Shown: one piece after another, positions 1 through 64,000 of the stretch
How positions within the stretch are numbered: position 1 is the stretch's first letter
How the letters are laid out: each line of letters starts with the position of its first letter
Assembly: GCA_021030905.1 (NCBI GenBank)
Contig: JAGFMI010000005.1
Location: forward strand, 1-64,000
Source of the DNA: Pyrenula massariospora
Lineage: Eukaryota; Ascomycota; Eurotiomycetes; Pyrenulales; Pyrenulaceae
Reading direction: 5' to 3'
DNA length: 64,000 bases
Notes under the pieces: generated by a model
What the model was told of the DNA's origin: nothing
Database searches by the model: none
What the model saw: only the letters and a program-made list of their open reading frames with translations
Made by a program: the position numbers and the translations under genes

Positions 1-74
<74 letters not shown>
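1..74. repeat. Poly-G homopolymer at window start
   Basis: Seventy-four consecutive G bases open the window, followed directly by TTTTAT and ordinary sequence. There is no telomere-type TTAGGG/CCCTAA unit. A homopolymer of this length at the very edge is most simply a sequencing or assembly artefact at a contig end, for example dark-cycle G calls in two-colour chemistry. A real G-tract cannot be excluded from the sequence alone. Confidence 0.9.
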
Positions 75-76
<2 letters not shown>

Positions 77-962
77 TTATGGGGGATGTATAGTGTGGAG
101 CGTAGCGCTTTTGGGTATGTAAATATAGTGCCTATGCTCACATATCTAATAAATGTGACTAGATGCGGTCTCCGAGCCGTCAAGTCCAATACAATCAATC
201 GACGCTCTTGCACGTTTGCCACCATTTCTATCTCCTACCCTTCCCTTCCTTCCTCCTATCCTTCCCGTCCTTCTTCCGCGGCCCCCTATATCCGGGATCT
301 CGATAAAGGCCCTGTGACATACCCGCAGAAAAAGACTTCCATCACAAGCCTCGTCCTGGTAGAGGAATGTGACACTCGGTGGGGATGGGATTGCGCCTAC
401 GATTACTTGATACTAGAAGCTTTTAATATCCTTTAACTTGGCCTGGTTCTGCACCTTATGATTTCTAAACGAATTAGAACTGCTAACCTAGGGACTTCTT
501 AGGGCCTTTTGGCCGGGGCAGGGCTGGGTTGTTAGGGCTGGTGTAGATTTGACTGAATGCGGTGAGTGTGAGGTTATGTTTAGAGACTAGTTACTGGAGG
601 GCTGGCGGAGAGAGATGGTGAGTGGGTCTTGATGGATTGGTTTATGTTACAGGCTACGTAGGGAGGGAGGGAGGTTGTGGTGATTGGGATGTTAGCGAAT
701 TGAAGTGGTGTGTTGTGCTGTGTTTGTGAATCGTTGTAAGATTTGAAAATCAATAAGTTCTTTCTCTTGTTGATGCCGGGCGCCGAAATCGAAGCCAAGG
801 CCCGCCGTCTATCATGTCATGTCGTGTCATGTGGTCCACATTTCCAATTCCAAAGTTCCCAAATCCATTAGCCAGCTGCGGTATACCCCCTTTCTTGCGC
901 CGCTGTTCTGCGCCTTTTTGTTGAAAACGCCTTTTCCATCCAAAAGCAATTCATTCCATATC
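75..962. other. Gene-free stretch between contig edge and methyltransferase stop
   Basis: No coding region I can support. It contains a pyrimidine-rich tract around 220-290 and an imperfect run of four TCATG-like units at about 811-835. The 3' untranslated region of the minus-strand methyltransferase gene must lie in its right part. Short open frames on both strands have no recognisable family content. Confidence 0.6.
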
Positions 963-2160
963 TCATCTCTTGGCTGCGTTAACGCCCGCCCTCTTCGCCC
1001 TTTCCGTCCTGATGGCCGCTTCCTCCTCCAGCGACGGCCGCCTCGCCCAAACAACATGAATAGCATTCCAAGCATGCACATCCCTCCGTCGAATACTCTC
1101 CCGCACCCCCACCAGCTCAACCTCAATCTCCTCCTTCGTCCACCCCATCCCCTCCCGCCCGAGCAGTCTGTAGCTAAACCCGGCCAGCCCATCGCACCAA
1201 ACCTCTTCAAACCACCGCCCACAGAGCTTCAGCTTCTTATCCTTCGCCCACGGATTCACCGGCATCTTGTAGATCTCCTCGTGCACGTCCACATACCCGG
1301 CCTTCCTTAGCCACGTGGACAGCCGGTGGGCGATGCGCAGCGGCTGCGGCGGGTCGGAGTACTCGGCGGCGGCCTCGCAGAGCCGCTCGACGTGCTCGCG
1401 GAACGGGTAGGCGGGCAGGCGGGCGATGCTGTCGTCGTCGGCCTTGGGCATGGGGTCCGGCTCGATGCACTCCATCCACCCGGTGCCGGGTTTCAGGTGG
1501 GAGAAGGCGGTTCGCAGGACGGAGAGGTAGGAGGGGAAGGAGCCGAGGAGGAAGGAGGTGCGGATCATGTCGTAGTGGTTTTTGGGGCGGGCCCAGTCGT
1601 CTTCCGTGGCGTCGTCGATTTCGAAGTGGACATTGGGTGGGAGCATTGTGGGTTGGATGGCGGAGAGGTCGGTGCCGGTGATGGCGGTGTGCGGGTAGAG
1701 GTCAGCTAGTTCGATGGCCCAGATGCCGGTTCCGGTGCCGATGTCGAGGATGGAGGTTGGGGGTGGGTTTTGAGGAAGAGGGCAGAAGTGGAGGCGGCCG
1801 TCCCAGAGAAGCTTGAGGACATGGTGCTGGCGGTCGAGGCGGTCGTTTTCGGGCTCGTCGTTGGGGAATTTATAAGAGCCGTCTTTGTAGCGGTGATATG
1901 TGCGGCCGTATTCTTCGACATAATTCTGAGAGGTTTTCTCAGTATTATGATGGGGGAGGTTGCCAGATAAAAGATGGTGTTTCAAAGTGATGAATCGAAC
2001 TTACCGTGATACTAGCTGTGACAGATTTTGTCTCCTCGAGGTAGGCCAGGTACTGAATATCGGAATCACCTGAACCAACTTCGAGAGGCGATGCAAATGA
2101 AGCGGCGACAGTGGCAGGTGGACTGGTTGAGGACCAGTCGTCCTCGTTCCCCGTCAACAT
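963..2160 (-). CDS. LaeA-like SAM-dependent methyltransferase
   Basis: Two exons, 2160..2005 and 1925..963, joined in phase 0 across a 79-bp intron (GTAAGT donor, CTCAG acceptor), give 372 aa. The class I methyltransferase fold is shown by motif I, DIGTGTG at residues about 113-119, followed by the acidic loop region GTDLSAIQ near 135-142. Upstream of motif I is a conserved block rich in Y, H and R (YGRTYHRYKDG, then DRLDRQHH), typical of the fungal LaeA/TAM-like family. The C-terminal third carries further alpha/beta methyltransferase sequence, with WMECIEPD about two thirds of the way along. Such proteins are nuclear or cytosolic; some regulate secondary metabolism and many have no known substrate. 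The upstream exon is needed because the intron-spanning frame would otherwise start inside the intron. Family assignment is firm. Equating it with LaeA itself is not justified, since fungi hold many paralogues. Confidence 0.86.
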
Positions 2161-5100
2161 AACGACTTAATATCAACCCCAGCTAAATTTTCAACACTAA
2201 AAGGAGCAGCCGTTGAGACGTATATCGATTAGATATAAATTGCGTCGACATTCGTCGATAAACGTCAAATTATTCAATGACCCCAATCAACGTTCTCAGC
2301 GCAATTTAGTGAAGCTAATAGGGTGAATTGTCTGACAAGAATATTTGAATGAAAAGTCGGCTCGTTTGAGAGATCGAAAACTTGGTCATCCGGATTTTTA
2401 ATTCGCTCCGTGTAGGTAATACTGGCTCTCCCGGTGATAAGTTTTCCGACGCCTTCTGCGCAGCTTCGTACATGCAAGTCCCCTTGAGCGGTCCTCCTGC
2501 ATAGACATGGCCTTCTCAAGGAGCGCACATTGTCTTCAGTATAAAAAAAGACTTCAGCAGATCCTTCCTCCAATCCTCCTCAGACAAGCTGGGGATGAAG
2601 ATGCAAATAAGAAAGTTTATGTCTTGCCTCTCAGGCGGTGGAAAGCCCACCGTGAGCGATGGCTGACGGATGATGCTGATGGTAGTGTAAGCAACAGAAT
2701 GAAACTCTTGTCTGCGACGGGAGATGTGCAGTGGAAAAGATCGATAGTGGAGCCAACACTTGGTGCGAAGGCAAGCTCATGCAGACCGACAGTGTGGTTG
2801 CGGCACGATCCCAGGAGTCTGGCAAGGTGGCTGCAGGTTGGGGCAGGGAACTCCACCCGGTGTCCCGGAGCAATGGGAAGCAATCGGCGGTGAATGCGGC
2901 CAAGGGGGAAGCTGGGAGACGATATCAAACTTTGCTGGAGTTGAACGAGTCGACGTGTCGGTGGCGGCGGAATGGCGGGGCTGAAAGTTCGAGAATGACT
3001 GATGGAAGGTGAGAGGCTTTCTAGAAGTCGGATAGGGAGCAGTTACACGTTTGTGAAATGTGACGCTCGAACGCTAGCAAAACTTTTGGTTGCTGGCGTC
3101 TTGGCTCCTGGAAAGAATCTCACGCTTCGTCAATGCATCGCCTTGCCAACCAATGAGTCGAGACGATTCTGCACACCTTTTCGAGCAAGCAAATGATGCT
3201 TTCGTCCAGTTCGCATCAACTTTTCCCGGGGATTGGCAGGCACCGTCTTGCGTCTGCTACAGCTACTGCAGCGACTCCTCATTCTTTGGGGGCCTAACCC
3301 GGGAGCGTGGTTTGTGGCGCCGGCGCGCGACCGCCAGGATCCAGCCCGCCTCCTGGGCACACCCGAGCGCCTGGGTTTGACATGTGAGGAACCATACGAG
3401 CGGGCTGGCCTCAGCTCGTCGAACCAGCTGGCCGGTGCCATCAGCAGTTCTACGTTCGTAGGTAGTATTGACGCTTCAAAAGTACAGTTGTCTGCATCCC
3501 ACCGACGGGAGCTATGGATTATGTGCAGCATCATCCCACTTTCTCCTACGGAGCATGTCCGGCCGAACTATGTCGGGCAAAATCGTGTCATGCCATACGT
3601 TGACTTGGTTGCACCACCGTTGCTTTTCAAGTTGGGACATGATTCGTCCAACTAAGAATCAGAACCTCCTATTCTTCTCAAGAAGAGCTTTGTTGTCGCA
3701 GGAGAACGGACGTTTACCGACATTAGACGGTGTTTTGGCGTTGACGAGGGCTTGAAGGCTGGAAAAAGCAGGAATGCCTCCTTTAGGCGTGGTATGGGGG
3801 CGTCCCAGTGGGGTGGTTGATAGGTAAGTATCATCTGGTTATCTCTGGTGCAGATGCACTCCGCAATTTCCTCGCGCCAGGGGAGGAGGTTGGGGAGTTG
3901 CCATGGATCCTGATTCGAGCGATGTCACTCCGAGCGTCTGTATGCATCTTTCGACGTCTACTACTGTCACGGTGGCTGTCTGCGGAGGAGCGGCCTGAGC
4001 GCAAGACCAGGAGGAATCGCTCGCTCCTCGCACTGCGGAGGTAAGCCCGCTCCATAAACACCGAGCGTGATCGATCCTTGCAAGCTCTGGAGCTTTCTGC
4101 GGGCATAAGACTTGGATGAAGATAGACCATTGATAAGTCTCGATCAACAAAGATTCTTCGTAATTGATAGCAGCACATGCAAAATTCTCCATCGGCTTGC
4201 AGTCAGCTCGGAGAAACCATGGGCCACCAGGGTCGCTCGCATCCCTCCTGGTGATTGGGCATTGGAACCTAAACAGACCTCGTTCATCTCTCGCAACGCA
4301 GATATTTTCTATGCTGTCAAGAAAATTTGTTCGCCGATGATCATTTCACGTTTCTTGCCATTGATACGATTTCCTCTCTGCTGATATGTTCAAATTGATT
4401 GATAAATGATTCTTCTCCTTTCCATGGCACCCATCACGTCGTCGTTCTTGACTATTAATTCTTGGCGGCCTGGTACTTTCTTCTTTCGAGTCCTCATGTC
4501 AGCCATCGCGGATATATACCTACTATGACAGGACCTGTTTGTCTGATGTGGAAAGCCTTCTTTCCAAAAGAATTCAAGGGCCCAGCCAGCTGGTGCTGCG
4601 ACCTACTTTTCATTGGTCGCCCCACGCCTCTTTCCCCTTAGCTATCCAGAACGGACGCCCCTTTCGCCCAGACCGGACACACAACACAATCTCCGCCATG
4701 ACAGCCCTTTTAAATGGAACAGATAATGATTCCATGTGTCGATTTACCAGCGCGCTCTCTCTTGCATGTTGTCACTGCCACGACGGCTAGGTAACTTGAA
4801 TTTGTTGATAAAGAACCAAACACCTCAACATGTACGCTCACTTTGCGCCAATTTTCAGCCCGCACACTTACGTCATCTTCTACTGGAGGGTATATCCCTC
4901 AGTTTTTCGAAATTTGCCACGCAATCGACCCCAAGGCTATGAGTCTTTGGCCATATCGAGTGGTGGCTCGCCTTGACAGCCTTCCCACGCAGCTATCAGC
5001 CTGTCAGAACGGCCTGAAGGACCATGTTGAAGCCGCTGTTCCTGCAGTAGTGGCTGGAGGAAACGACCAGGGGAACCTGCACTGCCACAACCCACCCACA

Positions 5101-5332
5101 ACCCACCCAACAACCATCGTAGCTTGACCCCGGCCATATTTCTTGTAGGTAGATTTTCACACAGTCATTAGGGCCACCTTCATCTGACAGTATACCTGCC
5201 ATCCCCCGCCTTCCCTCTCCTTGCTGTTCGACCAATACTCCCATTCTCCCCCCTCCGGCCCGGCATCCTCATATTTTGCAGCACCTACTGTCAGCCCTTT
5301 CTCGTGCATCCATCCATCCACTATCAAGCATC
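2161..5332. other. 3.2-kb gene-poor region
   Basis: Many short overlapping open frames occur on both strands (for example around 2500-3000, 3130-3660 and 3830-4190), but none shows a family motif, signal peptide or a consistent exon chain. A pyrimidine-rich stretch at about 5195-5330 leads into the CFEM-like gene and is probably its promoter and 5' leader. The region also holds the methyltransferase promoter near 2161-2400. An old degraded insertion is possible but cannot be shown by eye. Confidence 0.5.
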
Positions 5333-5896
5333 ATGCAGTCAAACACCTTCAAATCGATCTCCCTCTCCATCCTCATGCTCCTCCTATTGCTCAATCTCGC
5401 TGCCGCAGCATTCGATTTCCACAACTACCCCGCCTGCGCCCAACGCATCCTCTACACCATTGCACCTCCAGCCTGTGACTTTGGCAGCGACGACTCACAC
5501 ATCAGCTTCACCGACAACTGCCTCTGCCGCGACCGCGGCTACCTCACCGACGCCGCCGCCCAAGTCTTCTCGTCCTGCGGCTGCACCGATCTGCAGACCA
5601 CGGCGCAGGTCTCTACCGAAAACTGCGCCAAGTTCAACACCGAAAGCGTCTTAAGCGTGGATGACTTTATTAAAGATGGGGTCGGCGACAAAGCTGGAAA
5701 GTGCGATCCTCTCGGAAATGTGAACGACAAGAAGGGGCTTGATGACGGTGCGATTGTGGGGATTGTGTTTGGCGTATTGACGCTGGCCGTCGGGGTCTTC
5801 CAGGCTCTGGTGTCTCTAAAATTCATCACGAAAGAGTCAGTGACGCGATGGGCGCCGTGGTCGATTCTCAAGCGGTTTTTCTGTTGTGGGCCTTAG
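5333..5896 (+). CDS. CFEM-like Cys-rich secreted membrane protein
   Basis: One exon, 187 aa. The chosen ATG at 5333 is followed by a hydrophobic signal peptide (residues about 8-26, leucine-rich, ending AAAA). Then comes a domain with eight cysteines, C35, C48, C63, C65, C82, C84, C98 and C124, in an order reminiscent of CFEM domains: a YPAC start, a PPAC pair, a CLC pair and a CGC pair. The usual second cysteine of the family after CAQ is replaced (CAQRI). Residues about 138-163 form a glycine/valine-rich transmembrane helix, followed by a short tail ending in a CC pair. CFEM proteins act at the fungal surface in iron or haem capture, adhesion or host interaction; which role applies here is unknown. 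An earlier in-frame ATG at 5276 would add 19 residues and bury the signal peptide, so it was not chosen. Confidence 0.78.
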   Translation: MQSNTFKSISLSILMLLLLLNLAAAAFDFHNYPACAQRILYTIAPPACDFGSDDSHISFTDNCLCRDRGYLTDAAAQVFSSCGCTDLQTTAQVSTENCAKFNTESVLSVDDFIKDGVGDKAGKCDPLGNVNDKKGLDDGAIVGIVFGVLTLAVGVFQALVSLKFITKESVTRWAPWSILKRFFCCGP

Positions 5897-6751
5897 AGCG
5901 AGGCTAGAAAAGTACACATGGCTATGCCCACTCTTATCTTTGCGACAAAACGAGAAAGAGGATGGGTGAAATTGAGAAGAAGCTGGCAAGCTTTTGGGGA
6001 TAGACTGTTTCATACCTCGGGGACAAAATGTTGCTTGAATAACGTATTATACCCACTCAGTTGCATGTATCATAGTGCCTTGTTATGGCCGTGGCGTCGT
6101 ATTGCGTCATACGCCCATGTCTTATCCATATCCTAGGGCAGGTTTATATCTTAATACTCTTCTAAATCTTCTAAACTGTAAGACGGCCAAACAACCGAGG
6201 CTTACCTTTGCTGGCTTTGATCACGACTTCGAAAGCCTATAGATAGCATCCAGCCCCGAAGACATCCCTAAATATACGCCTCTAAGGATGCCTCCAGACA
6301 TCACACAAGGGATACCTTCGGGGGTTATCTTCAGGGGTATCTCGAGGGATACCTCTAAAGAAACACTTCGGGGCAAAAAGTAAAGTAACCGGATGCCACG
6401 TTTCGGCTTCTATACTACGGCTGGACCCGAAAAAGCATAATGAATGACTGAATGTGGCGGTAAATGGTACTCGTGGACCAAGTGGTCTATACAACAAGCC
6501 ACGCGATTCATGCATTGCGTAGTTAAAAACATTCCCTAAATAGGTAAGTCACCTTTTCGTACCGAATTTCACGAAAACTGTCAGAACCCGCCGCCTTCGG
6601 TGAGTCTAGCTGAGTAATTAAAATACTCTTACGACGTGAATGATTTGCGAAAAAATGATTCTCAACTAATCCAATAAATTGACAAGGAACAGAAAATAGC
6701 CCCAATCATCCCTTAATCGCCTCATACATCTCCAAATACCCAGAAACCAGC
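5897..6751. other. Convergent 3' region between CFEM-like and nitrate transporter genes
   Basis: The two flanking genes converge here, so both 3' ends lie inside. Around 6308-6356 there are two direct copies of AGGGATACCT and a small dyad (GGTATC ... GATACC) between them. No coding region is supported. Confidence 0.5.
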
Positions 6752-8402
6752 CTATCTCCCCCCAACCTGCCCCTTCGGCACCGGCTTAATCCAGCTCACA
6801 GCCAAATTAATCGCAATAGTAATCACCCCAATAATCCAAATCGTCTTCCCATACTGCTTCCCCAAATACCGGAAAATAATCGCAAAAATAATGCCCCCAA
6901 AATTCCCCGCGGCGCCCGTGCACCCGCTCACGATCCCGTTGGCGTGCGGATGGACGTGCGGCACGAGCGAGTAGTTCGCGCCGTTGGCCGCCTCCAGAAA
7001 GAACGCCATGCCCGCCACGAGCCCGAACATCGTGCTCTCCTTGTGGGAGTTTGTCGCGCCGATGGCGATGTGGAAGGCGCCCGTGACGACGCTGAGGAAG
7101 TGGAGCCAGGCTTTTTTGCTCCAGACGGACCCCGTGCGGCGGTAGAGGAAGTCTGAAATCAAGCCGCCGGCGGGGCGGAAGACGACGTTGAGGAGGCCGA
7201 ACATGGCGGCCCAGTTGCCGGACTCGGTTTGGCCGAGTTTCTGTTTCTTGAATTGGGCTTGGTAGTAGGTGCCGAGGATGCTGTTGATGGAGAGCTCGGC
7301 GCCGAAGGTGCAGAAGTAGCACGCGGCGGTGACGAGGGTCTGGAGGCTGAAGATTACGGTCATCGCGTCGCGGAAGGTGGGTTTTTGGATGACCTCGCCG
7401 CGGGCGGTGTCGAGCATGGCTTGCTCGCTGAGGTGGGCTTCTCCCGCGGCGGAGAGTTTGCGAGGCGCGGCTTCGTATTGGAGTTTCTCTTCGTCGGAGG
7501 CGGCTGGAGAGCGGTTGTGGGGTTGCTGATGTTTGTCATCCATAATGGTTCCGGGCGCGGAGACGATGTCGGCAGCTATGCCGTGGGAGGCAAGGTTTTG
7601 CTGCACGTGCGTATGGCGGTCGCTCCATTTCCCCGTTGGGGTGTCCGGACAGAGTATTAGCATGGCGATGGCGACGGTTGTGATGCAGATGAAGGGGACG
7701 ATGAAAGTGACTCGCCAGGCCACATGAGGGGAGAGGCCCTGGTCGTTGACGAAAGAGTCATAGATTGCTGGCATGAGGAAGTAAGTAATGCCACCGCCAG
7801 CGTTTCCAAGGCCCGCAGTGATCGCATTTGATGTGCCGACGATGTTCTTGTCGAAGAAGCCGGTGGACCAGACCTGACAGGGGACGAATGAACCTCCCAA
7901 TATGCCGACGAAGAAGCGACAGGCCATCAGTTGACCTGCATTGTAGCATGTTCCTGCCAAAGCAGTCGGGATAGCACCAATGAGAAGACATGCTGCAAAC
8001 GTTTTGCGAGGGCCAAAGCGATCACATGATGGACCGGCGACTAAGCGCACCAGCAAACTACGTGGAGGTCAGAGACTTGTAGCATAATTGGTTCAGAAAG
8101 CCCTACGTCGCCACCAGTGCTATAATGTTGGAATTCGATATTTCCTTCTTCGACAGTTTGAGATCTTTCCCAATTGTGTCGGTCAACTTCACGTTGTTAG
8201 AGATTGCAGCATGGTTCCAAAGGCAAAGCTGACATACCAGTGGTGGAAACGCATACCAACTCCAAAATGCGATCATAAAGCCAAACCATGAAAAGAAAAA
8301 GACGCGCCCGTAGACATTGATCGGGTTCAGGAGAGGGATTGTGCGGGCTTTGTGGTTGATCGGGTTGACCTCGGGGGCTTTGAAAATGACGTCGATCCCC
8401 AT
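6752..8402 (-). CDS. High-affinity nitrate transporter, NNP family (NrtA/CrnA-like)
   Basis: Three exons, 8402..8238, 8186..8107 and 8057..6752, give 516 aa, close to the roughly 507 aa of Aspergillus NrtA. It is a plasma-membrane MFS protein that imports nitrate with protons. Family marks are the N-terminal APEVNP...[14 protein letters not shown] block, DRFGP after TM2, the nitrate signature [13 protein letters not shown], a long hydrophilic central loop, and a second glycine-rich signature ([15 protein letters not shown]) near the C-terminus. The ATG at 8402 was preferred to an earlier in-frame one because it aligns with known starts. Intron 1 is 51 bp, divisible by three and free of stops, so unspliced RNA would stay in frame. 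Intron 2 is 49 bp. No nitrate or nitrite reductase gene lies next to it in this window. Confidence 0.93.
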
Positions 8403-11400
8403 GCTTGCGGCTCTGAACCTTTGTAGCACGAGCAACTTCCGCGAAGGGAATTGTGTAGTTGATCTTGCTTGTTCAAGGGAAGCGAAGAAGACAGCTAGAA
8501 AATTTGGACGCGCACGAGCAGATCAGGGTGCCTGGAATGGGAGATATATGATGTTGGTATCAACACCAAACTTCCTGCCTTGGCGATGTTGTCATGAGCT
8601 TTCTCCGGATCTCCAGAGACTTGGTCCGAGCAACAGGTGAGAGTGAGTGACCAAATCCGCGGGCGATCCTTCGACGCGATTGTGCAGGGGGTCCAGACTT
8701 CAAGCGCCGAGCGGCCGGGGCTCGAAGCGCGCCTGGGGGCTGATAAGAGACTGGCCTTGTTCTTTGCCCAGCAGACAGGCCACAATGTTATTGGACCGGA
8801 GAATCTAGAATGGTTGGCACCTTGTTCGACGAGCAACCCCAAAAAGTTCCTTCTGCAAAGTCCTCAGTGATATTGGTTGCGTCGCTATCAACAATTTTAG
8901 TTGTCCGCATTAGAAGGTAGCAAAATTCGAGAAAGCGTTAACTAGGTAGGACGAGGTGGTAGCGAAAAAGGGTGTTCGACAAGGATGGGCTGAGACTCTG
9001 TTTCACAATGGATGTTGGGCAGATACTGTGGAGGAAAAGCATCCTCAAACCCAGCTCCAGAGATGACAGCATGAAGCATGAAGATCCTGGGCACTTCTGG
9101 TGAGTCCGGTAAAGTCCCCAAGATCGGGCAGAGGCTTATCGACAACCCGTGCTCTCAATTGCCAAGCGACTCATCCTCCTCCGTAACGGACGGCCGCCGG
9201 TGGGCTAAAGGAGCGCAGGAACCATGCATGGACACAGCTTCCAAGACAAGGAAGATAGAGCTGTGCAGAACTGTAGCGCTGTGGTTGGTGCAAGCTTATC
9301 TTGACGCCCCCAAAAAGGAAATTTGCGCTTAACCCCATGTGGATCTCTTATCAAGGCCAACCAGGAGAGGGCGCGACAAACTCTGATTAAAAGCGGATAT
9401 GAATGCAAGCCATAACATTAAAGAACTTAAAATTGTCATCCATCATGCATAAGAAGTAGCTGAATGCCTTTACGAAAATCTTCTTCTTCCGCGGGTACAT
9501 GCTGCAAAATGACTCAACTTTTAGCGCTGTCCACGTCAAGAACGGGAGGAAGGGCAACCATCGTCGGTATCACACTTTGCGGCATTATTAGGCGCAAGGC
9601 AGGAAATTTCTTGTGAGAGGTGAGTTGGTCCAGGCATCCTTGTGTGCAACGACACACCTGGTGTACGAGATATTTGGAAAGCTCCATCTCGAGCAGCCGC
9701 GGAGGTCGGTAGATCGACAGCATGCAGCTTAGCGTGCCTACCCGCACGTGATCTTAAACGATTGCTGCCAAAGAGCATTTGGTCAGATCTATTCTATGTT
9801 GATACAGTGTCCCTATTTCGGCTTGTTGACATGGAATTGTAGCCTGCAAGAGCTTGTTGACCTCGATTCTGCTAGTTCTAGAGTGTCATTTCTCGCGGGC
9901 ACCATGTATCGCTCTGCTTATGCTAAAATGCCATTACCTTGCCTGTTTAGCTTCGATCCCGTCTATGAATCAGATCCACAATTTCTATCTCGTCGATGCT
10001 TCTATGAAATCTCGTCTTGCTCACTACGAGGGTTTGTCGGTCTGCAGCCTTATTACCAAGCCTTCGACGCCCGACTTACGACTCTCAGGTTAGTCTACGC
10101 TAAGCAATGGATTCTGTAGGAAGACCCATGCTAGATCAGCAGCGCAATGGTTGTCATCCTCACCCGCGAAGACCACAGAAGTACGATTAAACACGCTGAA
10201 AACTCAGGCAATGGTTTCGCCCATGGTTTATCTACATCGGCCGCACTCTGAGCGACCGCGGCTGACAAGTGGACAGGAAGAGGGGGAAGAAAGGACGATT
10301 AGAAGTGGTATGTATTAATCGGGATAGAGTATTGGTGATACAGACCATCTCTTGAGCACCAGTAATTACTAGAAAACTATGAACCATCCGCAACTAATAC
10401 TTCGGGCCATCGAACCCGAACCTAAACAGGTACCTGAACGTGCATGACTTGTAGTAGAAGATTAGATCTAGAACCGACCCGTGCCTATAACTTTACAATT
10501 ACAGAAAGGGGGGTTGGTGGTTTGAAGGCGAGGTTGGGGCTAAAACCTTTTCGGGGCAATGGAGGTGCAATCATAGATCCAACGGCACCCTGCGCCCCTG
10601 GTACCCGTGTCTTGGCGTGCCTACGTGTAGAGCCAAACGAGGTGAAACAAACCTCCTACACTACACGACTTCAAGTCCAAATTCAACTATTCCTGTCGAG
10701 CGTCCACACCTATTCTAGCTCTCCAGCAGGAAAAGCCAAATATCTTGACCTCATGTTGTAGGTCAGAGCGATCCAGCTACAGCCTGCTTCAAGCTAGGGA
10801 AGTTTTCACTGTCAATTCGATCGTCTCCCGTGCTCTCTTGCTGTGACTGCTCTATCTTTCGTAGGGATGGTGTTTATGCTGAACAACGACCCTACCTCAA
10901 CGTCGGATCTGGACGTCACCAAAAGGCTTTGAATATTTCCTGGTTCTTTTTCAGAAGCGCTAAAACTAAATCTTAATTGGCTAATTTGTTATAGCTTCAA
11001 GTGTGTCAACTTCTATGCAGCTACGGAATGTCATGGCACATTCCAACCAGCCTTGCTGTTGGACGTTTGAATTTTCGTTCCGTCTTAGCCCACACTCCTG
11101 TCTGTTTTCGCAATTGTTACATTACCCCAGATTCCCGGCCACAGGCCTTGATGAGTTGTGTTGCTTAGCGGCGCTATTGGCCCATGGGGAAGTCTCTAGT
11201 TCAGACGTTAGCTTCAACGCTCCATTCACCGCGCAGCCACAACATGAGGTTTCCCTCCTTCGAAACATTTGATACTAGTAATTACGACTTCGATGCTAGA
11301 ATCGTCCAAGCGCCAACTACTTCACGCATCTCCAACAAGTTTTACTAGTCTCCTATGAAATATCTGCACTTCAGCCACGAAGGCTCTTATTTTCAGATGA

Positions 11401-11834
11401 TATTACGCTCTGCAAGATTTGAACACTGTTGAGATATCCTTGCCATTTCATGTACTTCTGTTTTCCGGTTAGAACGTTGGACCTGGATGCTCATAGCATT
11501 TGCATGGTCTTCGATATCGTGGCTGCCCAGTCCCAACGACTTGCTCTCCTCATTTGCAACATTAAGGAATCAAGCTACTTACTTTTGCTTGTTGCCGTTG
11601 GCTTCTCTGTAGCAAGCCACGTGTCAACATGTTTTGATCTCATTTGCACCATGCAAGTGATGGTGGTGACAGCGGTATGCGTTTCACTGACAACGGCTCG
11701 ACCATTGAAGTCCATAATACTACCCAATTCGATTACTGCAGGTGGACTATAAGATCAGATGCCCTGTCTCTGTTGATGATCCACCAAGAGCTTTTTGTTC
11801 TTTTGTGCAAGGCGCTTGCAGATCGTTCTTTAAC
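8403..11834. other. 3.4-kb gene-poor region
   Basis: Its left end must hold the nitrate transporter promoter. The rest contains only short open frames in all six frames, with no family motif and no exon chain that I could assemble. No terminal repeats or transposase motifs were seen. It may be plain intergenic DNA or heavily decayed insertion sequence. Confidence 0.5.
8655..8747. promoter_or_regulatory. Possible nitrogen-control sites upstream of the nitrate transporter
   Basis: TGATAAG at 8741-8747 matches the HGATAR site of AreA/Nit2-type GATA factors. ATCCGCGG at 8655-8662 is one base off the CTCCGHGG site bound by NirA-type nitrate regulators. Both lie 250-350 bp upstream of the transporter start, a position that suits nitrate genes. 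Single sites of this length occur often by chance, so the call rests mostly on context. Confidence 0.3.
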
Positions 11835-13608
11835 ATGCACTACCAACAATACCTGCCTTTGCTATCAGGTCTTCTTGTATTCTGCCATGCATTTCCCTCA
11901 ACTTCCATTCTTCGGCGAGATGATATCAGTACTGTCTGCAATCAAGGAGGATATAGCACGGACAATTGGAACAAGTTCTCTATAGGCAATTGGTTAACCA
12001 CTTGGGCCGCGGAGTATGACAATGGAGTTGATCCCGGACGAAAATGGGACACAACATTCCAGAACAAGCTCGCAGCCGAGGGTAAGACTATCAATAATTT
12101 TGATTGCACGGGCACATATCCGTGCAGTTTCTCAAACTCCGTCGAGGATTGTCAGAAAAATCCCTATGTGTACTTCAGTCTTACTGCTATCATGAACTTT
12201 GCCAATTACCTTTCGAGTGTCTCTGAGGGTGTCCATAATCTTCTCAGCAAGCCTGGTACCCTTGATGGAGGCAATCTGCTCAAGAACTTTTGGAATGCTC
12301 CTGGTGTAAGACCGGACTATCCACGCAGTTACAATCATCCGCCATGAAGCTAACAACCTAAAGAGCCCATCCACATTCACGAACGGTATAGGAATATTCA
12401 ACGGCGTGCTAGGCGCGGCATCAGTAGCCTTTCCTCCCGCCGGTCTAGCAGCGGGCGTTGGAGGAATACTTTCCGGCGCTATTGGCGTTATGGGAGCTCA
12501 AGAAACACAGTCCGTTCATCCACCCCTCCTGGTCACGCAAGCTGCTGTCCTCTTCCACTCTCCACCCTCTTGCTTCACTCAAAACTAACAACACCCTCCG
12601 CAGACCATTCGACGAATGGACAGCCGTAACCGACTACCTCGGCCAAATCTCTGACAAATTCAACGCCACCTTCTCCACCTACGCCCACTGGGTCATGGAA
12701 ACTACCCCCGGCACCAAATTTGACGGCAAAACCAAGGAAGCTTCCGGCTATAAATACTCCGACGACCCCAAGGGCCTCGTCCGGCTCCTCGCCAAGGGCG
12801 ACTTCGCCAGCTCGCACATCGTCGGCGACGAGCCGCGCAACCTGCTCGGCTCCCTCGCCAGCCCCGTCGTCAGCTTCCTCTGGAGCTCCAAGGAGGTCGG
12901 CGGGTTCGTGGTTAAGATCACTAAGGACCAGCTGGGCACGGACGTGTGCGATGGGTCTGGTAAGCCCGTGCTCAAGGACTCTGGGTGGGATAAGTTTACC
13001 TGGTGCGACGGCAACAATGGTGGACTGCATGTGCTGCTGCAGTGGCAGTACAAGGACGCGTTCGACACCGACAGCTCGGTTGATGTTAGCGCTGTCACGA
13101 AGATCCCGGGTCTGGACAAGATCGGGACGGATGACTATGGCAATATCCCGTTGGATGCCGTGTTTAAATCTAGTGCTAATGCCGCGGCAGTGGGTAACGG
13201 CTTTGGGAAACCGCTTGATCCGCAGAAGGTCGTCGATGCGATCCTGAAGAACCCGAGCCAAGTCGCCGTGGAGGATACGGTGGCGTTTAGCTTGCCGGTT
13301 TGCGATCTGACCAAAGTCACTATCAAGGATAGTTGGAAGTGTAATGTCGACCATGAGGACTCGGCGCAGAAGGTAAGCCTTTTTGTCCTATTATCGTCCT
13401 GTCATTTTATTATCTCTCCATCTCCCTAAATATTTTCACCGCATATGCCTTCTTTCCAATTCCCGCCTTCTCATCTCGCCCCCCTGAACGAAACCCGTCG
13501 ACTAACAACCACTACCAGTGCCTCCTCGACATGGCCATGTGCGCCTGCAGCAAGATCGACGGGTGGCCGCACGACCGGCCGGACAACGGAAACAAACTCT
13601 GCGGTTAA
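11835..13608 (+). CDS. Secreted protein of unknown function, four exons
   Basis: I assemble exons 11835..12305, 12364..12509, 12604..13372 and 13519..13608 (491 aa), with introns of 58, 94 and 146 bp. The phases agree at every join and branch-like CTAAC or ACTAAC elements precede the acceptors; the second donor is the unusual GTCCGT. The protein begins with a signal peptide (residues about 5-19, LPLLSGLLVFCHA) and a likely propeptide end at LRR. A glycine/alanine-rich, hydrophobic stretch spans the exon 2 region (GVLGAASVAFPPAGLAAGVGG), and the middle holds the motif FTWCDGNNGGLHVLLQW. The last exon adds a cysteine cluster (CLLDMAMCACSK) and a final cysteine two residues from the end. No domain with a known function was recognised. 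Secretion is inferred from the N-terminus; the small last exon is supported by frame and by the cysteines it supplies. Confidence 0.72.
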
Positions 13609-14362
13609 AGAAAAACTCCCATACCACATCTTTTTCATCCCAACTTCTCGATACGTTAGAACTTTGTAATGGCGTTCTTCACGGTCGAATGGTTTGTATA
13701 GATCAATACTTTATATTTCGTAACATTCACGTTAACCGCCCTCCTCCATCTGCTCTCTCCACATTCCCACGAAATGGAGACAATTGGGCTGTAGAGTCTT
13801 CCGATGTCTCATTCTCTGTGATGCTTTTGCCTGTTTACATATCTCATCCCTCAATCCTCAATTCTCAAAATTAGATACTATAACCTCAACCGATATCAAT
13901 GCACGTGACTTTACGAAGCCGTCATATTGTACGAACAAGCTCAAAGTTGAAATGCCTTCCTCTCCTTTAATGCTCTGATCTGATGGGGAAACGACCAACA
14001 GAATATCGACAGTAGGCAATTTCGTTTCTCATTGTATAGACCTCACGCTGCAAGACTACGTAAAATTTGCAGAGTACACGATATGTCTGTAAATGTAAAT
14101 GCAATACGTTCACTACCTATAGTCAAAGTAAAGCAAATTGGTATCTTGATAATGCAACGAACCCTACAGCAAAAAAGCGCCGTAACATACACAGCGAGCA
14201 ATCAAGTCCCGCAAGGACAAATGCCACGCTACAACCGCGTCAGCCAGGACGAGTCCTAGCAAGTAGATGTAAAAGGCAAAAAAACTGCATGCTCGCCGTC
14301 TCCATTTGCACCGCATGTCAATTTTCCCTCCCATTGATTTTCCCTTCGAATTTTAGATATCC
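13609..14362. other. Convergent 3' region
   Basis: AT-richer sequence between the stop codons of the secreted-protein gene and the Kar9 gene, which converge here. Nothing beyond the two 3' ends is seen. Confidence 0.5.
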
Positions 14363-17068
14363 TCACCGCCACGCCGGTTGTTTTTCTACAGTACTCCCAC
14401 CGCCGCTCTTCGGCATCGGAAGCAGACTCATCCGTTTACCCTTTGTTGTGGCCGCTGCCGCCGGGGTGGTATTTCCTCCTATCCTACTGCCTGGCCTGGC
14501 TAGCTGACTGGGTGGCCGCGGCGTCGGGGTAGCACTTGCACTCGGCTTTCTACCCGCCAATGGCGATGAATTGATATTCGCATTCGACGGTCTACGAGTC
14601 TGTGGCGGGGTGGGCATGGTCGGAGTTGGCGAGGAGATCATAGGGGCAACGGGAGAAGAGTCGGTGGCGTCGTTAGATTGATTAGGTGGAAGAATGTCTT
14701 CGTTTTCAAGGTCGTCGTCAGACGAAGAAGAATATTCGATCTTCTGTACGCGGACATGTTCGTCGCTCCCTGGTGTTTTAGGAGGCTGCTTGTTCTGGGG
14801 GACTGCGGTAAGGGGAGCTGGCTTCGACTTCAGTTTCGGTGCGGAGACGGAGCGGAGGTTGGGCGCGGCTGCTGAGGAAGTGGGACGGGGAGGGTGACTG
14901 GTTGTACGAGTGCGGGGATTTGTCAAACTTGAAGGGGCACGGGGAGGCGGACGATATGCGGTGGTGTGTGGGGGCTTCGATGCAGTTGATCGGTCCACCT
15001 TGCTGTACGGGACGGGGTCTAGGAGGCCGCCACGAGATGGGGGGGCTTTTATTTTTGCGGAGGCTGGAGCGGTGGTTGTTGAAGCTTGGCTGCCTCTGCG
15101 AGGGCGCGTTGCTGGGCTGGCATTAGGTGCAGGTGAACTTGATGCCTCGCGACTCAAAGGGCTTCGTAGAGGGAGGGATGAATAGGAGCTCACTGAGCGA
15201 GGTGTTCGGACTGGAACAGATGATTTTGCAAACGGTGATGGATTAGACGATGACAGCGGCTTGAAATTATGACCAATCGCAAGATCATTAGTGTTGGTGC
15301 TGCTGCTCCAGCGCGGTTTAGTGTTGACTGGGTTTGGTCCAGGCCGCCCTGTGGGAGTTGGTGTAGCTGCTGATCGAGCCGCTGAAGGAGACGGCGATGT
15401 GAGACTTGACTTGCGAGGTTGAGGGAGCGAAGACAGACGCTTGTTGAGAGCTGAAGATGGTCGGGTAATACTGCTACTACGGCGTGATGCAACGCTAGTA
15501 TGGGGCTTGCTTTGCGGTGTTCCTATGACGGATGAAGTAGGCGAAGAGCCTGGAGTGTCATAGGCACTGCCAGTGGTAGTACGATCCATAGACATTATAC
15601 TCGAAACAGAGTCCCGGAGCTGTGTCGTGCGGTGACTGTGCATTTCCTCGACAGCTCCTGACATTTCGTCCATCTGCTCATGCAAATCGTGCGTTCTTGC
15701 CATGAGATCGGCTCTTAACCGCATGATCTCTGAATTGACAGTCAGCCGGTCTTTAATGCCTTTCAGAATAATTCCAAGAACGCGGTCAATTGCTGGACCA
15801 TAGTGTATTTTCTTTGCTTCGAAAGATTCCACTTTCTTCCAGAAGGTTGATGAGTGAGTATGCTGAAGCCTAACGTCAAGAGCTTCTTGGAGCTTCGTAA
15901 TACTGCGCTCGACAGACTCGCACATTTTGGATGCTTGCCGGCCTGCATTTCGGAAGACTACGACCCAACGATCTTCTTCCAGCTCTTTCCGTAGCGTCTC
16001 GGAGTCCTTTTCAAGTTGCTTCCAGTCTCTTTCAAGAGATTTTAGGTTATCCTTAAGCTCAGTACAGGCGGAAGGGAAGAGCTTAGAGGCTCGGCCCTGG
16101 AACATAGATAGCCGCATTGGCAGGAAGTCGAGTGAAGCCCGTAGAGGCTGCATGCGAGCGAAAAGCGCAAGAAGGTCTGAGTCTGCTGGGGCGTTGGTGA
16201 CTGTAGGCGTAGTTGGTGATGAGGTCGCGAAGGACGGGGGAAGACTAAAACGATTATTACGACCATTCATTTTCGCTGCTGGAGTCTCTTCCACAATCGT
16301 TTCGAGTTCGTTGATGTCAACGCCATTCTGGGCATCGCCCTCAGCTCTTTCAGCTTCAGCTGACATGGCCTCTTTCCTCGCTTCCTCCATCTCAGTCACC
16401 AATTTGTTAAGCTCTTGCATTTCTTTCTTCACGTCTCCAAGCACAGTACCCTCGAGCTCTTCCCATTCCATGGCAAGCTCAACCTGTTCGTGGACCGCTT
16501 TAAGAAGCTTTCTCACGCCGTCCCAATCATTCATTGTAGACTCCATCTGTTCAACGACAGTTTTAAGGTCCGTAGAATCAACATCTGTAATATCGGGCCG
16601 GCTTTGTAACTCTTCAATAGATTGGACATATACAAGCACTAGAGCTTCGAAATCGTGGACAGCTTTATCCACCTCATCCAAGGCTCCGCGACCGCCGGCA
16701 GCTGCCCACTCGATGTCGTCGTCGGCGCTTAGACCACTAAGCGTGGTGACGGCCTGCTGTATCCATCGATGAATCTGTTCAGCAGCACGTGGGAAGGTTC
16801 TTGCAGCCTCTGGCGCGGTAGGTATTGCCTTGATCTTGTTCGCTAATGTCTCTGGCTTTGGCAACCTGACAGATGTCAGACTGGCGAGCTGATTGCTGAA
16901 AGGTTCGCGTGAAAATGAGAACACGGAGTTTTTGCGGGAAAGGGCGTGATTGAAGAGCGAGTCGCCATTTGTAGAAGTAGGGGACGAAAGGGGTGGAGGA
17001 ATCTTCGCTCCATTTTCCGCGGCACTTTCCCTGAGGTATTTCTGATAGTCCGACTCCGGCTCCTCCAT
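14363..17068 (-). CDS. Kar9-like karyogamy / spindle-orientation protein
   Basis: A single exon, 901 aa, starting at the ATG at 17068. The N-terminal half (residues about 65-480) is alpha-helical and matches the fungal KAR9 domain: PETLANKIKAIPTAPEAART, then RAAEQIHRWIQQA, a long coiled region around 185-240, and a second helical block with RDWKQLEKDSETLRKELEEDRWVVVF split across residues about 347-372. The C-terminal half is a disordered, basic, Ser/Pro-rich tail. Kar9 links microtubule plus ends (through EB1/Bim1) to cortical myosin transport and so positions the spindle and nucleus. Two SxLP elements in basic surroundings, SSLP at about 546-549 and SLLP at about 881-884, resemble EB1-binding SxIP motifs; that reading is inference. 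Length exceeds yeast Kar9 because of the tail. Confidence 0.85.
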   Translation of the reverse strand: MEEPESDYQKYLRESAAENGAKIPPPLSSPTSTNGDSLFNHALSRKNSVFSFSREPFSNQLASLTSVRLPKPETLANKIKAIPTAPEAARTFPRAAEQIHRWIQQAVTTLSGLSADDDIEWAAAGGRGALDEVDKAVHDFEALVLVYVQSIEELQSRPDITDVDSTDLKTVVEQMESTMNDWDGVRKLLKAVHEQVELAMEWEELEGTVLGDVKKEMQELNKLVTEMEEARKEAMSAEAERAEGDAQNGVDINELETIVEETPAAKMNGRNNRFSLPPSFATSSPTTPTVTNAPADSDLLALFARMQPLRASLDFLPMRLSMFQGRASKLFPSACTELKDNLKSLERDWKQLEKDSETLRKELEEDRWVVVFRNAGRQASKMCESVERSITKLQEALDVRLQHTHSSTFWKKVESFEAKKIHYGPAIDRVLGIILKGIKDRLTVNSEIMRLRADLMARTHDLHEQMDEMSGAVEEMHSHRTTQLRDSVSSIMSMDRTTTGSAYDTPGSSPTSSVIGTPQSKPHTSVASRRSSSITRPSSALNKRLSSLPQPRKSSLTSPSPSAARSAATPTPTGRPGPNPVNTKPRWSSSTNTNDLAIGHNFKPLSSSNPSPFAKSSVPVRTPRSVSSYSSLPLRSPLSREASSSPAPNASPATRPRRGSQASTTTAPASAKIKAPPSRGGLLDPVPYSKVDRSTASKPPHTTAYRPPPRAPSSLTNPRTRTTSHPPRPTSSAAAPNLRSVSAPKLKSKPAPLTAVPQNKQPPKTPGSDEHVRVQKIEYSSSSDDDLENEDILPPNQSNDATDSSPVAPMISSPTPTMPTPPQTRRPSNANINSSPLAGRKPSASATPTPRPPSQLARPGSRIGGNTTPAAAATTKGKRMSLLPMPKSGGGSTVEKQPAWR

Positions 17069-19013
17069 CAAGGTGCAGACACCCTGGGAACAGCGTATCA
17101 GGTCAGATGTACTGGCCCAACGTTGCAGTGCTCTTTCTGCACAGCTAGAATCTGGCCTGCAATGTCTCTTGAGGGTGGTGTTCTATGGTCAGATATACGT
17201 CGCCATCGAGATGTATTCGAAAATTTTTAGGTTTTTGGTCGCGTGGCCGTCGCGGATTGGTCAACACCACAACCAACTAAACAATGTCGGTAGCGTAGTG
17301 TCGAGAAGTTCTGACTTCTGCAGATTCCCGAATTCCGACAAAGAAGCTGCGAAGATGTTGAAGGTCTTTTGAATACCTGGCGGTGGAAGCTGTCTTCGAT
17401 GACTGAGGTTCAGGTAGGGCATAAAGCGGAAGCCTGTGAAGCTGCTGGACAGGTGGGGGGGCCGTGAATTGGCGTTTGCAAGTGCAAGGAAATCGTTGAA
17501 CAATTCTTGAACTGTGAAGAAGCTTTAAGAGCTGTAGCTGTTCCAAGACCTATTCGTATGGGATCATCAACGTGTTCAAAGCTAAGGCTGCATCCAAGAG
17601 ACGTTGGAGGGTGGAACGATTCGAGCAGATTGGCATCGTTTTAGCGGCAGCGGTGGAAATTTTAGGGCAGCTCGCGGTGGAGCAGGATGTGCAGCGAACC
17701 CCCATCTGGCTTAGAACAATGCCTTTGCCGAAACTCAACGTCTTCGAACCCTGGCCGTCGAAACAATTCGCCGAAGCCTTTGTGTCACAGAATCTGAACA
17801 TTTCGCCTCTAAATAGTCTCCTACGGTATCTCCCTAGGATGAAGCATGATTTCCATTCAGATTCATATCAGTCTCAAGCACATTCATAAAGATGCGTGTG
17901 CTACGTTACATGTACTGCCGAAGCTATGGCCAAGGGGTTCAGCTACAATCTGTGGTCCAACGCTATCTGGTCCCACTCCAAGATGAAGTTTGCTCTTCAG
18001 CCAACAATTGGCCATAGCTGCATTATTCCGCCATCGTAACATTCCCGATCATCTTCTCCAGGCATAATCACTACACGATGCCTTTGACTGGGCCATTAAA
18101 GCTCGCTCACCCTCGGCCCATTGGAGAGACCGATCAATCATCTCAACGGGTCTCAAAATAGAACTCTTCCCTCTTTGGCGATCCGGAGCGACCAGAAGAT
18201 CTTCAAGTTAACTAGAGACCGACCTAAGATCCATCGGAGTAGCCCCACAAGCGCTTAAGCCTGGTCTAGATACGTTTCAAAGCTTACAGACGGCCACCAA
18301 GACTCTACTGCTAGGAATTCAATCCGAGAAGATCCGCGCGAAGGTACTAAAGCGACTATGAGTGTGTGTTAAGAGCCTCACGTTCAGCGGCGCCCAAGTA
18401 AGGGGGTAGCCTAGCATACGCGCCATATGAGACTACGTGGAATGGGAGAACCTTGCTGCCGAGATAAGAGAACGAATAAAATTCTTATTTTGCTCGAGCC
18501 AAACAATGCAACCAGCCATTAACATTGTCATATTGGCCTGCATGCACGAAATATAGTACCACGTTCTTCTTGTGAGTACGTTTACTCTTCGCGAATAAGG
18601 AAGGAAAATACTACGCGTTAACATATGTTAGGCATAACGAAATACTTATGCTAGGACCTTAAGAAGGGACGAACCCTATAATGATAGCTTATGCGTACGA
18701 GGCAAGAAATTTCTTTTACCTCGGAGATACGACAATCAATTAAATCATCTCTCGTCGCGGATGAATACTAGTCCACTTCGCCAATATTCTTCTTGCTCTT
18801 CCATATTGGGCACGAGTACCAAAGAAATAAGCTGCTCACTCTCCTTCTTCTGCGCCGGGCAGCTGATGGCTTTGATTTTGATTTGATTTGAATCTGAGTT
18901 ATAGAAAAATCTTAAAAGAAAGGACGAGTAAGAGACTTTGCAAGCAGTACCTCCGTGATCGTTTTTTATGCCCTATACAACCCGGCTCTCACACCAATTC
19001 CTCCAGTATCATT
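17069..19013. other. 1.9-kb gene-poor region
   Basis: The right flank of Kar9 must contain its promoter (17069 to about 17300). From about 17900 to 18700 the sequence has broken short frames, frequent TAG/TAA triplets and no recognisable motif, which could be an old decayed insertion. No terminal repeats or target-site duplication were found by eye, so no element is named. Confidence 0.45.
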
Positions 19014-20027
19014 CTAATACCCACTATACCTCTCTCCACACGGCCCTGCAATATCACCCGTACTGCGGAACGGCGGACTCGGATCAGGCCCGTAAGCCAA
19101 CCCTGGAATCTGGCCCTGCGGACAAGTCTGGCTGACTCCCTTTCCATTCCCTACCACCGATTGGCCTATACGCGCTACACATCCCTCGTAGAAAAACCAA
19201 TTCGCCTGGATGCAATTCTGCAGCTCGAAGAAACACGTGTTACAGCACGCTATTGCGGACGCGCCTTCAGGACTGTCGAGAGGGAAGAGTTGGTTTGTCG
19301 TCACGGGGAGGTTTCCTCCGGCAAGACGATACGCAGCTCCTGGGGAAGGCAACGGAGAGGCACAGGGGTACACTGTCTTTGTGACGACAGCTGGTGAGGC
19401 CGTGACAGTGGTCACGACATCTGCGACAGCGGTCGATGTCGTTGTGGAAGCAGTGAGGCTGAGACAGGAGCAAGCGCTGCTTGTGTATGCTAGCGGCTTA
19501 GTTGTAGTGGTTGCCGGGAAAACGCACGAGCAGGCGGAGCTCAAGCGGCTTGGGGACGGTGGGTCGCCGCAATTCTTGATGAACGTTGGGACGGCGATGC
19601 TGGTCGTGGTTTGGGTATATACATTGCAGAAGGCGGATGCTGATGAACTGTAGCGTGCATCGACAAGGTTGCGAAGGCAATTGTCGCGGTCGCAGGAGGG
19701 AGCGTTCCGGCGTTCTGGGGCTTCTAGGCCGGTGTCGCGACGTTCCTTCGCAGGCCCATTGCCAGGCAGAAAGACAATACTTGTTGAAGCTTCGCCACTG
19801 GTGACAGTCACAGTCGAGGTCGCCGTGCTCGTGGTATAGGACGTCGCATCGGTAATGCTAAGGTAGCTCGAGCAAAAAGACGTTGCAGATGAAGCAGGGA
19901 CGATGGAGGTGATGTCAGTGCAAGATGCAGGGACACTGGGTGAGGGATTGTTGGGGACAGGGGCCGGAGCAGGAGAAGCATGAACTCTTGATAGCAGAGC
20001 GACGGCAAAGAAGATTGTGGAGAACAT
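19014..20027 (-). CDS. Secreted Cys- and Thr/Ser-rich protein
   Basis: One exon, 337 aa from the ATG at 20027. That ATG is preferred over one 81 bp upstream because it places a clean signal peptide (MFSTIFFAVALLSRVHA) at the N-terminus. A proline-rich linker follows. There is then a first cysteine block, a low-complexity Thr/Ser stretch with a possible RR processing site, and a block beginning CDRDNCLRNLVDARYSSSA, a pattern I know from many ascomycete secreted proteins of unknown role. Two ACSC repeats are separated by Thr-rich sequence. The C-terminal 110 residues carry CCNTCFFELQNCIQANWFFYEGC, broken here as a paired-cysteine segment loosely like PAN/apple folds. Threonine runs suggest O-mannosylation and a cell-wall or extracellular location. 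No enzymatic motif is visible. Confidence 0.75.
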   Translation of the reverse strand: MFSTIFFAVALLSRVHASPAPAPVPNNPSPSVPASCTDITSIVPASSATSFCSSYLSITDATSYTTSTATSTVTVTSGEASTSIVFLPGNGPAKERRDTGLEAPERRNAPSCDRDNCLRNLVDARYSSSASAFCNVYTQTTTSIAVPTFIKNCGDPPSPSRLSSACSCVFPATTTTKPLAYTSSACSCLSLTASTTTSTAVADVVTTVTASPAVVTKTVYPCASPLPSPGAAYRLAGGNLPVTTNQLFPLDSPEGASAIACCNTCFFELQNCIQANWFFYEGCVARIGQSVVGNGKGVSQTCPQGQIPGLAYGPDPSPPFRSTGDIAGPCGERYSGY

Positions 20028-20670
20028 GATGAATATGGCAATTTTCTTTGATAGTCTGGATGAACGATGGGTAGAGGATAAGAAATAGAGCCTACCTTTA
20101 TACACCACGAGGAGAAGCGTGAAGCTTTCTGAACAAGCCTCTTCGTGTTTGCCATATTTAGTTTTCGAAGCTCAATGCGACGTGGAAGCTTCGTATTGAG
20201 GCCAAGACTGGTGTCATAAAGCCACAAACTCCAAGAAAAGCTTCTGGGAACGAGTAACTCGCCACCTTTGGCAGAGAAACTGTGAGGCTGTTCCTAGAGC
20301 AGCTTTTGACTTCAACAGTAGTCGAAGCCACATTGATGGCCTTCAGCCTCGTGCGGCTAGTTGGATCTCGGTACGTCTGCAGGCTACTTCAGATTCGGCG
20401 TTGATTGGCTGCCAAAGTTGACCGGCCTGCATACACGAGATAGAACTTGAGCCGATTGCCACGTTCTTCCCGTGTCACAACGAAGTCTTTCCAGAACGGT
20501 TCGCGATGCTTAAGCCGTTTCTGGATGGGTCGCTTAGTACCTGAACGCAAGAAGGTCGTGGTGGCAACGAAAGGGTAAAGTTGGGTTACTCCGGCCCGTT
20601 CCTGTCAGAAGCCTCAAAGACAACCCTTCATGACGCTGCAGCAGTTTTGGTGACAACCTCTGCCCAAGAC
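20028..20670. other. Intergenic stretch upstream of the secreted protein
   Basis: Probably the promoter of the secreted Cys-rich gene on its left, and the 3' region of the decarboxylase gene on its right. No feature is supported. Confidence 0.5.
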
Positions 20671-22353
20671 CTACGTTTTTGTTGTTTTCAAAACACCCTG
20701 AAGTGACCCAGTCACAACCTTAAAGTCAGCCTCTAAATCAACTCTCCAATTGGATACCGCGATCCTGCTCGCTGGCTGACCGTCCCATACCGTTTCCGAC
20801 ACATACAACTCACCGGATTTCTTGATCTGCCGTGCTAAGCCGTTGTTCATAGTTTTGTCTTTTGCTCGGAAGAGAATGATGATGAATAGTCTATTCAGCG
20901 CCTCTTCTCTTCGCGGCATTGTTGGAAGGAGCTCGTATCCATTGTGATCCAGAATCCATGCGGCAACCTTGCGAGCGAAGCGGGTCTGCTTCTTCAACAT
21001 ATCTCGATATCCCTCCCTCCCGTATGCTTTCAAGGTAGCATAAACAGGCAGCGCGCGAAAGCGTCTTGAGTTCTCCAATCCGACATTCAGCGGCGACGGG
21101 ATGTGCCTCCCATCACTCCCCGCCGCACTCATCAGGTAAGCCGCATTCCCATTGCTGAAAACCTTTTCGGCCAATCCCCGATTCCTGCAAAAGAAGAAGC
21201 CACAGTCGTATGGAACATTCAACAGCTTGTGCCCATCCCCGGTAATTGAATCCGCCAATTCTAACCTTTCCACTCCCTTCAAAATCTCTCCAAACTCCTC
21301 GCCGTCCCCCACAGGATCAAGGACCCGTCCAAAAACGCCAAATGCCCCATCAACGTGTACCCAAACCTCATGTTCGTCGCAAATTCTCCTCATTTCTTTC
21401 CACTCCTCCTTCCCTTTGGTGGCAAACCACCCCGTATTGACTTCCCCTGCACTAACCACCAAAATATTCGCAACCCCAGGCTTCCCTACTTCCCTCTTCA
21501 ATTTCCCCATATCAATACCTATACCTTGTCCTCCCTCCTTTGCAATACTGACAACGCTTTTCCTGCCTAAACCAACAACTGCGGCCGCCTTTCCAATACT
21601 CGAATGTGGCATCGTGGACAAAACCTGGATGTCCTTCACCCCAATCTGATTACACACCCCTAACAACCCCCTCTCACCTATACTCGCCTCATCAGCACCC
21701 CCCTCCCCAGTCATCGCGCCTCCCTTCCTCCCCACCGCCCACTCCCTCCCCATCGCCAACCCCAACACATTACTCGCCGTCGCCCCCGTCGTAAACGTCC
21801 CCATCCCCCCACCCCTCCGTAGCCCCCACCTCTCCTCCGGCAGACGAAACAGCTCCCTCAGCCACTCCAGCGCCACAACCTCGACCTCCGTCGCCACACT
21901 CTCCTGCGGGAGGTGGACCTGGATGTTCTGGTCCAGGGTGCTGGCGAGGATGTCGGCGGCCAGGGCGGCCGGGGTGGTGCCGCCGGTGACGAAGCCGTAG
22001 TAGCGCGGGAGGAGAGAGGAGTGCGGGAGGGCGGGCGCGATGGTGGAGAGGATGTGGGTGGCGGTTGATGTTGCCGTTGATACATTGGAGGGGGTTTGGG
22101 TGTCGGTTTGTCCGGTTTCTGGTAGTGGAGAACGGAGGGTGGCGCGGGCGTGGTCGAGAGCGGCTTGGGTTGGCAGGACTGGAGGGTCGTTGTGTAGACC
22201 TGAAGATGTGCTGTTGATGAGTCGTGGGAGCTGGTCCGCGATGTCGTGTAGAATCGTAGATATTTCGCCGATGGTGACGCCGAAGGCGGACGTGCCATGG
22301 GCGGTTGCCCGCGGCGGGAGAGGGGCGGAGCTTCGTTGTGACTGGTTGTCCAT
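20671..22353 (-). CDS. PLP-dependent group II decarboxylase-like enzyme
   Basis: One exon, 560 aa from the ATG at 22353, which sits in a good context (ACCATGG); an upstream in-frame ATG was not used. The fold-type I aminotransferase/decarboxylase pattern is clear. There is a TTGATASN phosphate-binding loop at about 189-196, a histidine-aspartate pair in HVDGAFG at 333-339 that should stack on and hold the pyridine ring, and a Schiff-base lysine K376 in DGHKLLNVPYDCG. These marks fit the glutamate/aromatic-amino-acid/tyrosine decarboxylase superfamily (pyridoxal_deC). The substrate cannot be read from sequence; relatives include DOPA-, tryptophan-, cysteine-sulfinate- and diaminobutyrate decarboxylases and some aldehyde synthases. 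Residue G334-like positions that separate those groups were not diagnostic by eye. It is probably cytosolic, as no targeting signal is seen. Confidence 0.85.
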   Translation of the reverse strand: MDNQSQRSSAPLPPRATAHGTSAFGVTIGEISTILHDIADQLPRLINSTSSGLHNDPPVLPTQAALDHARATLRSPLPETGQTDTQTPSNVSTATSTATHILSTIAPALPHSSLLPRYYGFVTGGTTPAALAADILASTLDQNIQVHLPQESVATEVEVVALEWLRELFRLPEERWGLRRGGGMGTFTTGATASNVLGLAMGREWAVGRKGGAMTGEGGADEASIGERGLLGVCNQIGVKDIQVLSTMPHSSIGKAAAVVGLGRKSVVSIAKEGGQGIGIDMGKLKREVGKPGVANILVVSAGEVNTGWFATKGKEEWKEMRRICDEHEVWVHVDGAFGVFGRVLDPVGDGEEFGEILKGVERLELADSITGDGHKLLNVPYDCGFFFCRNRGLAEKVFSNGNAAYLMSAAGSDGRHIPSPLNVGLENSRRFRALPVYATLKAYGREGYRDMLKKQTRFARKVAAWILDHNGYELLPTMPRREEALNRLFIIILFRAKDKTMNNGLARQIKKSGELYVSETVWDGQPASRIAVSNWRVDLEADFKVVTGSLQGVLKTTKT

Positions 22354-23147
22354 GGTCCTACCTTTGATATCCTCTCGGTGTAGAGAAAGCTGTATAATGC
22401 GGGCTACTATGCGAGTCGTTCTGGAGATTTCCTGCACTCAAGAGTGATTCCCTGCCTTGACGTTTACGTTGACCGCCTCCGCTCTGACGCCGATCATTTC
22501 CTAGCGCTGAAGCGCCTCGACTACGTCGTCTCGCTGGAGAAAAGCCTGCCGATTGCGAGGAGATTCCATTTTGCATCGAATTCATTTCACGAGATTAATG
22601 TCTATTTAGATAATTGGTTAGGGGCGTGTTGTCAGCCGTAGGGCGACGTGGTCTGTGCCGTTAATATCACAGCCTTCTTTCAACAAGATCGAGCGTCAAC
22701 TCCGAACTTGCTCGAGAACAAGGAAACTTTACGCTTGCGCCTTTTTCATAACTCGATTATTTCTGATTTACTCATTATGTACAACTCGTACATCATCTGA
22801 CAAGCCGTACAGCGGCCAAAATAGATCTTAGAAAGCGAGAAAAATGCAGGGCCCGGCGGCTCCTCCATGCCCCCCTCTGTGCGTGTATGCAGTAACAAAA
22901 AAACCCGGCCCAATGTCCTCTCCCACACCTATTCGCTATGCCACAAAAGATAATGGAGGAACGGAAGATCTTGTGCTTGCGTAGCTTTCCCCGACCGAGG
23001 AACGTTTATCCCTGGTTTCCCAAGCGACCTCTGTTGGCTCGACTAGATCGTGTCGGACCATTGGCGCAATCTTAGGTCCAGAATTCCGTGTGACCAGAAA
23101 GCCAGTACATTTGAGCTATTCGTCAAAATACCTCCATAGAATCCTGC
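22354..23147. other. Intergenic stretch between decarboxylase and Zds genes
   Basis: The left part holds the decarboxylase promoter, the right part the 3' region of the Zds-type gene. Only short, unconvincing frames occur. Confidence 0.5.
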
Positions 23148-26100
23148 TCACCACATGTCGTCGTCATCATCCCCCTGGATCGAGTCACCAAAAGCGTCCG
23201 AATGCTGCTGATCGTAACTCCTATGATACCCACCGCCCGCTCCGTAAGCGCCATTTTCAAGGTGGTGTTTGCTTCCCCTCGAGCTCGGGCGACGGCCACC
23301 GTGCTCGCCATCGTACCCGTAAGAATCGCCGTTGCTGTCGCTATGTCCTGGCCCGTATGCACCTCCCGGACTGTGATGTTGCATGGTTGGGGTATGCTGT
23401 TGCGGCGGGGAGGCAGACATTTTCTGTTGGACATACTGCTGTTGCTGTTGAACATATCAGTAAATTTAATTGCAACAAGAAGAATAGACTACGGCGGAAT
23501 CGTACCTCTTGATAACGCTGATACTGTGTAAATTCTTCTGGCTGATCTTTTTTCTTCTGTTGCTGCTTGGCACTTGTGGGGAGATTCATCTGAGGATGCA
23601 TTTGTTGGACTTTAGCGAGGTAGCTGTACATAAAGTTGCTGAGAAGGACTTGAGAATACAAGGCGCGGCGAGGATTTGCTAGCTTGATGTGAGCCATCCG
23701 ATATATCGCTCTCTCTTCGAGAATGGAGAAGCGAGTCCAATTGTAGTCGATATCCGGTTTAAGCTGCCGTGGAGGAGGCTCTGGAGATAAGGCGCGGTTG
23801 GCGTATTTCTTTCCGCTCTCGCGATCACCCTTCTTCTTTCCTCCGCCGAAAATAGAAGAGAAAAGACCATCCTTTTCCTTCTTTGTGTCGCTTCCAGAGG
23901 ATTTCCGAGCGCTTTCCTTTTTGCGCTCTTCTTCAAGCCGGACGCTCTCCCGATCAAGGACCAGACTTTCCCGCCCACGATTGCCGCCGTCAATTGAGCT
24001 CTGGAGCACGTCAAGGCGAGTGTTTTCGTGCTTCTCAGGGGGCTTGATGATCCTCGCTTTAGGCTTTCTTGCGGCCTCTTCCTTCTGCTGTCTTTCTTTT
24101 TCTTGCTGTTCTTCTTTACCAAGCAGCCAACCCCAGCTTGATTTTCGGGGCTCTTCCCTCTTAATTTTAGTAAGACGACTATCGGCTTTCTTATCTTCTG
24201 TCAACATTGGAACGAATGATAAGTCATTGGTGGAGTGATGACCAGGTAATGGGGATGGCTTAGCGGACATCTGATCAAGAGTCTGTGGACTTTTCGATCG
24301 ATTTTGACTTTCGGGTTGACGTGATCCAGCCCGAGGTGGTGCCGGTTTTATAAGCTGTGGGTTTTGTGGCGACGTTGACCGCGGTGGTACATGAGAAGAG
24401 CTTCTTTCTGGATGCTGCCGAGCATTGTTCTGTATGTTCGTTTTATCCGTGCCCGATGTCGAGTGTTGAATCGGCGGTGATTGTATACGCGGTGGAGAAG
24501 GTGGTCTTGTTTGTTGTTGCTGTTGATGTTGAGTCGGTGGAGTTTGAACAACAATGTGAGGTACGGTCTGGTTTTCAGGTGGAATGATAAGGCTGGACCG
24601 GCCACCAGAGCTTATGCGGGATTCCCAACGCTTGACTTGGGTAGGGGCATCTTGCTGCGGTGGGTCTGGCTTCGGCTCAGGCTCAGGGTGGGGAGCGGAT
24701 TGCGGCTGATCAAAGTGCGGCATGTCAGCTGAAAACGCCGATGTCGTCGACTGACTTCTTCCTGGACGAGAAAAATTCGTCGTAATCGGAGGCAATCGTG
24801 GAGGCTCGTCAGCAATTCTAAAGGCGTTCCTGTCATCCACAGTAGCAGAGGATGGAGTGAAATCGTCAGTGGACGTGACCGGAGATTCTGCGATTGGAGA
24901 CGGAGCTTGAGCCTCAGCAGCTCGTGCCATGCGTCTTGCAAAGGTAGCTCGATCAGTGGATGGTTTCTTCTGTTGACTTCCTCTTCGATATGTCGTCCTA
25001 GTTGATCTTCGAAGACTCGCTCCAGGGGCTGCAGGGATGATGGGTATTTCGTCCCCTGCAGGACTTTCCGCTACAGGCGATTGGTTCTGCTGCTGTGCAG
25101 ATTCAAGGCTCATCCGTTGAAGCTTCTGTGGATCTGTCACCAATTGTTCTAGTTCACGCAGGTTCGGGTTTTTTCTCTGTGGTCTTGCGGACATAGACCG
25201 CTTTCGTTCGAGTATTTCCGCACCGTCTTCGTACCCATCGGCCCCTCGGCCGTTGGAATTATCAATTTGTCGCGACAACATTGACTTTTTCCTTCGCAAA
25301 CTTGTCCTAGCTACCCCCAAAGATGCTGATCGCTGTGCTATTGGTTCATCCACCGGAGAGAACTCGTCAGATCTTCTTTTGATTTGTTCCGCCTTATTCT
25401 CAAGGAATGCTTTGAATTCTTTGGGTGCCAACTCAGGATGAACTCTAGCAGGAACCCAGAATAGTCGGGATGCATCTTCCTCTCCAGCAGCAGGACTTGG
25501 CGGGCTGCCGGGAACATTCAGAGCCGGTAGATCTGGGTCGCCGGTCGCCGCAACGTCCATAGACATTCTCCTCAGCGCTTGCAAATTGCTCAGCTCTTGC
25601 GCTACTGCAGCCGGGCTCGACTCATAATCAATATCGTTGAGAGGGAAAGACGAAGTCGCTGTCTCTGAAGGTGCTCGCGGTCTCGCACTCCTGGGCGAGG
25701 TCTCTTCGCGTTCCCAAGAGGCATTTCGCATTGCTTTAGGCCGTGATTGTCCATTTGGCTGTTCCCTTTGTCGGGTTGCCGGTGGTGATGATTGTACCGG
25801 GCCACCACTAGTGGGATACGATTGCTCGGAAGACATTTTTCTGCCGGGCGTATTTCGTGACAGTGGACTTCGTGGACCCTGCTGGGCTTCGCTGTACAAA
25901 TGCCGGCTATTTTCGATATTATTGCTTAATGGTGATGTAGAATAGCTGAGGGGTCTAGATTCGCGGCGGCCATCGTAGCTGTCGTTGTCCTCATACATAT
26001 ATCCAATCGCCTCGGTCACATGGTGATTGTCATCGCTGATCGACAACTGAGGGGCATGTCCTCTCCTGCTGTAGCCGCGATCGTGCTCTCGGGGTCTTGA

Positions 26101-26309
26101 AGATGTCTATAATGAGTGATAAATGTCAGCACTGGCAGTGCAAAGTTTGTGATAGGAGCGTAAAGGAGGGACGGTGAACATGGGCAAAATTCTCCTTGCC
26201 AGCTGCAAGCCCCTCAAAAGCCGACAAGTTGGACTAGTGGTCCGGGGAGAATGATAGGCGCAGCTGAAGTAGCCCGGGTTATCGCGATCGTCCCGAAACG
26301 TACCTGCAT
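23148..26309 (-). CDS. Zds1/Zds2-type regulator of PP2A
   Basis: Three exons, 26309..26304, 26106..23506 and 23444..23148, give 967 aa. The first exon is only ATGCAG; it is followed by a 197-bp intron (GTACGT donor, TATAG acceptor), and an in-frame stop lies just upstream of that ATG. The join brings in the conserved N-terminal block GHAPQLSISDDNHHVTEAIG. The middle is long, disordered and rich in Ser, Pro, Gln and basic residues. The conserved C-terminal Zds_C region lies near 785-835, with DYNWTRFSILEERAIYRM followed by HIKLANPRRALYSQVLLSN. A second intron of 61 bp leads to a Gly/His/Asp-rich tail. In yeasts Zds proteins bind PP2A-Cdc55 and steer mitotic entry and exit and polarity. The tail ends in an acidic DDDDDMW. 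Confidence 0.86.
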
Positions 26310-27212
26310 GAATGAATGCTTGGGGTCTCAGAACTCCCTTTTGCAGAGGACCGGTGGCCGACAAACTCTCAAGATGGTCTGCGCCGTGAGCGAAGCTCTG
26401 TAGTAATAGGGGATGGACTCGGGCTTTGCATGCTAAGATGGTGCAGCACACACGAAATAGTCGCTAGCAATTGGGTATTATAAGCTCGAAGGAATGATGT
26501 ACCGCGTGACGAGCGAGAGAAGAACAAGCTATATCGCAAACGCCCTTTGGAGAACGTACATCATGAATACCTAGTCCTGGACCTCAGATAGCGAGTGGGC
26601 AATCGCTGTCTGGGTTTAGCGCACACCGACTCTGCACCTAGCGCTGCGTCGCTGCTCCAGTGCTTTTCAAGCCCGGACACACATAGCCCCGCTCCGGCCG
26701 GCCGTCCGCCCTTAGCACCACGTCGAAAAGGCTGGTCAATGTTTGCTCTATCTGTCTATCAATGAGATATGCATTTTTTACGCGTCTCTTTGGTGGTATC
26801 CACCCTATCTGAGTATCACTTGAGACCCATTGACATATACGGTTCCACCCTTTTCATTGATTGTTTTGGTCCGACTGACGTTGGTGTGTGGCAATGGGCT
26901 GAACCCAGAGCCGCAGGGAAAAGGGGCAGCCCCAGGCTGAGCACCAGCCTTACCAACGCTCAGTGGATTCCACCCAAACCAAGCCAAAGACTCTCTGCAA
27001 CCGCCGACAAGCACCCATCTTTCACAATGCTACAGTGCCATTGCGTTCCCCTTTTTGTGGAACGCAAGATAACTGAACATTGTATGCAACCACTGATACG
27101 TCGTGGCGAAAGCTTGAGACCCGGCCACATTGGACTTGGCCGTAGAAGCTTGTTGCCTCAACAAGTTCCAAGCAGTTGCCTTTTATGCAAGCTTGTGCTG
27201 CTTTTCCTCTAT
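26310..27212. other. Spacer between Zds and Gem1 genes
   Basis: Zds promoter and 5' leader on the left, Gem1 3' end on the right; both genes point left. An open frame at about 26107-26451 on the minus strand overlaps the Zds intron and is not supported as coding. Confidence 0.5.
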
Positions 27213-29177
27213 TCACCCTTCCTTTCCTGCACTTCGCCTCCAAATCACCGCCGCTGCGGCGCCCACGCACACTACGGCACCCAACGCCATCCCAAAATTC
27301 ATCATCCGCTCGTAGCTTCTCTCCTCTTCATCAATCTTAGGAAAGGCGCTTGCCGGTTGTAGCGCTGCCTGTGCAATTGCAACAAAGGCTTCCTGTATAC
27401 TCTCCCACGTTGCGCTCGTATGAAGCGGGGTGCCCTGGGGCATGCGCTGGGTCATTGCGGTGTATTCATCTGGTTGTATCTGGGCACGTTGGGTCGTTCG
27501 ATCTAGGTCAGCTTTCAGCGCGAGGTATACTGAGGGGAGATCTTCGAGGTGAGTGTAGGTGCTACGAAGAGAAGGGATGTAAGCGAATGAGTCGGGGTCG
27601 GAAGAGTCATAGGTGTAGACGACCACGTCACATTGATCGAGGAGCTTCGGGGCGTTGTCGAGGTGGGCTGGCACGGAAGGTGTACCTGTTTCTGAGAGAA
27701 TTAAATAGCATTGCCGACCACCTGGGAGCTCCACAGTGTTGCAGGCCACCCTCGGCGATAGTGTCGGATGGTAAGTCGAGTCAAATTGGCGAGCGAGGAA
27801 TGCTGAGAGGAGTGTAGACTTCCCACTGCCTGGAGCTCCGACAACAGTGGCGAGGAGGACTGTGCGGGACGTAGGCGGTGTCGTGTGACGGGACTTTGGG
27901 CCACGCCGTTTGCGAGGTTTCGTTACTTTCAGCGCTGCAGTGGTGCCATTGGGAGATTCGAAACCCAGGTATGCAAGATATTCTAAAGTCGTTCGAGGGG
28001 ACGTAAATGTGGTCATTGACCATTGCGCAAGCCAACCTTGAAGAGTTACGTGACCGGCCTCATTGCGAACAACAGATGAAGGAAAATCTTCCTCGAGCCA
28101 CTGGGGAGGGATCCCAGGAGTTGGAGCAAACAAGGAGGACAACTCAGCCGATGAGAGAGCACCAGAATTGTCTTTATCAGAGGTGAGGAAGAGATCAACG
28201 AAAAACCGATATCCGGCAGGTGAAAGCTCGGCAGAGGAGAACGAGGGAATTGGGAACTTCGGGTGGAAAAACGATTCTTGTAAAGAGAGCGAGTCAGTGT
28301 ATTGGAAAGTGCGTAAAATAGTCCAGATGGTTTCATGGCGGCCTTTCTCAGCGTATAGCTTGTTCAGATATAGAAAGCCGGTCGAGGAGATGCCATTGAG
28401 GGACACCCCTTCTGGGAGCGCCCGGCTAATTGTCTCCTTGATATATTGACGATCCTCCTCGTTCAATGGCTTACTGAAGCATTTAGATTGGAACGAGTCC
28501 AATTCTTTGTCACTGAGATAGCCATCTTGGTCTCTATCACAAAGATAGAAGACTCGTTGTAAAGCTGCGACAGCTGCGGGCTTGAGCACGCTCTCTCTTG
28601 AGTCGAAAAGCGGTGCAATTGGATGTGTAACAGATTTCTGGCAGAGAAAGAAAGCCTCATTGACATTGTAATGTTCCCTAGCACTTGTCCGTATGCATGC
28701 ATCTATTTCCTTGAACTCTGCCATAACCGGCAACATTTCTTCTTCCGTCACCTGGGCAGGGGTGACATTTTTAGCAAGGTCAGCCTTATTGGCGCAAAGA
28801 ACGACGGGGACATTCACTCCAAGAGAGCGGAAGTGTGGCAGCCAAAAGAGTGCGACTCGTTCATAGCTATAGTGGTCCGAATATACCAGAAGAATCACAT
28901 TCGACTTCCGTATTTCACGCGCTAGGCTTGTTCTCTCTTGTGGGAGGGCAGACGTATCAACGACGGTAGTAACAACATTTTCCGGGGTTCCGATCGTAGG
29001 AGGAATGGTGACTTGAGGAAGGACTGGCTGTATTTTATTGCTAACGAATGTATCCTTTACCAGTCCAGCAATAAGACTGGACTTCCCACAACCTTCATCC
29101 CCGCAAACACAGATGCGCACTGAGATAAGATCAGCGGTAACTCTCTTGCTGATGGAGGAAAACATGCCCGAAGCCAT
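27213..29177 (-). CDS. gem1: Mitochondrial Rho GTPase Miro/Gem1
   Basis: One exon, 654 aa from the ATG at 29177. Domains in order: N-terminal GTPase with P-loop GDEGCGKS (26-33), the [12 protein letters not shown] switch region and NKAD (130-133); EF-hand one, [12 protein letters not shown] (214-225); EF-hand two, [12 protein letters not shown] (334-345); C-terminal GTPase with P-loop GAPGSGKS (447-454); and a tail anchor at about 627-645 followed by WRRSAGKEG. This is the full Miro layout. Gem1 sits in the outer mitochondrial membrane and acts in mitochondrial shape, inheritance and the ER-mitochondria tether. The N-terminus is about 20 residues longer than the usual start just before [11 protein letters not shown] sequence like an acceptor (ATCTCAG) lies exactly there, so an unseen upstream first exon is possible. 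Confidence 0.93.
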
Positions 29178-29644
29178 TTGTATGCTCGGTCGCCTCAACG
29201 CCTCAGGGCAATACTAGACTCCTCAATGGCCGGCGGCTCACATGCTCTGTAAAAACCGAGGGAAAAGCTATTATGGCGCGCATCGTAGATTCCTTCAACG
29301 CACTCTGACAATTCCAATACGCTACATTTCAGTGCTTTGGAACTAGAAAAGGAGTAAATATACGGCGCAATGAAAGCGACAAACAGTCGCATGAACTAGA
29401 AGCCCATTAAATAGGTGACCGAGGCAGCTTGCTACGAACCCTCGAAAAGCATTCTCCGACCCGCCCCCAAATTTGGAGTAATGTTTGTAAAGTTTGCACA
29501 GTGGCACAGCGACGGCGAGCTGCGTCACCGTTCCACACTGTCATCCGATTGCTCCCATACAAACACCTTCTGCTGACCTTGCCCTTGACATTACTCTTTT
29601 CATTTTCACAAGTTTTGTGTGCAGTTATTGATTCAACTTTCGTG
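29178..29644. promoter_or_regulatory. Bidirectional promoter region Gem1 / Ysc84-like
   Basis: The two genes diverge across 467 bp, so both promoters must lie here. No TATA box or known operator was identified. The arrangement is seen directly; shared regulation is not implied. Confidence 0.5.
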
Positions 29645-31021
29645 ATGCCGTTCGGGATCAATAATCCTTTGCCCTCGTCTCTTCGGAGTAAGCTCGCTGA
29701 CCTGATCCCCCGAGAAGGCTGCCTGAGTAGCTGACAGCTTTGCAGGCGAATGCAAGAAAGCCGGAAAGATCCTCGCCTCTTTTGTAGACCCAAGACAAGC
29801 GTTTGGCCCTGACAAAATCATACCTCCTCAAATACTTTCCAATGCGAAGGTTTGCAGCCTTCACACCAAACCCCTCACCTCAGCTTATTGTTCACTTTAG
29901 GGTCTTGCGGTCATTACCCAATTCAAGGCTGGCTTTCTTGGATCTGCACGTTTCGGCTCCGGCCTCGTTGTTGCTCGCTTATCAGATGGATCGTGGTCTG
30001 CACCTTCTGCAATAGGCACTGTCGGCGGCGGGTTCGGTGGACAGATTGGCTTCGAGCTCACTGATTTCGTCTTCATACTCAACGACTATGCGGCTGTTCG
30101 CGCGTTCTCTCAGATGGCCTCTGTTACTCTTGGCGGCAACGTCTCGATAGCAGCTGGGCCAGTTGGTCGTAATGCTGAAGCAGCGGGAGCAGCAAGCTTA
30201 AAGGGCCTTGCTGGGGTATTCTCATACTCCAAAACCAAAGGACTATTCGCTGGCGTGAGTTTGGAAGGAAGCGTCTTGATAGAGAGAAGGGATGCCAACG
30301 AAAAGCTGTACAACGGCAAGATTACGGCAAAACAGCTTCTGGAGGGCAGCATACGGCCGCCTCCAGCTGCCGACCCATTGATGCGCGTCCTCAACACTCG
30401 AGTCTTTTCTGGAAATTATTCAAACGGCAATTCTGACGCCATGTACAATGATATTCCCATTTACGATGACAGGCACGACAACGTCGTTTGGGATGGTCGT
30501 TCCGGAGATGCATATGGCGAGGGTATGAGAAGAGATCGCGCGGGCTCTCTTAACAATTCTGGAGATTACGAATACCATGATACTCCTCGACGAGCAAATA
30601 CTTGGGCTGACGACGTTTACGACCGACCTGCCGGAAATCGCGCCTCATTTGCTACGAGAGCTAATCCGAGCGAAACTTTTGACACCATATCCTCTCGAAG
30701 TCGCAGCAGCACCTTTGACGACTCTGGAAAACCCATGCGTCCTACTGCGCCAAAGCCAGTCTTCAAGCAACGAACGGGGTCTCTTGGCAAAGATCAAGCC
30801 ATTGCTCTCTACACTTTCGACGCCGATCAAGCGGGGGACCTTGGCTTCAAGAAAGGCGATGTCATTACTATTACCAAACGAACCGACAACAAAACGGCAG
30901 ACTGGTGGACTGGCAGGATCGGAGAGAGAACAGGAATATTTCCAAGGTAGGATGTCCATTTCTAGAACCTAGACCATAACCTAACGAGACACTTAGCAAT
31001 TACGTTGAGACGGTATCGTGA
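29645..31021 (+). CDS. Ysc84/Lsb3-like SYLF-SH3 actin-patch protein
   Basis: Four exons, 29645..29687, 29746..29849, 29901..30946 and 30997..31021, give 405 aa, with introns of 58, 51 and 50 bp. All phases fit, and the joins rebuild conserved SYLF sequence: NNPLPSSLRSECKKAGKILA, then FVDPRQAFGPDKIIPP, then GSARFGSGLVVARLSDGSW. The lipid-binding SYLF domain fills residues 1 to about 225. A Ser/Arg-rich linker follows, and an SH3 domain occupies about 346-405 (ALYTFDADQAGDLGFKKGD...WWTGRIGERTGIFPSNYVE). The tiny last exon supplies NYVE, the conserved SH3 end, which the unspliced frame would lose to a stop. Yeast homologues bind PI(3,5)P2-type lipids and actin, and act at endocytic patches with Las17/Sla1. 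Confidence 0.93.
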
Positions 31022-31839
31022 CTTTCAGAAACATCGGCTGGGAGATTCAAAGGGCACAGTATTGCTTTTATTTGCGCCGGGGTCTCTATGGGCTACTCAT
31101 ATTCCTTATTCAGAGTCGCGTCATTTTTGCTATCAATTTGAAGCATGCTTGGAGCGCTGGAGTATTCTCGGTGCTTGCAGTTTGCGGGCGGGTGCTTTGA
31201 GGGTTTGCCATGGGCGCAGAGGACTGCATAACGGCGCTCCGGGCCAGGCGCCGGTCATCAGCTCAGAGATACCATGCCTCGCGAATTGAAATCCTTTTGC
31301 GTTCGATCTCCGTACACTTCGTTGATCAGTGTTGCAGCGTGCCACAACCGTACGCGATTCAGGTGATGCCGCATTGGCCGCTTAGCGTGTAATCCAACAA
31401 TTGTCGGCTCGAGTGACGCCTGTGGCTTGATCATGTGGCTTGTTGTTGGAATGACGTCGAGGTGGATATCTGCAATGTTGCATTGATGCGGCATGGGAAA
31501 AGATGTAGATCTAGTCCACAAGCTTTACATTGCACCCAGCTTCTTCTTGGAACCGCATCAACATTACTCTGGCATCCTTTTTCGATTGCAACACTTTGCA
31601 TTCTTGGCCAGCACATCTCTTTCATGAGCCTGGGTTTTAAGAATTCCACCCTGTGACACGACGCATTCGATAACAGTCCCAGGTAGGAGGTTTCCTTTTC
31701 TTTAGCGATGCCCTCAGCAGGCGGTTTCCTTGCAAAGCTCACCTGCCGTCGGCGTCTATGAGTTAGCTACCAACTCTCTTCCCTTACTTGCGCAATGCAC
31801 AGCAGCATCGTTCATCGTTCATAATTTTACTTAAGCATT
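31022..31839. other. Spacer between Ysc84-like and Slm-like genes
   Basis: Both flanking genes point right. It holds the 3' end of the first and the promoter of the second. Overlapping short frames on both strands have no family content. Confidence 0.5.
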
Positions 31840-33516
31840 ATGTTTACTGACACATGGCTAAAGGCAAAGCGGGTAGCTTCCTCAGGCAACCTGCGATCAA
31901 AGCCTCTCGAGGCAACACCACAGACTCATCCCCCGACCTATTCTGAGTCGACGGAGCCTAAGCTACTGCACGGCAAAATGGCCGCGCAGGAGAAGATGGA
32001 CCTACCTAGTCGCTCGGCGACGACAGCAACTAATGCGACCTCAGACGACGAGGCTGTACCGGGAGGCGATCCCAGCACGACAACTGGTTTGCTTCAGGAA
32101 CGAACACAAGCTTGGAAGCACATGTGCGGATATTTGGAAGGATACATAACGGCTGTTGCAAAAGACGAGAAGACGAAGTGTAAGGAGCAAGAGCGTATCC
32201 TAAAGGTAACGGTCCAATTCCATGTCTCGAGCCTATCTCCATAGTGCTTGAAAACTCCCTTCTCGTTTCCGCTCTGATACGGTTTACAGTCGGTCTCAAA
32301 CCCTCTGAAGGAGGGTCATCACTTCGACCAGGCTCTGGGGGGTGTTGCAGGCTTGTTCGAGAATATTCGAAGCAACACTCAAGGCATTGCGAATCTCCAC
32401 ACCGAAACTTCGAAGAACCTCTCAGGAACAGTACTCCCTCAACTTGAACGGTTACATAAGGAAATAAAAGCCAAGAACAAGGAGATTAACTCTGGCGCTG
32501 CCAAAGGTGCCAAAGCAATCGATAATGCTCGGAACTCATCACAGAAACACATTGAACTTCTAGGAACTCATACAGGGAACTTTGACAGCACTGGAGGTCA
32601 CGTTCCATCGCAACATGACCCCTATATCATTCAGCGCCAGATCCATCACCGCCTTAATAAGCAGATTATCGAAGAGAATAACCACCGCAATGATATTTTG
32701 ACAGTTCAGAATAACTTTGCTCAATTTGAAGCCCATGTCCTCCAGACGGTTCAGGCGGCTTTCAGTTCATTCATCCAGATTATGGGCGGGCAAGCAGACC
32801 GCCACAAGGCTATTTACGGCGACATAACAGCCACTGCTCAGCAGATGCCTCTTGATTTCGAATGGAATGGCTTCGTCAAGCGCTACGATAATGTTCTCGT
32901 AAATCCAAACGCACCACTTCGATCAATGTCCAATATTAGTTTCCCTAATCAAGGCCATCGAGCGACCAAGCCCTTAATCGAAGGGTCGTTGGAGCGCAAG
33001 AGCCGGGCAATAGGCGCACTCAAAGGATACAGCTCGGGCTACTATGCTGTCACACCATCTGGCTATCTACATGAGTTCAAGGACGATGATGATTATCGAA
33101 AGGACCCAACTCCCGAGCATTCTCTGTATCTCCCTGACTGTGTCATTGGCGCAGTCGATGGCACCAAGTTCCAGATCAAAGGCAAGAGCGTGGCCGGCGG
33201 TAAATTAGGAAGCAAAATGAGTATCACGAGCGATTACCAGTTCAAAGCCCACACTGCTGGAGATGCTGAGAAATGGAGGGAAATCATTGCGAGCCAGTCC
33301 GGTAAAGCTACTGAGAGTGTACCGACTAGTCCTGCAGGCTCGAGGAATGTTAGCGGCAACCAGGAGCAAGTGATGAGTCCGGGTGCGATGGATGGAGAGC
33401 AGGAGGAGGGTATCGTGGCAAGAAGCGACACCGTGAAGAGTACAGGTCAAGGCAGCCACTTTCAGACGAAGCCTGCCGAGAATGAGCTGGAGGAGAGGAA
33501 GTATGTGCAGGCTTGA
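31840..33516 (+). CDS. Slm1-like PH-domain / F-BAR-like eisosome-TORC2 protein
   Basis: Two exons, 31840..32205 and 32290..33516, joined in phase 0 across an 84-bp intron (GTAACG donor, TTACAG acceptor), give 530 aa. After a disordered N-terminus, residues about 85-330 form a long helical region (ERTQAWKHMCGYLEGYI, then KNLSGTVLPQLERLHKEIKAKNKE split in two) typical of the F-BAR-like part of Slm proteins. A PH domain lies at about 350-457 (PLIEGSLERKS, GYYAVTPSGYLHEF, AEKWREII). Yeast Slm1/Slm2 bind PI(4,5)P2 at the plasma membrane, relay membrane stress to TORC2-Ypk1 and are calcineurin targets. The Ser/Glu-rich tail after the PH domain probably carries phosphosites. Family is firm; the role in this species is by homology. 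Confidence 0.9.
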
Positions 33517-35537
33517 TGTGAAGCTTGCACGAGCAAGATTATGATAGAAAGAGAGTGCTCCGTTTCCACACCTTGATAATATCTCTTAGACGATATGACT
33601 TCGCTCAAGAATCTTCAATGATAATGATAATCAACATAATAATATGCATTTCTCAAAAAGGTCTCGAAGAATTAATTCAAAACGCTCTCGAGGATCCTCC
33701 CCACAAAGGCCAAGATTTTTTCTTCGTCAAATGAAAATCTCGCTCGGCGCCTATGAGAACCAACTGGGACTACTAATCAATTCTTCTAGATCTAGTTTGT
33801 GAAAACCACAACCCAAGGAAGGCATCAATTACACTAGAATCAAGATGATCTTCGTTTTCGCGCCGAGCGACACCTCGAAATGTAGAAATTCTCCGCTCCA
33901 GAGCCTCATAGAATCCGCCCCGTCATGAGCAAACAAGATCCTCTGCTGGAATCAGTAGCAAAATCGCCATGTTTGGTCTAGGCGTCTCATCTTCAGCCTC
34001 GGAGATGCAGAATGTTCGACGATTGGATTACTTTGACCGGAGACTCAATGCCGTATCCGGCGTATTTGAATGCTCCTATTCTCGGCGAGCTGGGAATCCA
34101 AAGGGCCTTGGCGTTGCACAGATTACGGAACCTTGCTTTAGGAGGCATGAAAAGCTGAGGAAGTTTAGTCCGTGAAAGATGTCGGAGAAATTGGTGCGGA
34201 AGAGGCTGACACTAAAGAAACTAAAGAAACTAAAGGTAGAATCTCTTCAATGAGACCTAATTAGGATATCATGGCAAGAGCCGATTTAGTAACAACTCAA
34301 ACCATACGACAGTTGAGACTTTCGTCAATTCTGCTGGAATCTTCATCACGTTGATATTCATCCTTACTAGGACACTAATCCAAACCGCTTATGATCACAA
34401 TTCCGTGCGAAAAGGATCCGCTTGAAGGAATGAAATTCTTGCCTCTTCAGCATGCGGTATCTCCGAATGCCATTGTCCTTACTCTTCCTTTCCTTGCCAT
34501 TCTTTCCATGATCTTCGCTAACGATCTTCTACGCGTCGCAAACCACGTCTCCGATAAGTCTGTACGTGGGTGATGTTGTTGGCGATATCAAGGCGGCATC
34601 GCCAACAACCGCTCGCCGTTGCTTTTAGACTTTAATTGTATCTTCCTGACTGCCCTAGATTGAGAACCTCTGCACCGACGCTCTTCACCGATGCTGATAT
34701 GCAGGAGCAAGGATCCATCTTCAAGCAATGATTCTGTAAATCCCCTTCCAGTGGACCAAGCTTGATTAACTGCACCGAGACCTTCTTGCGCACCGATCAA
34801 ACTTTTATACAGACAGACCGCCAGACAACATCTTTTTCGGACTTTTGGAACGATACACATGTGCTGAGTACAGTGTCCAGGATAGGGAGCGTGGCATATG
34901 TGCCCCCTTGGAAGGCCGCGCCACCAACAACCACGGGAGCTAAGATTGGATCAAAGACAATATCCGTGGTGGCTTCTTCGACAGCCACCGTAGGCGCTCA
35001 GGGGCCAAGTGTGCTGTAATGGTAGGGGTGAAGACCATAACACTGTTTGCTGTGATCCTGATGAGGATCATTGCAGCTTAGATTTAACGCTTACAAGCGA
35101 GGCTTAGCTGACATAAAAGCCAGGATCGAGTTTTTATCTTCGCCACGTGAATGAGTAGGTGTGTTAACGCTTTGGAGAGTGAAATAATGGAGCTCGCAGC
35201 CTTCACCGCAGGTTCAGCTAAATCCTTGGTACCGTTCACATCCGATCTAAGAGTGCGACTTGCCGGTCGTTAACACCCAAGTTTGTGATTACACATGCAT
35301 TTACCCGCAAGGTATGGAGCAGTGATGCAGGATGAAACACTACTTGTATTTATTGTCACCATTTTTCAAGAAGTCTTTGTTTACCACGAAAACATTTATT
35401 TCCTAGCTTGTCCCCTTCTTACTTAACCATCTCCTAATCATTTCCAAACCCTCAATTCCAAAGTATCTAGATCAAAGTACATTTGCTGTTCCAAACATTA
35501 ATCTCCTATCCTGCCTGGGTGCTACGAGATTTACAAA
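33517..35537. other. 2.0-kb gene-free region
   Basis: No gene is supported. A short tandem array of ACTAAAGAA (almost three copies) lies near 34210-34234. The last few hundred bases, with pyrimidine-rich stretches near 35400-35520, are the likely promoter and leader of the dynamin-like gene. Confidence 0.5.
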
Positions 35538-38132
35538 ATGTCGGATTTGGGAGACAAGTCGAACACCATCAAATTGCAGTCTGAAGATCATGAGGAACTG
35601 CTTAATATTATTGATCGCTTACGCTCCCAAGGTGTGAGCCGCTTCGTCGACCTCCCGCAGCTCATCGTCTGTGGTGACCAATCATCCGGAAAGAGCTCTG
35701 TTCTCGAAGCTGTCTCTAGTGTTCAGTTTCCCACGAGCGACAACCTCTGTACGCGCTTCGCTACCGAGTTGATCCTTCGTCGCGGCCCAGATCAGCCAAT
35801 TACCTTCACAATCATTCCGGGAGAGGGCAAGTCTGATGTTGAACGCCGCCAGCTCGAAGATTTTGTTGCTCACTGCCAAAGTGTGAACGATATTGCGAAC
35901 GTCATTGAGTCTACTAAGTCATGCATGGGTCTGACAGATACCAGCAAGAATTTCAGCAGTGATATTTTGCGCATCGAAATATCTGGACCACGGCAGCCTC
36001 ATTTGACCTTAGTTGATCTTCCAGGCCTTTTTCACGCCGGCAACAAAACCCAGTCTACGAAGGAGGCTGAGATTGTTAGATCGCTGGTTTTGTCCTACAT
36101 GAGGAAGCAGCGCAGCATTATCCTGGCTGTCATCTCGGCTAAAAATGACTACGCTAATCAGATCGTCACCACATATGCCAGCGAGCTAGATCCACTTGGC
36201 CTTCGCACGTTGGGTGTCATCACAAAACCTGATACCTTGCCACCTGGCTCGGACAGTGAGAGGGCCTTCGTTGAGCTTGCCGAAAACAAAGACGTGAGCT
36301 TCCGACTTGGTTGGCACGTATTACGCAATAGGGATTATGACATGCGTAATGCCTCGCCAGAGGAACGCGACCTTAAGGAGGCGGATTTCTTCATGCAAGG
36401 TATATGGAAGTCACTGCCGCCTAGCATACTAGGCATTGGGACACTGATACCTCGACTTAGCGCTGTGTTGAAAGACCAGATTCTGTCAGAACTTCCTAGC
36501 TTGATTGCAGATGTACAAGAGGGAGCCAAGGACTGTGAAAATCGCCTTGAACGCCTAGGGACTTCTAGAGCGACTCTTAAGGAGCAACGCGACTACTTAC
36601 AGAAAGTCGGCAGCGAGTTCTGCAGCCTAATGGGTGCAGCCGTTGGTGGCTATTATGACAACAAATTCTTTGGAAGTGCCATGCAAGATGAAGGATATCA
36701 TAAACGATTGCGTGCTGTTTTTCAAAACGTCTGTGGCGATTTTGCAGCGGAAATGAGACTCAGTGGACATCAGAAGCACATCTATCAGGCGGAAAGCGTC
36801 AAAAGCCTTCCCAAGAGGCGTGACTCTGATAAGCCACAGCCAGTTTGGCGTGATGATTATTTGAAAGATGTGGAATATCTCATGAAGCGAACGCGCGGAT
36901 GTGAATTGCCTGGTACATTCAATCCCAATATCATTGGTGACCTCTTCTTCGAGCAGTGTCGACCATGGGAAACACATGTTCGGAAGCTTCTGGGAGACAT
37001 CCTCGCTGCCACCACCACGACAGTTACACTACTTCTCCAATACGTGTCGGATCCAGAGACTAGCGACCTACTCCTTCGACATATCATCAATCCAGCTCTT
37101 GCGTTGATCAAGAAAGATCTTGAGGAAAAGGTGACAGAGCTGCTAGAGCCTCATCAACACGGTCACCCTATTACATACAATCATTATTTCACAGACAATG
37201 TTCTCAAGGCACGCCAAGACGCATTTACAAAGAAAATCTCACAAAAGGTCAACACCTTTTTTGAAGACTGCGAGCCCGCATTCTCTGGTAAGATTCAGCA
37301 TACATTCAGTGTATCCGACTTGCTTGCCCAGATCACTTCAGAAACCGAGAAAGACATGGATCATCATGCTTGCTCCGAAGCCACGGACTGCATGCTTGCG
37401 TATTACAAGGTATGTATCAATCAGCTTTGATTGAGCACCTAGGGACTCAAGAACTATGGTCATCTCTGACACTTTTGCTCAGGTCGCTATGAAGGTTCTG
37501 ATCGACGATGTTACAAAACTAGCCTTAGAGAAGGGACTCATGAAGAAGCTCTCAAATATACTAACCGCTCATACTGTCAATAACCTGACAGATGATATGG
37601 TTGAAGCAATTGCAGGCGAGACAGAGATATCTCAGACCGAGAGAAAACGGCTGCTGGAGAAGCAGAAGATTCTTAACGAGACGCTTGACGTTCTTCAACG
37701 TCTCGACCGCCACAAACCTGTGGGTAAGATATCAACAAGCCCTAGATAAGTCCATACTAACCTGTTCTAGAGAGCCGAGTGAATCAAGATGACGCGCAGA
37801 TCAAGCAGTATCAGTCGCCTTTACACGATAATGATTCCGCATCTCTTATAAGCAATGAGCCGCCGCTGACCGAGGACGACCCTGCGAGCATGCCAGAACC
37901 TCCGCCACCCGCCGTGCTACCTACTTTTACATACACAAAGTTTCCTGGCCCCAAATACGCAAGAGTACCTACCCCCGAACCTGCCGACACCGCGGTCGAG
38001 TATCCGGAAGAACGAATAGACGAACCTGCACCTCCTCTCGAGCCATTCAAGTTTGATCAAGAACCGGAAGTCAGCTCCTGGAGCGGGTACAGTTCCAAGT
38101 CGAAGAAGAAGGGCAGGAAATCTCATCTTTAG
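35538..38132 (+). CDS. Mx-like dynamin superfamily GTPase
   Basis: Three exons, 35538..37409, 37483..37723 and 37771..38132, give 824 aa; introns are 73 and 47 bp. The GTPase domain has G1 GDQSSGKS (46-53), G3 DLPG (160-163) and G4 TKPD (229-232). A middle/stalk region follows to about residue 620, and exon 2 supplies the GED-like helix (VLIDDVTKLALEKGL...TEISQTERKRLLEKQKIL). There is no PH or typical proline-arginine domain. Instead the last 120 residues are disordered, proline- and acid-rich (SMPEPPPPAVLP) and end in a basic KSKKKGRKSHL patch. This layout matches the many Mx-type dynamin-related proteins of filamentous fungi, which lack a fixed role; most appear as expanded, variable families. 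The basic tail might bind membrane or nucleic acid, which is only inference. Confidence 0.92.
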
Positions 38133-38802
38133 ATGGATTTCATTTGCATGGCTGCTGTGTGAACTTTACCTGGTCGGTGGCTAAGAAGGGCGTAGGCAAA
38201 GCATGTCATTGTCCTGTTAATGATTTCCTTGGACTCGTTGGTGAAGAAGACAAGTTCGGTATTCCTGATAAGACTGTATTGTTGTAGACCTCGAGAGCTT
38301 AGCTTTATGATACTAAATTTCTCATTTCTTCGGTGCATTCCCATAGAATTATCTTCGCTTCTCCTACCGTGTCCTATACTTAAGCTTAGATTATTTCGCA
38401 GACTAGAGGTATGAATTGCTCAAATTGCTGTCCCCCGTTTATCACTACACTCATTTACGTCTTCTAACTAGCTACAAACTTACCCCTTTCTCTCGATGTG
38501 GCCTCAATCTACCCTCTCGCAACAACAAAAATATCACCATGGAACCAGTCAAAAATATCACTTCGGAGGCACAGCCGAATTGCCAGATTCTCTGCCTCTC
38601 ACACCCAAGACAATAGCAAGATAACGAGACTCGATTGGAAGATAGAGATCGGCGGTATTCGGTAGGTACTTGCTGTACCATCCATGATGCTCGGAGATAA
38701 CTTTGCTGCTGTTGAGCCAATGTCCCAGCCCATCAATACTTCTCATCCTCTACTCCTAAAATAGCGCATGCATTAAGCACCTCTCTCCACCATCTTCTCG
38801 CA
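38133..38802. other. Convergent spacer
   Basis: Lies between the dynamin-like stop and the end of the broken phosphotransferase-like gene. No feature is supported. Confidence 0.5.
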
Positions 38803-39980
38803 TCATCTTCCTGCACACCTCTCGGATAGACTTCCACCACACATCTTAAGGAATTGCACACATCCCAAGCCACCTTCTCTTCTCCACACCTCCATTCCAT
38901 TATCTCTCAACATGCTGCTTCCTTCTGCTCCTCTCTCTTTCAACATCCGGCTCCAAAGTCCGTACAATCTCCCCTTCTCTGCCGTCGCCTTCTGCCAAGT
39001 ATAACCCTCCCCATGCCACAAAAAGCTATTCCGCCACAATGGAAAGGGCAAAACCTGCGCAAATTCCCAATCTAGAATTCCATTTATCTGACAAGTCTCC
39101 GGATCAAGCAGCATGTTCGCAAAATGCAGATCGCTGTGCACGAGCCTCAACGTAACACCGTTCAGCTTCTCTCCTACCTCAAGATCATCCCGCAGCCTGC
39201 GCGGAAATTCCTGCAGAAGCCGCATCTCCTTCTTTCCAAGCCACGAATTCAATTTCCTGTGGACCTTGATTGCGTGCGCATACATCTCCACATACGCTGC
39301 AATCCACTCACTGTAGCCCGCATATCCATCCTTACTTGTCGGGTTCAGGCTCTCATACCTCTCCCCCTTGGGGAAATGTTCCTCAATATCTGGGACCATC
39401 CAGCGCCACTCCTCGACCGGTGGGCCTAGCGTCACGCCTAGCTTATATTTCAGCAATCTGCAGGCCTCTAACATGCGACCACGGGCCGCGGTTGATGTCC
39501 ACGAGTTGGGAGAGAATGGACGACATTTGCGATGGGTTGATGGAATCGTAGAGGTCTGAGCCGGCTGCCCCGGGGACGCGAGAAAGGAGCACGTACTCGG
39601 CTGCGATGGCGTTTGGCGTAATTGTATCGTGGTGGAGGACGGCGGGGACGGGGATCGAGGTATTTTTGCTGAGGAAGGTGAGGACACCCACTTCGTTTGT
39701 AGTTTTGAGACGGGGGATGTGAGGTCCGGATATGCAGAGGTTTGTTTTAATCGGGGAGTTCTGGGGGTAGAAGGGAGGATTGAGATGGGAATGGATGATA
39801 AAAAGGAGACGCAAAAGTGAGGATAGATTCTGGGGGAAACTCAAGAAGCCAAACCCGGTGGAAGTCTGCACTGACGCTGAGCGGTTCGGTATTGTGCGCG
39901 GATGGAAATTTTATCGAAGAGAGCAGGCTGACAGTGTCAGCAGAGGTATGAGTGGGAAGGTACTTTGCTGGGGTGCTCAT
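38803..39980 (-). pseudogene. Aminoglycoside-phosphotransferase-like gene, frame broken
   Basis: Sequence of the APH/choline-kinase-like family is spread over three frames. From 39980 a first frame gives MSTPAKYLPTHTSADT and then FHRVWLLEF. A second frame (about 39760 to 39443) gives CISGPHIPRLKTTNEV, then NTSIPVPAVLHH and GPWSHVRGLQIAEI. A third, down to 38803, gives KLGVTLGPPVEEWRW, the catalytic loop HSDLHFANML (HxDxxxxN) and the metal site ILDWEFA. The first change could be an intron (donor GTCAGT at 39875, acceptor at 39761, 115 bp, phase 0), although that drops the coding-looking FHRVWLLEF. The second change, near 39445-39460, falls within a few bases of conserved residues on both sides and leaves no room for an intron, so it looks like a one-base frameshift or a sequence error. 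The catalytic residues themselves are kept. Members of this family in fungi are numerous and mostly of unknown substrate. Confidence 0.68.
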
Positions 39981-40578
39981 TGTATCAGAGCAAATTCAAT
40001 GTAGCCCCTAGTAAATAGAAATGTCTATGGCAAGCAGAGAAACTTCTGGATATATGAAAGGAGACTCGCCTTCAACCCTCAAAAAGGAACACTCCGACAA
40101 AGTGATGAGCTGAAGCAAGAAGCTCAGGATCGGGACGTCGTGGTAAGTTCTGTTCACGGGCAAATACCAATAGGAAATCAGAGCGGGTCAACCCCGGTAA
40201 CAGTCAAGGTGACGCTGTTGGTTCCGGATCCATGCGTGGTACCACATTCAGGGCAAAATGGCTGTTCCAAATAGTTGCTATAGATTTCGTGGCAGGTATT
40301 ATTCTAGGAGAGATAGAGGTTTATGCTGTATTAGGCGGGTGCGGAATAGGGGAAAGGAATGGTATGTCTTGGTAGAGCCACGTGAGAAGTTGCTGATCAG
40401 GAGACAAGTTGTTTTACCAAGTTTGTACCCGCTGTCTTATGAGTATACCAAGAGGTGAAACTTTTGGTGGCGCTCTGCCCTAAGACTATCGAGTTTGCCA
40501 AAAATGTGACTGCACGCTTGCCAACCTTTGCGTATAGTGTCCAATCTACACATCCCATCCCATCCCATCACATGATCT
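39981..40578. other. Spacer upstream of the broken gene
   Basis: Contains the former promoter of the phosphotransferase-like gene and the 3' end of the next minus-strand gene. A short run of CATCC units lies near 40551-40571. No coding region is supported. Confidence 0.5.
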
Positions 40579-41916
40579 TCAGCAAAAGTGTTCCTTCCCA
40601 AAGCAACTCAAAGCCCACTCGCACCCAGGATCATGGCTAACCATCTTTTCGCATCCAGGCAGGAAAAGAATCGTGTATTTGACTTCTTTAGCAGCGCCTG
40701 TGTCCAACACGAAGACTCTGTCAATGACGACATCTGATGATACATCTGGAGGGTCTCGGCCCCAGCGAACAGTCTGCATGGGATGGAAATCAACCTTCGC
40801 AAGTCGCCTTGCATCTACATGAAGCGATGTTGGAGGAGAAGAGGATCGATGTGAATAGGTGTGGACAAGATCGATTTGATAGCGAGTTGTGATTGAGGTC
40901 TCCCGAATTGAACTAATCATGTAAATATCTGTGGCGCGAATAGAGGAAAGCGGAATAAAGATGTCGTTTTGGTGACGTTGAAAAAGAGAAAGGCTATGCT
41001 CTGTGAAATTTTTGGGAAGACAAGTACTGGCAGGGAATTGGTCAACATCCATAACAAAATCGTTCACACGAAATTGCGTGTTGGTCTGAGTTGATGTAGG
41101 CTCAGGCTTTAGATGAGGCGTAGTTCCTGGGGGTGTAAGTGACTGGCTGGCGCCAAGAGTAGTGGGAGTGCGCGGAGACTCGGCAGAGCGACGCTGGCGG
41201 TTTGGACGCGGCGGAGGCGGCATTGCACGTGTCCGATGGCTGGTAGTGGCAGCTTTTGCAGTACTTGGCTGACTAGACAGCGCATGACCCCTAGTCACCA
41301 AAGATAAGCCATCCAAGGAAGCTTGTACATTTAGATCTTGATCGCCACTTAGATTCTGACGGCCCTTAGAGTAGGGGTTGCTGCTCAAGTATGGGGTGTA
41401 TTCAGAGTATGGATTGCCGGGTGGGTAGTTGCTGCCTGCTGAGAACGGAATCGTTGATGAGTATGAATTTGCTCCGCTTAACTGTAGCTGTGGTCCGATT
41501 GGGTAAGGATAGGTCTCTATTGAGTATGGGTTTGGAGGAGGGTACCATGTCGCAGGACCCATTGACTGCGCGCCTCCTTGGAGATCTGGTACTGATGTAT
41601 CGGAAACATTACCATATTGCTGCGAAATGGTTGCACCCGTTAAAGTTTGGGTGAGCGTAGAGCTGGAGAGCCTAGATGGAGATAAAGAAGCTTGATCTGC
41701 TGCCTGCGTTGGCTGATTTTGACAGGTAGCGATCTCGGCAGTGGTTGAAGAACGCTCTGAGGTAGCATCTCGAGGCGACTGTAAGAATGCGTAGTCGAAT
41801 GCGTCCGGTTTCGTATCGGCGCCTTGTAAGTCTGTGACCGACGATGTCATGCTCGAGTCTTGATTGCCGCAGTCATCGGAAGTATTGCAAGAGATCAGGC
41901 GCTCTTTGTCAGACAT
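40579..41916 (-). CDS. Unrecognised low-complexity protein with conserved-looking C-terminus
   Basis: One exon, 445 aa from the ATG at 41916. I do not recognise the family. Residues 1 to about 270 are disordered, rich in Ser, Thr, Gln and Pro. They include a loose repeat around PNPYS/GNPYS (four NPYS- or NSYS-type units between about 125 and 190) and a basic proline segment (RAMPPPPRPNRQRR). From about 290 to the end the composition becomes ordinary and globular (FRVNDFVMDVDQFPAS, then IRATDIYMISSIRETS, then VKYTILFLPGCEKMVSHDPGC), suggesting one folded domain of about 150 residues with alternating beta-like segments. No signal peptide or transmembrane segment is present. The long open frame and the composition change support a real gene. 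Function is unknown. Confidence 0.62.
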   Translation of the reverse strand: MSDKERLISCNTSDDCGNQDSSMTSSVTDLQGADTKPDAFDYAFLQSPRDATSERSSTTAEIATCQNQPTQAADQASLSPSRLSSSTLTQTLTGATISQQYGNVSDTSVPDLQGGAQSMGPATWYPPPNPYSIETYPYPIGPQLQLSGANSYSSTIPFSAGSNYPPGNPYSEYTPYLSSNPYSKGRQNLSGDQDLNVQASLDGLSLVTRGHALSSQPSTAKAATTSHRTRAMPPPPRPNRQRRSAESPRTPTTLGASQSLTPPGTTPHLKPEPTSTQTNTQFRVNDFVMDVDQFPASTCLPKNFTEHSLSLFQRHQNDIFIPLSSIRATDIYMISSIRETSITTRYQIDLVHTYSHRSSSPPTSLHVDARRLAKVDFHPMQTVRWGRDPPDVSSDVVIDRVFVLDTGAAKEVKYTILFLPGCEKMVSHDPGCEWALSCFGKEHFC

Positions 41917-44537
41917 TCCGTTCAAGATTTGTGGCTTGGGAAGATTGCTCCTGGTATGGAAAAGGCTAGAAGTAAGCCTGTTGCCATTTTATAGTAGGGA
42001 CGGCGTCTATTATCCGGATTTGGATTTTGCTGGATACCTCTAGAAGACCAGAGGGCTGCGAAGGGAGACAAAGGAGACCAGCTTTTTAGGGGGTCTATGT
42101 AATTTTGTTAGTCTGATTTACATGTATTTGAAGGACCTATGACGAGCCTACCTTCAAGACTGTGATTTTAGGACGCTCTTATTGCGCATAAACTTCAATA
42201 TTACAATATGAAACGAACAAGATCGAGAAATTTCTACCGGGCCCGAATGCCTTTGGTAGGTCCAAGCCGGTGATGCCAACGTAAGGATCGCACGCATACA
42301 ACGATATCTTTGCAGTAATTCTGCCCCGAGCAATCGACGAACAGGGTAAGAACATCCCAGGTCCACCTTCTCTGGCTATACGCGGCAATATTAGGTCGGA
42401 TTTGGAAGTCGGGGTGGCGCCTTCCGATATCCCGGAGATTGAGGAAGCGATGATGCCTGGCAGGCACTGTGTTGCTGTTATCTGGCATTGAAGACAACGA
42501 CTCCGCAAGCTGTCGACTCGTATGATCAGATTGAACTACGACAACCCCGTGGTGAAGTCTTGTGATAAGTGCTAGTGAAGGAACTCAAGCACAACCAACA
42601 TGGATAGACTCGAAATTGGCTCTTTGCAGTGTAACGCTGAATGTCAACTCAAATAACTCTTGAATAGTGGACGATGCCGGTGTCCTCATCATTAGATTTA
42701 AGTACTTTCAACAAACCAGGCTCGGTCATCGCGGCCGACGACCGATGACAGAAGCTCCAAGGCGAAGTAACGCGGAAGTAGTGGGGTGGAGTGGCTAAAG
42801 TCTATCACGCACTACCCTCGGTTCTCCTACGCTTGAACGATATGTTTTCTGAACGCGGAAGGGCGGTCCGATCATGCTGCTGTACCGTCAGGATCCGCTC
42901 ATAAATCGGCGCACAAGAGGGGGCATTGTCTCGAGCATTTATGAGAGTCACAACAACAATCTAAAAAAGCCTTGACACCTAGGTAGCTGAAAGCCGCGGC
43001 GCCTGGAGATTTCACTCGAATCGGCAAAGGAGATCCGAATTGAGGTTTTGATTCCCATCGACGAAGCACAGAAGAGCAAAATTGACGACAGAACAGCGGG
43101 GAAAATGTCAATGAAACCCATCAATCGACCCAATGAATCAATGAAACTAATAATGTAAGCTTGGATTATCGGCTGTGTCGTTGATCGAGATGTCACATCA
43201 GGAGCAGAGCGCTGAATTTAAGCATTGTAATGGGAACGCTGCCATTCTACGGTTGTGTGCATTCATTACGCTATTGGGGATAATGAAAGGAATTTTCTGT
43301 GGATGCGTATCGAGGCTGGGGGACAGACGAGGTATCAACGTGGGAAGTTTACGCCTCCTCGCGCTGGTCTGAGCGTCCACACATTCGGTTTGGCGTATGA
43401 GGTGGCGTGAACAGTCTTTAACCTGCTGCTTGTGGCTAAAAGGGTTTCTTTATCCGTACCCATATGTGAATACCTTCGTCTAACACATTCTAAGCCATTA
43501 TAATACTGGGTACTCGCCGTCTAAATCCCTTCTACGTTCTTCTTGTCTCCGCATCCTTTCTCTAAGCCTCTGCCTTGCTTGAACCTGCTCTATCCAGTCT
43601 CTAAGTCATTTAATAGTCCTCAGCAAGCTCGTGAGGGAACATGTCCTGCGCATGCCTTTTTCTCGCCTGTTATGGGATCGCGGCTTGTGGTCTAACAACC
43701 GGCAGACAAGAGAGAAAAATACGGTTGAGACTACCCTTGAAGCGGATCCTAAGTCGACTCAGCTATGCGACAGCCTCATAACCGGACCACATCTCCGGGA
43801 TCAGGAAACCTTTCATAAGCTTGGTATCGAATTCTGCGCCGTCGTCTAAGATGATAAATCGTCACCGCATTGATTGTATTAGTTTTAATTCGGCTTATGT
43901 CATTCGATTAATCAATGAGTACGGCAAATTATGGTCGGAGAGCAGTCTCAGCCTGGACTTTTCTGACGGCTCCGGTAATAGAATCGCTCAAATTTGTGTT
44001 TGGATTATTCAGAAGGTCGTTTCCAGGCCGATGTCATTTTCCCAGCCCTTTCCAATGGTGACATAACGCCGAGATGAAATGGAAAGAATTACGAATATCA
44101 TTTTTCCTATTTAGGAGTTTCTACAGCTCCGGCATGTGTGCAGTGAAATCTATCATTGGACCTTAGATGGCATTCCACTTCACGGCCTCAGAGAGTATAG
44201 CATTGTCTGCTCAGGAATTCCTTCCATCGAATAATGGCATTGTGCATGCGCCATTGTGTAGATCTCGAGCTAGGTAAGGTATCAAAACAAAGCAGCGATG
44301 ACAATCTTTTGTCTCTAAGCATTCAAAAAGGTATTGTTGAAAATTTTGTGCTAATGACCTTATGGTAGCCTTTCAAGTCTTTCTTCTCGTTTCCCATATG
44401 GCTCGTCCATCACGCACGAGTCCTTGATCCAAGAAGTCGAGGCAATCATCTTGACACAGATTACTGCAGGCACGCTTCCAAACCTAGTTTCATTCTCCTT
44501 CTTGCGGCTACGAGGAACCCTTTGATCCGTTATTACC
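41917..44537. other. 2.6-kb region without a supported gene
   Basis: An open frame of 109 codons on the minus strand (42179-42508) contains a moderately ordered stretch (ISLYACDPYVGITGLDLP) but no start context, exon partner or family match, so it is only noted. The region at 43400-44500 is AT-richer with no frame of interest. It must include the promoters of both flanking genes, which diverge here. Confidence 0.45.
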
Positions 44538-45599
44538 ATGATCACTTTCCCATTCATTCCCGAAGACCCTGCTACAAGGCTCGGTCCCAGGAATGATGCT
44601 ATATGCGGAATGTGTCTCTGTGAAATGGATCTTGGTGAGCCAACCAGCACGCACGCGCACCCAGATTGCAGGAAGACATTTCACACAGAATGTCTCCTCC
44701 AAATGATTGAGAAGAAAGAAGCTGACATGGAGCGCAGGTGCCCAAATTGTCGCAGATCGATTCCTGACCTCAAGAAGCCAATCGACCCCGTTAGGGTCGG
44801 GACGGATGCCGTCGAATATCAAGAGAAGACCCAAATGAGCAGGGCAATCACTGAATACATGTCCCGAAAAAATGTCACGCCTCAGCAGACCAAAGCTTGC
44901 GCCTTGGCCCTCGTCCGCCCCTTCAAAACCGCGGTCGTCGAAGAAGACGGCGTCCAACCGTCGATCAGCGGCCTAATGGCATACCTCGCCATCGACATTG
45001 GCCACCGCATCCTAACAGGATCACCCTCAGACATCGACCGCCTCGCCTCCCTATACGAGACGATCACCAAACGTGACGCCGGCCCAAATTTCCCCAAAGG
45101 TAAGCGCTTCGGCCAAGTCTTCCTCCGGCCCCTCGAATCCGTCATCGACACCCGCGACGCCGGACCCCCCAAAACCTTCAACTTTGAGAAAGCGCAGGCC
45201 CACACCAACGCCCAGCACTTCTGGGCCCTCGTCTCCGCCAAAGACATCTTCGTCCTCGGCACAGAGGGCTGCCTGTCGGTATGCCGTGTGACCGAATGCC
45301 CTCGCACGCTCGACGAGCTGACGCTCCGCCTCCCCGCGGCGCTGGGCTGGCTCACGATCAACTGCGCCCGCGCGTATCGGGCGCATGAGATGTTCTCCCG
45401 GGAACGTGCTTCAGGGCCGCTGTTTGAGCTGGATTGTAATACCAAGGGTGCGGAGAAGGAGGTCGCGGGGATCCGGTGGCTGTTCTGGATCCGGAGGCTG
45501 CAGGAGATTGCGCGGATGGAGGAGTTGGCTGAGGAGTTGAGGGACCGGTGTGTGATGGCTGCTGGGAAGATGCTGGAGGCTAAGTATAAGGAGGCGTAG
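44538..45599 (+). CDS. RING-type zinc-finger protein, candidate E3 ligase
   Basis: One exon, 353 aa. The N-terminal 75 residues hold a RING-like finger: CGMC at 23-26, then HAHPDC, TFHTEC and finally CPNC at about 67-70. The His-rich middle is consistent with a RING-H2 finger that recruits an E2 ubiquitin enzyme. The rest of the protein (about 100-353) is alpha-helical without a known domain; it includes ALGWLTINCARAYRAHEMF and a Glu/Arg-rich C-terminal helix (EELAEELRDRC). No transmembrane segment or signal peptide is seen. Ubiquitin ligase activity is inferred from the finger only. The gene is clearly GC-richer from 44880 on than its AT-rich flanks. Confidence 0.78.
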   Translation: MITFPFIPEDPATRLGPRNDAICGMCLCEMDLGEPTSTHAHPDCRKTFHTECLLQMIEKKEADMERRCPNCRRSIPDLKKPIDPVRVGTDAVEYQEKTQMSRAITEYMSRKNVTPQQTKACALALVRPFKTAVVEEDGVQPSISGLMAYLAIDIGHRILTGSPSDIDRLASLYETITKRDAGPNFPKGKRFGQVFLRPLESVIDTRDAGPPKTFNFEKAQAHTNAQHFWALVSAKDIFVLGTEGCLSVCRVTECPRTLDELTLRLPAALGWLTINCARAYRAHEMFSRERASGPLFELDCNTKGAEKEVAGIRWLFWIRRLQEIARMEELAEELRDRCVMAAGKMLEAKYKEA

Positions 45600-46182
45600 A
45601 GGTAAGATTCCTCACTTGTATGCTGTCAAAAGTTTCATCAATAGGTAATGTTTGCTTGTATAAAAGTCTCAATTGTTACATGAGTTTAATGCTTGTTTTC
45701 ATGCTATATCCCTCACAATCACGCGTTCAAACTCCCTTGAAAATAAAAACCGTAAATCAACCTTCACCTAATTGAACGGCAGTGCAATAGTTTCGAAATG
45801 AACCAATCCAACAGCTAGTGGCCAAAAGCAAAGCCACCGTCCGACTTCTATTGAAAATTAAATTCTTCTATCACCTACTATAGAGCATCATAGATGGAGA
45901 ATCTTATCCAGATACACTCAGACTTTTGTAGATGTGACCTTCTCTACCACCGTCCGTAAAGGAACTAGGCCTCACTAGAAAAGAGTGTTCTCAAATCTAG
46001 AATTGGAGGGCTACCGCGAAGAATGACCCTGCTGCGAACGGATCAACATCGAAGTCTCGCCGGTTTTTTTTTCAGAGCCGGTGGTAGCGATGTGCTCTTT
46101 CGGCTTGGTATAGGTGACCGAAAAGTCCAGGAGAGAGCCCTTGGGTTGCATTTTTGCTTCGGATTTGGTCCTTTCGTTATAA
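45600..46182. other. Convergent 3' region
   Basis: AT-rich spacer between the converging RING and Nse2 genes, holding both 3' ends. Nothing else is seen. Confidence 0.5.
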
Positions 46183-47634
46183 CTAATTATACATTTCATC
46201 GTCGCTTATTTCATCATTATCATCCTCGTGCCTTGATTCCGCTCCCGCCTCCTCCTCGTCCTCTTCTTCCTCGTCCGCGCTGGGATCTAGTTCCATAACC
46301 ACAGCCCCCTCACTAGTTCTCGACTGCGTTCCCCCAGGCACCTCACTCCCCCTAACCGTCGTCGTTCTAGACGATTCCTCTTTCACCTCCCTTGTGAGCC
46401 CATCTTCCTCCCCATCCTCCTCCTCTTCATCCTCCTCCGCAGCCCTGCGCTCCCTTTCTTCCACCCGCCTCGCCTGCCTCAGCAACGCCGGGTCATTCCT
46501 CAAATCCCCTTCCGTCAAGCTCACATTGCAAACCGGACACTTTGCCCACCTCTGTCTAGCGCCGGGCTGTGACCCCTGCGTCTCAGGCGCAAATTCACCG
46601 CTCCGCCGGATCATATCCAGTATGGCTGACCCTTCGAAAGAGTGCGGACACTTTGTGCTGCTGAGGACTTGGGTCTTGAAGGGGAGGAACGTGATCGGAC
46701 ATTTGGTGCTGACGTTTTCGGCGGCGATTTCAAAGTCCTCGTCTTCTCCAGCGTTACGAGGATGGTGAAGGACGGTGCCGCGGCGGGAGGAAGATGATGA
46801 GGTGGAGGGGAACCAGGTGCTGCGGTCGGGAAGGGGGGGAGCATCGCCAGAGGGGTAGGATGCGTCGTGGATGGAGCGCTTGAATTGGATGTAGATGTTA
46901 TGGTCTGCGTAGCGGTCGCGGAGGGGTTGGTTGGCCCAGGTATCGATGTGAGAGGATAATGCGGTACTAAAGAGGGCAGAAGGGGCAGACGAAGGGGAAG
47001 GGGGAGGTGGGCTGTCCGCGGTGGTAAAGTCACGGTCTTCAGTCGTAGTTTCTGGATCGCGATGCCCATTCTCTTCCTCATCGTCTTCGTCGGCTATCAC
47101 GGGTCTCGCACGAGATCGTTGTGTGGAGATGGGAAAGCTTGACTGCGTTTGCGCGCCTACGCTAGCTTGACTTGACATACCAGATATTATTTCCGGGAGG
47201 CTCGACAGGAGAACGTCATTGTCGATGCCTCTCCTGGTCTGCACCTCTAGCTGTGTTGTGAGATCTCCGACTTCACTTTCTATACTTCTAAGCCTCTCTA
47301 GTGCCTCTTCATCTTCTTCGCCATCTCGCTTAGCTTTCTGCTTTAGATACTCCGCTCGCTTCAACGCCCCATATTCATTAATCTCTGCCGCGACAGCGCC
47401 GAGGAGGTCGGAACTCTCTGTGATGAGACTTTGAACACGCGTAGTAGCCTGCTTGGAGAGCAGATCTTGTAGAGCTTGCTGGGCTTTCGGATTAAGGGGG
47501 GCTGAGGGAGCTTCGTACGGTGGAGGCGCAGAATTTGAAGCTAAAGATGCTGGGGTGGCTGTTGGCGCTCTCGTAGCTCCTCGTGATCGAGCCGGAGTAG
47601 CTTGTGAAGGTCGTGGGCGAGAGAAAGCTGGCAT
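46183..47634 (-). CDS. nse2: Smc5/6 complex SUMO ligase Nse2/Mms21
   Basis: One exon, 483 aa. A disordered Ala/Pro-rich start leads into a coiled coil (residues about 50-135) of the type that binds the Smc5 arm. After an acidic linker comes the SP-RING: C312 in CPITFLPFK, C329 and H331 in KCPHSF, and C366/C369 in CPVC. The CPI...CPHSF...CPVC order and the one-zinc arrangement are diagnostic of zf-Nse rather than PIAS/Siz proteins. Nse2 attaches SUMO during homologous-recombination repair and replication-fork maintenance, in the nucleus. The protein is much longer than yeast Mms21 because of a C-terminal extension of about 100 residues built of Glu/Asp runs, ending DDEMYN; this is common in filamentous fungi. 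The very acidic tail may mimic DNA or bind a basic partner (inference). Confidence 0.9.
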   Translation of the reverse strand: MPAFSRPRPSQATPARSRGATRAPTATPASLASNSAPPPYEAPSAPLNPKAQQALQDLLSKQATTRVQSLITESSDLLGAVAAEINEYGALKRAEYLKQKAKRDGEEDEEALERLRSIESEVGDLTTQLEVQTRRGIDNDVLLSSLPEIISGMSSQASVGAQTQSSFPISTQRSRARPVIADEDDEEENGHRDPETTTEDRDFTTADSPPPPSPSSAPSALFSTALSSHIDTWANQPLRDRYADHNIYIQFKRSIHDASYPSGDAPPLPDRSTWFPSTSSSSSRRGTVLHHPRNAGEDEDFEIAAENVSTKCPITFLPFKTQVLSSTKCPHSFEGSAILDMIRRSGEFAPETQGSQPGARQRWAKCPVCNVSLTEGDLRNDPALLRQARRVEERERRAAEEDEEEEDGEEDGLTREVKEESSRTTTVRGSEVPGGTQSRTSEGAVVMELDPSADEEEEDEEEAGAESRHEDDNDEISDDEMYN

Positions 47635-48170
47635 CTCGAATCAAGAGTGCTCAGGGTAGCAATAGCCGTCAAGAGGCAGAGGGACGTCGTGGGGGTGCTT
47701 CTCGGGAACTGTCGACTTGCTCATACGCGCCTTGTTGGCGACGCGACGCGGCGGACGATAAACGCACGGACCATTAGGATACCTTAGGTTCCAAGGTTGA
47801 GGCAGTCTCGGCAATCGGGACGGGACTACTTTGGTGCGAGCGCGAGAACATCCCGTCTCCACTTGAGTTCCAGATTCCTCACTGTCCCCGCGGATGTAGT
47901 CATAGAAATTCAGGTACCTCCATTGCCGAGGAGTCTTAGCTGAGGCTCACATAAGCTCGAGAAAATAATTCATAAGCTCGACAAAACATGTCTTGTCGAA
48001 CTTAACTAGGTATTCCCAGAGTATTTAAGATCTGCGTTGCCCCTTGAGCACGTCTCCGTTGCCAATCAACAATCGTTCGTCTCAGCGGTGCTTGCTATCT
48101 CTGCTCGTACTAGTTCAACCACTTTTCAGCTCCTTTCGTTCTCTTGTAATATACACAATCATCAATCAAG
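47635..48170. promoter_or_regulatory. Divergent promoter region Nse2 / isochorismatase-like
   Basis: About 535 bp separate the two start codons. Pyrimidine-rich sequence lies just upstream of the isochorismatase-like ATG. The only notable internal signals are the direct repeat and dyad listed separately at 47951-47999. Confidence 0.5.
47951..47999. promoter_or_regulatory. Direct repeat plus dyad upstream of the isochorismatase-like gene
   Basis: ATAAGCTCGAGAAAA at 47951 and ATAAGCTCGACAAAA at 47972 match at 14 of 15 positions, 21 bp apart. The second copy runs into a perfect dyad with 7-bp arms, TCGACAA (47978-47984) and TTGTCGA (47993-47999), around an 8-bp centre. The block lies 170-220 bp upstream of the start codon at 48171, a sensible place for a regulator-binding site. 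No known factor was matched. Confidence 0.35.
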
Positions 48171-48830
48171 ATGGTCCAATCTTTCCGCGATTTCATCGGG
48201 GTCCCTGCTTCCACCGCCAGCACCACTGACTCTGTTCTCCTCATCATCGACGCTCAAAAGGAGTATGCTACTGGCCTTCTCAAGACAGAAAATGTCACGT
48301 CAACTAGTAAAGCAATTGCCAGCCTCTTGAACAAGTACCGACAGGCCGGGGGTGCACTGGTCCATATCGTACACGATACTCCCGATGGAGCGCCGGTGTT
48401 CACACCAGGAAAAGACGTGAGCAAGGAGTTTGATGAAGTGCAGGCGAAGGAGGGGGAGAAAGTGGTGCACAAGAACTTTCCCTCAGCTTTTGCCCAGACA
48501 GAGCTGAAATCAGTATTGGATGGATTTGGGAAGAAGAAACTGGTTCTGACAGGGTATATGGTAAGTGATCACCGACATAACCTCCCAGCTGAGGAGGAAA
48601 TTTCTCGGCTCACGTGAATACGCTGACAATATTTCAACCTGCAGGCTCATGTCTGCGTGTCGACGACGGCACGCCAGGCTGCAGAGCTGGGCTATGATGT
48701 TATCCTCGTAGAGGATGCCATTGGGGACCGGAATATTCCAGGGGCAAGCGCAGACGAGGTCAAGAAGATAGTGCTTCTTGAACTCGCAGATGCATTTGGC
48801 ACGGTGGTTAAAAGCGAAAATATAGCGTAA
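48171..48830 (+). CDS. Isochorismatase-like cysteine hydrolase
   Basis: Two exons, 48171..48560 and 48645..48830, joined in phase 0 across an 84-bp intron (GTAAGT, CTGCAG), give 191 aa, the normal single-domain size. The catalytic triad of the isochorismatase-fold amidases is present: D27 in IDAQKEY, K101 in HKNFPSAF and C134 in [13 protein letters not shown]. The second exon is essential, because it carries the nucleophile. Relatives hydrolyse small amides or carbamoyl compounds: nicotinamidase, N-carbamoylsarcosine amidase, ureidoacrylate hydrolase, YcaC-like enzymes. A true isochorismatase role is unlikely to follow from fold alone. The neighbours to the right are an NCS1 transporter and a hydantoinase-type enzyme. 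That makes an N-carbamoyl-amide substrate attractive, but this is inference from position. It is probably cytosolic. Confidence 0.9.
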
Positions 48831-49635
48831 GGCTAACAGATTTCCGACCGCATTCATAAGATAATCTGGTTCCTTGTCATACTTTCTCAATAAAATAATG
48901 CATTAGGGTTATCTTCCAACTTATCGCGCCCGACATCCCGAGACCATACCGACAACGCTATGACCTAATTGTACGCAGAATCAGCAGTCCATAGTTATCT
49001 TTATTATTCCAAGTGGTCTTGGCTAGAAGCCTCAGATCCCATCGTTGTCCTCGAGATCTATTGTGGCACTCAATAAAATGGTGAAGACGTAATTAGTATT
49101 ACTCGAAGCGTCAGTTGTCTTTTGTGTCTTTATGGCTGTTGCTTCACTTTGTTTGGGTTTTCGCTTTCTAATTCAAATTACTTCACGTTGTTCATCACTT
49201 TATTTCAGACCAAAAACGCGAAATCTCTTCAGAGATCTCATCAATGCTGCCAATTGGTACTTAGACTGTCATTGAGCTCGTACATTGTTACTGCAAAGCA
49301 AAATTTGTCCTACAAGAGATCATTGTTCGTCAAACATAGAGCCACATTCATAATCAAGATCTCACGGAGAATAATCCTCACTTGCAATCCAACAAACCTC
49401 CATCATGTTCCGCTTCCTGGCTTCGACGATTTTGACATCTGCTCGCTCCACCGTCATTGTTCACACCTATGATGCCTTGCGGCTTCTTAAAACCGGATAG
49501 CAAATTATTCAAAAAGACCGAAGGATTTTATCTTAAACACTTCTTGAAGACTCTCCCGGTCACTGAAGTCCATACGCACGAAAAATTCTATCCACAAGAT
49601 TGAGATGACTCTTCATTTGATCTAAAGACGACATT
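48831..49635. other. Convergent spacer between hydrolase and NCS1 transporter
   Basis: The two genes end toward each other. The sequence is AT-rich, with only short unsupported frames. No promoter function is required here. Confidence 0.5.
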
Positions 49636-51470
49636 CTATTTTTCAACGTCATTAGAAAGTTCTAACGGCTTCGACATAGCTTTGGGGTCCATTGTGGTTG
49701 ATCTTTGGTCAGTCCTTGCTGCTTCTGCCTCACTATCAGCGTACTCCCTGCCTTCGAGCACCTCTATAGCCTTGTCTTCGTCGTTTGTTCGAATCGGAAA
49801 CGGAAAGACCAGAAATAACAGATAGTATGTAACGGCAGCCATCACCAAACCGTCGAACCAAGACATCGAGTAGAAATTCAAAATACCAATCCCAATGTGT
49901 CCGATATTGGGGTTAATTGCGTGTATCAGCCCCGGTAGAAGAGGAACTACACCTGTCACGAAGGCAGCAAAGGCGCGCGGGTTAACACCCTCGACGAACC
50001 AGTACAGCCCGCGAGGTTTATAGAGATTGTATACATTGAATCCTGGAGTGTTTCGACGAACAAGGAAATAGTCCGATAGCAGGATTCCAACTAAGGGACC
50101 CATAAACACGCTGTAGCCATTCAAGAAAGCAAGGAAACGAGCGGCTTTAGCCTGTATGAGCCATGGGCAGATGGCAAAGCCAAGGATGGCGCACAGAAAT
50201 TGGCCGCGACGGATGTTGATGTAGCGCGGGAAGAGGTTGGTGACGTCGTTGGCGAAGGGAACGGAGTTGCCAGTCACATTTGTGGCGATATTGGCGAAGG
50301 CAAAGAGGAGGCCGACGAAGAACTTGGCTGGTCGATTGGACCAGAGAGATATGACTGAAAGTGGATTCCAAAGGACCTGGCCATAGACAACCTGAGCAGA
50401 GGCAGCCATGACGCATCCAAGCAACTCCGTCAGAGTGATGCAAACGGGCAGGCCGATTGCAGTGGGGAGCCACGCACTTCGCGTTGATTTAGCGTACCGC
50501 GTCACGTCGGCCATGTTGATAGCGAAGCTTGAAGAAGTATTTTTTAGCTAAGAAAAGAAGGGAGGTCGTAATCTGTATAACTTACGTTGCATTTCCGGAG
50601 ATGGCGGCCGTCACAGTGGTAAAGAAAGCGTAAGTCACAGTGAAAGGACCACTTCCAGATGTCAGCAGAGGCCATCTTGCTTCCGAAAGAATACTCACGC
50701 CACTTTATTTGGTATACTGAAAAGGGGTCCAAATCCATTCGAAGCTGTCAAAGCCCATGTGAGCAATGCCACCCACAGGAAAGGCATCAAGATAATCTTG
50801 ACCAACATGACCCATCGAAGCGTGGGAACGCTGAGATAGAGACATGGGAAGGAAATAAGCCAAAACAAAACGAAGCATAGCAGATCAGGTGCGGTAATGG
50901 CAGCGCTAGCTGGTAATGAAGCCTGATGCCATGTGTGGAAGGACGGCCAGATGGCTTCCAGCATGCATCGCAAGGCATTGCCACCAAGATCCGTTTGGAC
51001 ACCATACCAAACCACACAGACAATCGCTCGAACCACACATGCAAAATATGCACCCCACATGCCGAAAGAGGCTCGTGCGATGACGGGGAAATTGATGCCC
51101 CATCGAGCACCAAGATATCCCATCATGGAGCAAGGTACCGCGACCATCAGGTTACCCACCACACATGCTGCAACAGCCAGGCCTGGATTCAGACCAAGGG
51201 CGATTGCGCTTGATGGGCTTTCCATCTGGGCAACATTGAAGCCTTCTGCAATCCAGACTGTTTATGAAAAGTGTCAGCGACCATGGAACGCAAGCGTGAC
51301 GACAGCAGCAACGAACAGCCTCCAACGTGATACCATTCCCATTTCCTCTTGGATCGCGGGACAGGGTCGAGATCTTCATTACTCCATCTTGATGATTCGG
51401 CCTCATTGGTAAATGAACCAGGAGTCGGCCGCAGCTTGAGGCGATCAAGCAGGGCTTTGACAGGCACCAT
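49636..51470 (-). CDS. NCS1-family nucleobase/hydantoin/allantoin-type transporter
   Basis: Four exons, 51470..51317, 51257..50699, 50651..50586 and 50527..49636, give 556 aa; introns are 59, 47 and 58 bp and all phases fit. The first donor is GTTCGT and joins YHVGG to FWIAEGFNVAQM, restoring the TM1 substrate-binding region of NCS1. Further family marks are RWGINFPVIARASFGMWGAY after TM2, VWYGVQTDLGGNALRCML in TM3, the GNATFAINMADVTRYAK segment rebuilt by the last splice, and GFAICPWLI. About twelve hydrophobic segments are present, with a hydrophilic, acidic C-terminal tail of about 60 residues. NCS1 proteins carry purines, pyrimidines, allantoin, uridine, thiamine or hydantoins with protons or sodium. 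Substrate choice cannot be read by eye. The divergent cyclic amidohydrolase suggests a cyclic amide. Confidence 0.92.
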
Positions 51471-52400
51471 CGCATCAAAACGTGCGTCTCAATGGAAGGG
51501 AAACGCAAATGATTCACATTTGAATCGGACAAAAGAAAAGCGCATTAAAGTGTTTGGCAGCAAGATTTATAGATTTTACGTAAAATTCTAATGCATAGTC
51601 TGAAGATAGGATTTGTGTTCCTAAAGAGCGAAATCGATTTCCGAGTGGGCGGCTCTGATCATTAGCCCAGATCTTCGTAGGGCTGCATCGTGCAGCATCG
51701 GCAGAAATAGCCTGAGCTATTGCCCAGTCCTTTGACCAGCAATGTATTGGCTAAGAATCTTATCAAGGATTGCAGGTCCTGAGTGTTCGAGGTGGCCATC
51801 GCCAGGCTCTTGGCTGAATACACACAACGCCCTTCTAGATGTTCGAGAATGTGTCGGATCTTTCAAGTCTCCGGAGATTGTGATGACTGGCAGACTTGAA
51901 TGGTGGATGGCATTTGGAGGATAGATGTTGTTGGCCACTGGAAAGAGTTAGGCTTCTCGGGGGCGGGCCGCGGAAACTGAGCCGATATCAGGTGGTTTGG
52001 CTATCTACCTAAGATCGACTGGCTGAATATTTCTTCAGCGGTTATTTTACTAGTCGGTGGTCTATCCCTAAAAATCGCAGTCCCTGTCGACAGCTCTTTC
52101 TGACCTTCTCAATACGATGCACACGCCGAACGATCACCAGAGAGGGTTCGATCGGGCTCTGACATCACTTGCGACTTGGTGGACCGTCGACAGGCGCGCA
52201 AAACTAGAGATCAATGGCGGATCTTTCCACAACCTCACAATGCGGTGGCGATCTGTTGATTGTGGCGTTGGTCATTTCTTGCGAAGGTGAGCAGATAGGG
52301 CACTATAAACCAGGCAAATATAGAAAACGCGTCCACCATCTTTAAGCAACATCCTCGTACCTTGTCTAGGTTTCTGTCCATCACTTTGATATACCCGCAG
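51471..52400. promoter_or_regulatory. Bidirectional promoter, NCS1 transporter / cyclic amidohydrolase
   Basis: Both genes start outward from this 930-bp interval. HGATAR-type GATA-factor sites occur at 51604-51609 (AGATAG), 51760-51765 (TGATAA on the minus strand) and 52293-52298 (AGATAG). TATAAA at 52304-52309 lies about 95 bp before the amidohydrolase ATG. Three GATA sites are about what chance gives in this length on two strands, so nitrogen control is plausible from gene content but not shown by site density. Confidence 0.45.
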
Positions 52401-54022
52401 ATGATGGATTTCGATTTAATCGTTCGAAACGGCCTTTTAGTGAGCAGATTCAGTTCTAGAACCTGCACTTACTGACCTGCATGCTCGGTAAATCCATTTG
52501 AGGTCGTTGAGAAGCAAGAGATCGGTATAAGCGAAGGAAAGATTCGATGCATCGGCACGGATTTGCCTGTATCGGGAAGAACTGAAATAATTGATGCAGA
52601 AGGCGGCTATGTGACACCTGGCGGTGTCGATTCTCATGTGCATGTAAGAACAGCTCACAGTAGCATTGGCATCTGTGCTAACAATGGCATCTTCCCAGCT
52701 TCAGCAATTCAATACACCAACAGGCGACACGTGGGAAACCGGAACTCGGAGCGCAGTATGTGGTGGAACGACGTCTGTTGTTGCCTTTGCTTTGCAAAGA
52801 AAGGACATGGACAGCGTCCTAGCCATGGTTGACGAATACTCAAAGCTCGCCGAGGGTAATTCATACTGTGACTATGGCATTCATCTGATCTGCACGAATC
52901 CAACCCACAAAATCATTAATGAGGAGCTGGCTAAGCTCAAGGACAAAGGCATTACGAGCCTGAAGCTGTACATGACCTACGATCCTATGAAAATCAGAGA
53001 TCGAGAAATTCTGGACGTCATGACTAGTGCTCGGAGGCTAGGCCTCACTGTTATGATTCACGCTGAGAACCATGACATGATTGGCCTGTTGCTATTCCCT
53101 TTCCTAAAATGGAAGACAGTTCTAACGAATATATTCTAGTGTAATTGAGACGCTCGAGAAACAAGGCCTCACGGATCCTTACTATCACGCTGTATCCCGG
53201 CCCACGATCGCCGAAGCAGAAGCGACATATCGTGCTATCTCCATGGCAGAGCTCATGGACGCTCCAATACTACTGGTCCACGTCTCCTCTGAACTAGCCA
53301 CAAAACACATTCGCGAGGCCCAGACTCGTCTCCTCCCCATTTACGCTGAGACTTGTCCTCAGTATCTTTGGCTACTTTCGGAGCGCTTAAAGAGCAGCAA
53401 CTTCGAAGGCGCGAAATGCGTCTGTTCTCCGCCACTGCGTGACAAACCCGAAGAGCTCGATGCCATGTGGCGAGGTATAGCGAACAAGACCTTTACCACT
53501 TTTAGCTCTGATCATGCTGCAACGAAATTTTACGCCGAAGGTGGCAAGCGTCTGGGATTGATCAATGGACGACCATTCTTTAGGTCTATTCCCAACGGCC
53601 TTCCCGGCGTTGAGACACGCCTTCCCCTCCTCTTCAAGGGCATTTCCGAAAATAAAATTAGCATTCAGGACTTTGTGCGGGTAACAGCCAGCGACCCAGC
53701 CAAGCTGTACGGTCTCGACCAGAAGGGTTCAATATCTCCTGGGAAGGACGCTGATTTGGTGATTTGGTACCCTGACAACAAAATGCCGTCGTTCGAGCTA
53801 AATAATCGGATGCTGCACCACGATATCGATTACACACCATACGAGGGCATGAGATTTGCTAACTGGCCGCGATGGACCATTCTTCGAGGAAAGATCGTGT
53901 GGGACCGGGAGGGCAAAGGGCTCACGGGGTCTAAAGGACTCGGCCAATATGTCAAACGAAGTACCTCATCGCTTCCCGGGCCGAGAAACGTCTTTGTCAA
54001 CGAGTGGCGGCCGCCAATGTAG
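52401..54022 (+). CDS. Cyclic amidohydrolase, hydantoinase/dihydropyrimidinase type
   Basis: Four exons, 52401..52439, 52503..52643, 52699..53087 and 53140..54022, give 483 aa; introns are 63, 55 and 52 bp and every phase fits. The full binuclear metal set is in place: H58 and H60 in DSHVH, the carbamylated lysine K149 in SLKLYMTY, H181 in MIHAEN, H237 in LLVHVSS and D314 in FSSDHAA. The segment RSIPNGLPGVETRLPLLF is the hydantoinase/dihydropyrimidinase form of the loop after the catalytic aspartate and argues against dihydroorotase. The enzyme should hydrolyse a five- or six-membered cyclic ureide to an N-carbamoyl amino acid. Splicing removes a stop in intron 1, and exon 3 to 4 uses a GTTGCT donor. 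It forms a divergent pair with the NCS1 transporter. Start choice between two adjacent ATG codons (52401 and 52404) is open. Confidence 0.92.
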
Positions 54023-55331
54023 CCAACAATTGAGCGAAGAAGAGCATCAAGGAGCCGAAGAACTAATTTCCCCGGCCGCAGAATTCCTGGATCCTTTCCA
54101 AATGCATCACTCAACTACATCTACTTGACATCTTGACCTCAATTGCGCCCTGATGAGGTTTGGCCATCCCTTCATCTACCTATAGATACTTAGGTACCTT
54201 TTGCTCAATCTTGAGACTTTAGAAGATTCATCGATCGGTGCACGCGACTATCAGTTCCGGGCACTATCGGGCAATGATGCACGGAAGGATCGGCGACTTT
54301 CGGGTTGATATCGATAACGGCGGCGACAGTGGGTCCGGGGGTGGGGCCCGACGATCTGCATGTGACAAGCTGAGGGGGAATTGATGAGAATAGATCGATG
54401 GTGCCATCAGAGATAGTCCGGAAAGAAATCGCCATATGCTCTCGAGGCCTAAGGAGTAAGAAATGAGAAGTGTAAATGCGGTAAAGGAACAGAGAATGAC
54501 GGAAAGACAGTGCTGGCGAGTTTCGGGAGCCGAAAACCCCCACCAGCTCTGATTTGCTTCCCCAGATTCCGGTGGAGCTCGAGTTGCCCCGCATCTGATA
54601 CGACGGGCAATCCCCCCAACGCTGCGACACGACAAGACAGCCAAGGAGATCGAGGATTGGAGTCGAGTGCAGCATAAGAAAAGATGAAGGTTGCACGGCG
54701 TCAATCTGGGTCTCTCGCCGGAAGGGAGCAGCCGCAGGCGTGACGTCTGCCTTGGCAGCTCCATTCCATATGGCACCAATGTCAGCCGGGTAGATAGACA
54801 TTTGTCGCCAGAGCCGAAAGCTACCACGAGACTGCCTCAGGAACGCGGTAACAGCCTCACATGGACCGACGGAAGCTCAAGTCCTGCGGGCCGCCAGTTG
54901 TCCGGCTGGACGTTGTTCTGGCCCCGATTGCCTGTGACCATTGGTTGCTTCCCCGCACCCAGGTCCTGTTCCCGAACAACACCCACGCTCAAGGTACCCT
55001 CTGAGATACCCCCATCTCCGTCTCTTCTTGGAACATTCCTCTTTCATTGTTACCCCAACCGTCTCCAATACCCTCGGCGCTTGGGTTTCTGCTATACTGA
55101 TCGAGTCAACCTGCTCGCCGTTGCCAGGCGAGAGATCCGAAGGCTCCCTCCTCCCTTGACACACATCTGCAACCTGCTTTACTCCTGCTATCTCAACCAA
55201 TAGCATCAAAGCCGCTTGCGTCGCACAGATCTACCGTTGCGGAGTCCGTCCAAGAATTCTCGTTCATCACGTTTGTCTCCCAACATTTTCTTCGTTGGCA
55301 CATCTCTTACCAGCTTTGCAGGATCCATACT
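54023..55331. other. 1.3-kb spacer before the mitochondrial carrier
   Basis: Contains the 3' end of the amidohydrolase gene and the promoter and leader of the carrier gene. Two overlapping minus-strand frames at 54205-54827 are long for the region but contain no domain, have poor start context and show conflicting composition, so they are not called. Confidence 0.5.
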
Positions 55332-56345
55332 ATGTCCTCGCCATCAGCAGGCACTCGCCTCAAAGAAACCGCTAAAACAGCCGCTACTAAGGTCGAAGCC
55401 TCTGCGAAGGAAGCAGTGGATAATCCTGTCCGAGCCAAAAATGATTTTCTCCACCACCCTGTCACCCGAGCAGCCCTCCCCTTCATCAACGGCGGCCTCG
55501 CCGGCATGATAGCAACAACCTGCATACAACCTATCGACATGGTCAAAGTCCGCCTCCAGCTTGCTGGAGAGGGCGTCCGTACAGGTCCTCGACCCTCTGC
55601 TCTCGGGGTTACTCGCGACATCATCGCCCAAGGCAAGGTCCTTGACCTCTATACAGGCCTCAGTGCCGGTCTCCTCCGACAAGCAGTCTACACCACCGCC
55701 CGTCTTGGCTTCTTCGACACCTTTCAAACTCTCCTCCAGAAACGTGCCCAAGCGAAAGGCACTGAGATAGGCTTCATCGAGCGAGGCGCCGCAGGTCTCA
55801 CAGCAGGCGGCGTAGCCGCCATGATTGGCAACCCGGCCGACCTAGCCCTCATCCGCATGCAGTCCGACGGCCTCAAACCACCAGAAAAACGCGCAAACTA
55901 CCGCTCCGTCTTTGACGCGCTGAAACGCATCACGGCTACCGAAGGCATCGGCGCGCTCTGGGCCGGCGCCTACCCCACCATCCTGCGTGCCATGGCCCTC
56001 AACTTTGGCCAGCTGACCTTCTTCGCCGAATCCAAAGCCCAGCTCAAGGCCCGCACAAGCCTCTCTGAGACGAATCGCACATTCGGCGCGTCGGCCATCG
56101 CGGGGTTCTTTGCCAGCTTCTTCAGCCTGCCGTTCGACTTTGTCAAGACAAGGCTGCAGAAGCAGCAGAAGGGGCCCGATGGGCAGTTTCCGTACAAGGG
56201 ATTCTTCGACTGCGCAAGGAAAGTGGTAAAAGATGAGGGATGGCTCAGGTTCTATCGCGGGTTCGGCACGTACTACGTGCGGATAGCGCCGCACGCAATG
56301 GTCACGCTGATTGTGGCCGATTACTTAAAGCTGATTACATCGTGA
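55332..56345 (+). CDS. Mitochondrial 2-oxoglutarate/malate-type carrier
   Basis: One exon, 337 aa. Three repeats of the mitochondrial carrier signature are visible: PIDMVKVRLQ, PADLALIRMQ and PFDFVKTRLQ, each followed by a matrix helix with Gly-rich and aromatic residues. The second signature PADLALIRMQSDG and the start FINGGLAGMIATTCIQPIDMVKVRLQ (split here at residue about 65) are those of the oxoglutarate/malate carrier subfamily (SLC25A11-like). It exchanges 2-oxoglutarate for malate across the inner mitochondrial membrane, serving redox shuttling and nitrogen metabolism. The first 45 residues form an extra amphipathic, Ala/Lys-rich segment (RLKETAKTAATKVEASAKEA) that is longer than in animals. 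No intron is needed. Subfamily assignment is by pattern, and a dicarboxylate carrier is the main alternative. Confidence 0.9.
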   Translation: MSSPSAGTRLKETAKTAATKVEASAKEAVDNPVRAKNDFLHHPVTRAALPFINGGLAGMIATTCIQPIDMVKVRLQLAGEGVRTGPRPSALGVTRDIIAQGKVLDLYTGLSAGLLRQAVYTTARLGFFDTFQTLLQKRAQAKGTEIGFIERGAAGLTAGGVAAMIGNPADLALIRMQSDGLKPPEKRANYRSVFDALKRITATEGIGALWAGAYPTILRAMALNFGQLTFFAESKAQLKARTSLSETNRTFGASAIAGFFASFFSLPFDFVKTRLQKQQKGPDGQFPYKGFFDCARKVVKDEGWLRFYRGFGTYYVRIAPHAMVTLIVADYLKLITS

Positions 56346-57309
56346 GACATGCTGAGCTTGGATCGGAATTGGCGGTGATGAACATAGGATGATGAATTCG
56401 GGGCGCCGGGGGAGTATGCTGTTCAGACTTTTACCGCTGGCGGTTGAACCCGGTAATAAGAGAGACGTGAACGGCGATTGGAGTAAGATTGGCGAATTAA
56501 ACTGGAGTTGGCATTACCGGTGTTCATCAGGATAAGATCAGGTTATACGCTTTTCAAAATTTGGGGAAGATATCAACTATTCTCACGGGTCTTAGATAAG
56601 AGCTCGACAAAATAAGTGCTACAAGTTTCGTTCTATTTATCTAATCAACAAATTAGCTTACAACGTCATAGCTAAAACTCAGAATTAACTTTCACGTTTG
56701 TGGATTGCAAGCTTTTTTTTCCTATTAACGGCCAAACGGTCAAACGGTAGTAATCCCCGCCAAGCTATATCCATGTCCCGCTCCTCCTTCTCCCGGCTCA
56801 AGCACTCCCTGCTCCCCCCTTTTTCGCATTCACTCCATCCTGCGCGAGAGCAGCCAAGACTGTTGAAGAAAAAGGCTCCATATAAGGACGTCTCCCGTTC
56901 ACAACCTCTTTGTCATTTTTCCTGTGGCGCTCTAGCACCGCGGGCGAGGTGGTACGGTAAGTGTTGTGATGTAAGGGTCGGTGCATTTGCCCGTGATGTT
57001 TCTGAGTCGAGGAGGCTGGATGGGGAGGTGTGTTGCGTAGTATGGGAAAGGGGGTGGTGGTGTAGGTTTGGAGGAGAGAGGCGATGGGGTAGAGGTGTGA
57101 TAGAAGAGGAGGAAGCCCGATACTCTCATCCAGCATTCGTTGACTGGATAAGTCGCTTTTTACTAAATCATCATGGCCGGGAGATGGCACCGTTGGCATT
57201 GTCCATAGCTTTCTAAGGGGGAGCCTTTTGGAGGTAGGCGGTCCCACTGCCATCCTAATCTGTCCAAGAGCGATTTGGTGTTCCTGGCCCAGAAAGCCCT
57301 CAGTCGGTA
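56346..57309. other. Spacer between convergent carrier and peptidase-like genes
   Basis: Contains both 3' ends. Short frames at 56698-57253 on both strands have skewed composition and no motif. Nothing else is supported. Confidence 0.5.
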
Positions 57310-58738
57310 TCAGGTAGGGACTTGGCCAATGTATACCAACGCTCCCGAACGCTCCCGATCTTCAGGATCAGCCATGCGCCAACCACGATCTGCAAGTGCG
57401 GCCAGAAGACCGAAAAAGCTTTGCAGGGACAGTTAGAAAGTGACGAGTCGATCTCCATGGAGTTGAAAAAGGGTAAGGATAGGCTTACGCATAGCTTTCT
57501 GCGTATTGGGAGGAGCTCACTTGCCCGAGGGGCCGCAGGAAGTCCCACCCGGCTCTAATGTTACCGCTCGTGCGCCGAATATCGATACCACGTTCTGTAG
57601 ATAGTGGTGGGTCAAAAAAGTAACAGCAACAGGCAGACGGATTGCGTGTTGATGATTGGGGATAAGAGTCCGCGAGACGCAGGCAAAGACTTACTGTTCC
57701 ATGGCGGGAACTTGCTAAACTGTAGTAGATTTGTCAGTTTTTGGACCTACGCAGTAAGGCTGGGTTTTCTGTTTCGGGAAAGGGAAAGCGGACCTCGTTT
57801 AGAAGGACTATGGCAGTTATGCTGGAGAAGGAATCCATCATCGTACCTCCTTGGTCCAGCGTTTTCTGCATTTGTGCCGCGATATCGATAGCTCTGGGAA
57901 GGTTGTCGAGTGAATGAAGTGTTCCATGAAGCAGAACATCACAGGCCTTGAATGATCAAATAGGTTAGTATTAGACGACTATAAGAGTTCAGTTGGCGAC
58001 GTTCACGAACGGTGGTTGTGCCCCGTACTGCTCGGCTATTTGGCAGATCAACGTCGTCGTTGAGATGCCGTTTCTGGGTGTATGTCCTTGCCAATGGTTG
58101 AGCGTGGGCCTGACAGCCCCAGGAAGGTCCCATAACGAGCTTGAAAAGTGTTACAAAGTAGGTCTTGGACCAGTGGATTATAATATAGGATTCACGAACA
58201 CCATTGAGCCTGTCCTCCCATTCCTGATATTGGACATCGCGCCTCCTCCGGTTCAGCTGCGTTATGTAACCCGCCGGTCGATCCGCTAGTGGTGGATCTC
58301 TACGAAGTCTCCATCTTGTATCGCCAGCCAGACTTTGAGGATCGTTGTCACAGTAGTAGCGGTAGTTTGCGACAAGGACGTTTGGCGTTTCGGTCATACT
58401 TGCAAAGCCACTCAAGAGATCTCCCGATGATTAAGATTTGGTCAAAAGTTAATGCGAAGAGTCATACCGATGACATGCAAAGTAGTGAGTGAGTAGCTTC
58501 CACTGGAGTCGTATTTATCTGCCTTGAAGATTGTGCGAAATATGCTCGAGATATAGCTATCAGTAGGACTGAGCAGCTTCACCTGTGCTCTGACCGCCAT
58601 TAATTGAGCCGAAAACAGCGCGACTACAAATCTGTTGTCCGGCCAGTCTCGGCAAGACGAGTCGACATAATATCTACTTTCTTGAGTACAAATTGGGGAT
58701 ATCAAGAAAAGTGTGAGGAGGATTGGGTAGCACTTCAT
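57310..58738 (-). CDS. Secreted putative-peptidase-family protein with altered zinc motif
   Basis: Hidden by five introns. I assemble exons 58738..58468, 58420..58011, 57946..57794, 57719..57695, 57594..57489 and 57418..57310, 357 aa. Introns are 47, 64, 74, 100 and 70 bp. A signal peptide (LLTLFLISPICTQ) precedes SRYYVDSSC, the usual start of ascomycete secreted lysine-specific-metalloendopeptidase-like proteins. Then come a short helical block with FRTIFKAD, the conserved YYCDNDP motif, a long second exon containing QLNRRRRDVQYQEWEDRLNG, and near the C-terminus GWDFLRPLGQVSSSQYAESYA followed by FFGLLAALADRGW. Where relatives carry HExxH the assembled protein reads NEFSK across the exon 3 / exon 4 join, so both zinc histidines are missing. 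Weak points are the donors of introns 2 (GTTCGT, or alternatively GTACGG 12 bp upstream) and 3 (GTCCGC). The family call rests on memory of related proteins. Confidence 0.66.
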
Positions 58739-60829
58739 GACGAACAGGAAAATCCACAAGAACGAGTACACTACCAGGCCTGGTAGTTACTTGAGGATCG
58801 AACTCTCGCAATTAATATCCATTCCACCTGTCCATGAATGGTTGTATTGAGAAGATAGGCCAAGTGCGCGACATTGAATTGAGAATGGCGGTGTCTGCGT
58901 TGGTCTATCAGGCAAGCCATCAACCTGTGGAAAAACCCGCGAATGGTATGCCGAAGAAGTGGATGGTTACCATGACTACCTCGCCTCATGCGCCTTGCTT
59001 CGTCTTTGACATCGGTAACCCAAGTAGGCTTCTTAGCTTCAAGACAAAGTCCAGTATAACCCCCCCGCAACAACCAAGTATGTTAGAGGTGTAGAACACT
59101 CGAAGATGTGAAGGCCGGAATAAAACGACGCTGAAGGCGCGGTGGGGTGGGACGCTCTGGCTTCGCCTCTCGTCACAGCCCGTTCTCAGCGGAGGGCGAC
59201 CGAAAATGTAGCATCCCCCCGGCCCGAAGCCCAGTTCTGATGGAACAATGATCAACATCTTTCAAGCTTCGGGTAATTGCAAATAGGGCTTTTGCAACGG
59301 TGCAAGAGCTCAAATATCAGAATTCATCCATTTAAGGCCAAGTGCAACCGTCCCTTGATTCTCACTAAGTTCCGCCAACCTGTCTCCCGCAATGCTCCGC
59401 CCCCTTCCCACCCTGAGATCCCCGTCTCCTGCAGGCGGGCCCAACCACACTCCTGGCGTCCGCTTCGGCATGCACTTCTCACACGGCCATGCGTCCTGTA
59501 TAGTAGGCAGATACGTGTAATCTCAGCAGAACGAGAGCTCTGGTCCGACGAAAATCGGCTGGACTCTACTGAAAGCAGAGCCCTGCCGTGACGAGCCAGA
59601 GAGATGGAGAGGCGGTTGGGTATACTCCGACTTGGCACTCGGAGGACGAGAATGGTCTGAATGGCACGGTAGCGGGAAGCCTGCTCGAGATACTGGTGTA
59701 CTTAGCTGGGAAGGAGTCACTGCCGAGGGTTGGGTCGGAATGGTGAGGATAAGTAAGGGTGAGAGGAAGTAAGATAGAGCGGCTGTTGTTGTTGAAGAGG
59801 CGGGCAGGAGGTCGCGGATCGAGACCTTGCGTGATGGCGACAGTGGTCTTAACCTTCTTCGTGGAGCAAGGAGAGACTTGAGAGCAGATTTTGCGTTAGT
59901 ACCGAAGGTTGAGCCGGAATTTGAGGCGGAAGGTTAAGGTGGAAGATAATAGATATTCTCCCGGTCCTGTTCTGGGGGCTAGTATTGTCTCATGAACAGA
60001 AGCTAATTATTCGATGTTTGGCATTAGTTCGTTAGTTTCGTCAAGATGGAGAAGTCTTCTAGGACAACGATGCCTCGGCGGCTGTCCTATATTTGGAAGT
60101 CTAACACGAATACCGCTTTTGTCTACTTGGCCACTAATTGGCGAGATTTTTCTGCCTTGAGGGAATTCGGGGGTCGATGGGAAATGATGGCATGAGCAAC
60201 GAAGTGATTCGTAGGTTGTCCATCCGGGGAAAATGTGGTGATACGGTCGTTCGACACACATTCCGACTTGAATTTTGTTGACGACGATGCTGCTTTGGAG
60301 AAACTAGAACGCCAGGCTCTGGAAGAAGACTTCGGCTTTGAGAGCTGTGCTGGTCTTTCGGACATCAGCTGGTAGTCTGTGATGACCAAGTTGCCGACTT
60401 TGGAGTGAACCAGTGAAAGTCACGCTTTCGTCAGGTTCGCTCGTGGTTAAATAACGGTTTACAAAAAAGTCAAAAGTAGACTGCTAGAAAGCACTCGTTA
60501 GACAACAAGCCAACCTCTTACAGCAATATACCGTCTCAACCGTTTGCTTGAGCTTGGGTAGGTTTCGCTATGTGCAGGTCGAAAGCCATGACTTGTGAAC
60601 TGGACTACTAACTCACCTGACGTCCCCTGTTCGCTCCTTTGTGTAAAATGTCCTGAATGAGGCGTATTTGGCGCCTCTTGACGAACAGGGACACCACAAG
60701 GTGTGTTGCTATGGAATAATAAATATCTATATCGTAGCCACGCTCGAACCTAGTTCGTCAAGCAGATGAGCATCTGCAATAGAGCCGAATGGAGAGCTTA
60801 AAAGCTGGACCACAATGCACGGCTCTGGG
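58739..60829. other. 2.1-kb region without a supported gene
   Basis: The left edge is the promoter of the peptidase-like gene and includes an 18-bp palindrome (58770-58787). The remainder holds only short conflicting frames. The right edge is the 3' region of the Ste14-type gene. A B-box-like word near 58795 was examined and did not fold as a tRNA. Confidence 0.5.
58770..58787. promoter_or_regulatory. 18-bp perfect palindrome upstream of the peptidase-like gene
   Basis: ACTACCAGGCCTGGTAGT is a perfect inverted repeat with no spacer. It sits 31 bp before the ATG of the minus-strand gene at 58738, inside the likely 5' leader. It could be a factor-binding site or an RNA hairpin; chance occurrence in 64 kb is unlikely but not excluded. 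Confidence 0.35.
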
Positions 60830-61707
60830 TCATTTAAGGAAAGGAATCAATATCGGAGTGCGGCGTCTATATTCCACATACTCTTGACCGAAGAATCCTA
60901 TGAGATACTGCTCTTCTCCTGTACGTATTCAATTAACACGGGATTCTTGGAAGTCCTAATAAGCTTTGACAACTTACTTGAGATTCGTGCTGCGAAAAAG
61001 CGCCAGGTCACAGCAGGTAGCACGACAAGACAAATGACATTTCCCATTATGAGTTGCGCTCCGATAACATACCAAAAGAACCCGAAATAAGCGGGATGTC
61101 GAGATCGTTGATAGACACCGGTCGTGATGAGCGTGTGGTCATCATGCTTTTTGTATTGGACCAAATGATTGAAGCTTGTCCCAGCTTCTGCCATCGCAGC
61201 TGTTCTTGCAAACTGGCCCACGACCATCAGACATATCCCCGTCATGGCGGCATAAGGATAACACAGATGTAGATTATAACGATATTCCAGCATTTTTTGC
61301 GGCATGACAAAATATGTAGGCCAACAACATTCTGATGTCATCCATCGCCGAACAAAAAATTCGCCAAAGGAGCAAGCGTGAGCGATATTATAGGACCATC
61401 CATTAGATGAGAGGAGGAAAGCCGAGACTCTGGCTCTGTTCGGGTTGTAGAGAGCGGTCGTAAGGTACTCGAAGAAATGGAAGAGAGCGAGAGCGCAGAG
61501 CAGAAGCACCGGCCGCCAGTACGTGCTCGAGGCAACTAGCAGCTGGATTGACGCAACCACACAAAGCCCAAAAATGCCGCCGAGAATGAATGCGCGCGCT
61601 GCAATTCCGCTCAGCGACTTCGCACCGCCAGGGTAGAAACTTCTGTCCACCGGCCGAGAGGGGAGGAGATCTATTGGAGAGTCAAGATCGGAGGAATCAG
61701 TTGACAT
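60830..61707 (-). CDS. Ste14-like protein-S-isoprenylcysteine O-methyltransferase
   Basis: Two exons, 61707..60978 and 60918..60830, joined in phase 1 across a 59-bp intron (GTAAGT donor, TACAG acceptor), give 272 aa. The spliced end restores the family C-terminus, ISREEQYLIGFFGQEYVEY then RRRTPILIPFLK; the unspliced frame would stop early. The ICMT core is clear: about seven hydrophobic helices, NGWSYNIAHACSFGEFF, and the SAM-binding TTGVYQRSRHPAYFGFFWYVIG with its RHP motif. The enzyme sits in the ER membrane and methylates the prenylated C-terminal cysteine of Ras-type GTPases and lipopeptide pheromone. Start at 61707 was chosen as the first true ATG. One copy is usual in fungi, and the a-factor-type pheromone role is by homology. 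Confidence 0.92.
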
Positions 61708-62076
61708 CGTGGGTGAGAAGGGCGACCGGGTTTTCAATCGCAGGAGAAGTTGAACGAAAATGACGGGTGTAAAACTGTACGACAGACTCTTTCTGCCTCG
61801 GTGATGCCGGGGTGCAGCATGATGACCTGAGACAAAGTGTTTCTAGGAAATGTTCGCATTTCACAAACAAGGCAATAGATTCATTAAGGTTAGTTGTCCT
61901 AAAAGTTTCATGCGGAAAAAGTGCTGATTAGGGTACTATGTCTTCCGCTCTTGGCGTGCATTTACTCCCTCTGTCGGCGCTGTTAATCGGGTCTATCTGG
62001 GGAGGCGAACCTTCTTGCATAGGAGTGCGTGGACTTGGTTTGCTTCTTCTCAAAAAAGTAGCTCCTTTTGGCTATC
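61708..62076. promoter_or_regulatory. Bidirectional promoter Ste14-like / O-acetyltransferase
   Basis: The two genes diverge across about 370 bp, so both promoters lie here. No specific site was recognised. Confidence 0.45.
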
Positions 62077-62999
62077 ATGGAACACCTCTCGACCATTGAC
62101 GAGGCCGTTAATCTCGAAAAAATGCAGCGTGGGGAGCTGTATCATGCCTTCACTCCAAATCTTATAGCAGCACGGGTCCGCTGTCAGCACGCCTGTGCCA
62201 GACTTAATAGCGCAGGCGAGGTATCTCGACGACGTATGGTGGAGCTGTGGAGGGAGTACGTTTTCCGTTGACCAAATACATATCTCTACTTTCTCGGTCT
62301 TCTGACCGGCTGATCGGAGACCTTTTCCCCTTTAACATTCTTGAATTCTTTTCTTATCATAATCTACTACACAGTGTCCTTGGAGACAAGACTCCCCTCC
62401 CACCCCCCGCTTCAACGGCAGAGGAGGATGAAAAGCTTTTTACATCAGATCCTTGGGTCGAGCCTCCTGTGAAGATCGATTACGGTACCAACGTCCGTGT
62501 CGGGTCTGGCGCATTCCTTAACTATAACACTCTCATGCTAGACACCTGTCTTATCACAATCGGTGCCCGCACCCTTGTAGGGCCAAATTGTCACTTCTAC
62601 AGCGGGACACATCCTCTGGACCCGGCATTGAGAAATGGGCTATCCGGTCCAGAATTAGGAAAGGAGCTTCATGTTGGAGAAGATTGTTGGATTGGAGGGA
62701 ATGTGACGATCTTACCGGGAGTCACTATAGGGAAGGGGGCTACAATTGGAGCCGGCAGTGTTGTCACCAAGGTACATGGTGTGCAACTGCCAATGTAGTA
62801 GCAACGGCTAATCTGACATGTGGTACTGTGTTTATAGGACGTGCCTGCATTTCATGTCGCGGCCGGCAACCCCGCAAGAATCTTGAGACGAATAGAAACT
62901 TCCATGGATCCAGAGCAGAGCACAAGCGCTGTACCGGCAAGTAGAAAAGAGATGGAAGGAGCTGAGACAGCTATGGCTGAAGATGAATCGACGAAATAA
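62077..62999 (+). CDS. Hexapeptide-repeat sugar O-acetyltransferase (maltose/NodL type)
   Basis: Three exons, 62077..62255, 62375..62771 and 62838..62999, give 245 aa; introns are 119 and 66 bp and all phases fit. The N-terminal Mac domain reads EKMQRGELYHAFTPNLIAAR then ARLNSAGEVSRRR. The left-handed beta-helix follows, with VRVGSGAFLNYNTLMLDTCLI, the catalytic histidine region YSGTHPLDPALRNG, WIGGNVTILPGVTIGKGATIGAGSVVTK split over exon 2, and the C-terminal DVPAFHVAAGNPARILRRI supplied by exon 3. Such trimeric enzymes transfer acetyl from acetyl-CoA to sugars such as glucose, maltose or galactosides. The substrate is unknown. A C-terminal tail of about 35 residues, rich in Glu, Ser and Met, is extra. 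The short exon 1 start at 62077 is the first ATG in frame. Confidence 0.92.
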
Positions 63000-63287
63000 T
63001 ACGGGTAGATTGATGTTAGCTTGTAATCGGGCGAGACACGGTGCCTTGGATTGGTTAACCGTCTCATTGTCTAGACAAACCCTTACAGAAGCAGGCTTTG
63101 CAACATTGATCGCTAGACTATTACCAAGGAGGAATCTACTGCGCACATGGGTGATCGTTACACTTGCTGGCTTCAACTAGATCAGTCAATTTGAATAGGC
63201 GTGCAAATCGTGCTCGAAGCATGGACTCTGGCGGTGTCCGCTCAAGAAACCCGTACATTATGACTGCACCCTATACGGTACAATGCC
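63000..63287. other. Convergent spacer
   Basis: Under 300 bp between the acetyltransferase and Pop3 stops. Only the two 3' ends lie here. Confidence 0.5.
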
Positions 63288-64000
63288 CTAATCTTCACTT
63301 TTCGAGGATGTTTCCAGCAGTTTTCTCTTCCTCCGTTCCTTGACTTGCCCACCTTCAATTGATTCGATCCGCTGGATCTTGACTGGGGCATAAATTCCAG
63401 TCTTAGTATCTCCAAGCCACGGTATGCGGAGGGGGAGGGTCTTCTCGCGACATATGTCTATTAGCGCTTTTACACCTAACTCTTCGCATTCGAATAGGCC
63501 GAGGAAACCAACGTGCGGCTGGTGGAGGGTTTGAGATAGTTGATGCGAGGAGTTAGGGTGACTGAGAGCAACGAGGCGGATGGAAGGCCTTGAGGGCTGG
63601 GAGGAGGACGCAAGGTAGACTTGGAGGGGTACGTTCTGGACAAGGAGGTTTGGTAGCGTGTTTGGCGTGCAGAGAACTATCGCGAGGGACGTTTGCGAGG
63701 GTGAATCATTATGCTGTGTTGACCTCAGCGCAGCGAGCGACTCAAGGTGACGGGTAATGCTGTTAAAGCCGACCAGAATGTGGCGAGAGATTTCCGGGGC
63801 AGGCGGTGCTTTAGGTTGAAGATTGGTAGAGTTGTTTGAAGACGGGCTTCGTTTCAGATCTCGACGCTGTCGTTTGCGTGCACGTTTACCGTTGGACTTG
63901 GTAAGCAAGTGGGCTCGGTAGGCACCCAACGGCCTGAGGAGACTATTTCTCGTTTAGTTACGGCGACGTATTGGCTTTGCAAGAAACTCACCCACATAGA
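63288..64000 (-). CDS. pop3: RNase P/MRP subunit Pop3-like, 5' end cut by window
   Basis: Exon 63933..63288 plus the last 9 bp of an upstream exon (64000..63992), separated by a 58-bp intron (GTGAGT donor, CCTCAG acceptor, phase 2). The visible protein has about 218 residues. Family marks are the basic run KRARKRQRRDLKR, APPAPEISRHILVGFNSITRHLE, LCTPNTLPNLLVQNVP, IRLVALSHPNSS and HVGFLGLFECEELGVKALIDI, which follow the Pop3 (Rpp38-like L7Ae fold) pattern. Pop3 is a protein part of RNase P and RNase MRP and helps process tRNA 5' ends and rRNA, in the nucleus and nucleolus. The 5' part, with the start codon, lies beyond the window. A Lys/Arg-rich C-terminal tail (KERRKRKLLE) could help RNA binding. 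Confidence 0.82.

What the first reader, a model, noticed from the sequence alone, without database searches (positions are those of the whole stretch)
48171..54022. Possible fungal cyclic-ureide utilisation module: hydrolase, NCS1 transporter, hydantoinase-type enzyme
Three neighbouring genes could form a pathway. The NCS1 transporter (49636-51470, -) would import a cyclic amide and the amidohydrolase (52401-54022, +), with all metal ligands intact, would open the ring to an N-carbamoyl amino acid. The isochorismatase-fold hydrolase (48171-48830, +), with an intact D-K-C triad, might then remove the carbamoyl group, as N-carbamoylsarcosine amidase of the same fold does in creatinine/N-methylhydantoin breakdown. 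Transporter and ring-opener are divergent over 930 bp. Families and triads are seen; the pathway is inferred and the first gene may be unrelated.
Basis: partly seen in the sequence, partly recalled or inferred. Interest (0 to 1): 0.72.

Follow-up and report, generated by a model that had tools for sequence, protein, structure and literature searches.

The report
Fungal transporter and ring-opening enzyme pair
A fungal chromosome carries, head to head, a gene for a transporter of small ring-shaped nitrogen compounds and a gene for an enzyme that opens such rings, probably a small nitrogen-scavenging unit; the third gene proposed as part of it looks like a hydrolase of another known fungal kind.

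Summary
The pathway is partly supported. The amidohydrolase passes TIGR02033, dihydropyrimidinase/D-hydantoinase (434.4 against 393.25 bits); its best solved match is Lachancea kluyveri dihydropyrimidinase, and it groups with that enzyme and an unlinked 53% paralogue. The transporter is an NCS1 protein keeping Mhp1 W117, Q121 and N318. No dihydropyrimidine dehydrogenase was detected, and URC4 is present, so this is probably not step two of reductive uracil breakdown. A transporter plus ring-opener salvage pair is the best reading. The proposed third step is not supported: a beta-alanine-synthase-type carbamoyl hydrolase lies on another contig; the isochorismatase-fold gene is far below the cut-offs of the five NCBIfam models it matches, three other family members score higher on them, and its triad D27-K101-C134 has the spacing of Verticillium VdIsc1. 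Gene order in related fungi could not be tested. A modest, mostly ordinary finding.

The parts
52401..54022 (+). Dihydropyrimidinase/D-hydantoinase-type cyclic amidohydrolase, 4 exons (52401-52439, 52503-52643, 52699-53087, 53140-54022), 483 aa
   Evidence: best PDB match 2fty, L. kluyveri dihydropyrimidinase; TIGR02033 434.4 against 393.25 bits
49636..51470 (-). NCS1 family transporter, 4 exons (51470-51317, 51257-50699, 50651-50586, 50527-49636), 556 aa
   Evidence: TIGR00800 337.4 bits, under its cut-off of 353.1; the only two solved sequences matched are Mhp1; W135, Q139, N347 align with Mhp1 W117, Q121, N318
51471..52400 (.). 930-bp region between the start codons of the divergent transporter and amidohydrolase genes
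   Evidence: 4 HGATAR sites; 311 of 1000 simulated sequences and 71 of 315 windows of the same length had as many or more, so no GATA enrichment
48171..48830 (+). Isochorismatase-fold cysteine hydrolase, 2 exons (48171-48560, 48645-48830), 191 aa; judged probably not part of the pair
   Evidence: best PDB match 3lqy; triad D27-K101-C134, spacing as VdIsc1 D26, K100, C133

Best explanation
Genes B and C form a two-gene salvage unit. The NCS1 transporter imports a small cyclic ureide or imide (dihydrouracil, dihydrothymine or a hydantoin), and the dihydropyrimidinase/hydantoinase opens the ring by two-metal hydrolysis to an N-carbamoyl amino acid. The carbamoyl group is then probably removed by the unlinked beta-alanine-synthase-type M20 enzyme at C8:720751-721959, giving an amino acid, ammonia and CO2. 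Gene A is a separate isochorismatase-family hydrolase of the 3LQY/VdIsc1 type that lies next door. Shown: gene structures, families, intact residues, no detectable dihydropyrimidine dehydrogenase, presence of the C8 gene and of URC4. Inferred: substrate, coupling of B to C, the third step, the reaction mechanism (from the family).
For: C passes the dihydropyrimidinase/D-hydantoinase model TIGR02033, and among the 25 of 62 matching models that were shown it is the only one above its cut-off; the allantoinase and dihydroorotase models shown are not reached. All six metal ligands are present. C groups with L. kluyveri dihydropyrimidinase and paralogue C2 at 100/99 support. B aligns with the hydantoin transporter Mhp1 and keeps W117, Q121 and N318 (that these contact the ligand is recalled). 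Fer4_20 was found once in the genome, on C11, and DHO_dh only on C27, so no gene seen joins both domains as dihydropyrimidine dehydrogenase does (recalled). URC4 is present. The C8 enzyme passes TIGR01879 (293.7 against 204 bits) and its best solved match is L. kluyveri beta-alanine synthase. For A: five NCBIfam models matched at 19 to 53.2 bits against cut-offs of 174 to 378, and three other family members in the genome score higher on each of the five.
Against: No relative of the fungus is held, so the linkage of B and C is a single observation. In bacteria an NCS1-like gene lies near the C homologue in only 1 of 21 loci. The intergenic region has no excess of GATA sites. C misses the narrower dihydropyrimidinase model PRK13404 (541.6 against 647 bits) and B misses TIGR00800 (337.4 against 353.1). 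Fungal NCS1 transporters also carry uracil, cytosine, allantoin, uridine, thiamine and others (passage of PMC10788122), so B's substrate may have nothing to do with C. Mhp1 Q42 aligns with N59 of B and W220 is not kept. The search for dihydropyrimidine dehydrogenase ignored introns, so a gene in small exons could be missed. Thirteen nitrilase-type matches (PF00795) were not sorted, so the third step could also be theirs.
Confidence: 0.5

Rival explanations
1. B and C are neighbours by chance: C clears dihydropyrimidines made inside the cell (for example from damaged DNA or RNA turnover), and B is an ordinary Fur-type uracil or allantoin permease.
For: C groups with a characterised dihydropyrimidinase. 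A dihydroorotate-oxidase-like gene that could be a fungal dihydrouracil oxidase is present. PMC9585004 (passages) discusses detoxification of dihydropyrimidines and says that dihydropyrimidinase, by sequence similarity, probably occurs in many fungi. Only 1 of 21 bacterial loci has an NCS1-like gene near the C homologue.
Against: Two dihydropyrimidinase-type genes and NCS1 matches at eight places, both lower bounds, were found in 37.8 Mb, so a chance divergent pairing seems unlikely. This is a rough argument, not a computed test.
Confidence: 0.35
2. One reading: A removes the carbamoyl group from the product of C, as N-carbamoylsarcosine amidase does.
For: A has an intact D-K-C triad. It matches, more weakly, 3eef, named N-carbamoylsarcosine amidase related protein (45.6 bits), RutB 8bkd (31 bits) and N-carbamoylsarcosine amidohydrolase 1nba (28.9 bits). 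It lies beside B.
Against: Its matches to 3lqy (93.3 bits), 8cib (91.5) and 4h17 (84.9) are far stronger. It scores 53.2 bits against a 370 cut-off for biuret hydrolase and 43 against 378 for RutB. Its motif GYMAHVCV differs from GVTTDVCV, GVGTDVCV and GVATNICV in three other family members of the genome. A beta-alanine-synthase-type enzyme is present elsewhere. None of 21 bacterial loci has an A-like gene near the C homologue. A is tail to tail with B, so it has a promoter of its own.
Confidence: 0.08
3. C has diverged into a hydantoinase for another ring (for example a plant or microbial hydantoin), while paralogue C2 keeps the dihydropyrimidinase role. This does not exclude the best explanation; it would narrow it.
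For: The loop after HVH is five residues shorter in C than in C2 and three shorter than in L. kluyveri, and has FNT as in D-hydantoinase 1NFG.
Against: Which paralogue is closer to the yeast enzyme is not resolved (C with yeast at 83/58). Both score alike on TIGR02033 and PRK13404. The loop begins at an exon junction, so its length rests on the splice model.
Confidence: 0.3

Closest known systems
Lachancea kluyveri dihydropyrimidinase (PYD2; PDB 2FTY, 2FVK, 2FVM)
   Same: Best solved match (397.9 bits), 45.4% identity over aligned columns, same metal ligand positions where printed
   Different: Between the two matched stretches the yeast chain has about 28 residues more than C, and C has a shorter loop after HVH. 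No dihydropyrimidine dehydrogenase was detected in this genome.
Bacterial D-hydantoinase (PDB 1NFG; model TIGR02033)
   Same: Passes the shared dihydropyrimidinase/D-hydantoinase model; 41.8% identity to 1NFG over aligned columns
   Different: Groups with fungal dihydropyrimidinases, apart from 1NFG
Mhp1 hydantoin transporter and fungal Fur-type NCS1 transporters such as A. nidulans FurE
   Same: Same family; W135, Q139, N347 align with Mhp1 W117, Q121, N318
   Different: Low overall similarity to Mhp1 (68 bits). Substrate unknown. No sequence of a characterised Fur protein was available to compare.
VdIsc1 / ICSH1 of Verticillium dahliae and 3LQY of Oleispira antarctica (for gene A)
   Same: 3LQY is the best solved match of A and was one of three structures with which VdIsc1 was compared. 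Triad spacing is that of VdIsc1. The ends are alike: MVQSFRD against MSSFRS, KSENIA against SKDIN.
   Different: No full-sequence comparison was made. Secretion and activity of A are unknown.

Membership tests
Dihydropyrimidinase/D-hydantoinase (TIGR02033) | Score above the curated cut-off | tested here: met
   434.4 against 393.25 bits
Dihydropyrimidinase/D-hydantoinase (TIGR02033) | Two-metal site: HxH, carboxylated Lys, two His, Asp (recalled) | tested here: met
   H58, H60, K149, H181, H237, D314
Dihydropyrimidinase/D-hydantoinase (TIGR02033) | Hydrolysis of dihydropyrimidines or hydantoins | not testable with these tools
   Needs an enzyme assay
Dihydropyrimidinase subfamily PRK13404 | Score above the curated cut-off | tested here: not met
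   541.6 against 647 bits; paralogue C2 545.5
Allantoinase (TIGR03178) | Score above the curated cut-off | tested here: not met
   228.7 against 357.85 bits
Reductive pyrimidine catabolism pathway | Dihydropyrimidine dehydrogenase in the genome | tested here: not met
   Fer4_20 only at C11:2125568, DHO_dh only on C27; six-frame search without regard to introns
NCS1 transporter | PF02133 match and central Trp/Gln/Asn of the Mhp1 substrate site (roles recalled) | tested here: met
   PF02133 above cut-off on both exon blocks; residues from the alignment
NCS1 transporter | TIGR00800 cut-off | tested here: not met
   337.4 against 353.1 bits, narrowly below
RutB / biuret hydrolase type amidases (gene A) | Curated cut-offs of RutB and BiuH | tested here: not met
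   43 against 377.95 and 53.2 against 370 bits
N-carbamoylsarcosine amidase (gene A) | Hydrolysis of N-carbamoyl amino acids | not testable with these tools
   No NCBIfam model of this name appeared among the matches; solved members match at 28 to 45.6 bits against 93.3 for 3lqy
VdIsc1-type isochorismatase-family hydrolase (gene A) | D-K-C triad with VdIsc1 spacing; 3LQY-like sequence | tested here: met
VdIsc1-type isochorismatase-family hydrolase (gene A) | Isochorismate hydrolysis and unconventional secretion | not testable with these tools
   Needs assays

The most novel reading that the evidence does not exclude
The VdIsc1-type isochorismatase-fold hydrolases of filamentous fungi are in origin nitrogen-salvage amidases linked to a ureide transporter and ring-opener, and their role against plant salicylate is secondary.
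Probability: 0.05. Interest if true: 0.6.

Novelty: new member of a known kind. Interest (0 to 1): 0.25.

Why it matters
If the pair works as proposed, it would be a fungal route for using external dihydropyrimidines or hydantoins in a genome with no detectable dihydropyrimidine dehydrogenase, and it would give a role to one of two dihydropyrimidinase copies. It also shows how a plausible three-gene pathway read from families alone can weaken once other members of the same families in the genome are checked.

Tried and rejected
Rejected: A as the carbamoyl-removing enzyme (see rivals). Rejected: C as allantoinase; an allantoinase-like gene may lie at C11:77581-78971, but its identity was not confirmed. 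Rejected: nitrogen-control sites as support; 4 HGATAR sites, no excess, and no UaY-type site in the three intergenic stretches searched. The GATA and UaY consensus sequences are recalled.

Led nowhere: a scan of viral contigs for more relatives of C (59 stretches matched a pattern, none a relative). Frames chosen around the bacterial C homologue gave ABC-transporter genes of nitrate/sulfonate type in L061 (below their cut-offs), a short-chain dehydrogenase in L052 and DUF3616 in L051, and nothing in the one L053 frame scanned; no pathway partner was recognised (4 frames of L061, 4 of L051, 2 of L052, 1 of L053). Paper searches for a fungal cluster of this kind listed nothing that describes one by title or abstract start; the library holds open papers only. 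PMC9505000 (passages) mentions a hydantoinase/oxoprolinase gene only in a list.

Tree rows: 15 of the 21 bacterial loci were given to the first tree. Stops were read as X: one in L053, eight in L067. L067 (frame trouble), L066 and L069 (long branches) were dropped for the second tree, leaving 12 loci. The first tree also grouped the three fungal rows (95/99).
Full report
What is there. The window is the first 64 kb of contig C29 of a 37.8-Mb genome in 33 contigs. It is fungal by its short introns and gene content (inference); the species was not identified. Three genes were modelled by hand with GT-AG introns. A (48171-48830, +) has two exons and 191 aa. B (49636-51470, -) has four exons and 556 aa. 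C (52401-54022, +) has four exons and 483 aa. B and C are divergent over 930 bp; A and B are tail to tail.

Gene C. It passes TIGR02033, dihydropyrimidinase/D-hydantoinase (434.4 against 393.25 bits). Among the 25 of 62 matching models that were shown it is the only one above its cut-off; the narrower dihydropyrimidinase model PRK13404 is missed (541.6 against 647), as are the allantoinase and dihydroorotase models shown. Its best solved match is L. kluyveri dihydropyrimidinase (397.9 bits). The metal ligands H58, H60, K149, H181, H237 and D314 are present and shared with a paralogue. The genome search gave one close paralogue, C2:360448-361899, 53% identical. It is divergent from a beta-lactamase-family gene and has a methylenetetrahydrofolate reductase gene downstream; one search lists no NCS1 match on contig C2. 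In a tree of 17 rows C, C2 and the yeast enzyme form one group (100/99), on the side of the proteobacterial homologues and apart from 1NFG and 3SFW; the order within the fungal group is not resolved (83/58). The yeast row lacks the residues that one search did not print.

Pathway context. Dihydropyrimidine dehydrogenase joins a Fer4_20 and a DHO_dh domain (recalled). Fer4_20 was found once, on C11, in an 896-aa frame that is probably glutamate synthase (identity inferred, not searched). DHO_dh was found only on C27: a quinone-type dihydroorotate dehydrogenase (TIGR01036, 226.3 against 200 bits) and a class-I-like protein (92.4 bits against a 301 cut-off). So no dihydropyrimidine dehydrogenase is detectable, within the limits of a search that ignores introns. 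The class-I-like protein may be a dihydrouracil oxidase of the kind described in PMC9585004 (passages); this was not tested by comparison. URC4 (DUF1688) is present on C22. A beta-alanine-synthase-type hydrolase is on C8: TIGR01879 293.7 against 204 bits, best solved match L. kluyveri beta-alanine synthase at 247.3 bits for its main exon.

Gene B. Two exon blocks match PF02133. The only solved matches are two Mhp1 sequences (68 bits); B's W135, Q139 and N347 align with Mhp1 W117, Q121 and N318, which I recall as ligand contacts, while Q42 aligns with N59 and W220 is not kept. The match to TIGR00800 is just under its cut-off. NCS1 matches lie at eight places in the genome, the window included. 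Four of the other seven were compared with B by tblastn: C11 matches at 38% and C18 at 28%, and C12:644689 and C17 gave no match at E 0.001. [quoted passage not shown]

Gene A. Its best solved matches are 3lqy (93.3 bits), 8cib (91.5) and 4h17 (84.9). Against my reading, 3eef, named N-carbamoylsarcosine amidase related protein, matches at 45.6 bits; RutB gives 31 and N-carbamoylsarcosine amidohydrolase 1nba 28.9. The five NCBIfam models that match are missed widely. Four other places of the genome matched A. For three of them a frame with the cysteine motif was printed: GVTTDVCV, GVGTDVCV and GVATNICV, where A has GYMAHVCV. These three score higher than A on each of the five models (217.2 bits for biuret hydrolase in the C29:1044218 gene), though none reaches a cut-off. 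PMC4348438 (passages and section 15) reports that Verticillium VdIsc1 has its triad at D26, K100 and C133 and was compared with 3LQY and two protozoan structures. A has D27, K101 and C134: the same spacing, one residue later; PsIsc1 (D25, K90, C124) differs. Primers for ICSH1 in PMC5368275 (passages) encode MSSFRS at the start and SKDIN at the end; A starts MVQSFRD and ends KSENIA. That VdIsc1 and ICSH1 are one gene is recalled. A is therefore probably a VdIsc1-type hydrolase. That says nothing about whether this fungus is a pathogen or whether A is secreted.

Linkage tests. Among 21 bacterial loci with a C homologue (5.6 to 15.4 kb, several cut by contig ends), 0 have an A-like gene and 1 (L064) has an NCS1-like gene at E 1e-4 or better. 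The B-C intergenic region has 4 HGATAR sites; 311 of 1000 simulated sequences and 71 of 315 windows of the same length had as many or more. No fungal relative is held, so the most telling test, gene order in ascomycetes, was not possible.

Verdict. The transporter plus ring-opener reading is plausible and the best available. The three-step pathway is not supported at its third gene. The kinds of protein are all known, and interest is low to moderate.

Noticed in passing
window 1-74: The contig starts with a run of G, probably an assembly artefact at the contig end.
   Followed up: no
G000 C27:1939947-1940735 (L072): Class-I dihydroorotate-dehydrogenase-like gene with a 349-aa frame and no curated assignment; candidate fungal dihydrouracil oxidase.
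   Followed up: partly
G000 C29:1044218-1044475 (L018): Isochorismatase-fold gene resembling biuret hydrolase (217.2 bits, under the cut-off of 370) and the solved amidase 6azo, on the same contig about 1 Mb away.
   Followed up: partly
G000 C2:358321-359886 and C2:360448-361899 (L033, L034): The dihydropyrimidinase paralogue is divergent from a beta-lactamase-family gene (PF00144), another possible gene pair.
   Followed up: no
window 6752-8056: Major facilitator transporter frame that looks like a nitrate transporter by eye (recalled resemblance); only PF07690 was confirmed.
   Followed up: no
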